The notes under the pieces were generated by a model, which worked only from the letters and a program-made list of their open reading frames with translations, was not told where the DNA came from and searched no databases. From the NCBI GenBank assembly GCA_012026885.1, contig VEPL01000030.1, forward strand, positions 43,924-107,923: 64,000 nt of DNA. The letters are read 5' to 3'. Source of the stretch: Betaproteobacteria bacterium. GTDB lineage: Bacteria > Pseudomonadota > Gammaproteobacteria > Burkholderiales > Rhodocyclaceae. The first letter of the stretch is position 1, and every line of letters starts with the position of its first letter. Position numbers and translations under genes: made by a program. This document shows positions 1 through 64,000 of the stretch, in pieces.

Positions 1-1772
1 GAGAACGTGCCCGTCCCCGGCTCGGCGAAGGGGAACTCCCGGAGATCCCCCTTCAGCACCAGACGGGCATCGCTCGCCTTGCCGGCGACGATGGCCCGCC
101 GAAGCCACGCCGGCACATCGGCGCTGATCACCCGCGGCATGTAGCGCCACACCGCCGTACCGTCGGCGCGGTCGAGCGTGGCGGCAAGATCGATCGATCC
201 CGGACCGCCGCCCGAAAACCGATAGCTGCCGCTCGCCGTGCCCGCCGCGTGCGGCCCTGCGAACTGCAGGCGCTCGAGGCGGACGTCGATCGCCCCGTCA
301 CCCGCTTTCCAGCCAACCTTCGCCGCCAGACGCTCGAGGTCGATATCCGGCTCGGCGAAGACGGCGGGGAGCGAGAGCCGGGCCGCCCCGGTCGCCAGGT
401 TGAGGACGCCGCCGCGTTCGTTCGCGTCGACGTTGCCGGTCATGCCGCGGGCGCCCGGAAAATAACCTCCGGGAGCAATACCCAGGCCGGCGAAGGCGGC
501 CTTCAACGACCATGCCTCGAGTTCGCCGGCGACCGTACGCCAGGTCAGGCGCGGCTCGCTGACCTGCCCCTGCGGCCGGTGGCGCTCGAGCAGCTCGCGG
601 CTGCGCGCATCGAGCGGCAAATGCGCGGCGAGGTCGGCGATGACCCCAAGGTCGAGGAAGCTGGCCGAAGCGCTGCCACCCACGCGACCATCTGCGCCAT
701 TCTCCTTCCATTCGGCGGAAAAATCGGTCGGTGCGACACGGATGCCGCCATGCGTCTGCAACTCGATACTGCGTCCGGCCACGGCCCAGTCATCGCCCTT
801 GCGGCGCCCCTCGAGACGCCCGCGCAGGCTGGCCAGATCCAGCGCCGGCAGGGCACGCCCGAGGCGCAGGCTGACCTCCTCCAGCGCCAGGTCGGCGACG
901 AGCCCCCCCTTTCCATCGGCAAGGTCGCCCCACAGGCGCAGGGCACCCCGGCCGCGCGGCAGGTCGAGGGGATAGTCCAGCCACGTCCGCCAGCCGGCGA
1001 GGTCGGCATAGTCGAGCTGTACGAAGATCCGGCCTGAAACCTCGTCCAGCGCCTCGCCGATGTCGCCGGTGACCTCGCCACGCACATCGATGCGGGCCGC
1101 GAGGTCGGCCGGCGGCGCCGCCGAGAAACCGAAGCGATGCTGGCTGCCATGGTTGTCGAGTCCGAACTGCAGGTCCTCGAGGACCAGCGGCGGAGCGCCG
1201 CGCAGGCGGTCTTCCCAGACGATCATCGCATCGCGGATGCGGATGCGACGCTGGGCGAGCACCCAGTCGGCCAGCGCCGGATCGCTCTCACCCTCGGCAT
1301 CCATGCCGGCCACCGTGATCCGCCCGTTCGCCTCCCGGCGGACGTGCAGCACCGGCCGCTCGACGGCGAGCAATGCCAGCATGGGCCGGCGATGCCACAA
1401 CGAACGCCACGAAATGACGATTTCAACGCGGCTGAGGCTGAAGGCCGCAACGCCTTGGCGATCGAGCACGGCGACATCGTCGAGGACGAGGTCGGGATTC
1501 ATCCCTTCCCAGCGGGCGGCAACACGGCCGATGCGGACCGGCTGGCCGACCGCCCGGCTGACGGCAGCCTCGATCTGCGGCTGCCAGTCGGCGACGCGCG
1601 GCAGGACGACATGGCGGAGCGCGAGGACGACGGCCGCGGCAGCCAGCCACACCGCAATTGCCGTCCACACCAGGAGGCGCACGGTGCGATAGAGCGGTAA
1701 GGAGCCGGCCCCGGCGAAGAAGCCCCCGCGGCGCCCGGCGTCCGCTGCCGGCGGCATCGCCGGTTCACTCAC
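1..1772 (-). CDS. yhdP: YhdP-family AsmA-like envelope protein, N-terminal part (runs off the window)
   Basis: The leftward frame stays open for 590 codons from a GTG at 1772 to the window edge, so only the N-terminal half is present. Residues about 33-53 form one membrane anchor (LLVWTAIAVWLAAAAVVLAL), after which comes a long beta-rich periplasmic region. The stretch just after the anchor (IGRVAARWEGMNPDLVLDDV) is typical of YhdP/DUF3971 proteins. Family knowledge: YhdP is a long AsmA-like bridge protein linked to phospholipid transport to the outer membrane. It lies divergent to glnE, a common betaproteobacterial arrangement. The start could also be the in-frame ATG at 1757; neither has a clear ribosome binding site. 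The reading frame was translated by eye from the complement. Confidence 0.85.
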   Translation of the reverse strand, partial: MSEPAMPPAADAGRRGGFFAGAGSLPLYRTVRLLVWTAIAVWLAAAAVVLALRHVVLPRVADWQPQIEAAVSRAVGQPVRIGRVAARWEGMNPDLVLDDVAVLDRQGVAAFSLSRVEIVISWRSLWHRRPMLALLAVERPVLHVRREANGRITVAGMDAEGESDPALADWVLAQRRIRIRDAMIVWEDRLRGAPPLVLEDLQFGLDNHGSQHRFGFSAAPPADLAARIDVRGEVTGDIGEALDEVSGRIFVQLDYADLAGWRTWLDYPLDLPRGRGALRLWGDLADGKGGLVADLALEEVSLRLGRALPALDLASLRGRLEGRRKGDDWAVAGRSIELQTHGGIRVAPTDFSAEWKENGADGRVGGSASASFLDLGVIADLAAHLPLDARSRELLERHRPQGQVSEPRLTWRTVAGELEAWSLKAAFAGLGIAPGGYFPGARGMTGNVDANERGGVLNLATGAARLSLPAVFAEPDIDLERLAAKVGWKAGDGAIDVRLERLQFAGPHAAGTASGSYRFSGGGPGSIDLAATLDRADGTAVWRYMPRVISADVPAWLRRAIVAGKASDARLVLKGDLREFPFAEPGTGTF

Positions 1773-1785
1773 GGCTGCACGCGCT

Positions 1786-1815
1786 TTGCCAGAGGGATGG
1801 GTAGGTCACTACAAT
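1786..1815 (+). promoter_or_regulatory. sigma70-type promoter for glnE
   Basis: TTGCCA (1786-1791) and TACAAT (1810-1815) are separated by 18 bases, a good match to a sigma70 promoter. Transcription would begin near 1822. This supports the glnE start at 1872, because the more upstream in-frame start at 1797 lies inside the promoter. Confidence 0.6.
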
Positions 1816-1871
1816 CGGCTTCTCGTCAAAACGCCATTCTACCTGCTCGGCCCGCCAGCCGACCCGCCGCC

Positions 1872-4583
1872 ATGGAAACCCTGTCCGAACCGCGCTGGCA
1901 AGAAGCGCTCGCGCTCAGCCGCTACCTGTCCAACCTGCTCGCCGCGCAACCGGCGCTTGTTCCGGTTCTTGCCGCCACCTGGCACGAACCGCTGGCCGCC
2001 GCGGCACTGCACGAGGCCCTCGACCCGCCGCCAGCCGACGATGAAACGCTCAAGCGCAGCCTGCGCCGGGTGCGCCAGCGGGCGATGGCGCACATCGCGC
2101 TGCGCGATTTGTGCGGCCTCGCCTCGCTGGCGGAAGTGGTCGAAAGCATGACCCTGCTCGCCGACCTGACCACCAATTTCGCCCTCGACCATCATCACCG
2201 GCAGCTCGCTGCCCAGTTCGGCGAACCGCTCGACCGCGAGGGCCGTCCGACGCGGCTGATGATCGTCGGCATGGGCAAGCTCGGCGGGCGCGAACTGAAT
2301 GTTTCATCGGACGTCGATTACATCTTCATCTACCCCGAGGAAGGCGACACCGCCGGCCCGAAATCGATCGAGAATTTCGACTTTTTCACCCGCCTCGGCA
2401 AGCGCGTGATCCAGGCGCTGGGCGACATCACCGCCGACGGCCAGGTCTTCCGGGTCGACATGCGCCTGCGCCCGAATGGCGACTCCGGGCCGCTGGTCTG
2501 CTCGCTCGATGCGCTCGAGAACTACTTCATCACCCAGGGACGCGAGTGGGAGCGCTACGCCTGGATCAAGGCGCGCGTCATGAACTCCGGCGCCAACGCC
2601 GACGGCCCCGCCATGGCAGGCTGGATCGACGCACTGCAAAAAGTCTCCCGCCCCTTCGTCTTCCGCAAGTACCTCGACTTCGGCGCCATCAATGCGATGC
2701 GCGACCTGCACGCGCAGATCCGTCGCGAAGTCGCGCGCAAGGACATGGTCGACCACATCAAGCTCGGCCCGGGAGGCATCCGGGAAATCGAGTTCATCGC
2801 CCAGGTCTTCCAGCTGATCCGCGGCGGCCGCGACACCGCCCTGCAGGTGCGCCCGACGCTCGTAGTCCTGAAACTGCTGGCCGGGCGCCGGTTGATTCCG
2901 GAAGCGACCGAGAGCGAACTCGCCGAAGCTTATACATTCCTGCGTCGCCTCGAGCACCGCCTGCAATACGTCGAGGACAAGCAGACCCACATGCTGCCCG
3001 CCGATGACGGCGACCGCAGCCGCATTGCGACCAGCCTCGGCTTCGCCGGCTGGGATGCACTGCTGGCGCAACTCGACGACCACCGCGAGCGGGTCAGCCG
3101 GCATTTCGAGGCGGTTTTCTCCGACCCCGAAGCCGGGGAGCATCCCCTGACCGGCCTCTGGATGGGACAAGTCGACGAGGACGACGGGATCGAGGCCTTG
3201 GGCAACCTGGGTTTCCGCCGCCCGCACGAGGCCCTCGCCCAGCTCGCCGCCATGCGTGCCTCGAGCCGATACCAGCAGTTGCCCGCCCCCAACCGCGCCC
3301 GCCTCGATGCCATCGGTCCGCGCTTCATCGAGGTCTCCGGTAGCACCGCCGACCCCGACATGACTTTCGCGCGCGGCCTCAATTTCGTCGACGGCGTTGC
3401 CCGCCGCGGTTCCTACCTCGCGCTACTCCAGCAATACCCGCTCGCCCTGAAGCGCGTTGCCGACATGGTTTGCGCCTCCAGCTGGGCCGCGGAGTACCTC
3501 GCCCGCCACCCGCTGCTGCTCGACGAGTTGCTCGACCCCCGACTCTACGAAATCGCCACCGACTGGCCCGGCTTCCGCCAGTCGCTCCGCCACAACCTGG
3601 CGACCCATGCCGACGACACCGAGCGGGAAATGGACATCCTGCGCGAAATGCACCACGCCCAGGTGTTCCGTCTGCTGGCACAGGACCTTGCCGGCCTGCA
3701 GACGATCGAGAGCCTTTCCGACCACCTCACCGAGCTGGCCGACACGATCGTCCAGGAAACCTTGCCGCTGGTGTGGAGCAAGATCCGGAACCGCCATTGC
3801 GACGTTCCGAAATTCGCCGTCATCGGCTACGGCAAGCTCGGCGGCAAGGAGCTCGGCTATGCCTCCGACCTCGACCTCGTCTATCTTTACGACGATGAAG
3901 ATCCGGATGCACCCGAGAATTACACGCGCCTCGCCCAGCGCCTCAACACATGGCTGTCGAGCCAGACGCCGGCCGGCATATTGTTCGAGACCGATCTGCG
4001 CCTGCGCCCGAACGGCGATGCCGGTCTCCTCGCAGTCACTGTCGCCTCATTCCGCGACTATCAGCTCAACCACGCCTGGACCTGGGAACACCAGGCGCTG
4101 ACGCGCGCGCGCTGGTGTGCCGGCGACGCCGAGGTCGGACGCCGCTTTGAGGAGATTCGCATCGAGATCCTGCGTCAGCCGCGCGACCTCGCCAAGTTAC
4201 GCACGGAAGTCATGGAGATGCGCCATAAGATGTACGACGCCCATGCCTCGCGAAGCGACACCGAGTTCGGATTGAAGCACGACCGTGGCGGCATCATCGA
4301 TGTCGAGTTCATCGTGCAATACCTGGTACTCGGCCATGCGTGCCGCCATCCCGAACTGACCGGCAACCTCGGCAACATCGCGCTCCTGCGTATCGCCGGG
4401 GAACTCGGCCTGATCGATCCGAGGCAGGCCAGGGCGGCGGGCGATGCCTATCGTGAATACCGGCGCCTGCAACACGCGCGACGCCTTTCGGCGACGCCGA
4501 AGGCGCCGGTTCCGCGGGACCAGGTAGAACAGCACATCGCCGCGGTCGACGCGCTACGCGTAGCGGTTTTCAGCGGCGACTGA
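1872..4583 (+). CDS. glnE: bifunctional glutamine synthetase adenylyltransferase/deadenylylase
   Basis: 903 residues, close to the family norm of about 950. The enzyme adds AMP to, or removes it from, glutamine synthetase in response to PII signalling, so it sets nitrogen assimilation. Two nucleotidyltransferase domains are visible. The first carries GMGKLGGRELNVSSDVD at about residue 132 (deadenylylase half). The second carries GYGKLGGKELGYASDLDL at about residue 651 (adenylylase half). Both keep the paired Asp residues of the SDxD motif. The ATG at 1872 is preferred over 1797 because 1797 falls between the -35 and -10 boxes. No strong Shine-Dalgarno is seen. The gene is monocistronic and divergent from yhdP. 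Confidence 0.96.
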   Translation: METLSEPRWQEALALSRYLSNLLAAQPALVPVLAATWHEPLAAAALHEALDPPPADDETLKRSLRRVRQRAMAHIALRDLCGLASLAEVVESMTLLADLTTNFALDHHHRQLAAQFGEPLDREGRPTRLMIVGMGKLGGRELNVSSDVDYIFIYPEEGDTAGPKSIENFDFFTRLGKRVIQALGDITADGQVFRVDMRLRPNGDSGPLVCSLDALENYFITQGREWERYAWIKARVMNSGANADGPAMAGWIDALQKVSRPFVFRKYLDFGAINAMRDLHAQIRREVARKDMVDHIKLGPGGIREIEFIAQVFQLIRGGRDTALQVRPTLVVLKLLAGRRLIPEATESELAEAYTFLRRLEHRLQYVEDKQTHMLPADDGDRSRIATSLGFAGWDALLAQLDDHRERVSRHFEAVFSDPEAGEHPLTGLWMGQVDEDDGIEALGNLGFRRPHEALAQLAAMRASSRYQQLPAPNRARLDAIGPRFIEVSGSTADPDMTFARGLNFVDGVARRGSYLALLQQYPLALKRVADMVCASSWAAEYLARHPLLLDELLDPRLYEIATDWPGFRQSLRHNLATHADDTEREMDILREMHHAQVFRLLAQDLAGLQTIESLSDHLTELADTIVQETLPLVWSKIRNRHCDVPKFAVIGYGKLGGKELGYASDLDLVYLYDDEDPDAPENYTRLAQRLNTWLSSQTPAGILFETDLRLRPNGDAGLLAVTVASFRDYQLNHAWTWEHQALTRARWCAGDAEVGRRFEEIRIEILRQPRDLAKLRTEVMEMRHKMYDAHASRSDTEFGLKHDRGGIIDVEFIVQYLVLGHACRHPELTGNLGNIALLRIAGELGLIDPRQARAAGDAYREYRRLQHARRLSATPKAPVPRDQVEQHIAAVDALRVAVFSGD

Positions 4584-4618
4584 CACCAACTCGCACCGCG
4601 AACAAACCGGCCTGCAAC

Positions 4619-4822
4619 CTACCAGGCCGCTTGGGCAGAATGCTCGTCGTGCGGCGCGAGGACGCCGTGAATCTCGATGTGGTCGTCGATGTGGACTTCT
4701 TCGACCTCGGGATGGCGGCGATCCGGCCGGATGCGACGCTCTTCGATACCGACTGGCGGCCCCTGGTCATCGTGGCGCCGATCGATCCGCGAGCGGCTTT
4801 CCGGAAATTTCTTGCTGGCCAT
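4619..4822 (-). CDS. small charged hypothetical protein
   Basis: 67 residues, rich in Arg, Asp, Glu and His (for example SRIDRRHDDQGPP and EEVHIDDHIEIHG), with no signal peptide or membrane segment. It is preferred over the opposite-strand frame because the ATG is preceded by a purine-rich GGGAGAGAGA ribosome binding site at good spacing, and because its composition fits a soluble small protein. It is convergent with glnE. The family is not recognised and no function is proposed. Confidence 0.55.
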   Translation of the reverse strand: MASKKFPESRSRIDRRHDDQGPPVGIEERRIRPDRRHPEVEEVHIDDHIEIHGVLAPHDEHSAQAAW

Positions 4823-4962
4823 GACTGTCTCTCTCCCGACATTTATGTATTTCTAATGTGAGAATACGCCTAAGGTCATAGCCGCGCCAGCCCCCGCCGA
4901 CATACGGTAGCGAATGTCCGACGACTGTTGCGCGCAAGCCACAGCGGCCGCAGCCGCTCCGG

Positions 4963-5391
4963 CTATTTCTTCAGCGAGTCGCGGATCTCGCGCAAGAGCA
5001 GCACATCCTCGGGCGTCGGCGGCGCTTCCGGCTCGGGCGCCGGCGCAACTGGGGTGCGCAGGCGATTAAGCTGCTTGACCATCATGAAGATGATGAAGGC
5101 GAGGATGACGAAGTTGACCAGGATGGTCAGGAAGTTGCCATAGGCGAAGACCGCGATGCCGGCCTTCTTCAGGTCGGCGAACGTGGTCAGGTTGTTCGGG
5201 TTGTTGCCAAGGACGACTAAGAGGTTCGAGAAATCGAGGTTGCCGACCACCTTGCCGACCACCGGCATGATCAGGTCGCCGACGATCGATTCGACGATCT
5301 TGCCAAAGGCGCCGCCAATGATGACGCCGACCGCGAGGTCCATCGCGTTGCCCTTGACGGCGAACTCCCGAAATTCCTGGATCATGCTCAT
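4963..5391 (-). CDS. mscL: large-conductance mechanosensitive channel MscL
   Basis: 142 residues (E. coli 136). MscL is a homopentameric inner-membrane channel that opens under membrane tension to release solutes on hypo-osmotic shock. The N-terminal helix [20 protein letters not shown] and first pore segment [20 protein letters not shown] are diagnostic. A second membrane helix ([19 protein letters not shown]) follows the periplasmic loop, and the C-terminus ends in a helix rich in Glu, Leu and Arg. The start is the ATG at 5391, after GGAGACACAGGC; a much longer upstream extension of the frame is only open by chance. Confidence 0.97.
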
Positions 5392-5459
5392 GCCTGTGTC
5401 TCCGTGTGTGCTGTTGGGGGTTATGCGGAATCGATTATTCGTGCCGCATGGCGCCCCCG

Positions 5460-6623
5460 TCAAGCCGGGAACGCGCGGGCCAGCCGCTCGACGCCGGCTT
5501 CGAGCGTCGTCGCCACCTTGGCGAAGCAGAAGCGCACGACACGGTCGTCGCGCCCATCGGCGTAGAACACCGAGACCGGGATGACCGCGACGCCGACCGC
5601 ACGCGTCAGCCATTCGGCGAAATCCCGATCCGGCCGGTCGGACAGGTGGCCGTAGCGCGCGAGCTGGAAGTAGGTGCCGCGACAGGGCAGCAGTTCGAAT
5701 CCCGTCTGCCCCATCAGGCGGCGGAAGAAATCGCGCTTTTCCTGGTAGAAGGCGGCCAGTCCGAGATGGCGCGAGGCATCCTGCATGTACTCGGCCAGCG
5801 CCAGCTGCGATGGTGTGTGCACGGTGAACACGTTGAACTGGTGCACCTTGCGGAACTCGGCGATCAGCGCCGCCGGGCCGACGACGTAGCCGATCTTCCA
5901 GCCGGTGATGTGGTAGGTCTTGCCGAAGCTCGAAACGACGATGCTGCGCGCCGCCAGTTCCTGGTGGCCGCACAGGCTGGCATGGCGCTCGCCGTCGAAG
6001 AGGATGTGCTCGTAGACCTCGTCGGAGAGGACGACGATGTCGGTGCCGCGGACGATTTCGGCCAGTTTCTCGAGGTCGACCGCAGTCAGCAGGCTGCCGC
6101 TCGGATTGTGCGGCGAATTGACGATGATCATCCGCGTCTTTGGCGTCACCAGCCGGCGCACCTGTTCCCAGTCCGGCGCGTAGTCCGGGAATTGCAGCTG
6201 CGCATAGACCGCCGTGCCGCCGACCGTCTCGATGGCCGGCACGTAGGAGTCGTAGACCGGCTCGAAGAGGATCACCTCGTCGCCGGGCCGCACGAAGGCC
6301 GCGATGGCGGTAAAGATCGCCTGCGTCGCCCCGGCCGTCACCGTCACCTCGCTCTCGACATCGAAGCGCGTGCCATAGAGCGCCGCCACCTTGTCGACGA
6401 TGGCCGCGCGCAGCTCCGGCATCCCGGCCATCGGCGGATACTGGTTACGCCCCGCCAGCATGTGCCGGTGCATCGCGTCGAATAGCGAGCGGTCGGCCTG
6501 GAAATCAGGAAAGCCCTGCGACAGGTTCACCGCCCCGCACTCGGCGGCCAGACGCGACATGACCGTGAAAATGGTCGTACCCATGTGCGGAAAACGGGAG
6601 TCGATGCGGATCGGGGTTTGCAT
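5460..6623 (-). CDS. methionine-type PLP aminotransferase (YbdL-like)
   Basis: 387 residues, class I/II fold. Very similar along its length to E. coli YbdL, which prefers methionine and converts it to 4-methylthio-2-oxobutanoate; family members can also run the reverse, last step of methionine salvage. Signatures are [10 protein letters not shown] near the N-terminus, NSPHNPSG (aspartate-binding region), SDEVYEH, and [16 protein letters not shown], whose Lys is the expected PLP-binding residue. The ATG at 6623 is chosen because the upstream start at 6647 would be a TTG without a ribosome binding site. It is divergent from the toxin-antitoxin pair and close to mtnA, which deals with a by-product of methionine metabolism. 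Confidence 0.9.
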
Positions 6624-6704
6624 GGGACTGTTGCGGTCGACGGTCAAGAATGGCCAAAAATCATCGCCGATACGCCAAGGGCACGCAACCGCTGGATAAA
6701 AATC

Positions 6705-6729
6705 AGCGTATTATTACAAGCGTTATAAC
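6705..6729 (+). promoter_or_regulatory. candidate operator/promoter of the toxin-antitoxin pair
   Basis: An AT-rich patch in GC-rich surroundings carries a near-direct repeat, AGCGTATTA (6705-6713) and AGCGTTATA (6719-6727), 14 bases apart. The perfect palindrome GTTATAAC lies at 6722-6729, 17 bases before the antitoxin start. AbrB/MazE antitoxins commonly bind such sites to repress their own operon; binding here is inference. Confidence 0.4.
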
Positions 6730-6745
6730 ACGTTCGGGGTTCGCC

Positions 6746-6970
6746 ATGTTCGCACTCAAACTGACCCAGATCGGCAATTCGGTCGGCGTCGTACTGCCGA
6801 AGGAGCTGCTGGCCAAGCTGCATGTTGAGAAGGGTGACACGGTGTATGCAACCGAGTCGCCGGATGGCGTCCGCCTGACGCCGTTCGACCCGGCCTTCGA
6901 AAAGCAGATGGAAGCCGCCCGCAAGATCATGAAGGCGCGCCGCAACGTGCTGCATGAGCTGGCCAAATGA
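6746..6970 (+). CDS. AbrB/MazE-type antitoxin
   Basis: 74 residues, forming a swapped-hairpin AbrB DNA-binding domain: KLTQIGNSVGVVLPKELLAKL is the diagnostic core, followed by LHVEKGDTVYATESPDG. The acidic and basic C-terminal helix should bind and neutralise the toxin. The start is the ATG at 6746; upstream in-frame codons would overlap the AT-rich operator. The last four bases (ATGA) overlap the toxin start, so the two are translationally coupled. It is expected to repress its own promoter. Confidence 0.88.
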   Translation: MFALKLTQIGNSVGVVLPKELLAKLHVEKGDTVYATESPDGVRLTPFDPAFEKQMEAARKIMKARRNVLHELAK

Positions 6971-7353
6971 GCGAATGGGTGTGGATTGAAGAGTCCGTGG
7001 TCTGGGCTGTTCACGAAGCCCAGCTTGCCGAGCATGGCGGCTCGGCCGGAGTGCGCGACGCTGGTCTGCTGGCCTCGGCCCTGGCCCGCCCGCTCAATCT
7101 GGCAGCCTACGGCGATCCCGGTGTCGCGGCCCTTGCCGCGGCCTACGGATACGGCATCGCCCGCAATCATCCGTTCATCGACGGGAACAAGCGAACCGCC
7201 TTCGTCTGCACCGAACTGTTTCTGCTGCTCAATGGCACCAGCCTGACCGCAGACGATGCGCACTGCGTCGCCACCATGCTCGCTCTTGCCGCCGGCGAAC
7301 TCGGCGAGCCCGAATTCGCCGACTGGCTGCGCACGCACGCTCGGCCTGACTGA
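6967..7353 (+). CDS. doc: Doc-type toxin (death-on-curing, Fic fold)
   Basis: 128 residues. The Fic-fold core motif HPFIDGNKRTA (HxFxDGNKRxA) is intact, so catalysis is likely retained. Doc toxins phosphorylate elongation factor Tu and stop translation. The gene overlaps its antitoxin by ATGA. Pairing of an AbrB-fold antitoxin with a Doc toxin is a known but less classic combination than Phd/Doc. Its stop codon lies only three bases before mtnA, so salvage genes may be transcribed from the toxin-antitoxin promoter. Confidence 0.93.
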   Translation: MSEWVWIEESVVWAVHEAQLAEHGGSAGVRDAGLLASALARPLNLAAYGDPGVAALAAAYGYGIARNHPFIDGNKRTAFVCTELFLLLNGTSLTADDAHCVATMLALAAGELGEPEFADWLRTHARPD

Positions 7354-7356
7354 ACC

Positions 7357-8437
<1,081 letters not shown>

Positions 8438-8445
<8 letters not shown>

Positions 8446-9067
8446 CCTGCGCGCCGACCTGATCGCCACGGCCCGTGAATTGCAGCCGGCCGGGCTCAAC
8501 AAGGGCACTTCCGGCAATGTCAGCGTGCGCGACGGCGACGGCTTCCTGATCACCCCGACCGGCCTCGCCTACGACACGCTCGCCCCGGACGACATCCCGC
8601 GCATGGCGCTCGACGGCAGTTGGGCGGGAGCGCGCAAACCGTCCTCGGAATGGCGCTTCCACCGCGACCTCTATGCCGCGCGTCCCGAAATCGGCGCCGT
8701 CGTCCATGCGCACTCGCCGTTCGCGGTCAGCCTCGCCTGCCTGCGCCGCGACATCCCGCCCTTCCACTACATGATCGCCCGCTTCGGCGGCGACACGATC
8801 CGCTGTGCCGACTATGCGATTTTCGGCTCGCAGGAACTGTCGACCGCAGCCATGCGCGCCATGGAAGGGCGCCGCGGCTGCCTGCTCGCCAACCACGGCC
8901 TGCTCGTCGCCGGCCGCGATCTCGCCGAGGCCTTCGCGCTCGCCGTCGAGCTCGAGGAACTCTGCGAGCAATACTGGCGCGCCTGCCAGCTCGGCATGCC
9001 GGTGCTGCTGACGGCAGGCGAAATGAGCGCCGTGCTCGAACAGTTCAAGGGCTACGGCCAGCAGTGA
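8438..9067 (+). CDS. class II aldolase, FucA-like (probable methylthioribulose-1-phosphate aldolase)
   Basis: 209 residues, matching the length and layout of L-fuculose-phosphate aldolase: GLNKGTSGNVSVRDGDGFLI near the N-terminus, PSSEWRFH with the catalytic Glu, VVHAHSPFAV with two Zn-binding His, and LLANHGLLVAG with a third. The start is a GTG directly after GGAGGAAGCCC. The mtnA stop lies inside this start region, so the genes are tightly coupled. Family knowledge: FucA-like Ald2 enzymes next to mtnA cleave 5-methylthioribulose-1-phosphate to dihydroxyacetone phosphate and methylthioacetaldehyde (DHAP shunt). That assignment comes from context and could be wrong; a sugar-phosphate aldolase or MtnB-like role are alternatives. 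Confidence 0.85.
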
Positions 9068-10026
9068 GCAGGCGCCACGCCGATCTCTCGCGCTGGGCGC
9101 ACGACCACCGCTTCGGCGCCGGCAATGCCGCGGCCGAGCGCGGCACCCGGCTCGTCCTCTGGATCACGCTGGCGACGATGGTCCTCGAGATTGTCGCCGG
9201 CTGGTGGTTCAACTCGATGGCGGTACTGGCCGACGGCTGGCACATGAGCTCGCACGCGCTGGCCATCGGGCTCTCCGCCTTCGCCTACCGCGCCGCACGG
9301 CACTATGCCGGCGACCCGCGCTTCGCCTTCGGCACCTGGAAGATCGAAGTGCTCGCCGGCTACACCAGCGCGCTCTTCCTGCTCGGCGTCGCCGCGGCGA
9401 TGGCCTTCGCCTCGGTCGACCGCCTGCTCGATCCGCGGCCGATCCGCTACGGCGAAGCGCTGGCCGTCGCCGTCCTCGGCCTCGCGGTCAACGTCGCCTG
9501 CGCCTTCATCCTCGGCGGCGCCCACGATCACGGGCATGACCATGGCCACGCGCATGGCCATGGGCACGGCCACGAGGACCTCAACCTCAAGGCGGCCTAC
9601 ACCCATGTGCTCGCCGACGCGCTGACCTCGCTGCTCGCCATCGCCGCGCTCGCCGGCGGCTGGCTCCGGGGCTGGGCCTGGCTCGACCCGGTGATGGGCC
9701 TGGTCGGCGCCGCGCTGGTCGCCATCTGGGCGCGCAACCTGCTGTTGCAGACCGGACGCGTCCTGCTCGACCGCGAGATGGATCACCCGGTCGTCGCCGA
9801 GATCCGCGAGGTGATCGACGCCTTGCCCGGCGGCACGACCCAGGTCACCGACCTGCACGTGTGGCGGGTCGGCACCGGCGCCTACGCCTGCTCGCTGGCG
9901 CTGCTTACCCATGACCGCGCGCTGACCGCCACTGCGGTGCGTAGCGCCCTCGGCATCCACGAGGAAATCGTGCATGTCACGGTGGAAATCGCCCACTGCG
10001 ACGAGTGCACCGCACCTGACACCTGA
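9064..10026 (+). CDS. dmeF: CDF-family divalent metal exporter (DmeF-like)
   Basis: 320 residues. Cation diffusion facilitators export divalent metals by proton exchange across the inner membrane; the DmeF branch handles Co and Ni. About six membrane helices are visible, with the first metal site in MAVLADGWHMSSHA and the second in HVLADALTSL. The loop between helices 4 and 5 is His-rich (HDHGHDHGHAHGHGHGHE, about residues 154-171), typical of metal sensing. A cytoplasmic C-terminal domain ends in HCDECTAPDT. The GTG start at 9064 overlaps the aldolase stop (GTGA), so it sits in the mtnA operon. Exact metal specificity is inferred from similarity. Confidence 0.88.
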   Translation: MSRRHADLSRWAHDHRFGAGNAAAERGTRLVLWITLATMVLEIVAGWWFNSMAVLADGWHMSSHALAIGLSAFAYRAARHYAGDPRFAFGTWKIEVLAGYTSALFLLGVAAAMAFASVDRLLDPRPIRYGEALAVAVLGLAVNVACAFILGGAHDHGHDHGHAHGHGHGHEDLNLKAAYTHVLADALTSLLAIAALAGGWLRGWAWLDPVMGLVGAALVAIWARNLLLQTGRVLLDREMDHPVVAEIREVIDALPGGTTQVTDLHVWRVGTGAYACSLALLTHDRALTATAVRSALGIHEEIVHVTVEIAHCDECTAPDT

Positions 10027-10090
10027 TCCCGCGCAGGCTGGCAACCGCCGCGCTGTGGCAGAATCCGGTCAGTTTCCCGTCAGCCTTGCG

Positions 10091-11779
10091 ATGCCCGAAC
10101 ACCAACTCCGCTACGGCCAGTACTTGGGCGCCATCCGCCGCCACCACCGGCAGGTGCCCTATGGCGACATGATCGCCGCCGAGCGCACCCTGCCGGTACG
10201 CCGCGGGCGGCTGCGCGCCATCGACATCCACCGCCTCGTCACGCCGTACGTCTCGGTCCGTTTCCTCGAGCAGTTGCAGGCGGTCGTGCCACTCGCCCTC
10301 ATGCTGGTCGCCTTCCAGGCGCTGGCCCTGCGCACAACGCTCGACGAAGCGGAAATGATCGCCCTCGGGATACTCGCGGTCATGACCGGACTCATGCTCT
10401 TCATCGAGGGGGTCGGGCGCGGTCTCATGCCCTTCGCCGAGAACATCGGCTTCACCCTCCCCGGGCGCGCGGGCATGGCGCTCATCCTGGCCTTCGGCGC
10501 CCTGCTCGGCACCCTGGCCACCTTTGCCGAGCCGGCCATCGCCACACTGCAGGTCGCCGGCAATGCCGTCTCGGCGGAGCGCGCCGGCCTGCTCAAGTCC
10601 CTCCTCGGGCCGTGGTCCGGCCTGCTCGTGCTGGCTGTCGCCGCCGGAGTAGGGCTGGCAGTCGCCCTCGGCCTCCTGCGCTTCATGTTCGACTGGCGGC
10701 TGAAATCCCTGGTGCTGGTGATCGTCCCACCTTGCCTCGCACTCTCCGCCTATGCCGCCAGCCGCCCAGACCTGGCGCCGGTCATCGGCCTCGCCTGGGA
10801 CTGCGGCGGCATCACCACGGGACCGGTAACCGTACCGCTCGTCCTCGCCATCGGCATCGGGCTGGCCGCATCGACCGGACGCGGGGAAAACCCGCTGGCC
10901 GGTTTCGGCATCGTGACGCTCGCCTCGCTGCTGCCCGTCGCCCTCGTGCTGGCCACTGCCATGGCGGTGGCCGGCGAGGCTTTGCCGGACATCGCGGCGG
11001 CAGCGGACTCGCTCCCGTGGTATCGCCAGACGCCGGCAGCGGAAACCATCGCCGCATTGCGCGCCATCCTGCCGCTGGTGCTGTTGCTCTTCGTCGTCCA
11101 GCGAGTCGTCGTACGCCGGCCGGTCAAGGGCGGCAACGTCGTCGCCTACGGCATCACCGTGGCCGTGCTCGGCATGGTCCTCTTCAACCTCGGCCTCACC
11201 GCCGGGCTTGTCGAACTCGGCAATCAGGCGGGCAACAACGTTCCCTGGGCCTTCTCGCCCCACTACGAGACCGGCGCCCCGCCGCTCTACCCCCGCCTGC
11301 TCGGCCTCACGATGGTCATGATCTTCGCCTTCTGCATCGGCTACGGCGCCACCATCGCCGAACCGGCCCTCAACGCGATGGGCGCGACCGTCGAAAACCT
11401 GACCGACGGCGCCTTCAAGAAGCGCCTGCTGATCCACGCCGTCGCCCTCGGCGTCGGATCCGGGGCCGTTGCCGGTGTCGTCCGCATCCTTTTCGACCTG
11501 CCGCTGGCCTGGTTGCTGGTCGGTGCGTACACCCTCGCCCTCGGGCTGACGCTCCTGTCGCGCGAAGAATTCGTCAACCTTGCCTGGGACAGTGCCGGCG
11601 TCACCACCGGCCCGGTCACCGTACCCCTGCTGCTGGCACTCGGCATGGGCCTCGGGGAAGCGGTCGGTGCCGCCGAAGGCTTCGGCATCCTGGCGATGTG
11701 TTCGGCCGGCCCGATCATCAGCATGCTCGCCGCCGGCCTCTGGATCGACCGGCGCACCCGTCGCGGAGACAAACCATGA
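10091..11779 (+). CDS. DUF1538 membrane protein, both halves fused
   Basis: 562 residues with many membrane helices. The protein is an internal duplication: TTGPVTVPL occurs at about residues 242 and 505, each inside a longer block (AWDCGGITTGPVTVPLVLA and AWDSAGVTTGPVTVPLLLA). Family knowledge: DUF1538 proteins such as the two-subunit UmpA/UmpB of Halomonas were reported as Na+(Li+,K+)/H+ antiporters; here the two units are in one chain. The start is the ATG at 10091. Its stop overlaps the start of a PII-like gene (ATGA), and a second PII-like gene follows, which suggests nucleotide- or metabolite-controlled transport. The substrate is unknown. Confidence 0.88.
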   Translation: MPEHQLRYGQYLGAIRRHHRQVPYGDMIAAERTLPVRRGRLRAIDIHRLVTPYVSVRFLEQLQAVVPLALMLVAFQALALRTTLDEAEMIALGILAVMTGLMLFIEGVGRGLMPFAENIGFTLPGRAGMALILAFGALLGTLATFAEPAIATLQVAGNAVSAERAGLLKSLLGPWSGLLVLAVAAGVGLAVALGLLRFMFDWRLKSLVLVIVPPCLALSAYAASRPDLAPVIGLAWDCGGITTGPVTVPLVLAIGIGLAASTGRGENPLAGFGIVTLASLLPVALVLATAMAVAGEALPDIAAAADSLPWYRQTPAAETIAALRAILPLVLLLFVVQRVVVRRPVKGGNVVAYGITVAVLGMVLFNLGLTAGLVELGNQAGNNVPWAFSPHYETGAPPLYPRLLGLTMVMIFAFCIGYGATIAEPALNAMGATVENLTDGAFKKRLLIHAVALGVGSGAVAGVVRILFDLPLAWLLVGAYTLALGLTLLSREEFVNLAWDSAGVTTGPVTVPLLLALGMGLGEAVGAAEGFGILAMCSAGPIISMLAAGLWIDRRTRRGDKP

Positions 11780-12156
11780 GCCAGAACGAAATGATCATCC
11801 TGACCGACGTCGTGCTGATCACCGCCGTCGTCCAGCGCGGGCTCGCCGACATGGTCGTGCAGGTCGCGCAGGATGCCGGCGCCCAGGGGGCAACGATCTT
11901 CCACGCGCACGGCACCGGGGTGCGCCAGAAGCGCCTCGGACTGCTCGGCCTGACCATCAACGCCGAGAAGGAAGTGGTCTACATCGTCGTTCCCTCCGAC
12001 CAGGCCGATGCCATCTTCGAGCGCATCTTCGTCGCCGCCAAGATCGACACGCCGGGCATGGGCATCCTGTGGATGACGCCGCTCGAGAAGATGGCGACCT
12101 ACGTGCCCTACGAGGTCGCCGCACGCTTCGGCCTGCACGTCGAGCGGCGCCGGTGA
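11776..12156 (+). CDS. PII-like signalling protein, DUF1538-associated (first copy)
   Basis: 126 residues with a ferredoxin-like alpha/beta pattern of the PII/CutA type: ILTDVVLITAVVQRGLADMV, then GATIFHAHGTGVRQKRLGLL in the position of the flexible T-loop, and VVYIVVPSDQADAIFERI. The start ATG overlaps the transporter stop by four bases. PII-like trimers bind small molecules and commonly gate a membrane transporter encoded beside them. The uridylylated Tyr context of classical GlnB/GlnK is not evident, so this is a non-canonical member. Confidence 0.85.
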   Translation: MSQNEMIILTDVVLITAVVQRGLADMVVQVAQDAGAQGATIFHAHGTGVRQKRLGLLGLTINAEKEVVYIVVPSDQADAIFERIFVAAKIDTPGMGILWMTPLEKMATYVPYEVAARFGLHVERRR

Positions 12157-12163
12157 GGCGGCG

Positions 12164-12514
12164 ATGAGCGTCCTCGAGCACATCGGGCGTGGCCTCGAGA
12201 AAAAACTGATCACGGCGCTGCTGCGCGCCGGTGACGGCCAGCGCCTGCTTGCCGCGCTGGCCGAAGCGCCCGGCGTGCTCTCGGTTTCGCATCACCATGC
12301 GCGCGGCGTCGGCAACCGGCGGGTGCGCAAGGGCCAGCTTTTCTTCCGCGAGCACGATGTGCTCATCCTCCTAGCCGAGGCCGGACACGCCGATGCGCTG
12401 TTCGTGCGGATCTACGCCGAAGGCCGTATCGGCGAGCACGGTACCGGGATGGTATTCATGGAAAAGGTCTTGCGCGGACACCCGATGATGCCGGTAGACT
12501 TGGCAGACTGGTAG
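12164..12514 (+). CDS. PII-like signalling protein, DUF1538-associated (second copy)
   Basis: 116 residues. The same order of elements as the preceding gene is visible: [20 protein letters not shown], a loop with [20 protein letters not shown], then [20 protein letters not shown] and a C-terminal segment with [13 protein letters not shown]. The two PII-like proteins have clearly diverged, so they could form a heteromeric sensor or read different signals. It follows the first copy by seven bases with GAGGCGGCG before the ATG. The role in controlling the DUF1538 transporter is inferred from context. Confidence 0.8.
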
Positions 12515-12531
12515 ACCAAGGGAGGAACCGG

Positions 12532-13044
12532 ATGATGAAGGCCCCTGCAGCCGGGTGCCGCGGCCTCGCCGCGTGCGCCCTGATTTTCGCCCTCTGCGGC
12601 CCGTTGACCGCAAGCGCCCAGGAGACCCGCCCCGCGAGCGCCGGGCAGACGCTCTACCTGCCCATCTACTCGCACATGCTCTACGGCAACCTCGGCAAGC
12701 GCGGCGTGCCGTCGCATGCCCTGCTCTCGGCGCTGGTCAGCATCCGCAATACCGACCCGCGCCGCCCGTTGCGCGTCCTCTCGGCGCGCTACTACGATAC
12801 CGGCGGCAAACTGCTCGGCGAGCGCCTGCCGCAGCCGGTGTCGATTCCCCCCCTGGGCACGCACGAAATCTTCGTCGACCAGAACGATGCCTCGGGCGGT
12901 TCCGGCGCCAATTTCATCATCCGCTGGGATGCCGAGGCGCCGATCAGTCCGCCGCTGGTCGAATCGCTGCACGCCAACATGGATGGCGGCAAGGCCGTGG
13001 TCTTCATGACCCAGTCCATCCCGGTCGCCGACCCGGCGCGCTGA
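12532..13044 (+). CDS. DUF3124 exported protein
   Basis: 170 residues. A signal peptide spans about residues 1-29, with a hydrophobic core [16 protein letters not shown] and likely cleavage near SAQ. The mature part contains [13 protein letters not shown] and a beta-rich domain with [18 protein letters not shown], typical of DUF3124. The family has no established function; its members are often next to ion-transport genes. A strong GGGAGGAACCGG precedes the two adjacent ATG codons (12532, 12535). The stop overlaps the K+ channel start (TGATG). Confidence 0.85.
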
Positions 13045-14081
13045 TGGCCGGCATCGCGGCCCAGACGGGCTACATCTTCCGCCTGCTCCACTGGGCGCTC
13101 GGCGCGCTGGTCGCCGTGCACGTCATCGGCACCATCGGCTACCACATCCTGACCGAAGGCCAGTATTCGTGGTTCGACTGCTTCTACATGACCTTCATCA
13201 CCGTCGCCACGATCGGCTTCGGCGAAATCATCGACATGACCAGCAACCAGCCGGCACGGGTATTCACCGTGATCATCGGCATCCTCGGGGCCGGCAACCT
13301 ATCGCTGCTGTTCTCGGTGGTCACCGTCGCCCTTCTCGAAACCGACCTCAACGGAACCTTGCGGAGAAAACGCATGGAAAAAGCCATCCGGAAACTCAAG
13401 GGACATTACATCCTCTGCGGCTTCGGCCGCGTCGGGCGCAACATCGCGCACGAACTGCACACCACCGGGCGCCATTTCGTCGCCATCGACGAAGACTTGC
13501 AGCGGCTCGAGGAATTCCGGGAAAAGCACCCCGGCCTCCTCTACCTGCACGGCGACGCCAGCGATGACGACGTGCTGCTCGCTGCCGACATCGAGGATGC
13601 CCGGGGGGTCTTCGCCATCACCGGCGACGATTCGCGCAACCTGATGATCGTCATCACCGCCAAGCAGCTGAAACCGACCGTGCGCGTCGTCGCCCGCTGC
13701 CACGAGACGCGCAACATCGAGAAAATGCGCAAGGCCGGCGCCGATGCCATCGTCTCGCCCGATTTCACCGGCGGCATGCGCATCGCCTCGGCGATGATCC
13801 GTCCGCACGTCGTGTCCTTCCTCGACGAGATGCTGAAATCGGAAAAGGACCTGCGCATCGAGGAAATTCCCATCCCGGCCGGCTTCATTCCCAAGCCGAT
13901 CGGTTCGCTCCGGCTACGCAGCGCCCACTATGTCCTGCTCGCCGCGCGCGAGCGCAACGGCAACTGGCAGTTCAATCCGGACAAGGACTTCCTGCTCAAG
14001 CCCGGTTTCACGCTGATCGCGATGGCCAGTCCGGTCGGCCGCCAGGAGATCGAGCAGCACCTGCTCGACATGCTGGCCTGA
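13044..14081 (+). CDS. K+ channel with TrkA-N/TrkA-C (RCK) regulatory domain
   Basis: 345 residues. Two membrane helices flank a pore loop with the selectivity filter TIGFGE at about residue 56, a variant of the TVGYGD filter. Next is an RCK nucleotide-binding domain beginning [13 protein letters not shown] (about residue 126) and a TrkA-C domain ([18 protein letters not shown]). It should be a tetrameric or octameric ligand-gated K+ channel. The start overlaps the DUF3124 stop, so the two are coupled. The Phe in the filter is also found in other bacterial channels; K+ preference is inferred. Confidence 0.92.
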
Positions 14082-14179
14082 GCGACCGGTAAGGGTTTTC
14101 CACAGCGGGAGCGCGGCCGGGGGCGGTGCTAGAATCGGGCGCCGTATCGAACCCGTCTTCACAGCCACAAGGAATCGAG

Positions 14180-15463
14180 ATGCTGACCGCCCTTGTCGTC
14201 GTCTTTGTCATCGCCTACGCCGCGATCGCGCTCGAGCACCCGCTCAAGATCAACAAATCGGCCTCCGCGCTGGTCGGTGCCGGCCTCTTGTGGACCATCT
14301 ACGCGATGTCCACGGCCGACCACCATCTGGTCGGCCACCAGCTCGGCGAGTCGCTGATGAGCACGGCGCAGATCGCCTTCTTCCTGATGGGCGCGATGAC
14401 CATCGTCGAAGTGGTCGATGCGCACAACGGCTTCGAGGTCATCACCCGGCGGATACGGACCCAGCAGCTGGCATCGCTGATGTGGCTGGTCGGCATCATC
14501 ACGTTCTTCCTCAGCGCGATCCTCGACAATCTTACGACGACCATCGTCATGGTGTCGCTGATGCGCAAGATACTCGCCAAGCACGACGAACGCCTGTTCT
14601 TCGCCGGCATCATCGTCATTGCCGCCAACGCCGGCGGCGCCTGGACGCCGATCGGCGACGTGACGACGACCATGCTGTGGATCGGCGGCCAGATCACCTC
14701 GCTGAACATCATGACGTCGGTTTTCCTGCCCTCGGTGGTCTGCCTGCTGGTGCCGCTTGCCGTCACCGCCTACGTCCTGCGCGGACGCCCGGTTGTCTCG
14801 CCCGAGCACATCGAGATGGATCACGGCCTGAAAACCACCGAAGCGGAACGCAACACGATGTTCTTCCTCGGCCTTGGCGTGCTCATCGCCGTGCCGGCTT
14901 TCAAGACCATCACCCACCTGCCGCCCTTCCTCGGCATCCTGTTCGGGCTCGGCATCGTCTGGCTGGTCGGCGACATCATCCATCGCCGCAAGGACGACGA
15001 GTACAAGCAGCGCCTGACGCTGGCGCACGCGCTGTCGAAGATCGACATGAGCTCGCTGGTCTTCTTCATCGGCATCCTGCTCGCCGTCGCCACGCTCGAG
15101 CACACCCATATCCTCGCCGACCTCGCCACCCGCCTCGACCACGACATCGGCCGCCTCGACCTGATCGTGCTGATCATCGGCATGGTCAGCGCCATCGTCG
15201 ACAACGTGCCGCTGGTCGCCGCAGCCATGGGCATGTACGACCAGACGACCTACCCGACCGACCACTTCCTCTGGGAATTCCTCGCCTACTGCGCCGGTAC
15301 CGGTGGCTCCATCCTGATCATCGGTTCGGCGGCCGGCGTCGCCGCGATGGGCCTCGAGAAGATCGACTTCTTCTGGTACGTGCGAAAGATCAGTGGCCTC
15401 GCGCTGATCGGCTACCTGGCCGGTGCTGGCGCCTACGTGATCCAGTACCAGTTGATGCATTGA
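14180..15463 (+). CDS. nhaD: Na+/H+ antiporter NhaD
   Basis: 427 residues and about 11-13 membrane helices. It exchanges Na+ or Li+ for protons across the inner membrane. Characteristic blocks are FFLSAILDNLTTTIVMVSL, AANAGGAWTPIGDVTTTMLW and MVSAIVDNVPLVAAAMGM, in which the buried Asp and Asn residues of IT-superfamily transporters are kept. The start at 14180 follows AAGGAATCGAG; an earlier in-frame codon at 14126 would precede a likely -10 box (TAGAAT near 14130). It begins a short run with the CPA2 antiporter and an MFS carrier. Confidence 0.94.
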   Translation: MLTALVVVFVIAYAAIALEHPLKINKSASALVGAGLLWTIYAMSTADHHLVGHQLGESLMSTAQIAFFLMGAMTIVEVVDAHNGFEVITRRIRTQQLASLMWLVGIITFFLSAILDNLTTTIVMVSLMRKILAKHDERLFFAGIIVIAANAGGAWTPIGDVTTTMLWIGGQITSLNIMTSVFLPSVVCLLVPLAVTAYVLRGRPVVSPEHIEMDHGLKTTEAERNTMFFLGLGVLIAVPAFKTITHLPPFLGILFGLGIVWLVGDIIHRRKDDEYKQRLTLAHALSKIDMSSLVFFIGILLAVATLEHTHILADLATRLDHDIGRLDLIVLIIGMVSAIVDNVPLVAAAMGMYDQTTYPTDHFLWEFLAYCAGTGGSILIIGSAAGVAAMGLEKIDFFWYVRKISGLALIGYLAGAGAYVIQYQLMH

Positions 15464-15513
15464 CGCGGGTAACAAGGCCCGCCGACGGACGGCACTGCCG
15501 AAAAGGAGCACCG

Positions 15514-16869
15514 ATGAATCTGCGCCGCCTGTTGCCCCTCGCGCTCGTCGCCGCCGCCTGGCCGGCGCTTGCAGCCGGATCGGACGTGATCGGCGAGAAC
15601 CTGCTGTGGCTGGCGATCATCATCCTCGCCGCCCGCCTGTTCGCGCCGCTCGCACAGCGCGTCGGCTTCCCGGCGGTGCTCGGCGAACTTCTGCTCGGCG
15701 TCGTCCTCGGCAACCTCGGCCTGCTCGGCTTCCATTACTTCGACAGCATCGCCGCCGACCCGATCATCAAGTTCATGGCCGAGCTCGGGGTCATCATCCT
15801 GCTGCTGCAGATCGGCCTCGAGACCCGCCTCGCCGACCTCGCCCGGGTCGGCATCAAGGCCACTGCGGTCGGCGCCATCGGCATCGCCATTCCCTTCGCA
15901 CTCGGCGCCTTCGCGGTCGGCCCGCTGCTGCTGCCGGGCAAGGAATTCAACGCCTACCTGTTCCTCGGCGCGACGCTGGCCGCGACATCGGTCGGCATCA
16001 CCGGCCGCGTCTTCCGCGACCTCGGCAAGCTCAAGATGCCCGAGGCGCAGATCGTCCTCGGCGCCGCGGTCATCGACGACGTGCTCGGCCTAGTCATCCT
16101 TGCGGTCGTCTCCAGCCTGGTCCAGGCCGGCACGGTGAGCGTCGGGCAGGTGGCGATGATCATTATCGAGGCAGTCGCCTTCCTCGGCGGCTCGATCGCC
16201 ATCGGCCGCGCCGTCGCGCCCGCCCTGCTGCGCTGGCTGTCGCGCCTCGACAGCAGCCAGACCATGCTCTTCTCGGTCGTCCTCGTCGCCGGCCTCTTCC
16301 TCGCCTGGCTGGCACATGCCATCGGGCTCGCCCCGATCATCGGCGCCTTCGCCGCCGGCCTCCTCTTCGAACCGGTCTTCCTGAAGCACTTCGAGACGCC
16401 CAAGGTCGTTCAGGAAATTCAGCCGCTGCTGCCTGCTGCGGTCGACTCGGAAAGAATGCAGAAAATCAGCGCCGTCCTCGAGCGCCATACCCATCACCAG
16501 CACGAACACATGATCGAGCCGATCGGCTATTTCTTCGTGCCGGTGTTCTTCGTGCTGACCGGCATGCAGGTGGACCTGTCGACGCTGTCCGACCCGAAGA
16601 CGGTCGCCATCGCCGTCGGCATCACCGCCGCCGCCGTGGTCGGCAAGATCGCTGCCGGCTTCGCGGCCGGCAAGGGCATGAACCCCTGGCTGGTCGGCTG
16701 GGGCATGGTGCCGCGCGGCGAGGTCGGCCTGATCTTCGCGATGGTCGGCAAACAGCTAGGCGTGATGAGCGAATCGATGTTCTCGGTCATCGTCATCATG
16801 GTCATCCTGACCACGCTGATCACGCCGCCCATCCTGACCGTGCTGCTGCGCCGCCAGAAAGACGCCTGA
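15514..16869 (+). CDS. CPA2-family cation:proton antiporter (KefB-like membrane domain)
   Basis: 451 residues. A possible signal-like first helix ends at PALAAGSD and is followed by about 12 membrane helices. Conserved blocks include FPAVLGELLLGVVLGNLGLL, AATSVGITGRVF, GAAVIDDVLGLVIL (the paired Asp of the transport site) and MVPRGEVGLIFAMVG. There is no C-terminal RCK domain as in full KefB/KefC, so gating must come from elsewhere or is absent. A His-rich stretch (ERHTHHQHEHM) sits in a loop near residue 325. AAAAGGAGCACCG precedes the ATG. Whether it moves K+ or Na+ cannot be told from sequence. Confidence 0.92.
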   Translation: MNLRRLLPLALVAAAWPALAAGSDVIGENLLWLAIIILAARLFAPLAQRVGFPAVLGELLLGVVLGNLGLLGFHYFDSIAADPIIKFMAELGVIILLLQIGLETRLADLARVGIKATAVGAIGIAIPFALGAFAVGPLLLPGKEFNAYLFLGATLAATSVGITGRVFRDLGKLKMPEAQIVLGAAVIDDVLGLVILAVVSSLVQAGTVSVGQVAMIIIEAVAFLGGSIAIGRAVAPALLRWLSRLDSSQTMLFSVVLVAGLFLAWLAHAIGLAPIIGAFAAGLLFEPVFLKHFETPKVVQEIQPLLPAAVDSERMQKISAVLERHTHHQHEHMIEPIGYFFVPVFFVLTGMQVDLSTLSDPKTVAIAVGITAAAVVGKIAAGFAAGKGMNPWLVGWGMVPRGEVGLIFAMVGKQLGVMSESMFSVIVIMVILTTLITPPILTVLLRRQKDA

Positions 16870-16873
16870 TTCC

Positions 16874-18160
16874 GTGCTGAACCTCACCGCCGAGCAGAAG
16901 CGCCGGCGCTGGCAGGCGCTCGGTGTCGTCGCCTGCTCCTATGTCCTCTCCTTCTTCCAGCGCTTCGCGCCAGCAGGGATCGCGCAGGACCTGGCCGCCG
17001 CCTTCTCGACCTCGGCCGCCTCGCTCGGCGCGCTGGCCGCCACCTACTTCTACGTCTACACGGTCATGCAGATCCCGACCGGGATCCTCGCCGATACCCT
17101 CGGCCCGCGCCGCATCCTGGTGCTGGGCGGCGTCATCGGCGGTGCCGGCAGCTTCATGTTCGGCCTGGCGCCGAGCCTGGAACTGGCGTTGGTCGGCCGC
17201 ACCCTGGTCGGCCTGGGTGTCTCGGTTACCTTCATCGCTATGCTGAAGCTGATCGCCGTGTGGTTCGACGAGGAACGCTTCGCGACCCTGGTCGGGGTCA
17301 GCATGCTGATCGGCAACCTCGGCTCGGTACTCGCCGGCGCGCCGCTTTCGGCCGTGGCCCAGGCCACCGGCTGGCGCGGCGTATTCATCGGCGTCGGCGT
17401 GCTCTCGCTGGTCATCGCAGCCCTGTGCTGGGTACTCGTGCGCGACCGGGCGGAACCCTCGGCGGCAGCTCACCCGGCCCCGAAATTCGATCGCACGGCC
17501 CTGTTCGGCGCGCTGCTCTCGGTCGTCCGCAACCGCTCGACGTGGCCGGCGATCCTGGTCAATACCGGCACCTGCGGCGCCTTCTTCACCTTCGCCGGAT
17601 TGTGGACGGTGCCTTACCTGATCCAGGTGCACGGCATGGAGCGTTCGGTCGCCGCATCACACCTTTCGCTATGGTTCGGCGGCTTCGCCGTCGGCTGCTT
17701 CTTCATCGGCACGCTGTCCGACCGGCTCGGCCGGCGCAAGCCGGTGATCATCGGCGCCACCCACATCTATGCGCTGATCTGGCTGATCCTGTGGTCGGGC
17801 GTCGGCATGCCGCTGACCGTTTCCTATACCCTGTTCGGACTGCTCGGCATCGTCACCGCCGGCTTCACACTGACCTGGGCCTGCGCCAAGGAAGTCAATC
17901 CGCCGATGCTGTCCGGCATGTCCACCAGCGTCACCAACATGGGCAGCTTTGCTGCGGCCGCCGTGCTGCAACCGGTTGTCGGCTGGGTCATGGACCTCGC
18001 CTGGCGCGGCGAGATGGTCGCCGGCGCCCGTGTCTACGACCTCGCCGCCTGGCGCGGCGGCCTTGGCGTCGCCGCCGTCTGCGCGCTGCTTGGCGCTGCG
18101 GCGAGCTGGTGGATCATCGAGACGCGCTGCCGCAACATCTGGAAGCCGCCGGCTCCCTAG
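16874..18160 (+). CDS. MFS transporter
   Basis: 428 residues with 12 predicted membrane helices. The loop motif between helices 2 and 3 reads [13 protein letters not shown], and the matching loop of the second half reads [13 protein letters not shown], both standard for the major facilitator superfamily. The GTG start lies four bases after the CPA2 antiporter stop. The substrate is unknown. Since glycerol kinase follows two bases after its stop, an organic-solute role is possible, but this protein does not have the look of GlpT or GlpF. Confidence 0.87.
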
Positions 18161-18162
18161 CT

Positions 18163-19671
<1,509 letters not shown>

Positions 19672-19674
19672 CTC

Positions 19675-20454
19675 CTATTTCTCGACGAAGGCGCGCTCGA
19701 TGACGTAATCGCCCAACTCGCCGGTGTAGTGGCGGGCGACCTTGAAGCCGCGCACGTCAAGCAGTTTCGCGGTGTCGGCCAGCATCGCCGGGCTACCGCA
19801 GATCATTGCGCGGTCGGTGGCGGCGTCGAGCGGCGGCTCGCCGATGTCGGCAAACAGCTTGCCGGAGTCGATCAGGTCGGTCAGCCGGCCTTCGTTGCGG
19901 AAGGATTCGCGGGTCACCGTCGGGTAGTAGATCAGCTTTTCGCGCACCCACTCGCCGAAGAACTCGTGGTCGGACAATTCATACTGAATGTAGTCGTGAT
20001 AAGCCAGCTCGTTCACCTGGCGCACGCCATGGATCAGGATCACCTTCTCGAAGCGCTCGTAGGTTTCCGGGTCGTGAATCAGGCTCATGAAGGGCGCCAG
20101 GCCGGTGCCGGTGGCGAACAGGAAAAGGCGCTTGCCCGGCTTGAGGTCGTGCAGCACCAGCGTTCCCGTCGGCTTCTTGCTGACCAGGATCGGGTCGCCC
20201 GGCTGCAGGTGCTGCAGGCGCGAGGTCAGCGGGCCGTTCTCGACCTTGATGCTGAAGAACTCGAGGTGTTCCTCGTGGTTGGCACTGGCGATGCTGTAGG
20301 CGCGTGTCAGCGGCCGCCCGTCGACTTCCAGGCCCATCATCACGAATTGCCCGTTGATGAAGCGCAGGCCGGCGCTGCGCGTCGTGCGGAAGGAGAACAG
20401 CGTGTCGTTCCAGTGATTGACGGAAAGCACGGTCTCGGTGGCGAGGTTGCTCAT
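19675..20454 (-). CDS. fpr: ferredoxin/flavodoxin-NADP+ reductase
   Basis: 259 residues, subclass of bacterial plant-type reductases. It transfers electrons between NADPH and ferredoxin or flavodoxin through FAD. RPLTRAYSIAS binds FAD, FATGTGLAPFMSLI binds NADPH, and the chain ends with ERAFVEK, the C-terminal form of the Azotobacter/Pseudomonas type. AAGGAGTCCGATC precedes the ATG. It is divergent from a LysR regulator, the arrangement seen for fpr and finR in pseudomonads, which suggests oxidative or thiol stress control. Its 3' end is convergent with glpK, only three bases apart. Confidence 0.95.
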   Translation of the reverse strand: MSNLATETVLSVNHWNDTLFSFRTTRSAGLRFINGQFVMMGLEVDGRPLTRAYSIASANHEEHLEFFSIKVENGPLTSRLQHLQPGDPILVSKKPTGTLVLHDLKPGKRLFLFATGTGLAPFMSLIHDPETYERFEKVILIHGVRQVNELAYHDYIQYELSDHEFFGEWVREKLIYYPTVTRESFRNEGRLTDLIDSGKLFADIGEPPLDAATDRAMICGSPAMLADTAKLLDVRGFKVARHYTGELGDYVIERAFVEK

Positions 20455-20512
20455 GATCGGACTCCTTATGCGCTTTGACTGGAGGCTATCCTAGGCGTTG
20501 CATGAAAGAAAC

Positions 20513-20540
20513 ATAAGCGGATAATTTGAATATTACTTAT
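20513..20540. promoter_or_regulatory. AT-rich dyad between fpr and the LysR gene
   Basis: An imperfect inverted repeat with arms ATAAG (20513-20517) and CTTAT (20536-20540) and an AT-rich centre lies between the divergent genes, as expected for a LysR-type binding site. Its right half, GAATATTACTTAT (20528-20540), recurs almost unchanged before the RND adaptor gene. Confidence 0.45.
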
Positions 20541-20553
20541 CGGTTTTATAAAT

Positions 20554-21471
20554 ATGCGAATCACCTTGCGCCAGATCGAAGTCTTCGCCGCCATCGCTCG
20601 CAGCGAGAATGTCTCGCGCGCCGCCGAGGCATTGGCGATGTCGCAATCGGCGGCGAGCAGTGCGCTGGTCGAGCTGGAACGCCAGTTCGACTGCCCGTTG
20701 TTCGACCGCATCGGCAAGTCGCTGCGCCTCAATACCAGCGGGCGCGGGCTGCTGCCGCAGGCCGAAGACCTGCTGGCGCGCGCCGCCGAGATCGAGGGCT
20801 TCCTGGCCGGCGGCCAGATCGGTCCGCTGGCGGTCGGCGCCACCATGACCATCGGCAACTACCTGGCAACGCTGATCGTCGCCGACTACCTGCAACTGCA
20901 CCCGGCCTCGCGCATCAACCTCAGGGTGGCCAACACCCGGCACATTCTGGACGGCGTGCTGCGCTGCGAGATCGACATCGGCCTGATCGAGGGCGAAGCC
21001 AACGACCCCGACCTCGTGCTCGAGCCCTGGCAGGCCGACGAACTGGTGGTTTTCTGCGCCCCCGAGCACCCGCTGGCCACCGCCGGCTGCGCGACCAGCG
21101 AACAGTTGGCCGGGCAACCGTGGATCCTGCGTGAAAGCGGATCCGGCACACGCGCCCTGTTCGATCGTGCCGTCGCGCCGCACCTCGCCACGCTGCATGT
21201 CCGCCTGGAACTGGAACACACCGAGGCGATCAAGCGCGCCGTCGAGGCCGGCCTCGGCCTGGCCTGCCTGTCGCGCGTCGCCCTGCACGAGGCGTTTCGA
21301 CGCCGGAGTCTGGTCGAACTGCGCACGCCGCAATTCGATCTGCAACGCAATTTCCATTTCGTCCGCCACCGCCAACGCCATGTCACCCAGGCCAGCCGGG
21401 CATTTCTGGCGCTGTGCCGGGAGTTTGGCGAACGCCTGCAGTCAGCCGACCGACTTGCTCCCGGGATATAA
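20554..21471 (+). CDS. LysR-family transcriptional regulator (FinR-like by context)
   Basis: 305 residues. The winged helix-turn-helix occupies residues 1-60 (MRITLRQIEVFAAIARSENV, then AAEALAMSQSAASSALVELE), and a periplasmic-binding-like effector domain fills the rest. Divergence from fpr suggests that it activates that gene and represses itself. The resemblance to FinR or YeiE is by general appearance and gene order only. No ribosome binding site precedes the ATG. A shared sequence in its own promoter and that of the RND operon suggests it may also control the pump. Confidence 0.88.
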   Translation: MRITLRQIEVFAAIARSENVSRAAEALAMSQSAASSALVELERQFDCPLFDRIGKSLRLNTSGRGLLPQAEDLLARAAEIEGFLAGGQIGPLAVGATMTIGNYLATLIVADYLQLHPASRINLRVANTRHILDGVLRCEIDIGLIEGEANDPDLVLEPWQADELVVFCAPEHPLATAGCATSEQLAGQPWILRESGSGTRALFDRAVAPHLATLHVRLELEHTEAIKRAVEAGLGLACLSRVALHEAFRRRSLVELRTPQFDLQRNFHFVRHRQRHVTQASRAFLALCREFGERLQSADRLAPGI

Positions 21472-21484
21472 ATTAGAATATACT
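21455..21484 (+). promoter_or_regulatory. promoter of the RND pump operon, possibly leaderless
   Basis: TTGCTC (21455-21460) and TATACT (21479-21484) are spaced by 18 bases, overlapping the 3' end of the LysR gene. The predicted transcription start is about seven bases further, which is at the ATG (21492). With no ribosome binding site present, the mRNA may be leaderless. GAATATACTTAT at 21476-21487 covers the -10 box. Confidence 0.45.
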
Positions 21485-21491
21485 TATATAC

Positions 21492-22469
21492 ATGAAGACA
21501 AAACTGATTTTTGCCCTCTTTCTGGCGTCGACCGCAACAGCCTTCGCCCAGGAACCGGCGAGCCTTGTCGTCCAGCCACACAAGGTCGACCTCAGCTTTC
21601 CGGCCGAGGCGCTGGTCGAAGCGGTGCAGCAGACCACCGTCGGCGCGCAGGTTGCCGGGCGCGTCATCGAGGTCAGGGCCGATGCCGGCCAGCCGGTCAG
21701 GAAGGGCGACGTCATGATGCGCATCGACGCGCGCGAAGCCGAAGAAACGGCGCGCGCCGCAAACGCCCAGTACGCCAATGCGAAGCTCAATTACGAGCGC
21801 ACGCAAAGCCTGGTCGCCCAGAAGTTCATGAGCGCGGCCGCCCTCGACAAGGCCAGGGCCGACTACGACGCGGCGACCGCCAACCGCGCGGCGGCAGGCG
21901 CCAGCGAGAGCCACGCCACCATCGTCGCGCCGCTGACCGGCATCGTCGCCCGGCGCCATGCCGAACTCGGCGACATGGCGACCCCCGGCAAGCCGCTGTT
22001 TACGATCTACGAGCCGGGCGGCCTGCGCGTCACCGCCAGCATCCCGCAATACCGCCTGAACGACATGCGCAAGGTAACGACCGCCCGCGTCGAGTTTCCC
22101 GAGCTCGGCAAGTGGGTAGATGCCAGCGCCGTCAAATTGCTGCCGACGGCGGACACCGCGACCCATGTCTCGCAGGTGCGCGTGAGTCTGCCGCCGGTGC
22201 CGGAAGCGACGCCGGGCATGTTCGCGCGCGTCCATTTCGTGGTCGGCCAGGCCGAAAAACTGACAGTGCCGGCAAGCGCCGTGGTGCGCCGGGGCGAAGT
22301 CGCCGCCGTCTATGTGCAAGGCGGCGACGGCCGCCTCAGCCTGCGCCAGCTGCGCCTGGGCGATACCGTCGGCGCCGGCGAGATCGAGGTGCTGGCCGGT
22401 CTCGGCGCGGGCGACCGGGTGGTCACCGACCCGGTCAAGGCGGCGATCCGGCTGAAGTCGGGTATGTAG
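21492..22469 (+). CDS. RND efflux periplasmic adaptor (HlyD family)
   Basis: 325 residues. A signal peptide (LIFALFLASTATAFA, cleavage near residue 19) leads into the usual order: barrel-sandwich hybrid half (VGAQVAGRVIEVRADAGQPV), alpha-helical hairpin (ARAANAQYANAKLNYERTQS), second half (APLTGIVARRHAELGDMAT), then beta-barrel and membrane-proximal domains. It should link the inner-membrane pump to an outer-membrane channel, which is not encoded here. The first gene of a three-gene operon. Start without ribosome binding site; see the promoter entry. Confidence 0.92.
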   Translation: MKTKLIFALFLASTATAFAQEPASLVVQPHKVDLSFPAEALVEAVQQTTVGAQVAGRVIEVRADAGQPVRKGDVMMRIDAREAEETARAANAQYANAKLNYERTQSLVAQKFMSAAALDKARADYDAATANRAAAGASESHATIVAPLTGIVARRHAELGDMATPGKPLFTIYEPGGLRVTASIPQYRLNDMRKVTTARVEFPELGKWVDASAVKLLPTADTATHVSQVRVSLPPVPEATPGMFARVHFVVGQAEKLTVPASAVVRRGEVAAVYVQGGDGRLSLRQLRLGDTVGAGEIEVLAGLGAGDRVVTDPVKAAIRLKSGM

Positions 22470-22472
22470 GCG

Positions 22473-25400
22473 ATGAGCACCAACCAGGACCGCCTCGGCC
22501 TTTCCGGGCGCATCGCCGCCGCCTTCCAGGAATCGCGGATGACGCCGCTGCTGGCACTGGTCGCCCTCCTGCTCGGCATTTTCGCGACGCTGGTCACGCC
22601 GCGCGAGGAGGAGCCGCAGATCGACGTGACCATGGCCGACGTGCTGGTCGCTTTTCCCGGCGCCTCGGCCAAGGACGTCGAGAACCTGGTCGCGCGCCCG
22701 GCCGAGCAGGTGCTGTCGCGCATGCACGGGGTCGAGCACGTCTATTCGATGTCGCGGCCGGGCATGGCGGTGATCACCGTGCAGTTCGACGTCGGCGTCA
22801 AGTACAACGACGCCGTGCTGCGCCTCTACGACACCGTGCATTCGCACCGCGACTGGCTGCCGTCCAACCTCGGCGTGCAGGAGCCGGTAATCAAGCCGCG
22901 CGGCATCGACGACGTGCCCATCCTAGCCCTCACCTTCTGGACGAAGGACCCGGAACGCTCGGCCTACGAGCTGCAGCAGGTGGCGCGCGCCGTCGAGATC
23001 GAATTGAAGCGCATCAAGGGCACGCGCGACGTGTCGACGCTGGGCGGCCCCGACCACGCCATCCGCGTGCTGATGGACACCGAGCGGATGAACGCCTACG
23101 GCGTCACCCCGCAGGAAATCGCCGGCGCCCTCAAGGTCTCGAACGCGCTGCAATCGTCGGGCAACCTGACCGCCGGCAACCGCGAGGTACTGGTGCAGAC
23201 CGGCACCTACCTCGAATCCGCCGCCGACGTGAAGCAGCTGGTCGTCACCGTGCGCGATGGCAAGCCCGTGTTCATGAGCGACGTCGCGACGGTCGAGGAC
23301 GGCCCCGACCAGCCGAAGCGTTACGCCTGGTTCGGCAACAAGGACGGGGAGTTTCCCGCCGTCACCATCCAGCTGTCCAAGCAGCCCGGCGTCAATGCTG
23401 CCGATGTCGCGTCGGCTGCGGTCGACCGCATCAATTCGCTCAAAAACACGGTGATCCCCGAAGGCGTCGAAGTCACCGTCACCCGCAACTACGGCGAGAC
23501 CGCCACCGAGAAGGCGCAAAAGCTGATCGGCAAGCTGATCTTCGCCACCGCCTTCGTCGTCCTCCTCGTTTTCTTCGCCCTCGGCCGCCGCGAAGCGGTG
23601 ATCGTCGGCGTCGCCGTTACCCTGACCCTGGCTGCGACGCTGTTCGCCTCGTGGACCTGGGGCTTCACGCTCAACCGGGTGTCGCTGTTCGCGCTGATCT
23701 TCTCGATCGGCATCCTGGTCGACGACGCCATCGTCGTCGTCGAGAACATCCACCGCTGGCAGGGCCTGCACCCCGGCAAGCCGCTGCGCGAGATCATCCC
23801 GCCGGCGGTCGACGAAGTCGGCGGGCCGACCATCCTGGCGACGCTGACGGTGATCGCCGCGCTGCTGCCGATGGCCTTCGTGAGCGGCCTGATGGGCCCG
23901 TACATGAGCCCGATCCCGATCAATTCGTCGATGGGCATGGCCATCTCGCTGGCCGTCGCCTTCGTCGTCACGCCCTGGCTGGCGCTCAAGCTGATGCGGG
24001 CCCACGGCCCGGACGCGGCCGGCCACGCGCCGTCGAAGCTCGACGCCCGGCTCGACGCCACCTTTCGCAAGCTGCTGACGCCCTTCCTCGACCCGCAGAA
24101 GGGCGGCGCGGCGCGCGTCAAGCTCGGCCTCGCCGTCGTGCTGCTGATCCTCGGCTCGGTGTCGCTGGCGTATTTCCAGCTGGTCGTCCTGAAAATGCTG
24201 CCCTTCGACAACAAGAGCGAATTCCAGGTTGTCCTCGACATGCCGGTCGGCACGCCGGTCGAGGAGACGGCGCGCGTGCTGCACGAGGTCGGCGCCGTGC
24301 TGGCGCAGGAAGCCGACGTCGTCGACTACCAGGCCTACGCCGGCACCGCCAGCCCGATCAATTTCAACGGTCTGGTCCGCCAGTACTACTTGCGCGCCGC
24401 GCCGGAAAAGGGCGACATCCAGGTCAACCTGGCCGAAAAGCACCATCGGTCGCGGAAGAGCCACGAGATCGCCGTCTCGCTGCGCGAGCGCATCGAGGCC
24501 ATCGGCAGGAAGAACGGCGGCGTCGCCAAGGTCGTCGAGGTGCCACCGGGGCCGCCGGTGCTGTCGCCCATCGTCGCCGAAATCTACGGGCCGGACATGG
24601 CCGGCCAGATGGCGGTCGGCAAGCAGGTGCGCGCGGCATTTGCCGACACCAAGGATCTGGTTGCGGTCGACGACACTATCGATGCCGATTCCAAAAAATT
24701 CGTGCTGCACGTGCTGCAGAGCAAGGCGGCGCTGCTCGGCGTGGTGCAGAGCGACATCGTCGACGTGGTCGGCATGGGGCTGGCCGGGCAGGACGTGACG
24801 CCGGCGCGCAACACCGAATCCAAGTTCGAGATCCCGGTGCGCGTGACCCTGCCGGCCGAGAAGCAGTCGAACCTCGATGCCCTCCTGAAGCTGCGCGTGC
24901 GCTCCAAGGACAGCCATCTGGTCCCGGTGTCCGAACTCGTGGAAGTCCGCGAGACGAGCCGCGAGAAGGCGATCTATCACAAGGACCTGTTGCCGGTCGT
25001 GTATGTCGTCGGCGACATGGGCGGCAAACTCGACTCGCCGCTCTACGGCATGTTCGACGCGCGCTCGAAGATCATCGGCAAGGAACTCAGGGAAGGCGGC
25101 ACCCTCGGCGAATGGTTCATCCGCCAGCCGGGCGACCCCTACGCCGGCTACAGCGTCAAATGGGACGGTGAGTGGCAGGTGACCTACGAGACCTTCCGCG
25201 ACATGGGCATCGCCTACGGCGTCGGCCTGATCCTGATCTACCTGCTGGTCGTCGCCCACTTCGGCAGCTATCTGGTGCCGCTCATCATCATGGCGCCGAT
25301 CCCGCTCACCATCATCGGCGTCATGCCCGGGCATGCGCTGCTCGGCGCGCAATTCACCGCGACCTCGATGATCGGCATGATCGCGCTGGCCGGCATCATC

Positions 25401-25676
25401 GTCCGCAACTCGATTCTGCTCGTCGATTTCATCAGGCAACAGGTCGCCTCCGGCATGAGCTTCCACGACGCGGTGATCCAGTCCGCCGCCGTGCGCGCCA
25501 AGCCGATCGCGCTGACCGCGCTGGCGGCCATGCTCGGCGCCCTGTTCATCGTCGACGACCCGATCTTCAACGGGCTGGCCATCAGCCTGATCTTCGGCAT
25601 TCTGGTCTCCACGCTACTGACGCTGGTGGTGATCCCGGTGCTTTACTTCTCAGCCTTCAGAAAGGAACACCCATGA
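22473..25676 (+). CDS. RND-family efflux pump, inner-membrane subunit
   Basis: 1067 residues, the usual length. Twelve membrane helices and two large periplasmic loops are expected. Recognisable blocks are GASAKDVENLVARPAEQVL (porter domain) and FSIGILVDDAIVVVENIHRW in helix 4 near residue 413, with the proton-relay Asp pair. It follows the adaptor by three bases. The substrate is not clear: the sequence lacks obvious heavy-metal-pump features, and members of this branch are often annotated only as AcrB-like. The stop overlaps the DUF2892 start (ATGA). Confidence 0.95.
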   Translation: MSTNQDRLGLSGRIAAAFQESRMTPLLALVALLLGIFATLVTPREEEPQIDVTMADVLVAFPGASAKDVENLVARPAEQVLSRMHGVEHVYSMSRPGMAVITVQFDVGVKYNDAVLRLYDTVHSHRDWLPSNLGVQEPVIKPRGIDDVPILALTFWTKDPERSAYELQQVARAVEIELKRIKGTRDVSTLGGPDHAIRVLMDTERMNAYGVTPQEIAGALKVSNALQSSGNLTAGNREVLVQTGTYLESAADVKQLVVTVRDGKPVFMSDVATVEDGPDQPKRYAWFGNKDGEFPAVTIQLSKQPGVNAADVASAAVDRINSLKNTVIPEGVEVTVTRNYGETATEKAQKLIGKLIFATAFVVLLVFFALGRREAVIVGVAVTLTLAATLFASWTWGFTLNRVSLFALIFSIGILVDDAIVVVENIHRWQGLHPGKPLREIIPPAVDEVGGPTILATLTVIAALLPMAFVSGLMGPYMSPIPINSSMGMAISLAVAFVVTPWLALKLMRAHGPDAAGHAPSKLDARLDATFRKLLTPFLDPQKGGAARVKLGLAVVLLILGSVSLAYFQLVVLKMLPFDNKSEFQVVLDMPVGTPVEETARVLHEVGAVLAQEADVVDYQAYAGTASPINFNGLVRQYYLRAAPEKGDIQVNLAEKHHRSRKSHEIAVSLRERIEAIGRKNGGVAKVVEVPPGPPVLSPIVAEIYGPDMAGQMAVGKQVRAAFADTKDLVAVDDTIDADSKKFVLHVLQSKAALLGVVQSDIVDVVGMGLAGQDVTPARNTESKFEIPVRVTLPAEKQSNLDALLKLRVRSKDSHLVPVSELVEVRETSREKAIYHKDLLPVVYVVGDMGGKLDSPLYGMFDARSKIIGKELREGGTLGEWFIRQPGDPYAGYSVKWDGEWQVTYETFRDMGIAYGVGLILIYLLVVAHFGSYLVPLIIMAPIPLTIIGVMPGHALLGAQFTATSMIGMIALAGIIVRNSILLVDFIRQQVASGMSFHDAVIQSAAVRAKPIALTALAAMLGALFIVDDPIFNGLAISLIFGILVSTLLTLVVIPVLYFSAFRKEHP

Positions 25677-25897
25677 CCATCGAACGCATGATCCGCATCA
25701 TGGCCGGCTTCTTCGTCCTGCTCTCGCTGGCACTCGGCTGGCACGGCAGCCCGCTCTTCGTTTCCGAGTGGTTCCTCGCCTTCACCGCCTTCGTCGGCCT
25801 CAACCTGCTGCAGAGCGGCTTCACAGGGTTCTGCCCGCCGGAAAAGCTGCTGGCGAAGCTGGGCTTCAAGCGCGGGAACGGTTCCTGCGGGGTCTGA
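25673..25897 (+). CDS. DUF2892 small membrane protein (YgaP-like transmembrane domain)
   Basis: 74 residues. MTIERMIRIMAGFFVLLSLA begins the first helix, and the second is WFLAFTAFVGLNLLQSGFTG, followed by FCPPEKLLAKLGFKRG. This is the membrane part found in the rhodanese-like protein YgaP, here without the rhodanese domain. Four-base overlap with the pump gene shows coupled translation. The Cys in GFCP is a family hallmark. A role in sulfur or thiol chemistry at the pump is only an idea from the family name. Confidence 0.85.
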   Translation: MTIERMIRIMAGFFVLLSLALGWHGSPLFVSEWFLAFTAFVGLNLLQSGFTGFCPPEKLLAKLGFKRGNGSCGV

Positions 25898-25906
25898 CTA
25901 CCCGCT

Positions 25907-26107
25907 TCAGCTCTCGCCGTCGCGCAGCCGCCGCTCGCGATCGAGCCAGGCGCGACAAGCCTTGCGCAGGAAGGCCATCTGCTCGCTGAAATTGCGGCAG
26001 CCCTTGCAGATCGCAAGGTGCATCTCGAGCTGGACGCGTTCGGCAAGGCCGAGATTACGGTCCTGTGCCTGCGACATCAGGCGGGTAGCCTCCTTGCAGC
26101 TCAGCAC
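25907..26107 (-). CDS. zinc-finger anti-sigma factor (zf-HC2)
   Basis: 66 residues. HLAICKGC gives the HxxxCxxC zinc motif (His30, Cys34, Cys37), with an early Cys4 completing a likely ZAS-type site. There is no membrane segment, so it is a soluble anti-sigma of the redox- or metal-responsive type. The GTG at 26107 overlaps the sigma factor stop, so the two are co-translated. Zinc or thiol chemistry could release the sigma factor; this is inferred. Last gene of the operon. Confidence 0.85.
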   Translation of the reverse strand: MLSCKEATRLMSQAQDRNLGLAERVQLEMHLAICKGCRNFSEQMAFLRKACRAWLDRERRLRDGES

Positions 26108-26691
26108 GGCTTTTCCCCGGCGAACCAACCCTGCTCGAGACAGCCGCGCAAGGCGGCGCGCGCGCGGTGCAGGATGACGTGGCAATTGCCGGCGCTGATC
26201 TCCAGCTCGGCACAAATCTCGTCGGTATCGAGCTCCATCACTTCGCGCAGCATGAAGACGCGCGCCGTGTTGGCGGGCAGGTGCTCGAGGCAGGTCTCGA
26301 ACACGGCCCAGAAGCCCTTTTCGCGCAGCGTTTCCTCCGGGTCGCCCCAGGCAGCCGGACGCGCGACCGGATGCCAGTGGGCATTTTCCTTGAACAAGGC
26401 CTCGAAGGCCTGGTCGAGCCCTTCGTCGTCGGCGGCGAAGGCCGAAGCCGGCGTGCTCCGCGCCTGCTGGCGGATCCCGTCCACAATCTTGTTGCGCAGG
26501 ATGCCGAACACCCAGGTCTTCATCGCCGACGCGCCGGAAAACCGGTCGATGCCGTCGAGCGCCGCAGCGAGCGCTTCCTGAACGGCATCCTCGGCGAGCG
26601 CCGTGTCGCGCAACTGCATCCGGGCGAAGGCGATCATGTCGTGGCGAAGGGATGCAAGGAAGGCGGGATCGACAAGTTCGGCACGTGACAC
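26101..26691 (-). CDS. ECF-type RNA polymerase sigma factor
   Basis: 196 residues. Region 2 appears as MIAFARMQLRDTALAEDAVQ with MKTWVFGILRNKIVDGIR, and region 4 as LPANTARVFMLREVMELD with an ISAGNCHVILHRARAAL recognition helix. The GTG at 26691 is preferred because it begins a normal ECF N-terminus; the upstream extension starts at TTG inside the gap. It lies 23 bases after doxX and overlaps its anti-sigma gene. It probably drives the peptide operon, as do the sigma factors found in other DUF692/DUF2063 operons. Confidence 0.9.
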   Translation of the reverse strand: MSRAELVDPAFLASLRHDMIAFARMQLRDTALAEDAVQEALAAALDGIDRFSGASAMKTWVFGILRNKIVDGIRQQARSTPASAFAADDEGLDQAFEALFKENAHWHPVARPAAWGDPEETLREKGFWAVFETCLEHLPANTARVFMLREVMELDTDEICAELEISAGNCHVILHRARAALRGCLEQGWFAGEKPC

Positions 26692-26714
26692 GAAGGCTGC
26701 CCCTACGGGGTTGG

Positions 26715-27257
26715 TCAGGCTCCGATCATAGCAGGCTGGCTGTGCGGCGCCGAAAACCGCCTGGCGAGCCGCCAACGCAGCGCATGGTCAAGCGAGAGTC
26801 TTCCGGGACCAAGCAGGATCAGCGGCAACAGCGTGGCGAGGAAGATCGTCGCCAGCTTGTAGTTGCCGAAACCCTGGTCGGTCAGCACGTAACCATTGAG
26901 CAGTTCGCCGAGCGTGTGCCATTCCGCCGGCCAGTGCACGCTCAGGATGGCGACCACGGTGAGGGCGAAGAGCGACAGCGAGAAAAAGCGGGTCGCCAGC
27001 CCGATGACCAGCGCGATGCCGCCGGCCAGCTCGAACCAGGTCGCCATCTGCCAGCTGATCTCGGGTGGCACGAGGCTGAACGGGAAGGGGAAACGGTCCT
27101 GGATGTCGAGGAACCAGTTTTCGCCGCGGAACTTTTCGAGGCCGGACTCGAAGAACTCCCAGCCGAGAACGAGGCGAAGGCTCAGCAGGCCGACCCACAG
27201 GCCGGCGGCATCAGCGGCCGCGATGCCACGGGAGCCGAAGGACAGAAGCTTGTTCAT
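26715..27257 (-). CDS. DoxX-family membrane protein
   Basis: 180 residues with about four membrane helices: LWVGLLSLRLVLGWEFFESG, ATWFELAGGIALVIGLATRF, SLSLFALTVVAILSVHW and LATIFLATLLPLILLGPGRL. GGGGAGTGCACC precedes the ATG, which overlaps the DUF2063 stop (ATGA). DoxX-like proteins commonly accompany DUF692/DUF2063 modification genes and are thought to work in membrane redox processes. A direct role in quinone or thiol redox for the exported peptide is plausible but unproven. Confidence 0.9.
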   Translation of the reverse strand: MNKLLSFGSRGIAAADAAGLWVGLLSLRLVLGWEFFESGLEKFRGENWFLDIQDRFPFPFSLVPPEISWQMATWFELAGGIALVIGLATRFFSLSLFALTVVAILSVHWPAEWHTLGELLNGYVLTDQGFGNYKLATIFLATLLPLILLGPGRLSLDHALRWRLARRFSAPHSQPAMIGA

Positions 27258-27997
27258 GGTGCACTCCCCAGGATGATGCCCTGCCCGCGCAACTGCGCCA
27301 GCAGGTCGTTGCCGAAGCGGATCAGCGCCTCGGGATCAGGATGCCGCAGCTCGCCGGCGATGGTCGCCAGCGCGGCGCGGCCGCTCAGGACGCCCGGCGC
27401 AAGCAGCTCGATCAGGCGTGCCGTCGTCGCGTTGCTCTCGACAAACCGGACCGCGTCGGCGGCATCGCGATGGACGATCAGCCAGGTAGGATGCGGCAGA
27501 CGCGGCCGACTGTCCGGGCCGATGCGATGCACCGGCCAGCCATAGGCGAGGTTCATCAGCGCCGGGTTGAGGAGCGGCAAGCCATCCAGCAGGTCACCGC
27601 CGGGATCGTGCGCCGGCACGGTGGCTTCCATGGTGTCCACCGCCAGTTCCACCCATTCGTAGTGCAGCAGGTCCGGCAGGTAGCCCGCCAGGCGCAGCCG
27701 CGTCCGGTACTCGGCCACGAAGCGCACGAACTCGCGCGGGATTTCGCGGAACCACGGCGTATGCAGCGGCCAGTCGCGATAGAAGCTGCGGTTCAGCCGA
27801 CGCCAGCGCGCTTCGCCGAGCATCGCCCGCGCCACCGGGAAGCAGGCATCGAGGAAGCTGCACAGGTTGTTGAAGAGAAGTTCGTTGTAGGCGGCCATGC
27901 GCCGGGCCGGCACGCCGGGCGGACGCGGCGCGTGGTGCGGGTCGCGCAGGTGGCGCCCGAAGGCACGCTGGAAATCCTGGAAGTCGGTGTGCATCAT
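27254..27997 (-). CDS. bufC: DUF2063 partner protein of the MNIO enzyme (BufC/HvfC-like)
   Basis: 247 residues. The N-terminal DUF2063 domain is visible as FQDFQRAFGRHLRDP and MAAYNELLFNNLCSFLDACF, followed by REFVRFVAEYRTRLRLAGYL and LLHYEWVELAVDTMEA; these are conserved in the family. Such proteins bind the precursor peptide leader and pass it to the DUF692 enzyme. ATGATG at 27997 and 27994: the first ATG overlaps the MNIO stop by four bases and is taken as the start. The symbol is used by analogy. Confidence 0.9.
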   Translation of the reverse strand: MMHTDFQDFQRAFGRHLRDPHHAPRPPGVPARRMAAYNELLFNNLCSFLDACFPVARAMLGEARWRRLNRSFYRDWPLHTPWFREIPREFVRFVAEYRTRLRLAGYLPDLLHYEWVELAVDTMEATVPAHDPGGDLLDGLPLLNPALMNLAYGWPVHRIGPDSRPRLPHPTWLIVHRDAADAVRFVESNATTARLIELLAPGVLSGRAALATIAGELRHPDPEALIRFGNDLLAQLRGQGIILGSAP

Positions 27998-28842
27998 GCC
28001 GCTTTCCTTGCCGGTGGCGCTGCGGCCTGCAGGCGGGCGATCTGGCGGACTTCCGCGCACAGGGTCGCCAGGTCGGGCAGGTTGAAGTCGCGCTCGAGGC
28101 AGGTCGGCACCGCGCCGCCGATGCGCTCGTAGGCCGCCGCGAGGAGGGACCACACCGGGTCGATGACGGCCGCCCCGTGCGTGTCGATGACCAGGCCATC
28201 CGCCTCGACATAATGGCCGGCGACATGGACATAGGCGGTGCGCGCGAGCGGCAGGGCGTCGAGGAAGGCAAGCGGGTCGAAGCCGAAATTGCGGCTATTG
28301 ACATAGACGTTGTTCACGTCGAGGTGGAGCAGGCAGTCGGCCTCGCGGACGACCGCCGAAATGAATTCCGCTTCGCCCATCTCGGCGCCGGGGGGGACCA
28401 CGTAGGTAGAGGCATTCTCGACCGCAATGCGCATGCCGAGCAGGTCCTGCGCCTGACGGATGCGGTCGACGGTCCAGCGGACCGCTTTTTCGGTAAGCGG
28501 GATCGGCAACAGGTCATAGAGGCGGGCATCGTCGCCGCACCACGAGAGGTGCTCGGTATAGAGCGTCATCCCGTGCTCGGCCATGAAACTGCGGATGCGC
28601 TTGAGCAGCGCCACGTCGAGCGGCGCGATGCCGCCGAGCGACAGCGACAGCCCGTGGCAGGCGAAAGGGTAGCGCTCGGTGAAGGCGCGCAGTTCGCGGG
28701 CCGAGCGCCCGCCCATGCCGGCCCAGTTTTCCGGGGCCAGCTCGAAGAAGGCGATCTCGTCCGGAACCCCGGCCTGCAGTTCGCCGACCAGTTCGCGCCG
28801 GAAGCCGAGGCCGGCGCCGCGCGGTTCACGAAGCCCGGGCAT
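27994..28842 (-). CDS. bufB: DUF692 multinuclear non-heme iron oxidative enzyme (MNIO, BufB/HvfB-like)
   Basis: 282 residues, TIM-barrel. Probable metal ligands are seen at the expected places: His63 (ACHGLSLSLG), Glu97-His98 (TEHLSW), Glu142 (VENAS), His173 and Asp175 (LHLDVNNVYVN), His206 and His210 (VHVAGH), Asp220 and His222 (DTH), and Glu250 (ERDFN). Family knowledge: these enzymes use two or three iron atoms and oxygen to convert Cys residues of a ribosomal peptide into copper-binding heterocycles or related groups. It overlaps the redoxin stop and the DUF2063 start by ATGA, so the genes form one translational unit. Confidence 0.94.
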   Translation of the reverse strand: MPGLREPRGAGLGFRRELVGELQAGVPDEIAFFELAPENWAGMGGRSARELRAFTERYPFACHGLSLSLGGIAPLDVALLKRIRSFMAEHGMTLYTEHLSWCGDDARLYDLLPIPLTEKAVRWTVDRIRQAQDLLGMRIAVENASTYVVPPGAEMGEAEFISAVVREADCLLHLDVNNVYVNSRNFGFDPLAFLDALPLARTAYVHVAGHYVEADGLVIDTHGAAVIDPVWSLLAAAYERIGGAVPTCLERDFNLPDLATLCAEVRQIARLQAAAPPARKAA

Positions 28843-29375
28843 CAGGCCTCTCCGCGCGCCGGATACTCCTTGGCGACGACGAAATCGATGGCGCCGAGCA
28901 TGTCCTTGAAGTGGGGGCGTGCGAAAGGCATGGTCTGGATGCTGCTCCAGTACAGCGTGAGATCGGGGCGGACGAGAAAAATCCCGGGCTCGGAAAACTG
29001 CGCCGGTTCCTCGACCCCGGTCGAGGTCAGCCCGCGCCCGGTCGAGACGTACAGGCCCCAGCGCCGGGCGATCTCCAGCGGCAGGCCGTAGCCGAGGTCG
29101 AGGCGGTCGAGCGACCACTCGGTCGCGGCCTTGCGGGCGCGATCTTCCGTATCGGACGACAGCACCAGCAATTCGACGCCGCGCTGCGCGAAGTCATCGA
29201 CCAGGCGGTTGAGTTCGGTCAGGTAGGTGCGGCAGATCGGGCAGTGGTAGCCGCGATAGAAGACGACAAGACTGAAGGCTTGCGCCCGTCCGGCGACCAA
29301 CTCCAGGCCGGCGCCGGAAAGGGACGGCACGACCAGCGGCGGTACGGGTTGGCGCGGCATCAATCGTTCGGACAT
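28842..29375 (-). CDS. peroxiredoxin/thioredoxin-like protein
   Basis: 177 residues with a thioredoxin fold: FSLVVFYRGYHCPICRTYLT contains a CPIC active site (Cys45, Cys48), and LNRLVDDFAQRGVELLVLSS continues the AhpC/TSA-like pattern. There is no signal peptide, so it acts in the cytoplasm. CGAGGAGAATCCG precedes the ATG. It lies between the peptide gene and the MNIO gene, an uncommon insertion. It could keep the peptide Cys residues reduced before modification or protect the iron enzyme; both ideas are inference. Confidence 0.88.
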   Translation of the reverse strand: MSERLMPRQPVPPLVVPSLSGAGLELVAGRAQAFSLVVFYRGYHCPICRTYLTELNRLVDDFAQRGVELLVLSSDTEDRARKAATEWSLDRLDLGYGLPLEIARRWGLYVSTGRGLTSTGVEEPAQFSEPGIFLVRPDLTLYWSSIQTMPFARPHFKDMLGAIDFVVAKEYPARGEA

Positions 29376-29398
29376 CGGATTCTCCTCGGGACAAGAAC

Positions 29399-29420
29399 GG
29401 GGCGGGCAGCAGCCCGCCCC
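29399..29420 (-). terminator. strong hairpin between the peptide gene and the redoxin gene
   Basis: A perfect 9-base-pair stem, GGGGCGGGC with GCCCGCCCC, and a four-base loop lies 10 bases after the peptide stop codon. Only a weak T-rich run follows, so it probably acts as a partial terminator or 3' stabiliser that gives more peptide than enzyme mRNA. Confidence 0.6.
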
Positions 29421-29430
29421 TCGGTTCAAC

Positions 29431-29802
29431 TTATTTCTTCGCCCCGCACTTCGCTTCGCCGCACTTGCCGTCGGCCTTCTTGTCGGCCGGCTTCTTGTCG
29501 GCACCGCACTTGGCCTCGCCACACTTGCCGTCCTTCTTCTTGTCGGCTGCCTTCTTGTCGGCACCGCACTTGGCTTCGCCACACTTGCCGTCCTTCTTCT
29601 TGTCGGCTGCCTTCTTGTCGGCACCGCACTTGGCTTCGCCGCATTTGCCGTCCTTCTGCTTCGTATCGGCCTGGGCAAGCTGGTAGCCGGCCTCGAGCTT
29701 CGTGGCGGAGAACGGGTTGTCGGCCGCATGGGCGACCGGCGCGAGCGCGACTGCGGCAAAGGCGGAACCGACAGCCAGGGAAACGAGATTCTGCTTTTTC
29801 AT
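29431..29802 (-). CDS. secreted Cys-repeat peptide, probable MNIO substrate (bufferin/HvfA-like)
   Basis: 123 residues. A signal peptide (SLAVGSAFAAVALAPVAHA, cleavage after residue 26) is followed by a short spacer with FSATKLEAGYQLAQA, then by a low-complexity region made of the 20-residue unit DGKCGEAKCGADKKAADKKK starting at residues 51, 71 and 91, with a partial fourth unit at 111-123. There are eight Cys in total (54, 59, 74, 79, 94, 99, 114, 119), all in KCGEAKCG, a motif close to the EGKCG motif of HvfA-type precursors. The ATG at 29802 has GGAG at good spacing; the ATG at 29814 does not. It is the first gene of the operon. Confidence 0.9.
   Translation of the reverse strand: MKKQNLVSLAVGSAFAAVALAPVAHAADNPFSATKLEAGYQLAQADTKQKDGKCGEAKCGADKKAADKKKDGKCGEAKCGADKKAADKKKDGKCGEAKCGADKKPADKKADGKCGEAKCGAKK
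29434..29652 (-). repeat. 60-base tandem repeat in the peptide gene
   Basis: Three full 60-base units (29652-29593, 29592-29533, 29532-29473) and a 39-base partial unit, almost identical in DNA. Each unit encodes two Cys. Near-identity suggests recent duplication or gene conversion, and repeat number could vary among strains. Confidence 0.9.
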
Positions 29803-29827
29803 GGTTTTCTCCATCGAGGTGGGGTGG

Positions 29828-29848
29828 GGCACCGGCGATTCCGGTGCC
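29828..29848 (-). promoter_or_regulatory. stem-loop in the leader of the peptide operon
   Basis: GGCACCGG and CCGGTGCC form an 8-base-pair inverted repeat around CGATT, 26 bases upstream of the ATG. A second related stretch, GCCGGCACCGGC (29861-29872), could pair alternatively. The ECF promoter should lie between about 29870 and 29940, but no consensus could be picked with confidence. Confidence 0.35.
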
Positions 29849-29969
29849 TGAGCGTTCGTCGCCGGCACCGGCAAATTCTTACAGCGATTCGGAGAAAAGT
29901 TTGCTGGCGGAGAAAGTGCCGTCACGTCCGTCGCCGTCCGGGATCGGCGCCACCACCCTGCCGCCGCCC

Positions 29970-30575
29970 TCAGTCGACTTCCAGCCAGATTTCGTTGCGT
30001 CTCAGGAACCACGGCTTCCACGGCGGATCGTAGCGCGCCCATACCGGATTGCTCCGCCAGGCCAGGCCGGCGGCCGCCAGCGCATCCTGAAGTTTCTTGA
30101 GATGCTCCGCGTAGCGCCCTTGTGTCCATGTCCCGGAATAACCGATGACAGCGAACGTGCGCGCCGGCACCTCGCGCAGGATGACGCGCTTGTCGAGAGG
30201 TTCCGGCAGGGTTTCCAGCGTCCATTCCCGGGGCATCGCAAACTGGACGACATAGCCGCCGGCAGTCGCGCTCTGCGCCACCGGAGCGGTCATCGCAATC
30301 TTCGCCGGCGCCTGGGCCACCGGCGCCGTCATCGCGATCTTTCGCTCCCCCTTGTTCTGCCCGAAGATATATCCGGCCAGAATCCGGAACCCCTGGTTAC
30401 CGGCATCGTCCGGTGCGGCGTTGACCACCGTCTCGGCCACGAGGCAAGGCTCGTAGCGGCGCACTTCGAAAACCTCGCCGGTCTGGATCACCTTGTACTG
30501 CGGCTCTTCGATGGCTATCACAAGACTCCCGGTCGCGAACAAGAAGACGGCAGCCAGATAATGCATCCGCTTCAT
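29970..30575 (-). CDS. SOUL-family heme-binding protein
   Basis: 201 residues. A hydrophobic N-terminus (YLAAVFLFATGSLVIA) looks like a signal peptide or anchor. EPQYKVIQTGEVFEVRRYEP is the standard start of the SOUL domain, and MTAPV is its hallmark; here KIAMTAPVAQ occurs twice in a row (residues about 79-104). The ATG at 30575 has GGGGA at good spacing; an ATG six bases upstream does not. It is followed by the peptide operon in the same direction, 167 bases away. Heme binding is family knowledge; no heme-ligand His is evident. Confidence 0.9.
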   Translation of the reverse strand: MKRMHYLAAVFLFATGSLVIAIEEPQYKVIQTGEVFEVRRYEPCLVAETVVNAAPDDAGNQGFRILAGYIFGQNKGERKIAMTAPVAQAPAKIAMTAPVAQSATAGGYVVQFAMPREWTLETLPEPLDKRVILREVPARTFAVIGYSGTWTQGRYAEHLKKLQDALAAAGLAWRSNPVWARYDPPWKPWFLRRNEIWLEVD

Positions 30576-30854
30576 CAACATTCCCCGTCGGTCGCCGCGC
30601 CAGATTCACGGATACCCGCCACCGGAACAATGACAGAGGATTTGCTGCGGCACGTCAAGGCTTCAAGCTTTACATGAGATCAGCCCGGTCAGACTGTTTG
30701 CGTCCTGAGTCATACACAAGTGCCCGCAAGTTCGCTTGGATACCTATACCCTTGAACGGATAATCGGCAGTTCTGCAGGTATGCTTTTGGCGTACATTGA
30801 CTCGGTCGCCAGTGGAAACTTGAGGCCGGCTCTTTGATTTTTTGGGAGAAGACC

Positions 30855-31736
30855 ATGGATTTCTTGGGGGTGCTGCTTTTTTTGGTGGTCTTGGCCTATT
30901 TCCTTAGCCCCATAGTGAAGGGCTACAAGGAGGGGCGCCGATCAGAGGAGAAAGAGGCGCCGATTAACCGTGTCACAACGACTGGAAGCCGTTCCGATGG
31001 CACCACTGGGCATGAAGCCGATCAAGACCACGATAACTGGGAAGGTGCGTTCTGGGATGTACAGTCGCCCAGAAATGTTAAGGCAGACCTGCGAATCGAA
31101 TATCGTGATGGCGCAGGCTCGGTGACGAAACGCGACATACAAGTAATGAAGTACGGGGCTTGGGACGGCGGAGCAATCCTATGGGCCTACTGTCAATTAA
31201 GGCGAGCGAACAGGACCTTTCGTACGGATCGGGTTATTTCTTGCACTGACCTAGATACAGGCGAGGTTATCGAAGAACTCGAGAAGTGGCTTGACGCTAA
31301 GTATCAAGAGTCGCCAGACCGTGCAATTGAGCAGGTAATTGAGACCGCCTGGGACGCAGTACGAGTCCTGTTTTACGTTAGCAAAGCCGACGGGAGGCTA
31401 ACTCAGAAAGAACGAACCATACTCCGCGACGCCATTCGCAGCATGAGTGACCATCCCGCCGTTAACGATAGTCGAATTGACGATCTGATTCAGGCACTAG
31501 ATACGCCAAGTACAGCATCTTTCAAGCAGGCATTTGGCCGCCTTGCTAATCGAAACCGCGCATTGGCTGAAAAGGTAGCAGTCTGGGCTGAGGCTATGGT
31601 CGCGACGGAAAAGACAGTAGCTGCCGCAGAGCAAGAAGCCGTGGCATACCTTAGGGCGCGGCTTGTAAAGACACCGTCAGCGGCCGAAGCGAATCGAAAT
31701 GCAGGCTTCCAATCGGCCAGATCTTTAGCCGTCTGA
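30855..31736 (+). CDS. membrane-anchored protein with WYL-like and TerB-like domains
   Basis: 293 residues. One N-terminal membrane helix (FLGVLLFLVVLAYFLSPIV), a polar linker, a central domain with RDIQVMKYGAWDGGAILWAY and DRVISCTDLDTGEVIEEL that resembles WYL-type sensory folds, and a C-terminal TerB-like helical domain (VLFYVSKADGRLTQKERTIL). GGGAGAAGACC precedes the ATG. Base and codon use are clearly more AT-rich than in its neighbours, so it was probably acquired. Function is not known; TerB domains occur in stress and phage-defence settings. Confidence 0.75.
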   Translation: MDFLGVLLFLVVLAYFLSPIVKGYKEGRRSEEKEAPINRVTTTGSRSDGTTGHEADQDHDNWEGAFWDVQSPRNVKADLRIEYRDGAGSVTKRDIQVMKYGAWDGGAILWAYCQLRRANRTFRTDRVISCTDLDTGEVIEELEKWLDAKYQESPDRAIEQVIETAWDAVRVLFYVSKADGRLTQKERTILRDAIRSMSDHPAVNDSRIDDLIQALDTPSTASFKQAFGRLANRNRALAEKVAVWAEAMVATEKTVAAAEQEAVAYLRARLVKTPSAAEANRNAGFQSARSLAV

Positions 31737-31862
31737 GTGACTGGTTCATCGCGAAAAACCGGCTTCCGGGACCGCCCTGTCGTTTCTCCCGGCAGATTGC
31801 GTCAAACCGGAATCGCGATTCGGCTGGGCTAAAATTCGCGATCACGCTTTGGGGAGAATCGC

Positions 31863-32729
31863 ATGAAAATCGGATTCATCGGACTCGGGATCATGGGGCG
31901 CCCGATGGCGCTCAACCTGTTGAAGGGCGGCCACGAAGTCACCGTCTGGGCGCGCCGCGCCGAATCGATGCAGCCGCTGCGCGAAGCCGGCGCACAAGGC
32001 GCCGACAGCCCGGCCGGGGCCGCGCAGGGCAATGAACTGGTGATCTCGATGGTCGCCGATGCGCCGGATGTTGCCGAGGTGATGCGCGGCGTCGTGCAGG
32101 GTGCTGCACCCGGCCTCGTCGCTGTCGACATGAGCACCATCGCCCCGGCCGCAGCGCGCCGGATCGGCGAGGAACTGGCGGCCGCCGGCATCGATTTCAT
32201 GGATGCTCCAGTGTCCGGCGGCGAGGTCGGCGCCATCGCCGGCACGCTGTCGATCATGGCCGGCGGTTCGGAGGCAGCTTTTGCCCGGGCGCAACCGGCC
32301 TTCGCCTGCATGGGCAAGAACATCGTGCATGTCGGCGCATCCGGCGCCGGCCAGGTGGCCAAGGCCTGCAACCAGATCGTCACCGGCATGGGCGTGCTGG
32401 CGGTGGCCGAGGCCTTCGCTTTTGCCGCGAAAAACGGTGTCGACCGCAGCCGGGTGCGCGAGGCGCTGCTCGGCGGCTTCGCCTACTCGAAGATCCTCGA
32501 GAACCACGGCCAGCGCATGCTCGACCGCAATTTCAAGCCGGGCTTCAAGAGCTGGATGCACGAGAAGGACCTCAACATCGTCATGCAGACCGCGCACGAG
32601 CTGGGCGTCTGCCTGCCCGGCGCGGCGGCGACGGCGCAGATGTTCAACGCGATGGTCGGCTCCGGCCTCGGCGAGGAGGACTCGATCGCCGTGCTGAAGC
32701 TGCTCGAACGTCTGTCGGGGCAGGCATGA
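31863..32729 (+). CDS. beta-hydroxyacid dehydrogenase (GarR/GlxR-like), first copy
   Basis: 288 residues. GFIGLGIMGRPMALNLLKGG is the NAD(P)-binding loop, DMSTIAP and MDAPVSGGEVGA form the substrate-binding region, and GASGAGQVAKACNQIV carries the catalytic Lys. Members of this family reduce tartronate semialdehyde, succinic semialdehyde or 3-hydroxyisobutyrate-type substrates. GGGGAGAATCGC precedes the ATG. It overlaps the second copy by four bases. The exact substrate cannot be fixed from sequence. Confidence 0.93.
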   Translation: MKIGFIGLGIMGRPMALNLLKGGHEVTVWARRAESMQPLREAGAQGADSPAGAAQGNELVISMVADAPDVAEVMRGVVQGAAPGLVAVDMSTIAPAAARRIGEELAAAGIDFMDAPVSGGEVGAIAGTLSIMAGGSEAAFARAQPAFACMGKNIVHVGASGAGQVAKACNQIVTGMGVLAVAEAFAFAAKNGVDRSRVREALLGGFAYSKILENHGQRMLDRNFKPGFKSWMHEKDLNIVMQTAHELGVCLPGAAATAQMFNAMVGSGLGEEDSIAVLKLLERLSGQA

Positions 32730-33604
32730 AGGTCGGGTTCATCGGCCTCGGGGCCATGGGCCGCCCGATGGCGCTGCACCTGCAGCGGGCCGGCCATGAC
32801 CTGCACGTCTGGGCGCGCCGGCCGGAAAGCGCTGCCGACCTGCCGGCAACGGTATGCGCGACGCCGGCCGAGCTCGGGCGCCGCTGCGAGGTGGTGTTCA
32901 CCATCATCACCTCGAGCGCCGATGTCGAGGCCGTCGCGCTCGGCGCCGACGGCCTGAGCGAGGGCATGGCCGCCGGTTCGGTACTGGTCGACTGCTCGAC
33001 CATCGCCCCGGACGCGGCCCGTCGCATTGCCGGGCGGCTGGCCGACGAGGGCATCCACATGCTCGACGCGCCTGTTTCCGGCGGCAGCCAGGGCGCCATC
33101 GACGCGACGCTGGCGATCATGGCCGGCGGCGACGCGGCCGTGCTCGAGCGCGTGCGCCCGCTGCTCGCCTGCCTCGGGCAGCGCATCGTCCATGTCGGCC
33201 CCAACGGCGCCGGTCAGGTGGCCAAGGCCTGCAACCAGATGATCATGGTCGCCGCCATCGAGGCGGCTGCCGAGGCCATGCGCCTGGCTGCTGCTGCCGG
33301 TGTCGATCAGGCCAGGGTGCGGGCGGCGCTGGCCGGTGGCTCGGCCGGCTCGCGCGTGCTCGAGGTGTTCGGCGGGCGCATGGTGGCGCGCGATTTCGCC
33401 GCCGGCGTCGAGGCACGGCTGCACCACAAGGATTACGGACTGGTGCTGGAGGCGGCGCGCAAATCGGGGGTGCCGGTGCCGTTGACCGCAGCCGTCAGCC
33501 AGCAGCTCAATGCGCTGATGTCGCTGGGCTGGGGAGACGACGACACCGCCTCGCTGCTGCGCGTGCTCGAGCGCAGCGCCGGGGACGTCAGCCGAACACG
33601 GTAA
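32726..33604 (+). CDS. beta-hydroxyacid dehydrogenase (GarR/GlxR-like), second copy
   Basis: 292 residues with the same signatures: GFIGLGAMGRPMALHLQRAG, DCSTIAP, LDAPVSGGSQGA and GAGQVAKACNQM. It is a tandem paralogue of the preceding gene but clearly diverged, especially in the middle and C-terminal helical domain, so substrate or cofactor preference likely differs. Its 3' end overlaps the convergent small gene by 17 bases. Confidence 0.92.
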   Translation: MKVGFIGLGAMGRPMALHLQRAGHDLHVWARRPESAADLPATVCATPAELGRRCEVVFTIITSSADVEAVALGADGLSEGMAAGSVLVDCSTIAPDAARRIAGRLADEGIHMLDAPVSGGSQGAIDATLAIMAGGDAAVLERVRPLLACLGQRIVHVGPNGAGQVAKACNQMIMVAAIEAAAEAMRLAAAAGVDQARVRAALAGGSAGSRVLEVFGGRMVARDFAAGVEARLHHKDYGLVLEAARKSGVPVPLTAAVSQQLNALMSLGWGDDDTASLLRVLERSAGDVSRTR

Positions 33605-33914
33605 CGCGCAGCTTTTCGCTCCAGGTCAGGCTGCGCCACCAGTTCAACCCGCGTTCGCGGAAGGCCCGGCCGAGCTCGGTCAGCAGCAGGCAACGGGCGC
33701 CGAACTGCGTGCGCCCGCGTTCCGCGATGAAGCCGGCTTCCATCAGGTAGCGGGCGACGGCCGGCTGGATCTGCTGGCCGCCGAGCGTCCAGCGCGAACC
33801 GTAACCATCGTCGCAACCCGCCAGCATCAGGATCGGCTCGCACTCTCCCATGGCGCGCAGAACCCCCAATGTGTACGCCCGGCTCGGCACCGCAGAGTTT
33901 CCCAACGAACCCAT
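33588..33914 (-). CDS. small hypothetical protein
   Basis: 108 residues. AGGGAGGAAAACACC before the ATG at 33914 supports a real gene. Blocks such as RWTLGGQQIQPAVARYLMEA and LTELGRAFRERGLNWWRSL suggest a small helical, winged-helix-like fold, with no signal peptide or membrane helix. The family is not recognised. It follows the PilZ gene in the same direction. Confidence 0.7.
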   Translation of the reverse strand: MGSLGNSAVPSRAYTLGVLRAMGECEPILMLAGCDDGYGSRWTLGGQQIQPAVARYLMEAGFIAERGRTQFGARCLLLTELGRAFRERGLNWWRSLTWSEKLRVTVFG

Positions 33915-33984
33915 GGTGTTTTCCTCCCTGCTCACACAAGGCTGAGGCATCGGAATCGCCGGCTTGTTCCGCTGTTTGCCCCGA

Positions 33985-34341
33985 CTATTCGATCCGGTTG
34001 GACCGCGCTTCGATCATGCACTCGAGCGCCTCGCGCTGCCAGGGCGTCGGCTGCGATCCGGTGAACTCGATGCCAGCCATGTTGGCCGCGGCATAGCGGA
34101 TGCGACAAGGCTGCTTGAGCTCGATGAAGGAGCCCAGCTTGCGCAACAGGAAGGTGAGCACCGCCGGCGTGCCCGGCGTCACGGCATGGGCACCGCGGGT
34201 CAGCGATTCGTTCGCCTCGAACTCGAGGCCGCCGTAGGAAATGTTCTTGGTAAAGCCGGAAAAGCGCTGGCCGGTGGCGCTGATCAGCAGTTCGCAGCCG
34301 ATGCGGGCACGCTGGCGGACATGCTTGCGGCGTTCATCCAT
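33985..34341 (-). CDS. PilZ-domain protein (probable c-di-GMP receptor)
   Basis: 118 residues that form a single PilZ domain. RKHVRQRARIGCEL supplies the arginine-rich c-di-GMP-binding loop, and NISYGGLEFEANES corresponds to the (D/N)xSxxG motif. A conserved AGIEFTG segment follows. It should respond to cyclic di-GMP and could act on motility or biofilm output; the target is unknown. Divergent from the phosphate transporter. Confidence 0.88.
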   Translation of the reverse strand: MDERRKHVRQRARIGCELLISATGQRFSGFTKNISYGGLEFEANESLTRGAHAVTPGTPAVLTFLLRKLGSFIELKQPCRIRYAAANMAGIEFTGSQPTPWQREALECMIEARSNRIE

Positions 34342-34455
34342 GCCGGAATTATCACCTACCCGCCCGGCACGTGGAAGGCCGCCACACCGCGGGGAACGGC
34401 GCTATACTGCCCCGATACAAGAACATGGCGCCGCGGGCGCGAACAGGAGGGGGAG

Positions 34456-35499
34456 ATCGATACCGTCGTCTGGCTCGCCGTCGCCACCGTCGCCATCGTG
34501 CTGTTCTTCGACTACACGAATGGTTTCCACGACGCGGCGAACATCGTCGCCACCGTCATCGCCTCGCGGGCGATGACGCCGGCGCAGGCGGTCATCATCG
34601 TCGGCGTCTTCGAGTTCCTCGGCCCCCTGCTGGGCGGCACCGCCGTCGCCAACACGATCGGCAAGTTCATCGCCCTCGATGGCGTCGCGCCGGTACTGTC
34701 GCTATCCATCCTGCTCTGCGGCCTGATCGGCGCCATCGTCTGGAACCTGGTGACCTGGTATTTCGGCATCCCGTCGTCTTCGTCGCACGCGCTGGTCGGC
34801 GGACTGGTCGGCGCCGACGGCGCTTACGTCGGCGCCGCCCACGTCGTCGGGGGCTTCACCGAACTGGCCAGCGGGCACCTGACGGGCGTCGTCAAGGTCC
34901 TGGCCGCGCTCCTGCTGTCGCCGCTGATCGGCTTCTGGTGCGGCTTTCTCGTCTTCCGGCTGCTCTCCGCTCTGCTCACGCGGGCGAGCCCGGCTGCCAA
35001 CGCCCGCCTGCGCGGGGCCCAGTTCATCACCGCCGCCGGACTCGCCTTCTCGCACGGCGCCAACGATGCGCAGAAGAGCATGGGCATCCTGACCCTGGTG
35101 CTGCTGCTCGGCGGCTTCATACCGAGCTTCGAGGTGCCCTTCTGGGTCATGCTGGCCTGCGCCTCGGCGATGACGCTGGGCATCCTTTCCGGCGGCTGGC
35201 GCATCGTGCGCACGCTGGGCTTCGCCATCTACCGCGTGCGTCCGATCCATGCCCTCGGCTCGCAGCTGACCTCGGCCGGCGTCATCCTCGCCGCCTCGAT
35301 CGGCGGCGCCCCGGTGTCCACCACGCACGTGGTCGCCACCTCGATCATGGGCATCGGGGCGGCCGAGCGGCTGCGCGCCGTGCGCTGGGCCAAGGCCAAG
35401 GACATCGGGGTCACCTGGCTGGTGACCATTCCCGGCGCCGCGCTGGTCGCCATCCAGACCTACGCCCTGGTCCACCTCTTTCTCGGGAGCCCGAAATGA
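34456..35499 (+). CDS. pit: Pit-family inorganic phosphate transporter, apparent ATC start
   Basis: 347 residues. FFDYTNGFHDAANIVATVIA in the first helix and FSHGANDAQKSMGILTLVLL in the second half are the paired PiT signatures; both repeats keep the Asn-Asp type residues. It imports phosphate with a metal or proton. In this frame no ATG, GTG or TTG lies between the AGGAGG at 34445-34450 and the first helix; the codon at proper spacing is ATC (34456). The next in-frame start codon, GTG at 34498, would delete most of helix 1. A TATACT box at 34403-34408 could be the -10. It overlaps the DUF47 gene by ATGA. Confidence 0.88.
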   Translation: MDTVVWLAVATVAIVLFFDYTNGFHDAANIVATVIASRAMTPAQAVIIVGVFEFLGPLLGGTAVANTIGKFIALDGVAPVLSLSILLCGLIGAIVWNLVTWYFGIPSSSSHALVGGLVGADGAYVGAAHVVGGFTELASGHLTGVVKVLAALLLSPLIGFWCGFLVFRLLSALLTRASPAANARLRGAQFITAAGLAFSHGANDAQKSMGILTLVLLLGGFIPSFEVPFWVMLACASAMTLGILSGGWRIVRTLGFAIYRVRPIHALGSQLTSAGVILAASIGGAPVSTTHVVATSIMGIGAAERLRAVRWAKAKDIGVTWLVTIPGAALVAIQTYALVHLFLGSPK

Positions 35500-36146
35500 A
35501 CGGTTCGCCTGATGCCTCGCCGTCGATCTTCCGCCGCCTGTTCGACCGCGTCTTTCCGAAGATGCCGGATTTCTTCAGCCTGCTGACCGAGCAGTGCCAG
35601 TTCGTCGCCCGGTCCGTCGGCCTCCTCGTCGAGTTCATGGAGACCGGCGACCCCATCGTCGGCGAGCAGATCCGTGCCGACGAGCACGAAGCCGATAAGG
35701 TCAAGATCCGCAACCTGCACACGCTCAACGAGGCCTTCTCGACGCCGATCGACCGCGAGGACATCCACCGCGCCATCATCGACCTCGACGAGGTGGTGAA
35801 TTACTGCAAGAGCACCGTCAGCGAAATGGCCGTGCTTGGCCTCGCTCCAGACAAGCACTGTCTCGAAATGGCGATGCACCTCAAGATCGGCGCCGATGCG
35901 CTCGCCGCCGGCTTCGCGCGGCTCGCCCGCGAGCCGGCGCTGGCCGCCCAGGACGCCGACGCCGGGCGCAAGGCGGAGCGCAAGGTGGAGAAGGTGTATC
36001 GCCGGGCGATTGCCGACCTTTTCCAGGGCGACGACTACATCAACATGTTCAAGCGCCGGGAGATCTACCGCCACCTGTCGAACGCCGCCGACCGCATGGC
36101 CAACTGCGCCAACACGCTGCACGACATCGTCGTCAAGATGTCCTGA
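35496..36146 (+). CDS. DUF47 (PhoU-like) Pit accessory protein
   Basis: 216 residues, all-helical. RRLFDRVFPKMPDFFSLLTE and EHEADKVKIRNLHTLNEAFS (with the ExxxDxxK-type metal-binding pattern of PhoU-like proteins), then DREDIHRAIIDLDEVVNYCK are clear. Such proteins regulate the neighbouring Pit transporter and polyphosphate balance. ATGA overlap with pit. It is followed after nine bases by an acyltransferase gene. Confidence 0.92.
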   Translation: MNGSPDASPSIFRRLFDRVFPKMPDFFSLLTEQCQFVARSVGLLVEFMETGDPIVGEQIRADEHEADKVKIRNLHTLNEAFSTPIDREDIHRAIIDLDEVVNYCKSTVSEMAVLGLAPDKHCLEMAMHLKIGADALAAGFARLAREPALAAQDADAGRKAERKVEKVYRRAIADLFQGDDYINMFKRREIYRHLSNAADRMANCANTLHDIVVKMS

Positions 36147-36154
36147 ACGGACGG

Positions 36155-36748
36155 ATGCTGCAGGCCTTTTCCCGAATCGTCCTCAAGCTGCTCGGCTGGC
36201 GCACCTTCGACGTGGCCGGACGGCCGCCGCGCGCGGTGCTCATCGAATACCCGCACACCTCGAACTGGGACGCCATCTACGGCCTGCTCACCAGCTTCGC
36301 GATCGGCGCCGGCGTCAGCTGGATGGCCAAGGACGCCGCCTTCCGCTGGCCTTTCGGCGGCCTCCTGAAGCGCCTCGGCGGCATCCCGGTCAACCGCCGC
36401 GAACGCACCAATTCGGTGGCCCAGATGATCGGCGAATTCACCACACGCGAGCGCTTCGTCCTCGGCATCACCCCGGAAGGCACACGCAGCCTGACCCCGG
36501 GCTGGAAGTCGGGCTTCTACCGCATCGCCACCGGTGCCGGGGTGCCCGTGCTCCTGTCGACCATCGACTATGCGCGCAAGGAAGCGGGCATCATCGCCTG
36601 CCTCGAGTTGAGCGGCGACCCCGAGCGCGACCTAGCGCGCATTGCGGAATTCTATGCCGGGCGGCGCGGTCGCCGGCCCGGGCTCGCGTCGCCGATCCGC
36701 TGGCTGCCCGACGCACAATTCGACAGGAAGTCACCTCCGCCATGCTGA
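36155..36748 (+). CDS. PlsC-like acyltransferase, first copy
   Basis: 197 residues. YPHTSNWDAIYGLL contains the catalytic HxxxxD motif, GGIPVNRRERTN and TPEGTRS are the substrate-binding and phosphate-binding motifs of glycerolphosphate acyltransferases. No clear membrane helix is present, so this is a short peripheral form. It could act in lysophosphatidate or other lipid acylation. Its 3' end overlaps the following paralogue by seven bases. Confidence 0.88.
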   Translation: MLQAFSRIVLKLLGWRTFDVAGRPPRAVLIEYPHTSNWDAIYGLLTSFAIGAGVSWMAKDAAFRWPFGGLLKRLGGIPVNRRERTNSVAQMIGEFTTRERFVLGITPEGTRSLTPGWKSGFYRIATGAGVPVLLSTIDYARKEAGIIACLELSGDPERDLARIAEFYAGRRGRRPGLASPIRWLPDAQFDRKSPPPC

Positions 36749-37299
36749 AGATGCTCGCCACCCGGCTCCTCGCGCTGCTCGGCTGGAAAACCACCGAACC
36801 GCCCGGCCGGCCGCCCAAGGCGGTGATGATCGCCTACCCGCACACCTCGAACTGGGACGCCTTCTACGCCCTCCTCGTCAAGCTCGCCCTCGGACTGGAT
36901 GCGCACTGGGCAGGCAAGGACAACATGTTCCGCCCACCCTTCGGCGGCCTGCTGAAAAAGATGGGCGGCGTCCCGGTCAACCGCCGCGAGCGGACCGGCT
37001 TCGTCGAGCAGATGGTCGCCGAATTCGCGGGCCGCGAGCGCTTCACGCTGGTCATCGCGCCGGAAGGCACACGCAGCCTGACCGCCGGCTGGAAAAGCGG
37101 CTTCTACCGCATCGCGGTCGCGGCGCAGGTGCCGGTCGCACTCGGTTTCATGGACTATGCAAAGCGCGAAGGCGGCATCCTCGCCTACCTGACGCTGACC
37201 GGCGACCGCGATGCCGATCTCGCCGCCATCGCCCGGCACTACGCCGGCCACCCCGGCAAGCGCCGCGAACTCGCCTCGCCGATCCGCTGGCTGGACTGA
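36742..37299 (+). CDS. PlsC-like acyltransferase, second copy
   Basis: 185 residues. Paralogue of the preceding gene with YPHTSNWDAFYALL (HxxxxD), GGVPVNRRERTG and APEGTRS, and the same closing SPIRWL. Identity is high in motif blocks and lower elsewhere, so the pair came from an old tandem duplication. The start at 36742 overlaps the upstream gene; AGGAAG lies 12 bases before it. Confidence 0.87.
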   Translation: MLKMLATRLLALLGWKTTEPPGRPPKAVMIAYPHTSNWDAFYALLVKLALGLDAHWAGKDNMFRPPFGGLLKKMGGVPVNRRERTGFVEQMVAEFAGRERFTLVIAPEGTRSLTAGWKSGFYRIAVAAQVPVALGFMDYAKREGGILAYLTLTGDRDADLAAIARHYAGHPGKRRELASPIRWLD

Positions 37300-37302
37300 G
37301 AC

Positions 37303-37521
37303 TCAGCCGCCGGCGACCAGCATCACTGTCTGCCCGGCAAAATCGACGCGCTGGCCCGGGCGCAATTTGGCCCGTTTTCGCGTGTCGACCGCGCCATCCA
37401 CCCTGACGCGGCCTTCGGCGATGGCGGCATGGGCAGCACCGCCCGAGTCGCAGAGGCCGGTAGCCTTTAGCAACTGGTCGAGCTGGATATGATCGCCGCG
37501 CACGGCAAGTTCCATGGTCAT
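37303..37521 (-). CDS. S4-domain RNA-binding protein (YbcJ-like)
   Basis: 72 residues. IQLDQLLKATGLCDSGGAAHAAI, then GRVRVDGAVDTRKRAKLRPG, is an S4 fold of the YbcJ type that binds structured RNA. GGAG lies nine bases before the ATG at 37521; the longer upstream frame includes non-coding-like residues. It converges with the second acyltransferase, four bases apart. Confidence 0.85.
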   Translation of the reverse strand: MTMELAVRGDHIQLDQLLKATGLCDSGGAAHAAIAEGRVRVDGAVDTRKRAKLRPGQRVDFAGQTVMLVAGG

Positions 37522-37736
37522 GCACAAGCTCCGCGCAAACAGGCGTGGCCCGTGAACTCGGCGCAACCGCCGCTGCGTGCGGTCCCGGCGGCGAGGCGGG
37601 TTTCGGGAAAGCGGTGTCTGGCATACGTCATGGCCGCATTGTAGGACGGAATCCTCCACACCGGCCCACAGGGCCGTGCGCAAGGCGTAACATTTGCCCA
37701 ATGTCCACCCAGATACCCGCCCGGCAAGGTGTTCCC

Positions 37737-39140
37737 ATGTTCAATGACGCGATCGGCCGCTCGGCGGCCATCATCGACAGCGATTTCATTGCGCTGGTCC
37801 TCGTCAAGGACAGGCAGATCGTCTGGGCCAACAGGGCCATGCACTGCATCTTCGGCTACGAGCCGGACGAATTGATCGGTATGCCCACCCGCGGCCTGTT
37901 CCTCGATGAAGCGAGCTACCAGGATTTCGGCCGAGAGTCGCTCGCCGTCATCGCGCAAGGCAGGACCTTCCGCTTTGAAATCGAGTTGAGGCGCAAGGAC
38001 GAAACGACCGGCTGGTTTGCCGTCAACGCCTCGGCACTGGTTGGCGACCCCAGCACCGCCGTTGTCGCGATTCTCGACGTCTCGGAACAAAAGGCTGCCG
38101 AACTGGCGCTGAAGTCCAGCGAGGCGCGTTACCGCGCCGTCGTCCAGGACCAGACCGAGGTCATCTGCCGAGTTCTCCCCGACAGCACCTTCCTGTTCGT
38201 CAATGACGTCTACTGCCGACTGTACGGCAAGAGCGCCGACGAAGTGATCGGCCGTCGCTGGCAACCCGGGGCGCATCCCGATGATCTCCCGCTGATCGAG
38301 GCCAGGTTGCACACGATGTCCGCCGAGAACCCGGTGGTGATCAACGAGAACCGGGCCATCCTCGCCGGCGGCGAAATACGCTGGATGCAGTTCGTCAACC
38401 GGGGCACCTTCGATGCAGCGGGAAATCTGCTCGAGATACAGGCCGTTGGGCGTGACATTACGCCACTCGTGGACGCCAGGGAGCGTCTCGAGATGGCGCT
38501 GTCCGGATCGGGACTGGTCCTGTGGGACTGGGAGATACCGGCCCACAAGCTGACCTTCGGCAAGGGCTGGCAAGCATTGCTGGGCTACGTCGAGCCCGCA
38601 GTGGCGACCGATGCCGACGACTGGACACGGCTGATCCACGCAAAGGATCGCGATCGCTTCGAGCGGGCAATTTCAGCCCACCTGAGCGGCGAGACTGCCG
38701 ATTTCGAAGGCGAGGCCCGCTTCCGCCACAAGGACGGGCACTGGCTGACGATCGAGGCGCGCGGCCGGGTTACCTTGCGCGATGCCGGCGGCCTGCCCCT
38801 GCGCATGCTGGGCACGGCACTCGATGTCACTCAGCGCAAGCGCCTGGGTAACGAAGGTGTCACGCTGCTCAAGCAGATCGAGTCGCTGATCCGGGAGGCC
38901 TCGGCAGGCGTGACCGCCGGCAGGGGAGAAGGAAAAGCGCTCCAATGCCTGACCAAACGCGAACGCCAGGTCCTCGGCTTGATCGCTGATGGCATGACCT
39001 CGGCCCAGATTGCGGCGCAGCTCAAGCTGGCCACGAACACGGTCATCAACCATCGCCAGAACATGATGGCCAAGCTCGACCTGCACAACACGGCAGAAAT
39101 CACCCGCTTCGCGATCGATCATGGTCTTGTCGAACATTAG
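37737..39140 (+). CDS. triple-PAS LuxR-type regulator
   Basis: 467 residues. Three PAS domains occur in order: about 20-115 (LVLVKDRQIVWANRAMHCIF), about 125-245 (YRAVVQDQTEVICRVLPDST) and about 255-375 (GSGLVLWDWEIPAHKLTFGK). A LuxR/GerE helix-turn-helix follows at about 400-460 (LTKRERQVLGLIADGMTSAQ). No membrane helix and no kinase domain, so it senses an intracellular signal and binds DNA itself. ATG 37737 has AAGG at good spacing; an in-frame ATG at 37701 is the alternative. Target genes unknown. Confidence 0.88.
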   Translation: MFNDAIGRSAAIIDSDFIALVLVKDRQIVWANRAMHCIFGYEPDELIGMPTRGLFLDEASYQDFGRESLAVIAQGRTFRFEIELRRKDETTGWFAVNASALVGDPSTAVVAILDVSEQKAAELALKSSEARYRAVVQDQTEVICRVLPDSTFLFVNDVYCRLYGKSADEVIGRRWQPGAHPDDLPLIEARLHTMSAENPVVINENRAILAGGEIRWMQFVNRGTFDAAGNLLEIQAVGRDITPLVDARERLEMALSGSGLVLWDWEIPAHKLTFGKGWQALLGYVEPAVATDADDWTRLIHAKDRDRFERAISAHLSGETADFEGEARFRHKDGHWLTIEARGRVTLRDAGGLPLRMLGTALDVTQRKRLGNEGVTLLKQIESLIREASAGVTAGRGEGKALQCLTKRERQVLGLIADGMTSAQIAAQLKLATNTVINHRQNMMAKLDLHNTAEITRFAIDHGLVEH

Positions 39141-39252
39141 CAGCGATCGGGCTACCGAAAACTAGTATATAGACACCAGTTAATCGGGGTTTTCGAGCCA
39201 TTACAATCGGGCAACAGGGAAAGGATAATGACCACAAGCCAATCATCGTCTT

Positions 39253-39657
39253 GTGATCGTGCCCTACGAATTCTCCTGGAACCGCGGTTCGTCCCTGACC
39301 GTAACCTATACGGGCCAGACGAGCGACGCCGAGTTCCTGAAAGCCGTCCTGAGCGAACACGGGGACTACCGCTTCGATACCCTGCGTTGCGTGCTGCATG
39401 ACTTCACCGGTGTCACGGGCTGCTCGTTTACCGACGAGGCCCTGTTCGAAATCGATTACCACAGCATCGGGGCCGCCTTCACCAACCCGAACATCCGGGT
39501 CGCCATCGTCGCTGACCGACCCGACGTCTTGGCCATGTTCGCGGTGTTCCTGGATCGCCGGGAAAGCGCCTACCCGCTGCGGATCTTCGCTTCGCTACCG
39601 GAAGCGCGGCTCTGGCTGGAAGAGAAAACCCGGCCTGAGATCAAACAGCCCGGCTAG
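39253..39657 (+). CDS. hypothetical protein, STAS/SpoIIAA-like fold
   Basis: 134 residues with alternating strands and helices: SLTVTYTGQTSDAEFLKAV, CVLHDFTGVTG, then NIRVAIVADRPDVLAMFAVF, as in STAS-like or SpoIIAA-like proteins. The frame opens right after a stop at 39229; the first start is GTG 39253 with GTG 39259 as alternative, and neither has a ribosome binding site. It lies 112 bases after the PAS-LuxR gene and may be its output or partner. Function unknown. Confidence 0.65.
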   Translation: MIVPYEFSWNRGSSLTVTYTGQTSDAEFLKAVLSEHGDYRFDTLRCVLHDFTGVTGCSFTDEALFEIDYHSIGAAFTNPNIRVAIVADRPDVLAMFAVFLDRRESAYPLRIFASLPEARLWLEEKTRPEIKQPG

Positions 39658-39658
39658 T

Positions 39659-40324
39659 TCACCGGGCGCCCGCCGGGGCATCGCCGACAATCACGATGTG
39701 CACCCGGCACGGGCCGTGGGCCCCGAGGACGATGGTCTGCTCGATGTCGCCGGTTCGTGACGGCCCGGAAACCAGATTGACGGCACGCGGCAGGAAGCCC
39801 GGGCGCTCGCTGCGCAACAGCGCGAAGGCGTCTTCCATCGTCGCGACGACGCGTTCCGCCGGCACGACGGCAACGTGCGTTTCCGGCAGCAGGCTGACGC
39901 TGGCAGGGGTCTCGGGGCCCGACAGCAGTATCAGCGTGCCGGTCTCGGCGATGGCGCAGTAGCATCCGGTGATGCCGACCATGTCGGCATCTTGCGCCGA
40001 GCGCACGGCAGCGGCAATGCCGGCGGCGGACCATGGCAGATCACCGACATCGGCGGTCGCCACGCAATAGCTGTCCAGTCCCTGCGCCGCCAGCCATGCC
40101 GCTACACTCGCCGGGACTTCGCTCGCTGCGGCAACGCGGCTGACCGTGCTGGTCAGACTTTCCGCCCGGGCCACGAAACGCGCCACGAGTTCGCCGCCAA
40201 TGGCCGGTTGCGGCCCGCGCACCGGCGCCGCCAGGAGGGCTTCGGCCTTGGCGCGGCGCCCGGCGGCGTCACCTTTGCCGAGCCCCCGGCGGACACGACC
40301 GAGGATTTCGTCGCGTGCGCTCAT
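39659..40324 (-). CDS. lutC: lactate utilization protein LutC (LUD domain)
   Basis: 221 residues. The LUD domain shows GITGCYCAIAETGTLILLSG, and VAVVPAERVVATMEDAFALL and GPSRTGDIEQTIVLGAHGP close the chain. With LutA and LutB it forms the iron-sulfur L-lactate oxidation complex. Here it is separated from lutB by a truncated dehydrogenase gene; all four genes are read leftwards with small gaps. Its stop is one base from the convergent hypothetical gene. Confidence 0.92.
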   Translation of the reverse strand: MSARDEILGRVRRGLGKGDAAGRRAKAEALLAAPVRGPQPAIGGELVARFVARAESLTSTVSRVAAASEVPASVAAWLAAQGLDSYCVATADVGDLPWSAAGIAAAVRSAQDADMVGITGCYCAIAETGTLILLSGPETPASVSLLPETHVAVVPAERVVATMEDAFALLRSERPGFLPRAVNLVSGPSRTGDIEQTIVLGAHGPCRVHIVIVGDAPAGAR

Positions 40325-40334
40325 GCCGCCCGCA

Positions 40335-41030
40335 TCATGCGGCCACGGCGAACGGCACACCGGCGGCAGCGGCAAGCGCACCGACCTGCACACCCAGTTC
40401 ATCGCCACCGGCGAAGGCCAGGCGGTCGACGCCCGCCGCACACAATCCCTTGATGGCCTCGCTGTCACCATGCAGGACATTGACCACGCCGGCCGGCCAG
40501 CCGGTCCGCGCGGTCAGCTCGCACAGCGCCGCCACCGCCGCCGGTGCCCGCGGGCTGGGCTTGACCACCAGCGTCGCGCCGGCGCGCAGGAGCGGCGCGG
40601 CGAGCGTCGCGAAGCGGGCCAGCGGGCGGCTGGCATCAACGACGACGGCGACGGTTCCGGCGGTAGCGGCCGCGCCTCCGCGCAGCGCGGCGACGGCAGC
40701 CGCGACCTCGGCCTGCGCATCGGCCTCGGCGATGCCGCATTCCTCGCCCAGCAGCCTGGCGAAATGGCCGGTATAGCGGTCGAGGCCATCGGCGAGCGCG
40801 GCGAGCAATGCGGCGCGCTCGTTTGCGCCCGCTGCCTGCCAGCCCGGCGCGGCGGCGCGCGCAGCGGCGGTGGCCGCGCCGGCTTCGGCAGCGCCGCACA
40901 GGGGCACCCGGCGCAAGGCCTCGCCGGAGGCGGGTGCGATGACGTCAAAAAATGAATCGACAACCGTCAGGTAGGCGCGGCCGTCGATCCACAGCGGAAT
41001 GGCCTTGGGGCCTTCGGGTGCGAATTCCAT
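40335..41030 (-). CDS. truncated aldehyde dehydrogenase-like protein within the lut operon
   Basis: 231 residues, about half of a normal aldehyde dehydrogenase (about 490). It begins IPLWIDGRAYLTVVDSFFDV and SGEALRRVPLCG, keeps the cofactor-binding region (GATLVVKPSPRAPAAVAALC, WPAGVVNVLHGDSEAIKGL), and ends shortly after LAFAGGDELGVQVGALAAAA. The domain with the catalytic Cys is absent, so no dehydrogenase activity is expected. Two bases separate it from lutB and 10 from lutC. It is intact as a frame and in operon phase, so it may be a maintained non-enzymatic subunit rather than debris. Confidence 0.82.
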   Translation of the reverse strand: MEFAPEGPKAIPLWIDGRAYLTVVDSFFDVIAPASGEALRRVPLCGAAEAGAATAAARAAAPGWQAAGANERAALLAALADGLDRYTGHFARLLGEECGIAEADAQAEVAAAVAALRGGAAATAGTVAVVVDASRPLARFATLAAPLLRAGATLVVKPSPRAPAAVAALCELTARTGWPAGVVNVLHGDSEAIKGLCAAGVDRLAFAGGDELGVQVGALAAAAGVPFAVAA

Positions 41031-41032
41031 GG

Positions 41033-42475
41033 TCAGTCTTTCTTTCTTGCAGCGTAACGTTCGAGAAAAGTCGGGCCGGACGGCGGCACCAGGTCGCGCC
41101 CGGCACTCCAGCCCGGTGCCAGGCCGAATACGCGAATGCGGCCGCTGTCGTCGGCCAGCCAGCGCAGGTAACGGGCAGCCAGGCGCACGACCAGCCGGTA
41201 AAGGGTCGGACGCCGGGCCAGCCAGCCCCAGGCGCCGAGGCCGAGGCGCTCGGCCAGCGGGCGCAGGCGACGCTCGACCTGCACTTCCCGCAACCGGTGC
41301 ATCAGCGCCGGCAAGGGGATTTCGACCGGGCAAACAACGCCGCACTGGTTGCAGCCGGTAGACGCGTGCGGCAGGTCGAGGGCGTTCTCGATGCCTGTGT
41401 AGAGCGGCGTCAGTACCGATCCCATCGGCCCCGGATAGACCCAGCCGTAGGCATGGCCGCCGAGCGAAAAATAGACGGGACAGTGGTTCATGCACGCACC
41501 GCAGCGGATGCAGCGCAGCATGTCGGCGAAGTCGGAGCCGGCCAGCGCGGCGCGACCGTTATCGACCAGGATGAAGACCGTCTTCTCGGGCCCCTCGCCG
41601 TCGCCGGCGCCGCGCGTGCCGGTGAGCAGCGAGACGTAGTTGGAGATCGTCTGGCCGGTCGCCGAGCGCGGCAGCAAGCGCATCAGGCTGGCGAAGTCCT
41701 CGAGGGTCGGGACGATCTTCTCGATGCCGGTGATGACGACATGGACGCTGGGCAGGGTCGTCACCATGCGCCCGTTGCCCTCGTTGGTGACGAGCGCTGC
41801 CGAGCCGGTCTCGGCGATCAGGAAGTTGGCCCCGGAAATGCCCATGTCGGCCGACAGGAAGTGCTGGCGCAAGACTTCGCGCGCCTCGCGCGCCATGGCC
41901 GGGATGTCGGCCGAACTGCGCGCCTGCAGCGGGCGCCCGTGCTCGGCGGCAAACAGTGCCTCGACCTCGTGGATGGTCTTGTGCACGGCCGGGGCGATGA
42001 TGTGCGAGGGCGCCTCGCCGGCCAGCTGGACGATGTATTCGCCGAGGTCGGTCTCGACCGGCCGGATCCCGGCATCCGCCAGCGCCTCGTTGAGACCTGC
42101 CTCCTCCGAGAGCATCGATTTCGACTTGACCGCCTTGGTAACACCATGGCGGGCGGCAATGTCGAGGACATGGCGGCGGATCTCCGCCCCGTCGCGCGCC
42201 CAGAGGACCTCGGCACCGGTCGCCCGCGCCCTTTCCTCGAAGATCTCCAGCCAGACGTCGAGGTCGTCGACGACACGGCGCCGGATATCGGCGCAGGCCG
42301 TGCGCAAGGCGCCGAACCCGAGGCCGTCGGCGGCCAGGCCGGCTATACCCTTGGCCCGCTTGCCGACGAACAGTGGCCGCGCCTTCTGCAGGGTGCGGCG
42401 CAGGCCAACATCGCCCGCCTGCCGCGCGGCGCGGGCGCGGAAGAACATGGCCTGCGATTGGCCGCCTGCGCTCAC
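41033..42475 (-). CDS. lutB: lactate utilization iron-sulfur protein LutB
   Basis: 480 residues (E. coli YkgF 475). An N-terminal LUD-like domain contains KSKSMLSEEAGLNEALADAG and ADMGISGANFLIAETGSAAL, and the C-terminal half carries two 4Fe-4S motifs, CIRCGACMNHCP and CNQCGVVCP. It is the central electron-transfer subunit of the lactate complex. GTG 42475 overlaps the lutA stop (GTGA); GGAG lies upstream. Confidence 0.94.
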   Translation of the reverse strand: MSAGGQSQAMFFRARAARQAGDVGLRRTLQKARPLFVGKRAKGIAGLAADGLGFGALRTACADIRRRVVDDLDVWLEIFEERARATGAEVLWARDGAEIRRHVLDIAARHGVTKAVKSKSMLSEEAGLNEALADAGIRPVETDLGEYIVQLAGEAPSHIIAPAVHKTIHEVEALFAAEHGRPLQARSSADIPAMAREAREVLRQHFLSADMGISGANFLIAETGSAALVTNEGNGRMVTTLPSVHVVITGIEKIVPTLEDFASLMRLLPRSATGQTISNYVSLLTGTRGAGDGEGPEKTVFILVDNGRAALAGSDFADMLRCIRCGACMNHCPVYFSLGGHAYGWVYPGPMGSVLTPLYTGIENALDLPHASTGCNQCGVVCPVEIPLPALMHRLREVQVERRLRPLAERLGLGAWGWLARRPTLYRLVVRLAARYLRWLADDSGRIRVFGLAPGWSAGRDLVPPSGPTFLERYAARKKD

Positions 42476-43203
42476 GCCGGCTCCGGCCCGGCGAGCACCT
42501 CGGCGACGTGCAGCCCGCGCGTGCTTTCGTCGCCGCGCCGGCGCAGGCGCCCCTCGATGTTGAGCAGGCAGCCAAGATCGCCGCCGACCACGGCATCGGT
42601 GCCGGCCGCCGCGACGGCATCGCACTTGCGCTCGACGATGGCAGTCGAGGTTTCACCGAAGCGTTCGGCGAAGGCGCCACCGAAGCCGCAACATTCCTCG
42701 CAGTCGGCCATTTCGTGCACTTCCAGCCCGTGCACGCCGGCCAGGAGCCGGCGCGGCTGTGCCTTGATCCCGAGCCCGCGCAGCCCCTTGCACGAATCGT
42801 GGTAGGTGACCCGGGCGGCAAATTCACCCGGTACGGAAGCGACCCCGAGCACATCGACGAGGAAGGCGGTGAGCTCCCAGGTGCGGCCGGCAACCGCGGC
42901 AGCCCGTTCTGCCCACTGCGGATCGTCCGCCAGCAGGCGCGGGTAGACATTGCGAATATGGTCGGCGCAGGAACCCGAGGGGACGACGACATGGTCGAAG
43001 CCCTCCAGCTCGGCCACCGCCTTGCGCGCGAGGCCTGCTGCCAGGCCGCGGTTTCCGGCGCTCCATGCCGGTTGACCGCAGCAGGTCTGCGCCGGCGGCA
43101 CGACGACCTCGCAGCCAGCCGCCTCGAGCAGGCGCAGCGCCGCGAAGCCGATCGACGGGCGCATCAGGTCGACCAGGCATGTGACGTAGAGGGCCAAGCG
43201 CAT
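42472..43203 (-). CDS. lutA: lactate utilization protein LutA (CCG domains)
   Basis: 243 residues. Two cysteine-rich CCG domains: QTCCGQPAWSAGNRG in the first half and DCEECCGFGGAFAERFGE in the second, as in LutA/YkgE and HdrD. They bind an iron-sulfur cluster and accept electrons from lactate. ATG 43203 is chosen over the GTG at 43221. It begins the lut operon, divergent from an IclR-type gene. Promoter and operator should lie in 43204-43270. Confidence 0.94.
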   Translation of the reverse strand: MRLALYVTCLVDLMRPSIGFAALRLLEAAGCEVVVPPAQTCCGQPAWSAGNRGLAAGLARKAVAELEGFDHVVVPSGSCADHIRNVYPRLLADDPQWAERAAAVAGRTWELTAFLVDVLGVASVPGEFAARVTYHDSCKGLRGLGIKAQPRRLLAGVHGLEVHEMADCEECCGFGGAFAERFGETSTAIVERKCDAVAAAGTDAVVGGDLGCLLNIEGRLRRRGDESTRGLHVAEVLAGPEPA

Positions 43204-43270
43204 GCTAATATTGCGGCGCACAAACGGAAAGTGGCAATGCTACTCAAACCGCCCTGATAAAGGAATCCAG

Positions 43271-44071
43271 TTGTCCAACGCCGCCCGCGGCCCCGCCATC
43301 GAAAATGCCAAGGCGCCCGTTTCGATCCAGGTCATCGAACGGATGATGACCCTGCTCGACGCGCTGGCCGTCGCGCCCGAGGCGGCCAGCCTGAAGCAGC
43401 TGGCGACGGCCACCGACCTCCACCCGTCGACGGCGCACCGCATCCTTGCCGCGATGACGGCAGCGCGCTTCGTCGAGCGGCATGATGCCGGTACCTACCG
43501 GCTTGGCATCCGGCTGCTCGAACTGGGTAACATCGTCAAGTCGCGCATCAACCTGCGCGAGGTGGCATTGCCCTTCATGCAGGAACTGCACGAATCGGTC
43601 GGCGAAGCGGTGAATCTGGGCGCCCGGCACGACGACGACATCGTTTATCTGGAACGGACTTCCTCGGGCCGCTCCCTGGTCCGCGTCGTCTATCTGGTCG
43701 GCGGCCGCGCCCCGCTGCATCTGACGTCGCTCGGCAAGCTCTTCCTCGCCGGCGACACGCCCCAGGAAATCCGCGCCTACGCCAAGCGCACCGGCCTGCC
43801 GGGCAAAACGCCGCGTTCGCTGACCAGTCTCGTCGCGCTCGAGAAGGAACTCGACAAGGTGCGCCGCCACGGCATCGCCTATGACGACGAGGAAGCCGAG
43901 ATGGGCCTCAAGTGCGTCGCAGCGCCCATCCACGACGACGAGGGCCGCATCGTCGCCGCCCTGTCCGTCTCGGCACCGGCCGACCGCCACGATCCGGCCT
44001 GGGCGCTGCAGGTGCGGCGCTCCGCCGACGCCGTCTCGCAGGCTCTCGGCTATACCGGCACCAAAAAATAA
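43271..44071 (+). CDS. IclR-family regulator, probable control of lut genes
   Basis: 266 residues. A winged helix-turn-helix at about residues 20-75 (IERMMTLLDALAVAPEAASL, ATDLHPSTAHRILAAMTAA), then the IclR effector domain with GEAVNLGARHDDDIVYLERT and LGKLFLAG. The start is TTG at 43271, directly after AAAGGAATCCAG; the longer frame would extend into the promoter of lutA. Divergent position makes lut regulation likely. Its last codons overlap a terminator for the convergent pbpG. Confidence 0.9.
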   Translation: MSNAARGPAIENAKAPVSIQVIERMMTLLDALAVAPEAASLKQLATATDLHPSTAHRILAAMTAARFVERHDAGTYRLGIRLLELGNIVKSRINLREVALPFMQELHESVGEAVNLGARHDDDIVYLERTSSGRSLVRVVYLVGGRAPLHLTSLGKLFLAGDTPQEIRAYAKRTGLPGKTPRSLTSLVALEKELDKVRRHGIAYDDEEAEMGLKCVAAPIHDDEGRIVAALSVSAPADRHDPAWALQVRRSADAVSQALGYTGTKK

Positions 44072-44089
44072 GGGCCGCTTGCGCGGCCC
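44061..44089 (-). terminator. intrinsic terminator of pbpG
   Basis: GGGCCGC and GCGGCCC (44072-44078, 44083-44089) form a stem with a four-base loop, followed on the leftward strand by TTATTTTTTGG (44071-44061). It overlaps the end of the convergent iclR-type gene. Confidence 0.75.
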
Positions 44090-44112
44090 TGCAGCGGTGA
44101 ATTCCGGCCCGC

Positions 44113-45198
44113 TCAGGCGTGACGCCGGCCGTTGTCGGTGCCGGCGCTCTCCATCCAGCGCTTGATCCGCATCGCATCACCGACCCGCGTCATCTTGCCG
44201 GTCGAGTCGAGGAGCACGATGACCACCGGCTTGTCGGCAACACGCGCCTGCATGACAAGGCAGCGACCGGCCTCGGAAATGTAGCCGGTCTTCGAGACTC
44301 CGATTTCCCAGTTGTCGTTGCGCACCAGCGCGTTGGTATTGCGGAATTGCTGCAGACGGCCGTTGAGTTCGATCGTCGCCTCGTCCGTTGTCGACAGCTC
44401 GCGGATTACCGCGTAGTTGGCTGCCGCAGCAACCATGCGCGCCAGATCGTGCGCGGTGGAGACATTATTGCTGGAGAGACCGGTCGGCTCTTCGAAACGT
44501 GAACTGCGCATGCCGAGTTCGCGCGCCTTGGCATTCATTGCCCGGACAAAGGCAGGCATCCCGCCGGGATAGTGCCGGCCGAGCGCATTGGCGGCGCGGT
44601 TCTCGGAAGACATCAGCGCCAGCAGCATCGCTGTCTGGCGGGTCATGGCCGTCCCGACCGGGATACGCGAACGGGTTCCCTTCAGGGTATCCACATCATC
44701 TTCGCTGATGTGGACGAGTTCGTTGGCATCGAGCCCGGCATCGAGGACAACCATCGCCGTCATCAGCTTGGATATCGAGGCGATTGGCACGACGACGTCG
44801 GCCTGCTTCTCGAGCAATTCGCGTCCGGTCTCCTGGTCGATGACAAGTGCCGAGGCCGAATAGAGGGCCAGCCGTCCCGGGTCGACGTCGGCCATGCTGA
44901 CCTTGCGCAGGGGCTTGCGCGCGGTTTCCCCGACAATGGCCGCCTGCTGGCGCGGCGGGTTGGTTGCGCCCTTGGCCTGCTTGCCCTTCGCCGGGCTGGC
45001 AGTCTTGCTCAATTCAGTCCGCGCGACTGGCTGGCGCGCGCCGCTGGCAGCCAGTTTTTCCGCCGGCTTCCCCGCAGCCTTGTCCGCCGGCTTGCGAACA
45101 CCGCTCTTCGACGCTTCGCCAGCGGCCAAGGCTGGCCCTGCTACTGTAAGCCCGACCAGCGCACCCGCCAGAATCGCCTTCTTCATTGCCTGCTTCAT
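44113..45198 (-). CDS. pbpG: D-alanyl-D-alanine endopeptidase (PBP7-like)
   Basis: 361 residues. A signal peptide ends near residue 26 (GLTVAGPALAAGE), followed by a low-complexity, Lys/Ala-rich linker to about residue 100. The peptidase domain has the three active-site motifs SISK (Ser141-Lys144), SEN (Ser198-Asn200) and KTG (303-305). It cleaves peptidoglycan cross-links in the periplasm. The long linker is unusual for PBP7 and may span to the wall. Promoter and terminator are both visible. Confidence 0.93.
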   Translation of the reverse strand: MKQAMKKAILAGALVGLTVAGPALAAGEASKSGVRKPADKAAGKPAEKLAASGARQPVARTELSKTASPAKGKQAKGATNPPRQQAAIVGETARKPLRKVSMADVDPGRLALYSASALVIDQETGRELLEKQADVVVPIASISKLMTAMVVLDAGLDANELVHISEDDVDTLKGTRSRIPVGTAMTRQTAMLLALMSSENRAANALGRHYPGGMPAFVRAMNAKARELGMRSSRFEEPTGLSSNNVSTAHDLARMVAAAANYAVIRELSTTDEATIELNGRLQQFRNTNALVRNDNWEIGVSKTGYISEAGRCLVMQARVADKPVVIVLLDSTGKMTRVGDAMRIKRWMESAGTDNGRRHA

Positions 45199-45235
45199 TC
45201 GGTGCCTCCCGCACTACTTGGGAACAGTTTAGCCC

Positions 45236-45263
45236 AGTTTAGCAGGGGCCCGAAAAAAATCAA
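45236..45263 (-). promoter_or_regulatory. sigma70-type promoter of pbpG
   Basis: On the leftward strand TTGATT (45263-45258) and TAAACT (45241-45236) are spaced by 16 bases, 38 bases before the ATG. The -10 sequence lies in a short direct repeat (GCTAAACTG twice). Confidence 0.55.
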
Positions 45264-45302
45264 TGAAAATATGAAGATACGATACCTACTTGAGCCAAAT
45301 TG

Positions 45303-47582
45303 TCAGCCCGCGTCGACCACCGTCAGCGCCGTCATGTTGACGATTCGGCGCACGGTGGCGGTTGGCGTCAGGATGTTCACCGGCTTGGCCGCACCGAGCA
45401 GGATCGGGCCGATGGTCAGGTTGTCGCCGGCCGCGATCTTGAGCAGGTTGAAGGAAATGTTGGCGGCATCCAGCGTGGGCATGATCAGCAGGTTGGCCTG
45501 GCCCTTCAGGCGCGAATTCGGGAAGGCCGACAGGCGGATCTTCTCGTCGAGCGCCGCGTCGCCGTGCATTTCGCCCTCGACCTCGAGGCGCGGCGCACGC
45601 TGGGCCAACAAGGCGAGCACCTGGCGCATCTTCAGCGACGTCGGCGTGTCCTCGGTACCGAAGGTCGAGTGCGACAGCAGCGCCACCTTCGGGGTTATCC
45701 CGAAGGCGCGCACTTCCTCGGCTGCCAGCAGGGTCATGTCGGCCAGTTGCTCGGCGGTCGGGTCGTAATTGACGTAGGTATCGCCGATGAATACCGTGCG
45801 GCCGGGCAGCATGAGCAGGTTCATCGCGTAGTAGCGGTCGAGCCCCGGCTGGGTGCCGATGACGCTCTGCACGTAGTGGCGGTGGTGGTCGTGGCGCCCG
45901 AAGGTGCCACAGATGAGGCCGTCGGCGTAGCCGAGGCGGACCATCAGCGCGCCGTACAGCGTCGCGCGGCGTCGCACTTCGCGGCGCGCGTAGTCGGGCG
46001 ACACGCCCTTGCGCTCGGTCAGGCTGTGGTAGGCCTGCCAGAACTCATCGAAATGGCGGTCGAAGAAATCGCAGTTGTCGGCATGGATGACCTCGTAGTC
46101 GATCCCCTCGCGGATGCGCAGGCCGGACGCCTCGATGCGGCGGGTGATCTCGGCCGGACGGCCGATGAGGACCGGCTGGGCGATGCCTTCGTCACGGACG
46201 ACCTGGACCGCGCGCAGGACCCGCTCGTCCTCGCCCTCGGCAAAGACGATGCGCTTCGGCGCCTTCTTGGCCTGGGCGAACACCGGCTTCATGATGAAGC
46301 CGGAGTGATAGACGAACTCGTTCAGCCCCTGCAGGTAGGCCGGCCAGTCGCGGATCGGCCGCGTCGCCACGCCGGAGTCCATGCCGGCCCGGGCAACGGC
46401 CGGGGCGATCTTGACGATCAGGCGCGGGTCGAAGGGCTTGGGAATCAGGTACTCCGGCCCGAAGCCGCTGACCTTCTCGCCATAGGCAGTCGCCACGATT
46501 TCGGACTGCTCGGCCCGCGCCAGCTCGGCGATGGCCTTGACCGCCGCCATCTTCATCTCCTCGGTGATCGTCGTCGCACCGACATCGAGCGCGCCGCGGA
46601 AGATGAACGGGAAACAGAGCACATTGTTGACCTGGTTCGGGTAGTCCGAGCGGCCGGTGCAGATGATGGCGTCGTTGCGCACGCTCTTGACCTGCTCGGG
46701 CAGGATTTCCGGGGTCGGGTTGGCGAGCGCCAGGATCAGCGGGCTGGCGGCCATCTTCGCCACCATCTCGGGCTTGAGCACCCCACCCGCGGACAATCCG
46801 AGGAAGACGTCGGCGTCGGCGATGACTTCGCCCAGCGTGCGGGCATCGGTAGCCTTGGCATAGCGCGCCTTGATCTCGTCCATTTCCTCGACGCGACCTT
46901 CGTAGACGACGCCCTTGATGTCGGTGACCCAGATGTTCTCGACCGGAGCGCCCAGCATGACCAGCAGGTCGAGACAGGCGAGCGCTGCAGCGCCGGCGCC
47001 CGAGGTGACGATCTTGACCTTGGCCAGGTCCTTGCCGATCAGGTGCAGGCCGTTGAGCACGGCGGCACCGACGACGATCGCCGTGCCGTGCTGGTCGTCG
47101 TGGAAGACGGGGATCTTCATGCGCTCGCGCAGCTTCTTCTCGATGTAGAAGCACTCGGGCGCCTTGATGTCCTCGAGGTTGATGCCGCCGAAGGTCGGCT
47201 CGAGCGAGGCGATGGTGTCGATCAGCTTGTCGGGGTCGCGCTCCTCGATTTCGAGGTCGAAGACATCGATGTTGGCGAATTTCTTGAACAGCACGCCCTT
47301 GCCTTCCATGACCGGCTTGGCGGCAAGCGGGCCGATCGGGCCAAGGCCGAGCACGGCAGTGCCATTGGTAATGACGCCGACCAGGTTGCCGCGCGAGGTC
47401 AGCGTGCTCGCCTCGCCGGGATCGGCGACGATTTCCTCGCAGGCGAAGGCGACGCCGGGAGAATAGGCAAGCGAGAGATCGTACTGGTTGGTCAGTTGCT
47501 TGATCGGCGTCACGGCAATCTTGCCCGGGCGCGGCTCGCGGTGATAGTAGAGCGCGGCTTCGCGCAGCTGCTTGGAATCCAT
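45303..47582 (-). CDS. maeB: NADP-dependent malic enzyme with C-terminal phosphotransacetylase-like domain
   Basis: 759 residues, the MaeB layout. The N-terminal malic enzyme part (about 1-430) shows [49 protein letters not shown] and [14 protein letters not shown] (NADP-binding). The C-terminal part (about 430-759) resembles phosphate acetyltransferase, with [20 protein letters not shown] and [10 protein letters not shown], and usually acts as an allosteric domain. It makes pyruvate and NADPH from malate. CCGGAGGAAGAC precedes the ATG. Divergent from pckG, which runs the companion four-carbon/three-carbon step. Confidence 0.96.
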
Positions 47583-47593
47583 GTCTTCCTCCG

Positions 47594-47610
47594 GTTTCGT
47601 ATAGCGAAAC
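47594..47610. promoter_or_regulatory. inverted repeat just before the maeB ribosome binding site
   Basis: GTTTCG and CGAAAC flank a five-base centre, a perfect dyad 12-28 bases upstream of the maeB start. It could be an operator or a small leader hairpin that affects translation. No known regulator is assigned. Confidence 0.35.
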
Positions 47611-47834
47611 GACTTTTTGAATCGTGGAATAATTTTAGCACAGCCGGCGCCTCCGGCCAGTTGTGGCTATCACGTACGTGCGCGAAGTCAAGTGGATGTT
47701 TACCCTCGGGTCTGGCATAATTACCGGCTTCCCAGCCGACCGCTCCCATGCCGCTTGCAGTTCCCCCTGGCAGTCACCGGCGACTGGCGTGAAACCTAGC
47801 TAATACAGAAACTTGCATAGAGAGACAAACCGCC

Positions 47835-49679
47835 ATGACCGCACCGCTGAACGCACCCGACTACGTCAAACACGAAGGCCTGAAGAAGTGGGTTGCCGAA
47901 ATCGCCGCGCTGACCCAGCCTGACCGGATCGTCTGGGCCGACGGCAGCCAGGAAGAATACGACCACCTGTGCGCCGAGATGGTCAAGGCCGGCACGCTGA
48001 TCAAGCTGAACGAACAGAAGCGCCCGAATTCCTACCTCGCCTTCTCGGATCCCTCCGACGTCGCCCGCGTCGAGGACCGCACCTACATCTGCTCGCAGAA
48101 CAAGGAAGACGCCGGCCCGACCAACAACTGGGAAGATCCGGCCAGGATGCGCGCAACCCTGAACGGCCTGTTCAAGGGCTGCATGCAGGGTCGCACCATG
48201 TACGTCATCCCCTTCTCGATGGGTCCGCTCGGTTCGCCGATCGCCCACATCGGCTTCGAGATCACCGACTCTGCCTACGTCGTGGTCAACATGCGCACGA
48301 TGACCCGCATGGGCAAGGCAGTGTACGACGTCCTCGGCAGCAACGGCGAATACGTGCCCTGCGTGCACACCGTCGGTGCCCCTCTGCAGCCGGGCCAGGC
48401 CGACGTCAAGTGGCCGTGCAACCCGACCGTCAAGTACATCGTGCACTACCCGGAAACCCGCGAAATCTGGTCCTATGGCTCCGGCTACGGCGGTAACGCC
48501 CTGCTTGGCAAGAAGTGCTTCGCCCTGCGCATCGCGTCGACCATGGCCCGCGACCAGGGCTGGCTGGCCGAACACATGCTCATCCTCGGCGTCGAATCCC
48601 CCGAAGGTGAAAAGACCTATGTCGCTGCCGCCTTCCCGTCGGCCTGCGGCAAGACCAACTTCGCCATGCTGATTCCGCCCGAGCCGCTCAACGGCTGGAA
48701 GATCACCACGATCGGCGACGACATCGCCTGGATCAAGCCGCGCGTCGATGCCGACGGCGTCACCCGCTTCTACGCGATCAACCCGGAAGCCGGCTTCTTC
48801 GGCGTCGCCCCCGGCACCAGCGAGAAGACCAACTTCAACGCCCTGGCCACGCTCAAGGAAAACATCATCTTCACCAACGTCGCGCTGACCGACGATGGCG
48901 ACGTCTGGTGGGAAGGCCTGACCAAGCAAGCGCCCGATCACCTGATCGACTGGCAGGGCAACGACTGGACGCCGGAAGACGGCAAGGCCGGCAAGAAAGC
49001 CGCCCACGCCAACTCCCGCTTCACCGCCCCGGCCAGCCAGTGCCCGTCCGTCGACGCCGCCTGGGAGGATCCTGCCGGCGTGCCGATCTCGGCCTTTATC
49101 TTCGGCGGCCGCCGCGCCACCACCGTGCCGCTGGTCTACCAGGCCTTCAACTGGAACTACGGCGTCTACATGGCCGCCACGCTCGGCTCCGAAACCACCG
49201 CCGCCGCCTTCGGCCAGCAGGGTGTCGTCCGCCGCGATCCGTTCGCCATGCTGCCCTTCTGCGGCTACCACATGGGCGACTACTTCAACCACTGGCTGCG
49301 CATGGGCAAGACGGTCGACGCGACGCCGAAGATCTTCTGCGTGAACTGGTTCCGCATGAACGAGAAGGGCGAATTCATGTGGCCGGGTTTCGGCGACAAC
49401 ATGCGCGTCCTCAAGTGGATCGTCCAGCGCTGCAAGGGCACCATCGCCGCCAAGGAAACCGTGCTGGGCTGGATGCCGAAGTTCGAGGACATCGACTGGA
49501 CCGGCCTGGAGATCAACAAGGGCGATTTCGAGGCACTGACCACGATCGATGCCGACGCCTGGAAATCCGAACTGGCCGGCCACAAGGAATGGTTCGACAA
49601 GATGGGCGAGAAGATGCCGCGCGAACTCGTGCTCAAGCGCGAACTGTTCGAGATGGGCATCTTCAAGGACGCCGCCTGA
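47835..49679 (+). CDS. pckG: phosphoenolpyruvate carboxykinase (GTP)
   Basis: 614 residues, GTP-type. It interconverts oxaloacetate and phosphoenolpyruvate. Blocks: [53 protein letters not shown] (P-loop with the Cys of the GTP class), [15 protein letters not shown] and [24 protein letters not shown] lies before the ATG. A clear intrinsic terminator follows the stop. The 252-base gap to maeB holds the divergent promoters, with CATAAT at 47716-47721 as a possible -10. Confidence 0.97.
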
Positions 49680-49700
49680 CATTTCGCTGCGCGAATCCGG

Positions 49701-49726
49701 ACGGCCACCCGCGGGTGGCCGTTTTT
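49701..49726 (+). terminator. intrinsic terminator of pckG
   Basis: A palindromic stem (ACGGCCACCC with GGGTGGCCGT) followed by TTTTT lies 21 bases after the stop. It ends 14 bases before the next ATG, so the aminotransferase gene needs its own promoter or read-through. Confidence 0.85.
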
Positions 49727-49740
49727 CTTCAGAGACCCGA

Positions 49741-50907
49741 ATGCCCTCCGCCGCCGCCCGCCTTGCCGACATCGCGCCCTTCCACGTCGTCGAACTGCTG
49801 TCCCGCGCCCGCCAGCTCGAGGCGGAGGGTCGCGACATCATCCACATGGAGGTCGGCGAACCGGACTTCCCGACGCCGGAGCCGATCGCCGCTGCTGCGG
49901 TCGACGCTATAAAACAGGGCAAAACGCTCTATACGCAGGCGCTCGGCCTGCCCGTACTGCGCGAGGCGATTGCCGCCTTCTACCGCACGCGCTACGGCGT
50001 CGCTGTCCCGGCCGCGCGCATCGCCGTCACCGCCGGCGCCTCGGGGGCGCTCAACCTCGCCTTCGCCTGCCTCGCCGATCCGGGCCGTGAATGGCTGCTT
50101 GCCGACCCGGGTTATCCGTGCAACCGGCACATCCTGCGCGCCTACGAGGGCGTCGCCCGTGCTCTGCCGGTCGGTCCGGAGAGCAATTTCCAGCCGACGC
50201 CGGCGCAGGTCGCTTCAGCCTGGAACGCCAACACAGCCGGACTCCTCGTCGCCTCGCCGGCCAATCCGACCGGGACACTGCTCGCCGCCGGCGCCATCGC
50301 GGCGCTCGCCGACACCGTGCGCGCGCGGGGCGGACACTTTCTTGTCGACGAGATCTACCACGGCCTCACCTACGAGGACGATGCGCCGACGGCGTGCGCG
50401 GCCGGCGAGGATATCTGGGTCATCAACAGTTTCTCCAAATACTTCCAGATGACCGGCTGGCGGCTCGGCTGGATGGTTATTCCCGAGCCGTTCGTGCGCG
50501 ATGTCGAGAAGCTGGCGCAGAACCTCGTCCTCTGCCCGTCCACGCCGGCGCAGCATGCCGCGCTGGCCGCCTTCGCGCCGGCGACGATCGCACTGCTCGA
50601 GGAACGGCGCGCCGAATTCCGCCGGCGCCGCGACTTCCTCGCCCCGGCGCTGGAGCAGATCGGCTTCCGCGTCACCGCCCGCCCCGAAGGGGCCTTCTAT
50701 CTCTATTGCGACTGCTCGGCGCTATCCGGCAACAGCTTCACGCTGGCCCGGGACCTGCTGGAGAATGCCGGCGTCGCCGCGACCCCCGGCATCGACTTCG
50801 GCGCGAACGCGCCGGAGCGCCACATCCGCTTCGCCTATACGACCAGGGTCGAGCGTCTAGCCGAGGCGGTCGACCGGCTCGCCCGATACTTCGGCGGGCA
50901 AGGCTAG
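49741..50907 (+). CDS. class I/II PLP-dependent aminotransferase
   Basis: 388 residues. HMEVGEPDFPTPEPI near the N-terminus, ASPANPTGTLL (substrate-carboxylate region), LVDEIYHGLTYED and INSFSKYFQMTGWRLGW, whose Lys should form the PLP Schiff base. It resembles aspartate/alanine-type transaminases of broad use; the amino acid cannot be named. The ATG sits right after the pckG terminator. Its last 51 bases overlap the convergent ampD gene. Confidence 0.9.
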   Translation: MPSAAARLADIAPFHVVELLSRARQLEAEGRDIIHMEVGEPDFPTPEPIAAAAVDAIKQGKTLYTQALGLPVLREAIAAFYRTRYGVAVPAARIAVTAGASGALNLAFACLADPGREWLLADPGYPCNRHILRAYEGVARALPVGPESNFQPTPAQVASAWNANTAGLLVASPANPTGTLLAAGAIAALADTVRARGGHFLVDEIYHGLTYEDDAPTACAAGEDIWVINSFSKYFQMTGWRLGWMVIPEPFVRDVEKLAQNLVLCPSTPAQHAALAAFAPATIALLEERRAEFRRRRDFLAPALEQIGFRVTARPEGAFYLYCDCSALSGNSFTLARDLLENAGVAATPGIDFGANAPERHIRFAYTTRVERLAEAVDRLARYFGGQG

Positions 50908-51450
50908 CCCCGGGAAGCGCGCCGCGAGCCCTGCCCAGTCGAAATGCGGCCCCGGATCGGTCTTGCGGCCCGGCGCCACGTCGCTGTGTCCGGCGACTGC
51001 GGTAACTGGATAGCGACGGCGTAGCGCCCCGAGCAAGCGCCACAGGACACGGTACTGCTCCGGCGCGAAGGGGCTGTCGTCGTCGCCCTCCAGCTCGATT
51101 CCCACCGACCAGTCGTTGCAGTTCTCCCGCCCCCGCCAGGACGAGCGCCCGGCATGCCAGGCGCGCCTGTCGCACGCGACGAACTGCACCGCCCTCCCGT
51201 CACGACGCACCAGAAAATGTGCCGACACCTGCAGCCCGGCGATGGTCGCAAAATAGGGGTGGGCAGCAGCATCGAGGCGATTGAGGAAGAAGCGTTCGAT
51301 GGCATCGCCGCCGAATTCGCCGGGCGGCAGGCTGATATTGTGCAGAACGACCAGCGAGACCGTTGCCCCCGCGGGGCGCGCCCCCTGGTTGGGCGAGCAC
51401 AACCAGCGCGTACCGCCGAGCCAGCCGTCCTGCCGCCAGCGGAAGCTCAC
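50857..51450 (-). CDS. ampD: 1,6-anhydro-N-acetylmuramyl-L-alanine amidase AmpD
   Basis: 197 residues. The amidase_2 fold is visible with VSLVVLHNISLPPGEFGG (first zinc His), SAHFLVRRDGRAVQFV, RENCNDWSVGIELEGDDD and VAGHSDVAPGRKTDPGPHFD (second His and Asp ligands). It recycles cytoplasmic peptidoglycan fragments. The GTG start overlaps the pilR stop (GTGA). The end overlaps the aminotransferase gene in antisense by 51 bases. Confidence 0.93.
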   Translation of the reverse strand: MSFRWRQDGWLGGTRWLCSPNQGARPAGATVSLVVLHNISLPPGEFGGDAIERFFLNRLDAAAHPYFATIAGLQVSAHFLVRRDGRAVQFVACDRRAWHAGRSSWRGRENCNDWSVGIELEGDDDSPFAPEQYRVLWRLLGALRRRYPVTAVAGHSDVAPGRKTDPGPHFDWAGLAARFPGLALPAEVSGEPVDRLG

Positions 51451-52799
51451 TCGATGCCCAGGCGCTCGAGGCGATAGCGCAGCGAGCGGAAGGTCACCCC
51501 GAGCAGGCGGGCGGCCGCAGTGCGGTTGCCATCGGTCTTCTGCAACGCTTCGAGGATGGCCTGGCGTTCAAGGCGGTTGAGGTAATCGTCGAGTGTTTCG
51601 CTGCCCCGCCCGACATTCTCGCCGCCCATTTCGTCCGGACCCAGTTGCAGGTCCTCCGGTTCGATGACGAAATCAGAACACAACGCGGTTGCCCGCTCGA
51701 GGATGTTTTCCAGCTCGCGCACGTTGCCAGGGAACGGGTAGGCAGCAAGCGCCTGCATCGCACTCTCGCCCAGCACCGGCTGGCGCGCTTCCCCGCACAA
51801 CTTGCGCAACAGGGTACGGACCAGGTCGGGAAGGTCATCCATGCGCTCGCGCAGGGCCGGCATGCGCAACTCGATGACGTTCAGCCGGTAGTACAAATCC
51901 TGGCGGAAGGTGCCGCGCTCGACGCATTCACGCAGATTGCGATGGGTCGCACAGGTAATGCGCACATCCACCGGTTCCTCGACCGCATCGCCCAGGCGCC
52001 GGACGCGCTTTTCCTGGATCGCACGCAACAGCTTGACCTGCATGGCGAGCGGCAGGTCAGCGACTTCATCGAGGAACAACGTCCCCCCGTTGGCCGCCTG
52101 GAAGAAACCCTCTCGCTCCCCGTCTGCCCCGGTGAAGGCGCCCTTGCGATAGCCGAAGAACTCGCTTTCCATGAGGTTTTCGGGGATTGCACCGCAGTTG
52201 ACCGGAACGAAGGGCTTGCTCCCCCGCGCACTGAGCTGATGGATCAGGCGCGCCGCCAGTTCCTTGCCGCTACCCGACTCGCCCGATATGTAGATCGGCG
52301 CCTGGCTGCGCGCGAGCTTCTCGATGAGGCCGCGCACCTGCTGCATGGCCGGAGAGGCTCCGATCAGACCCTGTACCGCCCCCTCGGAATCATCCGCGCC
52401 GGGCACACTGAGTGCGGACTTGACCAGGGTGCGCAACTGGTCGAGGCCGACCGGCTTGGCGAGATAGTCGAAGGCCCCGGCCTTGAGCGCAGCGATGGCG
52501 TTCTCGGTGCTGCCGAAGGCCGTGATGACCGCGACCGGCGTCCGGGGACAGCGCTCGACAACCTCGCGGACGACGTCGAGTCCGTCGCCGTCGGGCAAGC
52601 GCATATCCGTCAGGCAGAGCTGGAATTCGCCCTCCTCGAGCCATTCCTTCGCCTCGCCGACACTCGCCGCGCAAACGGCCGCCAGCCCCATGCGCGAGAG
52701 GGTTAGGTCGATCAGTTCGCGGATGTCTGGCTCGTCGTCCACGACGAGGACGCGGTTCAGTTCACCGCGGGCGCGCCGTTCGCTTCGGGCAGTTTGCAT
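51447..52799 (-). CDS. pilR: NtrC-family response regulator PilR
   Basis: 450 residues. Receiver domain with VLVVDDEPDIRELIDLTLSR and the phospho-accepting Asp in CLTDMRLPDGDG; AAA+ domain with GESGSGKELAARLIH (Walker A), the sigma54-contact motif KGAFTGADG, and GGTLFLDEVADLPL (Walker B); a Fis-type helix-turn-helix at the end (DGNRTAAARLLGVTFRSLRY). It activates sigma54 promoters such as pilA. GGAG lies nine bases before the ATG, which overlaps the pilS 3' end by 43 bases. Confidence 0.95.
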   Translation of the reverse strand: MQTARSERRARGELNRVLVVDDEPDIRELIDLTLSRMGLAAVCAASVGEAKEWLEEGEFQLCLTDMRLPDGDGLDVVREVVERCPRTPVAVITAFGSTENAIAALKAGAFDYLAKPVGLDQLRTLVKSALSVPGADDSEGAVQGLIGASPAMQQVRGLIEKLARSQAPIYISGESGSGKELAARLIHQLSARGSKPFVPVNCGAIPENLMESEFFGYRKGAFTGADGEREGFFQAANGGTLFLDEVADLPLAMQVKLLRAIQEKRVRRLGDAVEEPVDVRITCATHRNLRECVERGTFRQDLYYRLNVIELRMPALRERMDDLPDLVRTLLRKLCGEARQPVLGESAMQALAAYPFPGNVRELENILERATALCSDFVIEPEDLQLGPDEMGGENVGRGSETLDDYLNRLERQAILEALQKTDGNRTAAARLLGVTFRSLRYRLERLGIE

Positions 52800-54370
52800 G
52801 GGTCGGATCTCCCGGAAATCACAAAATGGCCGCCGCCGGCAGCCGAGTCAAGTTCGAGTGTCGCACCATTCGCCTCGCAAAGTTCGCGGGCGATGAAAAG
52901 GCCCAGTCCGGTGCCGCTGTGGTGGGTCGTGAAGAAAGGTTCGAAGATCTGGGCAAGAGCACTCTCCGGCACCCCGGAACCGTCGTCGATGACATGGAGC
53001 TCGACGATGCCGCGATCCGTGTCGCCGCGGACAACGAGGCGGACGCTGCCCGGCTCGCCGCGCGAGTGGCGCCAGGCATTGTCGACGAGATTCCAGAGGA
53101 TCTGGTCGAGATGGTTGCGATCGAACGCGAGAACCGCTCCCGCATCGCCAGCCACTTCGATCGCCCCGGGCGCCAGGCCGCGTCCGGTGGCGAAATTTTC
53201 GACGAACTGCCAGCAAACGCGCAAAAGGGCCAGGTTTTCCGGCTGAATGCGGTCGCGCCGGCCCAGCTCGAGGATGTCGCCGACAATGCGGTCGAGGCGG
53301 GCGACGTTGTCTGCCAGTATCTGCAGCAGGCGATCCTGCATCGCCCCGCGCCGCTCCTCGTGCAACAGTTCGCCGGCATGGCTGATCGCCGACAGCGGAT
53401 TGCGGATTTCGTGCGCGATACTTCCGGTCAGCCGCCCGAGAGCAGCCAATTTCAGTTCACGCGCCCGCTCCTGGATACGTCCGATATCCTCGAGGAAGAC
53501 CAGCACTTCCCCATCGCTGCTCGCCGTACGGGCGAAACGCGCCCGCAGATGGACCCCCGACGGCAAGGACAAATCGGCGCCGGCCGCATCTTCGCGGCCA
53601 CTCCAGTCGGCGAGGCTGGCCGCCAGAAGCGGGGCGACGTCGGCCAGGTTGCCCGCAGGTGCGGGCGGCAGATCGAGCATCTCGCGGGCGACGGGATTGC
53701 ACGTCTGAAGAAGCCCGTCTCGACTGACGACGATGACCCCGTCCTGCATCCGCTCGCTGACGGACTGGCTGATCAGGCGCTGGTTCTCCAGATGGACGCC
53801 ACGCAGACGTGCCAGTTCCTCGTTCGCCATGATGCGCTGGCCGAGCAGGCGCGCCAGGATGGCCGTGGCGAAAAAGCCGGCGCACAGGAAGCCGGCCTGG
53901 ACGATGGTCGCCGGTTCGAACCCGCGCACGATGACCGCAGCGACCTGGGCGAGCAGCGTCGACACGGTTGCCAGTGCCGCATAGAACAACACCAGGCGCC
54001 CGCGACCGACCATGCTGGCGGTAGCCAGCGACACCAGCATCAGGGCACCGACCCCGGTCCCCGCGCCGGCGCCGGCATACATGAGGACACCGATTGCCGT
54101 CGCATCGAGCATGACCTGCAGCGAGAGCTGCATGTTGAAGCGCACTCGCCAGTAGGTAGACGCGAACAAGCCAGCGCCGACCATTCCCATGTAGGCGAGC
54201 GTCGCCATCAGGAAACGCGGCGAGGAGGAAAGGTGGAAAAGCGAGGCGACCCAGCCGTCCGGCAGGACAGCCGCCAGCAGGACGATGCCGGCGACGATCA
54301 GGCGATACAGGTTGAAATACTGGAACGGGCGCCAGCTGGCTTCCCAGGTGGCAGCAAGCCAGTCCGCCAT
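52757..54370 (-). CDS. pilS: sensor histidine kinase PilS
   Basis: 537 residues. About six N-terminal membrane helices (for example LIVAGIVLLAAVLPDGWVAS and ATLAYMGMVGAGLFASTYW), a PAS-like domain (SERMQDGVIVVSRDGLLQTC), a dimerisation box with the phosphorylated His (LTGSIAHEIRNPLSAISHAG), and an ATPase domain with NHLDQILWNLVDNAWRHSR and GTGLGLFIARELCEANG. It phosphorylates PilR to control type IV pili. The ATG at 54370 follows the PP0621 stop by two bases. Confidence 0.95.
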   Translation of the reverse strand: MADWLAATWEASWRPFQYFNLYRLIVAGIVLLAAVLPDGWVASLFHLSSSPRFLMATLAYMGMVGAGLFASTYWRVRFNMQLSLQVMLDATAIGVLMYAGAGAGTGVGALMLVSLATASMVGRGRLVLFYAALATVSTLLAQVAAVIVRGFEPATIVQAGFLCAGFFATAILARLLGQRIMANEELARLRGVHLENQRLISQSVSERMQDGVIVVSRDGLLQTCNPVAREMLDLPPAPAGNLADVAPLLAASLADWSGREDAAGADLSLPSGVHLRARFARTASSDGEVLVFLEDIGRIQERARELKLAALGRLTGSIAHEIRNPLSAISHAGELLHEERRGAMQDRLLQILADNVARLDRIVGDILELGRRDRIQPENLALLRVCWQFVENFATGRGLAPGAIEVAGDAGAVLAFDRNHLDQILWNLVDNAWRHSRGEPGSVRLVVRGDTDRGIVELHVIDDGSGVPESALAQIFEPFFTTHHSGTGLGLFIARELCEANGATLELDSAAGGGHFVISGRSDPCKLPEANGAPAVN

Positions 54371-54372
54371 GG

Positions 54373-54609
54373 TCAGCGGGGCCCGCCCCCGCGCGCATCG
54401 CGGTGTGCGGCGCAACAATAGCGCACCCCGCTATCGTCGCCGATGCTTTCGCTTTCCGGGATGTGCACGCCGCAGTGGGCACAAGCGACGATGCGCTCGA
54501 CCTCCTTTTCCCTGGTAGGCGCATGACTGGCTGCCCGCGGGCCACGCGCGCGCTTGCTCCAGACCCACCAAATCACGGCAACGACTGCAAGCAGGATGAG
54601 ATATTTCAT
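54373..54609 (-). CDS. PP0621-family small membrane protein
   Basis: 78 residues. One membrane helix (MKYLILLAVVAVIWWVWSKR), a charged linker, and a short zinc-ribbon-like tail with CAHCG and YCCAAH. The family is regularly found before pilS in betaproteobacteria and may be functionally linked to that kinase. The longer upstream frame is rejected because the ATG at 54609 begins the helix directly. Confidence 0.87.
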   Translation of the reverse strand: MKYLILLAVVAVIWWVWSKRARGPRAASHAPTREKEVERIVACAHCGVHIPESESIGDDSGVRYCCAAHRDARGGGPR

Positions 54610-54715
54610 GCGGCGCGACTGTACCAGACACTGCGGAAGCCGACGAGAGTTCTCGGCCGCGGGCGAAGGCGGGCAGCGGCTGCAGCGCTTTCCCACCAAC
54701 CTTGCGACCGACTGT

Positions 54716-55960
54716 TTATGCTGGACGATAACGAGCGCGCTTCCGCGAAAGCGCAACGGGCGCAAACTTGTGCTTCAGCACTTGGCTGGCGATTTTGAAT
54801 GCCCCTTCGAGCTTCTCCACATTTTCGCCCTCTGCCCCGACGCGTTCGAATCGCATGCGCCACGAGGAAAGAATGGTGTCGGCCATCCTTGACATTGACG
54901 CGATAGCAACCTCGGGATCGATCCCCAGCAAAATGGCAGAGGCCAAAAAGGTCTCCGGCGTCGCCACGGCGCCGTCAGTGTGAAAGCGCATGGACAGGGC
55001 CACTTGTTCGCTCCGTACCGAGCCGACGATATCGAAGGCCGGGGAGAGACGCCAGCCTTCCGCATCCCGGATAAGGGCGTGATTGCGCGGGTGATCATCG
55101 ACGTTCCCCACCATGGCGTTGTAAGCGAGTCGCTTCCAGATGGCTTCGCCGTATTGGCGGCCAGTCCAGCGCATGGCCTCGTCCGCAAACCGCAGATAAC
55201 TCATCTTCCTGCCATCCTCCCTGGGGTTGCCAAGTCCCAGCACCGTATAGGCACTGGCAAAGCCCTTCCGGGTCACACCCCCCTCAGCCTTGGCGAGGTC
55301 GAACCGGCGAACCAGGATAATTTGGCGGCCATCCGGCAGAGTGTGCAAACGGGACTGTGCGGCATCAATGCCACAGTCCTCCGCCATCGTCAGCATGACG
55401 TGTTCGTTCGCCGCAAGGAATCGGACCGGGTCTCCCTTCTCGGGAAACTTGGCGATCCAGAATGCGCCGGCATCTTCGACCAAGAGTTTTGGCTTGGCCC
55501 CCCCCATGCTTGTGGTGGGATGGACGACATTGGCGATCTGCTCATTCTCCGGGGGGAAGCCGCTGGAAACCTCGTCCAGGGCAGCCAGTGAGTAGGCTTT
55601 CAGTGCCTTGGGTTCGTCGCCGAAAGCCACATTGCCGACGCCATCGGCCGGTCCCTTCAGCAGGCAATCAAACTCGTCGAGATCGCCATGCTCACGGTAG
55701 AGTTGATCCCGCCCCCAGGCATCCGGCCCCGCATCCCGAAACACCCCGAAAATTCCATCCTGTTTGGCCTCCTTGATGACAGAGCGCCGAAAACGCAGGC
55801 CCATGGGGTCCAACGGGATCGCATCCTTATCTTTCAGATAGCCAGCGTCGTAGGCAAATTCACCCACCCTCGTCTCGGGAGCCCAGGCGAAGACGCCGGC
55901 CCGCACTGGTTTCGTTTCTCCCGGCAGATACACCAGGATGGGCGTGGACTTCTTAGCCAT
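54716..55960 (-). CDS. hipA: HipA-family kinase toxin
   Basis: 414 residues. HipA-type Ser/Thr kinase: an N-terminal subdomain (VYLPGETKPVRAGVFAWAPE), the HipA_N to HipA_C transition with GGAKPKLLVEDAG, VRRFDLAKAEGGVTR, and the catalytic core NAMVGNVDDHPRNHALI with LSPAFDIVGS. These proteins phosphorylate tRNA-charging enzymes or related targets and cause growth arrest. The start overlaps hipB by eight bases. No obvious defects. Part of the accessory island. Confidence 0.92.
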   Translation of the reverse strand: MAKKSTPILVYLPGETKPVRAGVFAWAPETRVGEFAYDAGYLKDKDAIPLDPMGLRFRRSVIKEAKQDGIFGVFRDAGPDAWGRDQLYREHGDLDEFDCLLKGPADGVGNVAFGDEPKALKAYSLAALDEVSSGFPPENEQIANVVHPTTSMGGAKPKLLVEDAGAFWIAKFPEKGDPVRFLAANEHVMLTMAEDCGIDAAQSRLHTLPDGRQIILVRRFDLAKAEGGVTRKGFASAYTVLGLGNPREDGRKMSYLRFADEAMRWTGRQYGEAIWKRLAYNAMVGNVDDHPRNHALIRDAEGWRLSPAFDIVGSVRSEQVALSMRFHTDGAVATPETFLASAILLGIDPEVAIASMSRMADTILSSWRMRFERVGAEGENVEKLEGAFKIASQVLKHKFAPVALSRKRARYRPA

Positions 55961-56258
55961 TGCGGATTCTCTTGGGTAGCTGGCTTGCCATTAGCCGATG
56001 GCTATCAGATTCGAGGACTGCAATCTTGTCCACGTCGTCCAGAATATTCAGTGCCCACAGGACCGCCAGATAGTTACCGATGGTGACATGGGGCGAGCCT
56101 TTCTCGATCTCGACCAAGGTCGAGCGACTCACCCCGGCACGGTCTGCCAGATCGATCTGACGCCACCCAGCAGCTTTCCGGGCAATGACAATCCGTTCGC
56201 CCAGTTGGCGAAGCGTATCCCGCACGTCGATAGGGTGGATTAGTTTAATGTTTGCCAT
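55953..56258 (-). CDS. hipB: HipB-like XRE-family antitoxin
   Basis: 101 residues. A helix-turn-helix is visible in LGERIVIARKAAGWRQIDLA and GVSRSTLVEIEKGSPHVTIG. It should bind HipA and repress its own operon through the dyad at 56261-56286. ATG 56258 is preferred over 56267, since GGAG is only two bases from the latter. The dyad directly abuts the start. Confidence 0.9.
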   Translation of the reverse strand: MANIKLIHPIDVRDTLRQLGERIVIARKAAGWRQIDLADRAGVSRSTLVEIEKGSPHVTIGNYLAVLWALNILDDVDKIAVLESDSHRLMASQLPKRIRNG

Positions 56259-56260
56259 GA

Positions 56261-56286
56261 CGCACATTCTCCATACTTAGTGTGCG
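56261..56286. promoter_or_regulatory. candidate HipB operator
   Basis: CGCACA (56261-56266) and TGTGCG (56281-56286) form a perfect six-base dyad with a 14-base centre, right at the hipB start. The centre contains CATACT-like promoter sequence on the leftward strand. Confidence 0.5.
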
Positions 56287-56518
56287 CCATGTCAATCATT
56301 GCGGCCGCAACGGCGCGGATGTCCGTTAGGCACGATGCTGGCTCTGCCGAACCCTGCCTTGAGTTGTTGGCGCCGTTAACGGATTCGGGCAGCAATAACG
56401 GCGGCGACGCCGGAAGGTCTGCCGCTCGCCTTTGCCGAGGCAATGCTCGCCATCGATGCGACCCCCATCACCGCCTGGGTAACGCTCCTCGAGGATCCGG
56501 TGGTAGTCGTCGGCCGCG

Positions 56519-56836
56519 CCGACGTGGAAGCCCGCCATCTACTCCCGTGCCCGCCAGGCTGCCGAATATGGCGACTGGGAGGCTATCGAACGGATGCTTA
56601 CCGAGGCCCGCCAGCGCTTCGCCAACCAACCTTGGCTGGCCGAGGTACTGGAAAACATGGTCAGGATCGCCCACACGATGGACGCAGCGCATTTCTGCAA
56701 GGAAGCAGCCTACTCCGCCAAGAAGGAACTGCTGGCTAGCCTCGAACTCGAGGCCACCGCCCCCAGTTTTCTGCACTGGAAGACCGCGCAGGGTAAGGCG
56801 CATTTCAGTAAGTGGCCGGACGAGACGCAGAAATAG
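56519..56836 (+). pseudogene. remnant of a VWA-domain protein (C-terminal end only)
   Basis: From 56519 a frame without a proper start reads YSRARQAAEYGDWEAIERML, then ARQRFANQPWLAEVLENMV and HFCKEAAYSAKKELLASLEL. This resembles the C-terminal helical segment that follows the VWA domain in VIT/VWA-type proteins. The preceding bases contain stops in this frame (TAA at 56480, TAG at 56516), so the rest is lost; ATG 56594 could still give an 80-residue product. The flanking 56287-56518 and 56837-56974 show no gene. The identity is tentative. Confidence 0.5.
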
Positions 56837-56974
56837 AGGAGTTCGGAGGGTTGACCGCAACAGACATCACGGCAACCCCGGCGTCAACGGATGAATATCC
56901 AGTACACCAAGCCTCCCCGTTTTTCGGCGAGAATAAGGAGCCTAGTTCTACGGAGCAATTGAACGAAGCTCTCC

Positions 56975-57361
56975 ATGCCAAGCACGACGACATGTCCCTT
57001 CTGCCACCTACCTGATGGACGGATCATCGACCAGAACATGTTCGCCTTGGCTATCCGCGATGCATACCCGGTATCACCCGGGCATACGCTGATCATCCCG
57101 CGCCGCCATGTCGATTCATTTTTCGCGGCTACCGCAGATGAGCGTTTGGCAATGTTCGAACTGCTCGATCGAACTCGCACCGAACTGGAACAAGAACTCG
57201 CGCCGGCAGGCTACAACATTGGTATCAACGACGGCCAAGCGGCTGGACAGACCGTTGCCCACCTGCATCTGCATTTCATCCCTCGCTTCAATAGTGATAT
57301 AGAAGACCCACGCGGTGGCATTCGCTGGGTCTTGCCTACCAAGGCAAGATATTGGCCATGA
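56975..57361 (+). CDS. HIT-family protein
   Basis: 128 residues. TTCPFCHLPDGRIIDQNMFA, VSPGHTLIIPRRHVDSFF and the catalytic triad motif VAHLHLHFIPR (HxHxH) are intact. HIT proteins hydrolyse nucleotide phosphoramidates or act as nucleotidyl hydrolases. It overlaps the HNH nuclease gene by ATGA, so the two are co-translated. This linkage suggests nucleotide processing in a defence unit. No good ribosome binding site is seen before the ATG. Confidence 0.87.
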   Translation: MPSTTTCPFCHLPDGRIIDQNMFALAIRDAYPVSPGHTLIIPRRHVDSFFAATADERLAMFELLDRTRTELEQELAPAGYNIGINDGQAAGQTVAHLHLHFIPRFNSDIEDPRGGIRWVLPTKARYWP

Positions 57362-58266
57362 CGAGGGACGAGGTTCTCAGGGCATTCGAAGAAATCCGTG
57401 TATGGCAGCGCGGCGACCAGCGCGCAGTCCATAAGCCGCTGCTCATCCTATATGCGCTTGGGCGACTGCTCAACAACAAAGCTCCGATGGTCAACTGGAA
57501 TGAGGCCGATCCGCGGCTGAAGGAACTGCTTGAGGAATTTGGGCCTGCCGGTTCAAGCGCCTCGAGACATAACCCGTTCTGGCATCTACAAACAGACCAA
57601 CTCTGGCGCTTGGATGGCCCGGCTGAAATCCTGACTCGCCCGCCGGGAGCAACGCCAACGCTGACGGAGTTGAGACAGGGCAACGTGTCCGGAGGCTTTC
57701 CGGAGACACTTCGCTACACTCTGATCCGTGATCCTCGATTGATTGGAGCCATTGCACGGCAGATCGTTGACTCGCACTTTCCAGACACCATCCGGAGCGA
57801 CGTTCTCGCTGCCACGGGGTTTCCAGATGACATATCCGAAACACCATTAGGCAGTTCCAGCCGCATTCGCAGGCGCGACCCTGCGTTCCGCGAACGCGTT
57901 CTTATCGCCTACCAATATCGCTGCGGGGTTTGCGGCCACGATCTCCGGTTGGGCAGACAAACCATCGGACTCGAAGCAGCACACATCAGATGGTTCCAAG
58001 CCAACGGACCGGACGTCGTCGAGAACGGGATAGCACTTTGCTCTATGCACCACAAGGTATTCGACCTCGGTGTGTTCACGGTGCTGCCTGAGACCTACCA
58101 AATTGTCTTCAGCCAGCATCTGAACGGCGATTCAGAGACTACTGGTAGGATGCTTGCCCATCAGGGGGCCGGATTGATTCTCCCTCAGAGCAGGGAATAC
58201 TTCCCACAATCGGACTACCTCGACTGGCACCGCAGTCAAGTCTTCAAGAAACCCGCTCGCACCTAG
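57358..58266 (+). CDS. phosphorothioated-DNA-binding HNH restriction endonuclease (type IV)
   Basis: 302 residues. The N-terminal SBD-like domain opens with EIRVWQRGDQRAVHKPLLIL and YALGRLLNNK, features of the ScoMcrA/SprMcrA-type sulfur-binding domain that recognises phosphorothioate DNA. The C-terminal HNH part has CGVCGHDLRLG, GLEAAHIRWF and NGIALCSMHHKVFDLG, giving the zinc Cys and the catalytic His. It would cleave phosphorothioate-modified foreign DNA. The dnd genes that make such a modification are not in the window, as expected for a type IV enzyme. Specificity is family-based. Confidence 0.87.
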   Translation: MTRDEVLRAFEEIRVWQRGDQRAVHKPLLILYALGRLLNNKAPMVNWNEADPRLKELLEEFGPAGSSASRHNPFWHLQTDQLWRLDGPAEILTRPPGATPTLTELRQGNVSGGFPETLRYTLIRDPRLIGAIARQIVDSHFPDTIRSDVLAATGFPDDISETPLGSSSRIRRRDPAFRERVLIAYQYRCGVCGHDLRLGRQTIGLEAAHIRWFQANGPDVVENGIALCSMHHKVFDLGVFTVLPETYQIVFSQHLNGDSETTGRMLAHQGAGLILPQSREYFPQSDYLDWHRSQVFKKPART

Positions 58267-58351
58267 CGAGACCACACGGCAAACGCTGGGCCAAAATCGG
58301 GCCAGCAATCCTCAGTGGATCAGGTGCATGCCTGCCGAGATGGCAACAAAA

Positions 58352-58382
58352 AACCCGCAAAGCCTTAAGCCATGCGGGTTTT
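58352..58382. terminator. bidirectional terminator between the HNH gene and tRNA-Pro
   Basis: AACCCGCA and TGCGGGTT (58352-58359, 58373-58380) form a stem with a 13-base loop. T runs follow on both strands (TTTT rightwards, TTTTTTG leftwards), so it ends both the HNH transcript and the tRNA transcript. Confidence 0.75.
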
Positions 58383-58397
58383 CAGTAAGTCGTATTT

Positions 58398-58474
58398 TGG
58401 TCGGAGTGACATGATTCGAACATGCGACCCCTGCGTCCCGAACGCAGTGCTCTACCAGGCTGAGCTACACTCCG
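58398..58474 (-). tRNA. tRNA-Pro(CGG)
   Basis: 77 bases with an encoded CCA end. The acceptor stem CGGAGTG pairs with CACTCCG, the anticodon stem-loop reads CTGCG-TTCGGGA-CGCAG (anticodon CGG), and the T loop is GTTCGAATC. It lies 19 bases downstream of ispB and borders the accessory island on its left. Confidence 0.95.
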
Positions 58475-58493
58475 ATGCCGCGTGCAAGGAATA

Positions 58494-59462
58494 CTAGTGA
58501 TTCCTCTCAACAGCAAAGGCTGACAATTGTAGCAAAGCTTCGCGGTATTTTGAATCCTCAAGGCAAGAAATCGCAGCTCTGGCCTGCGCCGCTTCCTCAG
58601 CAGCGCAGCGGCGCGCATGATCGAGGGCCCCCGTCGCCTGGATGGCAGCGAGAACCTCCGGAAAGGCGTCGCGCCCGCCGGATTCGATCGCGTGGCGCAC
58701 GCATGCAGCTTGTTCCGGCGAACCGTTCTGCATCACGTAAATGAGCGGCAACGTGGGCTTGCCTTCGGCGAGATCGTCGCCGAGGTGCTTCCCGGTAGCA
58801 GCCTCCTGGCCTGAATAATCGAGCACGTCGTCAACAAGCTGGAAGGCGGTACCAAGGTGCATGCCGTAGCTGGCCATCGCCGCCTCGACTGCAGGATCCG
58901 CTCCGCCGATGATGGCGCCAAGCTGGGCGGCCGCCTCGAAGAGCTTGGCTGTCTTGTAGCGGATGACCTGAAGATAGCGCTGCTCGTCGACGTCGGCATC
59001 GTGGCAATTCATCAGTTGCAGGACTTCTCCCTCGGCAATGACGTTGGTCGCATCCGACAGCACGCGCATCACGCGCATGTCGTCGACCTCGACCATCATC
59101 TGGAACGCACGCGAATAGAGAAAATCGCCGACGAGAACGCTGGCCGCGTTGCCGAACATGGCATTGGCGGTATCGCGGCCGCGGCGCAGCGCGGACTCAT
59201 CGACCACATCGTCGTGCAGGAGGGTCGCGGTGTGGATGAATTCGACGACCGCCGCCAGTTCGTGATGGTGCCTTCCGCCGTAGCCAAAGGCGCCTGCCAC
59301 GAGCAGGACCAGCGCCGGACGCATCCGCTTGCCGCCGCTCGCGATGATGTATTCGGCGACTTGGCGGACCAGGACGACTTCGGAATGAAGGCGCTTGCGT
59401 ATGACTGCATCAACGGCCTTCATGTCGGGTCCGATCAGGCCGTAGAGCTCTTCCAGCGTCAC
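58494..59462 (-). CDS. ispB: all-trans octaprenyl diphosphate synthase
   Basis: 322 residues from a GTG at 59462, matching E. coli IspB (323). The two aspartate-rich motifs are LLHDDVVDE and QLVDDVLDY, with GGKRMRPALVLL and GNAASVLVGDFLYSRAFQMM. It makes the polyprenyl side chain of ubiquinone. The upstream extension to a TTG at 59537 has no support; GAGG lies 11 bases before the GTG. It is cotranscribed with tRNA-Pro or close to it. Confidence 0.93.
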   Translation of the reverse strand: MTLEELYGLIGPDMKAVDAVIRKRLHSEVVLVRQVAEYIIASGGKRMRPALVLLVAGAFGYGGRHHHELAAVVEFIHTATLLHDDVVDESALRRGRDTANAMFGNAASVLVGDFLYSRAFQMMVEVDDMRVMRVLSDATNVIAEGEVLQLMNCHDADVDEQRYLQVIRYKTAKLFEAAAQLGAIIGGADPAVEAAMASYGMHLGTAFQLVDDVLDYSGQEAATGKHLGDDLAEGKPTLPLIYVMQNGSPEQAACVRHAIESGGRDAFPEVLAAIQATGALDHARRCAAEEAAQARAAISCLEDSKYREALLQLSAFAVERNH

Positions 59463-59577
59463 TTGTTCGCAGTCCTCGGGGAAACGCGGAATGTTAGGCG
59501 GGGGAGAAGACCCCGTCAAGGCGACAGCCTGCCGCAAGGCGGTTCCGGGGCATCTTCCGTTCGGCTAAACTGACGCG

Positions 59578-60378
59578 ATGCACGCAACAGCTCGCAAGGT
59601 AGACTCGCTCACGGACGAGGACGGGGCGCGCCGTTTCGGCGGCGTCACCCGGTTGTACGGCCCCGCCGGCGCCTCGCGTTTGCGCGGGGCTTCGGTTTGC
59701 GTGGTCGGCATTGGCGGTGTCGGCTCATGGGCGCTTGAGGCACTCGCCCGCACCGGAATCGGCAGGCTTGTCGCGGTCGACCTCGACATGGTGGCCGAAT
59801 CCAATACCAATCGCCAGATCCAGGCACTCGACGACACCTACGGCCGTGCCAAGGTCGACGTGATGGCCGAGCGCATCCGGGCAATTAACCCGGACTGCAC
59901 GGTCGAATGCATAGAGGATTTCGTCACGCCCGAGAATGTGCAGGACGTGCTTGACGGCGGCTTCGATGTCGTCGTCGACGCGATCGACCAGGTCCGCGCC
60001 AAGGTCGCGATGATTGCCTATTGCCGGCAAAGCCAGCTACCCGTGGTGGTTGCCGGCGCAGCCGGTGGCAAGTCCGACCCGACGAACATCCGTGTCGCCG
60101 ACTTGTCGGCCACGGTTCAGGATCCCCTGCTCGCGCGGGTGCGCTCCTCGTTGCGACGCGAGCACGGTTTTCCCCGCGACCCCCGCAAGAAATTCGCAAT
60201 TCCTGCAGTCTTCTCGATCGAGCCCCTGCGCTACCCGCCGCCGCTGGCCACCTGCGATACCAGCGCCAGTGGCCCGGCAGGCTTGAGTTGCGCCGGGTTC
60301 GGCTCATCTGTCTGTGTCACGTCCGTGTTCGGAATGTTTGCCGCTGCGCAGGCAATCCAGGTGATCCTCACATCATGA
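59578..60378 (+). CDS. tcdA: tRNA threonylcarbamoyladenosine dehydratase TcdA
   Basis: 266 residues, E1-like ThiF/MoeB fold. GIGGVGSWALEALARTGIG binds ATP, DNTNRQ-type segment is AESNTNRQIQALD, and VVDAIDQVRAKVAMIAYC continues the fold; the CAGFGSSVCVTSVFG tail is family-typical. It cyclises t6A37 in tRNA to ct6A. Overlaps corA by ATGA. Divergent from ispB. Confidence 0.94.
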   Translation: MHATARKVDSLTDEDGARRFGGVTRLYGPAGASRLRGASVCVVGIGGVGSWALEALARTGIGRLVAVDLDMVAESNTNRQIQALDDTYGRAKVDVMAERIRAINPDCTVECIEDFVTPENVQDVLDGGFDVVVDAIDQVRAKVAMIAYCRQSQLPVVVAGAAGGKSDPTNIRVADLSATVQDPLLARVRSSLRREHGFPRDPRKKFAIPAVFSIEPLRYPPPLATCDTSASGPAGLSCAGFGSSVCVTSVFGMFAAAQAIQVILTS

Positions 60379-61433
60379 AGAAGCCGAAGAAACTGCGTTC
60401 TCGCAAGGCCGGCATGCCGCCCGGCACCTTGGTGGCGATCGGCGAGGCGAAAACGGCCGAAGCCGGTATCACGCTGCTCGATTTCGGCCCCGAGGCGCTG
60501 GTCGAATCACGCCTGCCGGAGATGCGTGATCTCGCCCACTACCGCCAGCAACATGCCTGCTTGTGGGCCAACATCTACGGCCTGCGCGACCCCGTCGAAC
60601 TCTCGGCGATCGGCACCGCTTTCGGTCTCCATCCGTTGATGCTGGAGGACATCCTCAACACCAACCAGCGCCAGAAGGCCGAGTCTTACGGCGACTACCT
60701 GTACCTCGTCCTGCATCGCTACGAAGTCGGTGCGGCGCCCGTTTGTCTCGTCCAGGACCAGATCAGCCTGGTCATCGGCAAGGGCCTGCTGCTCTGCTTT
60801 CAGGAACGGCCGTCGAAGACCTTCGAGCCGATTCGCGAGCGCCTGCGCAAATCCAATGCCGTGCTGCGCAGCGCTGGCATGGACATGCTGGCCTATTCGC
60901 TGATCGATTCGGTCGTGGATAGCTATTTCGCCGTCATCGAGCAACTGGACGAGCATGCCGAACGGCTCGAGCTGGAAATTCTCGGACGTCCGGGCCCGAC
61001 CGTCCTCGAGCAGATCCACCAGTTCCGGCGCTGCGTCTCGCAACTCCGCCGCAATCTCCATCCGCTGCGCGAACTGCTGGGCGGCCTCGGGCGCGAACAT
61101 GCTCACTATTTCGGTAGCGAAATCCAGCTCTACCTGCGCGATGTCTATGACCACACCGTCCATATCCTGGAATCGCTGGACGACCTCCGGGATCTCGCAA
61201 CCAGCCTGCTCGACGTCCATCTGACGACATCGAGCCATCGCGTCAACCTCGAATTGCGCGCGCTGACGGTCGTTGCCACGATCTTCATGCCGGCGACACT
61301 GATCGCCGGCATCTTCGGCATGAACTTCCGCTCCATGCCGTGGCTCGATCTGCCCGCCGGATTCTTCTATGCGACCGGATTGATGCTGACGATCGCGGTG
61401 GTCATGGTCGCGCTTTTCTGGCGACGCCGTTAG
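60375..61433 (+). CDS. corA: CorA-family Mg2+/Co2+ transporter
   Basis: 352 residues. A long cytoplasmic N-terminal domain (YGLRDPVELSAIGTAFGLHP, HPLMLEDILNTNQRQKAESY) leads to two C-terminal membrane helices flanking the signature GMNF. It forms a pentameric Mg channel. The ATG overlaps the tcdA stop. Its last four bases overlap the convergent MBL gene. Confidence 0.93.
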   Translation: MKKPKKLRSRKAGMPPGTLVAIGEAKTAEAGITLLDFGPEALVESRLPEMRDLAHYRQQHACLWANIYGLRDPVELSAIGTAFGLHPLMLEDILNTNQRQKAESYGDYLYLVLHRYEVGAAPVCLVQDQISLVIGKGLLLCFQERPSKTFEPIRERLRKSNAVLRSAGMDMLAYSLIDSVVDSYFAVIEQLDEHAERLELEILGRPGPTVLEQIHQFRRCVSQLRRNLHPLRELLGGLGREHAHYFGSEIQLYLRDVYDHTVHILESLDDLRDLATSLLDVHLTTSSHRVNLELRALTVVATIFMPATLIAGIFGMNFRSMPWLDLPAGFFYATGLMLTIAVVMVALFWRRR

Positions 61434-62389
61434 CCACCCGCTGCAGCAGCCCGGGCGTCGAGCCATACCTCCAGCCCCTGCGCATTCAGTTCGAGGTCGG
61501 TATCCCAGATACCGAGGGATGTCGCGACCGGCAAGCTGCAACCGTGTCCGCGGAGCTCGCCAACAAGATAGCCGGTCAGGAATGCCTTCAGGGCGCGGTG
61601 CCGTTCTTCCCCGGTCCCCGGCGCTGCCTCGGCCAGGGCGATCATCGCGTCGAGGCGGCGGTGGAGATCGGCCCCCAACTGCTCGACATCGCCGACGCGA
61701 CTATAGTGCGTCAGGTAGATGGCCTCCGGCGCGAAGCTAAGCAGGTGGTCGATCGAGGCGTGCATCGCCTCCGGCTCGAACTGCGTCGGTGTCGTCGTCG
61801 GGAAGATGAACGGACGACCGTCGACGTCGTGCTCGCGATAGGACAAGCCGAACAGGTCGCCGCTGAAGATCCCGCCCGTACGACGGTCAACGATGCAGAT
61901 ATGGTGGCGGGCATGGCCCGGGGTATCGAGACACAGCAGTTCGCGCCCGGCAAGGGAGAGCACGAGGCCGCCCGGGGCAGCAATGATGCGCTCGGCCGCA
62001 ATCGGTTGTATCTCGCCGTACATGCGGCGAACGTAGTCTTCGCCATAGACGGCTGTTACCCCGGCAACCAGCCTGGCGGGTTCCGCCATATGCCGGACAC
62101 CGCGAGGATGAACCACCAGGCGGGCATTCGGAAAAGCTGCCATCATGGCGCCTGCGCCGCCGGCATGGTCGAGGTGGATATGGGTCAGGATCACGTAATC
62201 GACCGCGTCCGGCGACAGGCCGAGGCGGGATAACGCCTCGAGCGCATTGGGCAGGCTGTCGTTCGTACCGGTATCGACGAACGCGACACGCCCGGCCTCG
62301 ACGACCATGTGGATGGCCGCGAGAATCGGACGGACATAGCACGAGTCGAAGGCGTAAATGCCGTTGTTGTAGTCTCGCCAGTCAAACAT
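61430..62389 (-). CDS. metallo-beta-lactamase fold hydrolase
   Basis: 319 residues. THIHLDHAGGAGAMMAAF gives the HxHxDH metal motif, with further ligands in VVHPRGVRH, LDTPGHARHHICI and SGDLFG. The fold includes many hydrolases (glyoxalase II, lactonases, thioesterases); no specific substrate can be assigned. ATG 62389 is chosen, with GGGGTG upstream. Divergent from the hydrolase that follows. Confidence 0.9.
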   Translation of the reverse strand: MFDWRDYNNGIYAFDSCYVRPILAAIHMVVEAGRVAFVDTGTNDSLPNALEALSRLGLSPDAVDYVILTHIHLDHAGGAGAMMAAFPNARLVVHPRGVRHMAEPARLVAGVTAVYGEDYVRRMYGEIQPIAAERIIAAPGGLVLSLAGRELLCLDTPGHARHHICIVDRRTGGIFSGDLFGLSYREHDVDGRPFIFPTTTPTQFEPEAMHASIDHLLSFAPEAIYLTHYSRVGDVEQLGADLHRRLDAMIALAEAAPGTGEERHRALKAFLTGYLVGELRGHGCSLPVATSLGIWDTDLELNAQGLEVWLDARAAAAGG

Positions 62390-62453
62390 GGACACACCCC
62401 GTGCGAAAAAGCGCGGATTATACTGCTGGGTCACCAGAGCAAACCCAGCAACC

Positions 62454-63290
62454 ATGACTCATTTCACTGCCGACGACGGCGCCCGGATACACGTCAAGAT
62501 ATCGGGTGACGGCCCGCCCGTGGTGATGCTGCATGGCTGGACGTCCAGCCATCAGGAATGGTTTCCCTTCCTGCCCGAATTGACGAAGGCACATCGCGTC
62601 TATCGCTGGGATGCGCGCGGCCACGGCGGGCACCCGGTCACCGGCGGAGACCCGCCGACCGTCGAGCGCATGGCCCGCGACCTGCACAACCTGTTGACGC
62701 ACTACGGGCTCGAGGCGGTCACGGCTGTCGGGCACTCGATGGGCGCGCTAACGCTGTGGCAGTACATCCGAGACTTCGGCACCGGCCGCCTGGCGCGCGT
62801 CTGCTTCATCGACCAATCCCCGAAGCTGCTTACCGACCCGACCTGGGAACACGGCATCTACGGCGATTTCGGCAGCGAAAGGGCCGGCGAACTGATGACC
62901 TGGCTGAACGAGGATTTCGCCGAAGGGGTGCTCAAGCTGACGGCATTCGGCCTCAACGAGCGGGCGCGTGACAAATACCTGGCCGGGGCCAGCGGCTGGG
63001 AGCGTTCGCGCAATGCCCTGCGTGCGCAGGATCCTAGGCCGCTGATCGAATGCTGGGCCAGCCTGACGGCGGCCGACTACCGCGACGTGCTCAGCCGGAT
63101 CGATGTGCCCGCCTTGCTGGTCTATGGCGGGGAGAGCAATTTCTACCTTAGCGAGACGGCCCACTTCGTCGCATCGCAGATTCCGGACGCCATCCTGCAC
63201 ATCTACGAAGGCACCGATCACTCGCCCCACCAGTGGCAGCGCGAACGTTTCACTCGCGAACTGATTGCCTTCGTCAACAATCCGGCTTGA
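62454..63290 (+). CDS. alpha/beta hydrolase
   Basis: 278 residues. VVMLHGWTSSHQEWFPFLPE is the oxyanion-hole region, GHSMGALTLWQYI carries the nucleophile Ser, and the catalytic Asp and His lie near LVYGGESNFYL and EGTDHSPHQW. It looks like an esterase or haloperoxidase-type enzyme of unknown substrate. A TATACT box at 62419-62424 is likely its -10. Convergent overlap of 17 bases with msrA. Confidence 0.92.
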   Translation: MTHFTADDGARIHVKISGDGPPVVMLHGWTSSHQEWFPFLPELTKAHRVYRWDARGHGGHPVTGGDPPTVERMARDLHNLLTHYGLEAVTAVGHSMGALTLWQYIRDFGTGRLARVCFIDQSPKLLTDPTWEHGIYGDFGSERAGELMTWLNEDFAEGVLKLTAFGLNERARDKYLAGASGWERSRNALRAQDPRPLIECWASLTAADYRDVLSRIDVPALLVYGGESNFYLSETAHFVASQIPDAILHIYEGTDHSPHQWQRERFTRELIAFVNNPA

Positions 63291-63804
63291 GCAATTCGGC
63301 GAAGTTTCGGCGAAACTTGGCCACCTTCGGCGCCACGACGAAGGCGCAGTAGCCCTGACCCGGGTTGTTGGCAAAATAACCCTGATGGTAGTCCTCGGCA
63401 CGATGGAAGTCGCCGGCGTCGACGACCTCGGTGACCACCACCTGCCCGCCCAGTGCCTCATTGGCCCGCCGGATTGCCGCATCGGCTTCTGCCCGCTGTT
63501 CCGGTGCAGTGACGAAGATGGCCGAACGATACTGGGTGCCGACATCAGCTCCTTGCCGGTTGAGCGTGGTAGGGTCGTGAATCGCGAAGAATATGTCGAG
63601 CAACCGGGCATAGCTGACCTGCCCGGGGTCGAAATCGATCCGAACCGCTTCCGCATGCCCGGTGGTACCGCTGCAAACCACCTCGTAGCGCGGCTCCCCG
63701 GTTCCGCCGCAATAGCCTGAAATAACGCGGTCAACGCCCGTCACCCGGACAAATACTGCCTCGAGGCACCAGAAGCAGCCGCCGGCCAGAATCGCTGTCG
63801 CCAT
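63274..63804 (-). CDS. msrA: peptide methionine sulfoxide reductase A
   Basis: 176 residues. GGCFWCLEAVF carries the catalytic Cys, with SGYCGGTGEPRYEVV, HAEAVRIDFDPG and the recycling region DYHQGYFANNPGQGYC. It repairs oxidised methionine in proteins. ATG 63804 is chosen; the 32 upstream codons read no family sequence. Transcribed leftwards from near the rRNA terminator. Confidence 0.95.
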   Translation of the reverse strand: MATAILAGGCFWCLEAVFVRVTGVDRVISGYCGGTGEPRYEVVCSGTTGHAEAVRIDFDPGQVSYARLLDIFFAIHDPTTLNRQGADVGTQYRSAIFVTAPEQRAEADAAIRRANEALGGQVVVTEVVDAGDFHRAEDYHQGYFANNPGQGYCAFVVAPKVAKFRRNFAELLKPDC

Positions 63805-63865
63805 GTGACATTCCCGCTCGCAATCGACGTGAACAGTGTACATGAACGGCGCGCTACAAAAGCAA

Positions 63866-63897
63866 AACCCCCCGGTCGCAATGACCGAGGGGTTTTT
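63866..63897 (-). terminator. terminator of the rRNA operon
   Basis: AACCCCCCGGTC and GACCGAGGGGTT form a long stem with a five-base loop (63866-63894), followed leftwards by TTTTGCTTTT. It lies just after the 5S end and also has T residues rightwards. Confidence 0.85.
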
Positions 63898-63903
63898 CAT
63901 GAG

Positions 63904-64000
63904 GAGCCTGGCGATGACCTACTTTCTCACACGAGGTGTGCAATATCATCGGCGCGGTTTCGTTTCACGGTCCTGTTCGGGAAGGGAAGGGGTGGGTCCG
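63904..64000 (-). rRNA. rrf: 5S ribosomal RNA, 3' part (runs off the window)
   Basis: On the leftward strand the sequence CCCGAACAGGACCGTGAAAC, CGCCGATGATA and the closing GTAGGTCATCGCCAGGC are conserved 5S elements. About 97 of 115 bases are present. The rest of the operon lies to the right. The exact 3' end is uncertain by one or two bases. Confidence 0.92.

Follow-up and report, generated by a model that had tools for sequence, protein, structure and literature searches.

What does a seven-gene operon in a bacterium related to Azonexus make, which stress does it answer, and why does it carry a redoxin? The operon lies on the minus strand at 25907-29802 of the window (the whole 64,000-nucleotide stretch of DNA analysed) and reads peptide, redoxin, HvfB (MNIO), HvfC, HvfX (DoxX), ECF sigma factor and anti-sigma factor. 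We consider it probable that the seven genes form a peptide-metallophore operon of the HvfA type, complete with dedicated sigma and anti-sigma factors, likely induced by oxidants (hypochlorite-like) or by copper; the redoxin is predicted to sustain peptide maturation under stress. A sequence-only reading had proposed the seven genes, and each was found in place on that strand. Chance open reading frames were ruled out, with six of the seven genes passing curated NCBIfam cut-offs and the redoxin passing its Pfam cut-off. The gene caller was crude and misplaced some gene starts, and gene names around the RND pump at the gene swap were assigned by eye. The features are as follows.

29854..29883, minus strand: predicted promoter for an ECF sigma factor of the sigma-E type, TGTAAGAAT + 13 bases + CGACGAAC (matrix scan)
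29431..29802, minus strand: HvfA-family precursor peptide, 123 aa (NF050137 over cut-off, and sequence)
29444..29661, minus strand: tandem repeat that encodes the Cys units, 3.6 copies of 60 bp with 92% match (Tandem Repeats Finder)
29399..29420, minus strand: GC hairpin in the gap from peptide to redoxin gene, weak T tail (terminator-like site search)
28842..29375, minus strand: redoxin of 177 aa with a peroxiredoxin fold and a CPIC motif (Cys45/Cys48) (Pfam AhpC-TSA, structure model)
27994..28842, minus strand: HvfB-family MNIO (DUF692), 282 aa (NF003818 and PF05114 over cut-off)
27254..27997, minus strand: HvfC partner (DUF2063 + NGO1945_C), 247 aa (NF050145, PF09836, PF22106)
26715..27257, minus strand: HvfX membrane protein (DoxX family), 180 aa (NF050144, PF07681)
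26101..26691, minus strand: ECF sigma factor, 196 aa, GTG start at 26691 (TIGR02943 over cut-off; Sigma70_r2, r4_2)
25907..26107, minus strand: ZAS-motif anti-sigma factor, 66 aa, GTG start at 26107 (NF052368, zf-HC2)

The genes are tightly packed, and the overlaps claimed from the letters were borne out. The redoxin, MNIO, DUF2063 and DoxX genes each overlap the next by 1-4 bases (redoxin/MNIO, 1 base; MNIO/DUF2063, 4 bases, or 1 base with the next ATG as start; DUF2063/DoxX, 4 bases), the sigma and anti-sigma genes overlap by 7 bases, and 23 bases separate DoxX from sigma. The peptide-redoxin gap of 55 bases contains a 9-pair GC hairpin (29420-29399), possibly a leaky terminator. A hairpin was predicted at this position across eight operons, in which one of the nine pairs changed on both sides and the covariation term was unfavourable. 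The region held 7 terminator-like sites, against 3.7 +/- 1.8 in shuffles.

The start of the peptide, judged by eye, resembles a signal peptide ending AHA/A, and four DGKCGEAKCG units, with paired KCG repeats, hold all eight of its Cys residues. The peptide was over the cut-off of NF050137 (E 6.8e-25) and scored 66 bits with the strict HvfA equivalog model NF050188, below the cut-off of 95, indicating that it is a member of the HvfA family and not a strict equivalog. A Pfam scan of the peptide found no DUF2282 (BufA1 bufferin) match. HvfB scored 386 bits with NF003818 (cut-off 360) and 323 bits in Pfam, HvfC 266 bits (cut-off 142) and HvfX 138 bits (cut-off 80). Family models and gene content uphold the bufferin/HvfA type first proposed for the locus. 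Aligned to 3BWW, the MNIO retains DVNN (175-178) and DTH (220-222, in DTHG), and the metal-site residues required in HvfB (N175, D242 and H244) are kept, the precise counterpart of N175 being presumed.

The anti-sigma factor scored 81 bits with NF052368 (cut-off 50) and carries C4, H30, C34 and C37 (and C51). It is small and soluble, has H-x3-C-x2-C plus Cys4 and is encoded directly after the sigma gene, as in the Sigma-E/MseR type; being a zf-HC2 protein of 66 aa, it is not the membrane NrsF of the Sigma-F/NrsF type. The soluble zinc anti-sigma had been thought unusual, a view that we dropped, since the same arrangement is known from Neisseria, where a sigma factor with soluble MseR is described around the closest known operon (NMB2140-2145), and from Haemophilus hvf, with the 67-aa cytoplasmic anti-sigma HrsE. 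An anti-sigma relative also stood before the peptide or after the sigma gene in at least 10 of the 20 other same-genus HvfA-type loci fetched, and the true share is higher.

We compared the operon with known systems, using the searched portions of the literature (PMC12452194, PMC2893595, PMC7907618, PMC3511200, PMC13097082, PMC8315932, PMC3240639, PMC6180224, PMC3420878, PMC13419390). The hvf system of Haemophilus influenzae (oxazolin) shares the HvfB, HvfC and HvfX families, the KCGExKCG peptide domain (over cut-off), a small cytoplasmic anti-sigma and a regulon with methionine sulfoxide repair, RpoE2 controlling msrAB as well as the DoxX (hvf) cluster when HOCl is present; the window differs in its extra redoxin and in that its sigma and anti-sigma genes stand in one row with the others. 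The Neisseria operon NMB2140-NMB2145 / NGO1948-NGO1943 likewise unites DoxX, three more genes, sigma and ZAS anti-sigma, has a similar promoter layout, and is controlled, with msrA/msrB, by sigma-E (DoxX...sigma-MseR); in the window a redoxin is added, the peptide gene comes first and DoxX follows HvfC. The Caulobacter bufferin operons have an MNIO with a DUF2063 partner, and sigma-F controls two DUF2282-DUF692 operons together with YedY/MsrP, but they pair a DUF2282 peptide with membrane NrsF, whereas the window pairs a KCG-repeat peptide with a ZAS anti-sigma. Fontiphorin (FonA) EGKCG-repeat clusters also join a repeat peptide, an MNIO and a DUF2063 partner, which modify FonA to 5-thiooxazoles; the text searched mentions no redoxin in them. 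Core, sigma and soluble anti-sigma are of a known kind (Neisseria, Haemophilus), and the redoxin is the added feature.

In the predicted promoter, CGACGAA lies 52 bases from the peptide ATG. With a matrix from 13 other loci, the window excluded, the site scored 20.7 bits and was the sole site of at least 13 bits within the window; a strict pattern occurred once in the window and in 0 of 100 shuffles. Its layout matches that given for Neisseria, GTMAGBWTT-N12/13-CGTCTAAH. In the window, and in 13 of the 24 other loci that carry hvfA, a promoter-like site precedes the peptide gene, and 6 of the 11 loci without one have a site of at least 15 bits before the anti-sigma gene that precedes the peptide. 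A scan of 1308 regions upstream of genes, taken from 105 sequences, gave 33 sites that reached 15 bits; 19 were left after removal of 9 sites used in training and 5 rows of twice-fetched genomes, and behind these stood anti-sigma-peptide, thioredoxin, CcdA, DoxX, DUF2282, DUF1223 and one unscanned membrane protein. A sigma-E-kind promoter site thus appears conserved in relatives, and autoregulation is putative.

A relaxed motif gave three sites in the genome (2.97 Mb), which lie 13 to 52 bases upstream of the msrP, trxS and hvfA starts, at msrPQ, a thioredoxin-CcdA pair and the hvf operon; msrPQ and thioredoxin-CcdA carry the motif here in place of the msrAB of the Haemophilus influenzae regulon. 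MsrP and MsrQ were over their NCBIfam cut-offs. The reversed motif matched five times in the same genome, so the count is not above chance; only the position of the sites and the genes behind them are. Among msrP upstreams, 7 of 18 reached 15 bits and four more 14.2-14.4, whereas none of 1386 other windows reached 15. Of 29 genomes in which MsrP was matched, this test used 18, own genome included; 11 with partial or low-identity matches were dropped. Across these 18 genomes, a sigma gene did not significantly predict the msrP site (10/11 vs 4/7, Fisher p 0.25). The sigma-E-like site before the peptide and the relaxed motif common to the hvf operon, msrPQ and thioredoxin-CcdA are new.

These genes bear on whether the signal is a metal rather than an oxidant. 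Copper (or cadmium, or chromate) could displace the anti-sigma zinc, with the peptide as copper buffer and msrPQ and thioredoxin-CcdA repairing copper damage. Caulobacter sigma-F is described as responding to chromate and cadmium and, in the portions searched, not to peroxides, paraquat or diamide, and EGKCG peptides bind copper, so that copper buffering by the present peptide is plausible by analogy. Hypochlorite speaks for the other side: the Haemophilus hvf cluster and msrAB respond to HOCl via RpoE2, as does Brucella BcrS (NrsF-type, with MsrPQ). Sinorhizobium RpoE7 drives a DUF692 operon and, in the text available, responds to none of peroxide, cadmium or chromate; this, and the lack of response of Caulobacter sigma-F to the oxidants named, count against our main reading. 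We regard a metal signal in place of an oxidant as rather improbable. The predicted co-regulation of msrPQ and thioredoxin-CcdA would indicate Cys/Met oxidation no less strongly than copper.

Turning to the redoxin, we saw no signal peptide. The protein scored 47.9 with Pfam AhpC-TSA (cut-off 26) and 38 with the SelL-related model NF040769, far under its cut-off of 120, and its structure model (pLDDT 95.4) matched peroxiredoxins in Foldseek. By its modelled Prx/thioredoxin fold and conserved nucleophilic Cys, it belongs to the peroxiredoxin superfamily. Cys45 and Cys48 were both present in 78 of 78 alignment rows (81 rows, 3 dropped by length; 3 of the 78 are loci from genomes represented twice, and the tree has 75), and in three distant relatives an in-frame TGA stands at the C45 position, as in redox selenoproteins.

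An HvfA-type peptide adjoined a redoxin relative in 7 of 64 named loci, the other 57 lying away from hvf genes. Those seven loci, the window and one further genome formed a single redoxin clade (support 100/100). A search for the gene order in relatives, as the sequence-only reading had suggested, showed the redoxin/MNIO stop-start overlap (TGATG) in all eight loci checked; the sequence of L007 stops just past the redoxin, with the MNIO gene beyond its end. The redoxin occurred in 5 of 21 same-genus HvfA-type operons and was absent from 16, indicating that it is unnecessary for maturation as such. With its operon form limited to one clade, the redoxin kept the description of unusual feature that the anti-sigma lost, and the literature on DUF692/DUF2063 found by text search does not mention "redoxin". 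Operon and stand-alone redoxins occurred in 6 and 12 of 36 same-genus genomes with no overlap, an exclusion not beyond chance (P 0.07).

Might the redoxin be an ordinary thiol peroxidase, carried along in the regulon as a further antioxidant gene and linked in no particular way to either the peptide or the anti-sigma? The peroxiredoxin fold, the 57 relatives away from hvf genes and the selenoprotein-like TGA codons are all consistent with this. Its retention in one clade at one place, coupled to the MNIO despite changing neighbour genes, and the recurrent proximity of redoxins to ECF sigma and MNIO genes argue against it, and we hold it possible but somewhat unlikely.

That proximity admits another account, in which the redoxin serves the regulator, re-reducing the anti-sigma after stress and switching the response off; it would sit in the hvf operon because the operon belongs to the sigma regulon. 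Thioredoxin reduces RsrA in an analogous manner. In 8 of 83 other loci a member of the redoxin family was close to an ECF sigma gene, and the family adjoins HvfA-type, DUF2282 and other Cys-rich-peptide MNIO operons as well as ZAS- and NrsF-type sigma systems. An Oryzomicrobium locus (L018) has a redoxin-sigma-anti-sigma row with a 15.7-bit sigma-E-like site ahead and no hvf genes in its 12.5 kb; one locus (L259) has a sigma-NrsF-redoxin row, the only such case; in L247 a redoxin overlaps an ECF sigma gene by 4 bases; and in L016 and L025 divergent NrsF-sigma genes lie next to the redoxin (by tblastn only). Sigma matches numbered 8 in 309 kb near redoxins and 2 in 459 kb far from them, a biased count from which we claim no enrichment, because 4 of 5 sigma queries were taken from the loci themselves. 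The hvf-form redoxin, however, overlaps the MNIO gene wherever checked, L001 has no sigma gene in the locus and in L006 it is more than 4 kb off. NrsF and ZAS anti-sigmas are moreover unrelated proteins, which makes a single reductase for both less simple. We give this account a minority place.

The best reading, from the genes and motifs, would be a regulon that counters Cys/Met oxidation or copper, with the redoxin protecting or powering the maturation of the peptide. By comparison with MseR and HrsE, the sigma factor would be released when the C4/H30/C34/C37 site is oxidised or loses its zinc. It would then bind the TGTAAGAAT-N13-CGACGAAC motif and raise the operon, msrPQ and the thioredoxin-CcdA pair. 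By precedent, HvfB and HvfC would act in the cytoplasm, converting repeat Cys residues to 5-thiooxazoles, and the peptide would bind copper after its export. The redoxin, in the cytoplasm, may keep thiols reduced. The precursor thiols are its likeliest targets and the anti-sigma thiols possible ones, with the MNIO iron cluster a less likely target. A role as dedicated redox partner of MNIO pathways, keeping precursor Cys reduced or bringing the HvfB iron cluster to its mixed-valent state (an active state made in vitro with ascorbate and HvfC, as described), seems doubtful to us.

Among natural products that bind copper, the MNIO peptides make up a large class that has been recognised recently. 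The clade in which a redoxin gene overlaps the MNIO gene, under a predicted promoter type common to methionine-sulfoxide and thiol repair genes, makes two questions testable in a harmless environmental bacterium: where the reducing power for MNIO maturation comes from, and why these peptides are wired to the repair of oxidised proteins. If the redoxin is the MNIO reductant, a copper-binding peptide could be made exactly while the thiols of the cell oxidise. If true, the redoxin would be a general component of the stress response, given its repeated placement beside MNIO operons and sigma systems.

The sequence-only reading had described seven genes running leftward from a peptide to an anti-sigma factor, and the coordinates, NCBIfam and Pfam all bore this out. 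A further gene lies directly upstream on the same strand.

29802-25907, minus strand: HvfA-family metallophore peptide, redoxin (AhpC-TSA), HvfB (MNIO, DUF692), HvfC (DUF2063), HvfX (DoxX), ECF sigma factor and 66-aa zf-HC2 anti-sigma factor
29970-30581, minus strand: SOUL heme-binding protein, with no relative found by tblastn in other hvf loci

All eight cysteines of the peptide fall within four DGKCGEAKCG units, which are encoded by a 60-bp DNA repeat. The genome (2,968,539 bases in 38 contigs) carries one MNIO gene. The gap between the peptide and redoxin genes holds a GC hairpin (9 pairs) followed by a weak run of T, and a hairpin was predicted at the same position over eight redoxin-bearing hvf operons. 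Covariation across these eight did not back the hairpin, so the idea that it serves to keep peptide message in surplus is a guess.

We compared the operon with known systems. Neisseria NMB2140-2145 combines, as in the window, the core genes with a sigma factor and a soluble zinc (ZAS) anti-sigma factor, MseR, in which Cys4 and the ZAS cysteines are essential; Neisseria sigma-E also drives msrA/msrB. The Haemophilus DoxX (hvf) cluster is HOCl-induced and RpoE2-dependent, and its cytoplasmic anti-sigma factor has 67 aa, against 66 aa here. Caulobacter sigma-F, with the anti-sigma factor NrsF, drives YedY and two DUF2282-DUF692-DUF2063 operons. HvfBC-type enzymes yield copper-binding 5-thiooxazoles; the MNIO reaction begins at substrate thiols, and in vitro ascorbate and HvfC brought the enzyme into its active Fe(II)/Fe(III) state. 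Given these precedents, the combination of peptide, enzyme pair, DoxX, sigma factor and soluble anti-sigma factor is already a known kind. The soluble zinc anti-sigma factor, earlier called unusual, is not so, since the type is known from Neisseria MseR and the Haemophilus 67-aa protein.

To place the redoxin, we collected its relatives in 64 named loci. Seven (L001-L007) adjoin an HvfA-type peptide, six of these with an MNIO gene in view. Some redoxin match was present in 27 of 60 relatives searched, and a match at 1e-40 in 15 of 399 genomes drawn from the order. The close form (at least 76% identity) occurred in five relatives and the window's own genome, all same-genus, while 12 other genus members carried a form at 53-60% identity. 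In a tree of 75 rows, nine operon-borne redoxins formed one clade (support 100/100), with the window redoxin as its first branch; the 53-60% redoxins formed a separate clade, with an AraC-type gene found adjoining 10 of 12. The redoxin stop and MNIO start overlap as TGATG in 8/8 operons checked, and the genes around this pair (DoxX, thioredoxin, CcdA, sigma) shift position. Sixteen of 21 HvfA-type operons in the same genus have no redoxin. The sequence-only reading was thus right to single out the redoxin, which is uncommon and conserved; it is also an accessory, because most genus members do without it.

Both active-site cysteines were kept in all 78 redoxin rows, and the structure model (pLDDT 95.4) matched peroxiredoxins. 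Three distant relatives from the same order (L084, L085 and L086) have an in-frame TGA at the position of C45, the first cysteine of the CPIC motif, in the context RGHW-TGA-(P/A)YC. These are likely selenoproteins, and the TGA suggests selenocysteine, which would mark C45 as the nucleophile. With supplements and most subscription papers outside the search, 'redoxin' was absent from the papers listed for DUF692/DUF2063, and 'peroxiredoxin' from those found for NrsF, sigma factor and DUF2282. Outside their supplements, the MNIO landscape paper had no word beginning redoxin, thioredoxin or peroxiredoxin, and the captophorin paper no 'redoxin'.

Outside the operon clade, an ECF sigma gene lay within reach of a redoxin in 8 of 83 loci, and two loci (L013 and L257) had an MNIO gene within 1.6 kb of one. 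Some of these loci were found with queries from the loci themselves, and we therefore claim no enrichment.

L018 (Oryzomicrobium): redoxin-sigma-ZAS row, sigma-E-like site upstream of the redoxin
L239/L259: sigma-NrsF-redoxin row
L247: redoxin-sigma pair, overlapping
L016, L025: divergent NrsF-sigma near the redoxin
L053, L241: sigma near the redoxin
L013: sigma 2.8 kb from the redoxin; DUF2282 peptide, MNIO, DUF2063-like and DoxX-like genes
L257: Cys-rich peptide without Pfam match, MNIO, DUF2063

Other arrangements were seen among relatives. Locus L149 (genome G018) shares with window 22473-33604 an RND pump, a YgaP-like gene and two dehydrogenase-like genes, and has a stand-alone redoxin and an AraC-type gene at the place of the hvf operon, which may have replaced them. 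A second genus layout (L126-L128, L132, L133, L135, L137, L141, L142, L144, L145) has the anti-sigma gene immediately upstream of the peptide, a sigma gene that is divergent in most of these loci, and no redoxin. In L001, L126, L128, L137, L141 and L145 the paired KCGExKCG form of the peptide is largely lost, with single KCGADKK-like units, and the MNIO gene is kept. The peptide frame of L135 (from 5636) stops prematurely, at 35 aa, yet MNIO, HvfC and DoxX genes come after.

We also searched for promoters. The window has a predicted TGTAA...CGAC site with Neisseria-consensus spacing upstream of the peptide start, and so do 13 of the 24 other loci that carry hvfA. The remaining 11 have the anti-sigma gene immediately upstream of the peptide, and a site of at least 15 bits precedes that gene in six. 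Scored with a matrix built from 13 other loci, the window being left out, the window site reached 20.7 bits and was the only one of at least 13 bits in the 64 kb; none was found upstream of the MsrA gene (63274-63900, minus strand). Among 1308 gene upstreams (105 sequences), 33 sites reached at least 15 bits. With the 9 training sites set aside, and likewise 5 rows that came from genomes fetched twice, 19 were left, which precede anti-sigma-peptide, thioredoxin, CcdA, DoxX, DUF2282 and DUF1223 genes and one gene for a membrane protein. The same motif lies upstream of DUF2282-type peptide genes in the genus (L138, assigned by Pfam; L148, by likeness only), and a DUF1223 gene adjoining a stand-alone redoxin (L150, 3685-4500, minus strand) has a sigma-E-like site of 28.9 bits (full score).

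The genome that the window comes from has two matches to the strict pattern (hvfA and msrP-msrQ) and three to the relaxed pattern, the third at a thioredoxin-CcdA pair whose -10 CGTCTAAT agrees with the Neisseria consensus. A control pattern matched five times, so the number of matches proves nothing; the weight of this predicted-site evidence is in position, as all three relaxed-pattern sites sit 13 to 52 bases upstream of the starts of matching genes. Among msrP upstreams of relatives, 7 of 18 reached at least 15 bits and four more 14.2-14.4, against 0 of 1386 other windows at 15 bits or more. Across the 18 msrP genomes, the site showed no significant link with the sigma gene.

We propose that the operon would be part of a sigma-E-type response to copper or to Cys/Met oxidation, in which the cell would produce the peptide, modify it and export it as a sink for copper. 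The cytoplasmic CxxC redoxin, its gene coupled to that of MNIO, would sustain the MNIO step during oxidative stress; the precursor, the anti-sigma factor, the MNIO cluster and peroxide are candidate targets. The core and the anti-sigma type are known; what is new is the uncommon, conserved redoxin and the small predicted regulon, through which the operon is predicted to tie the peptide to the repair of oxidised proteins.
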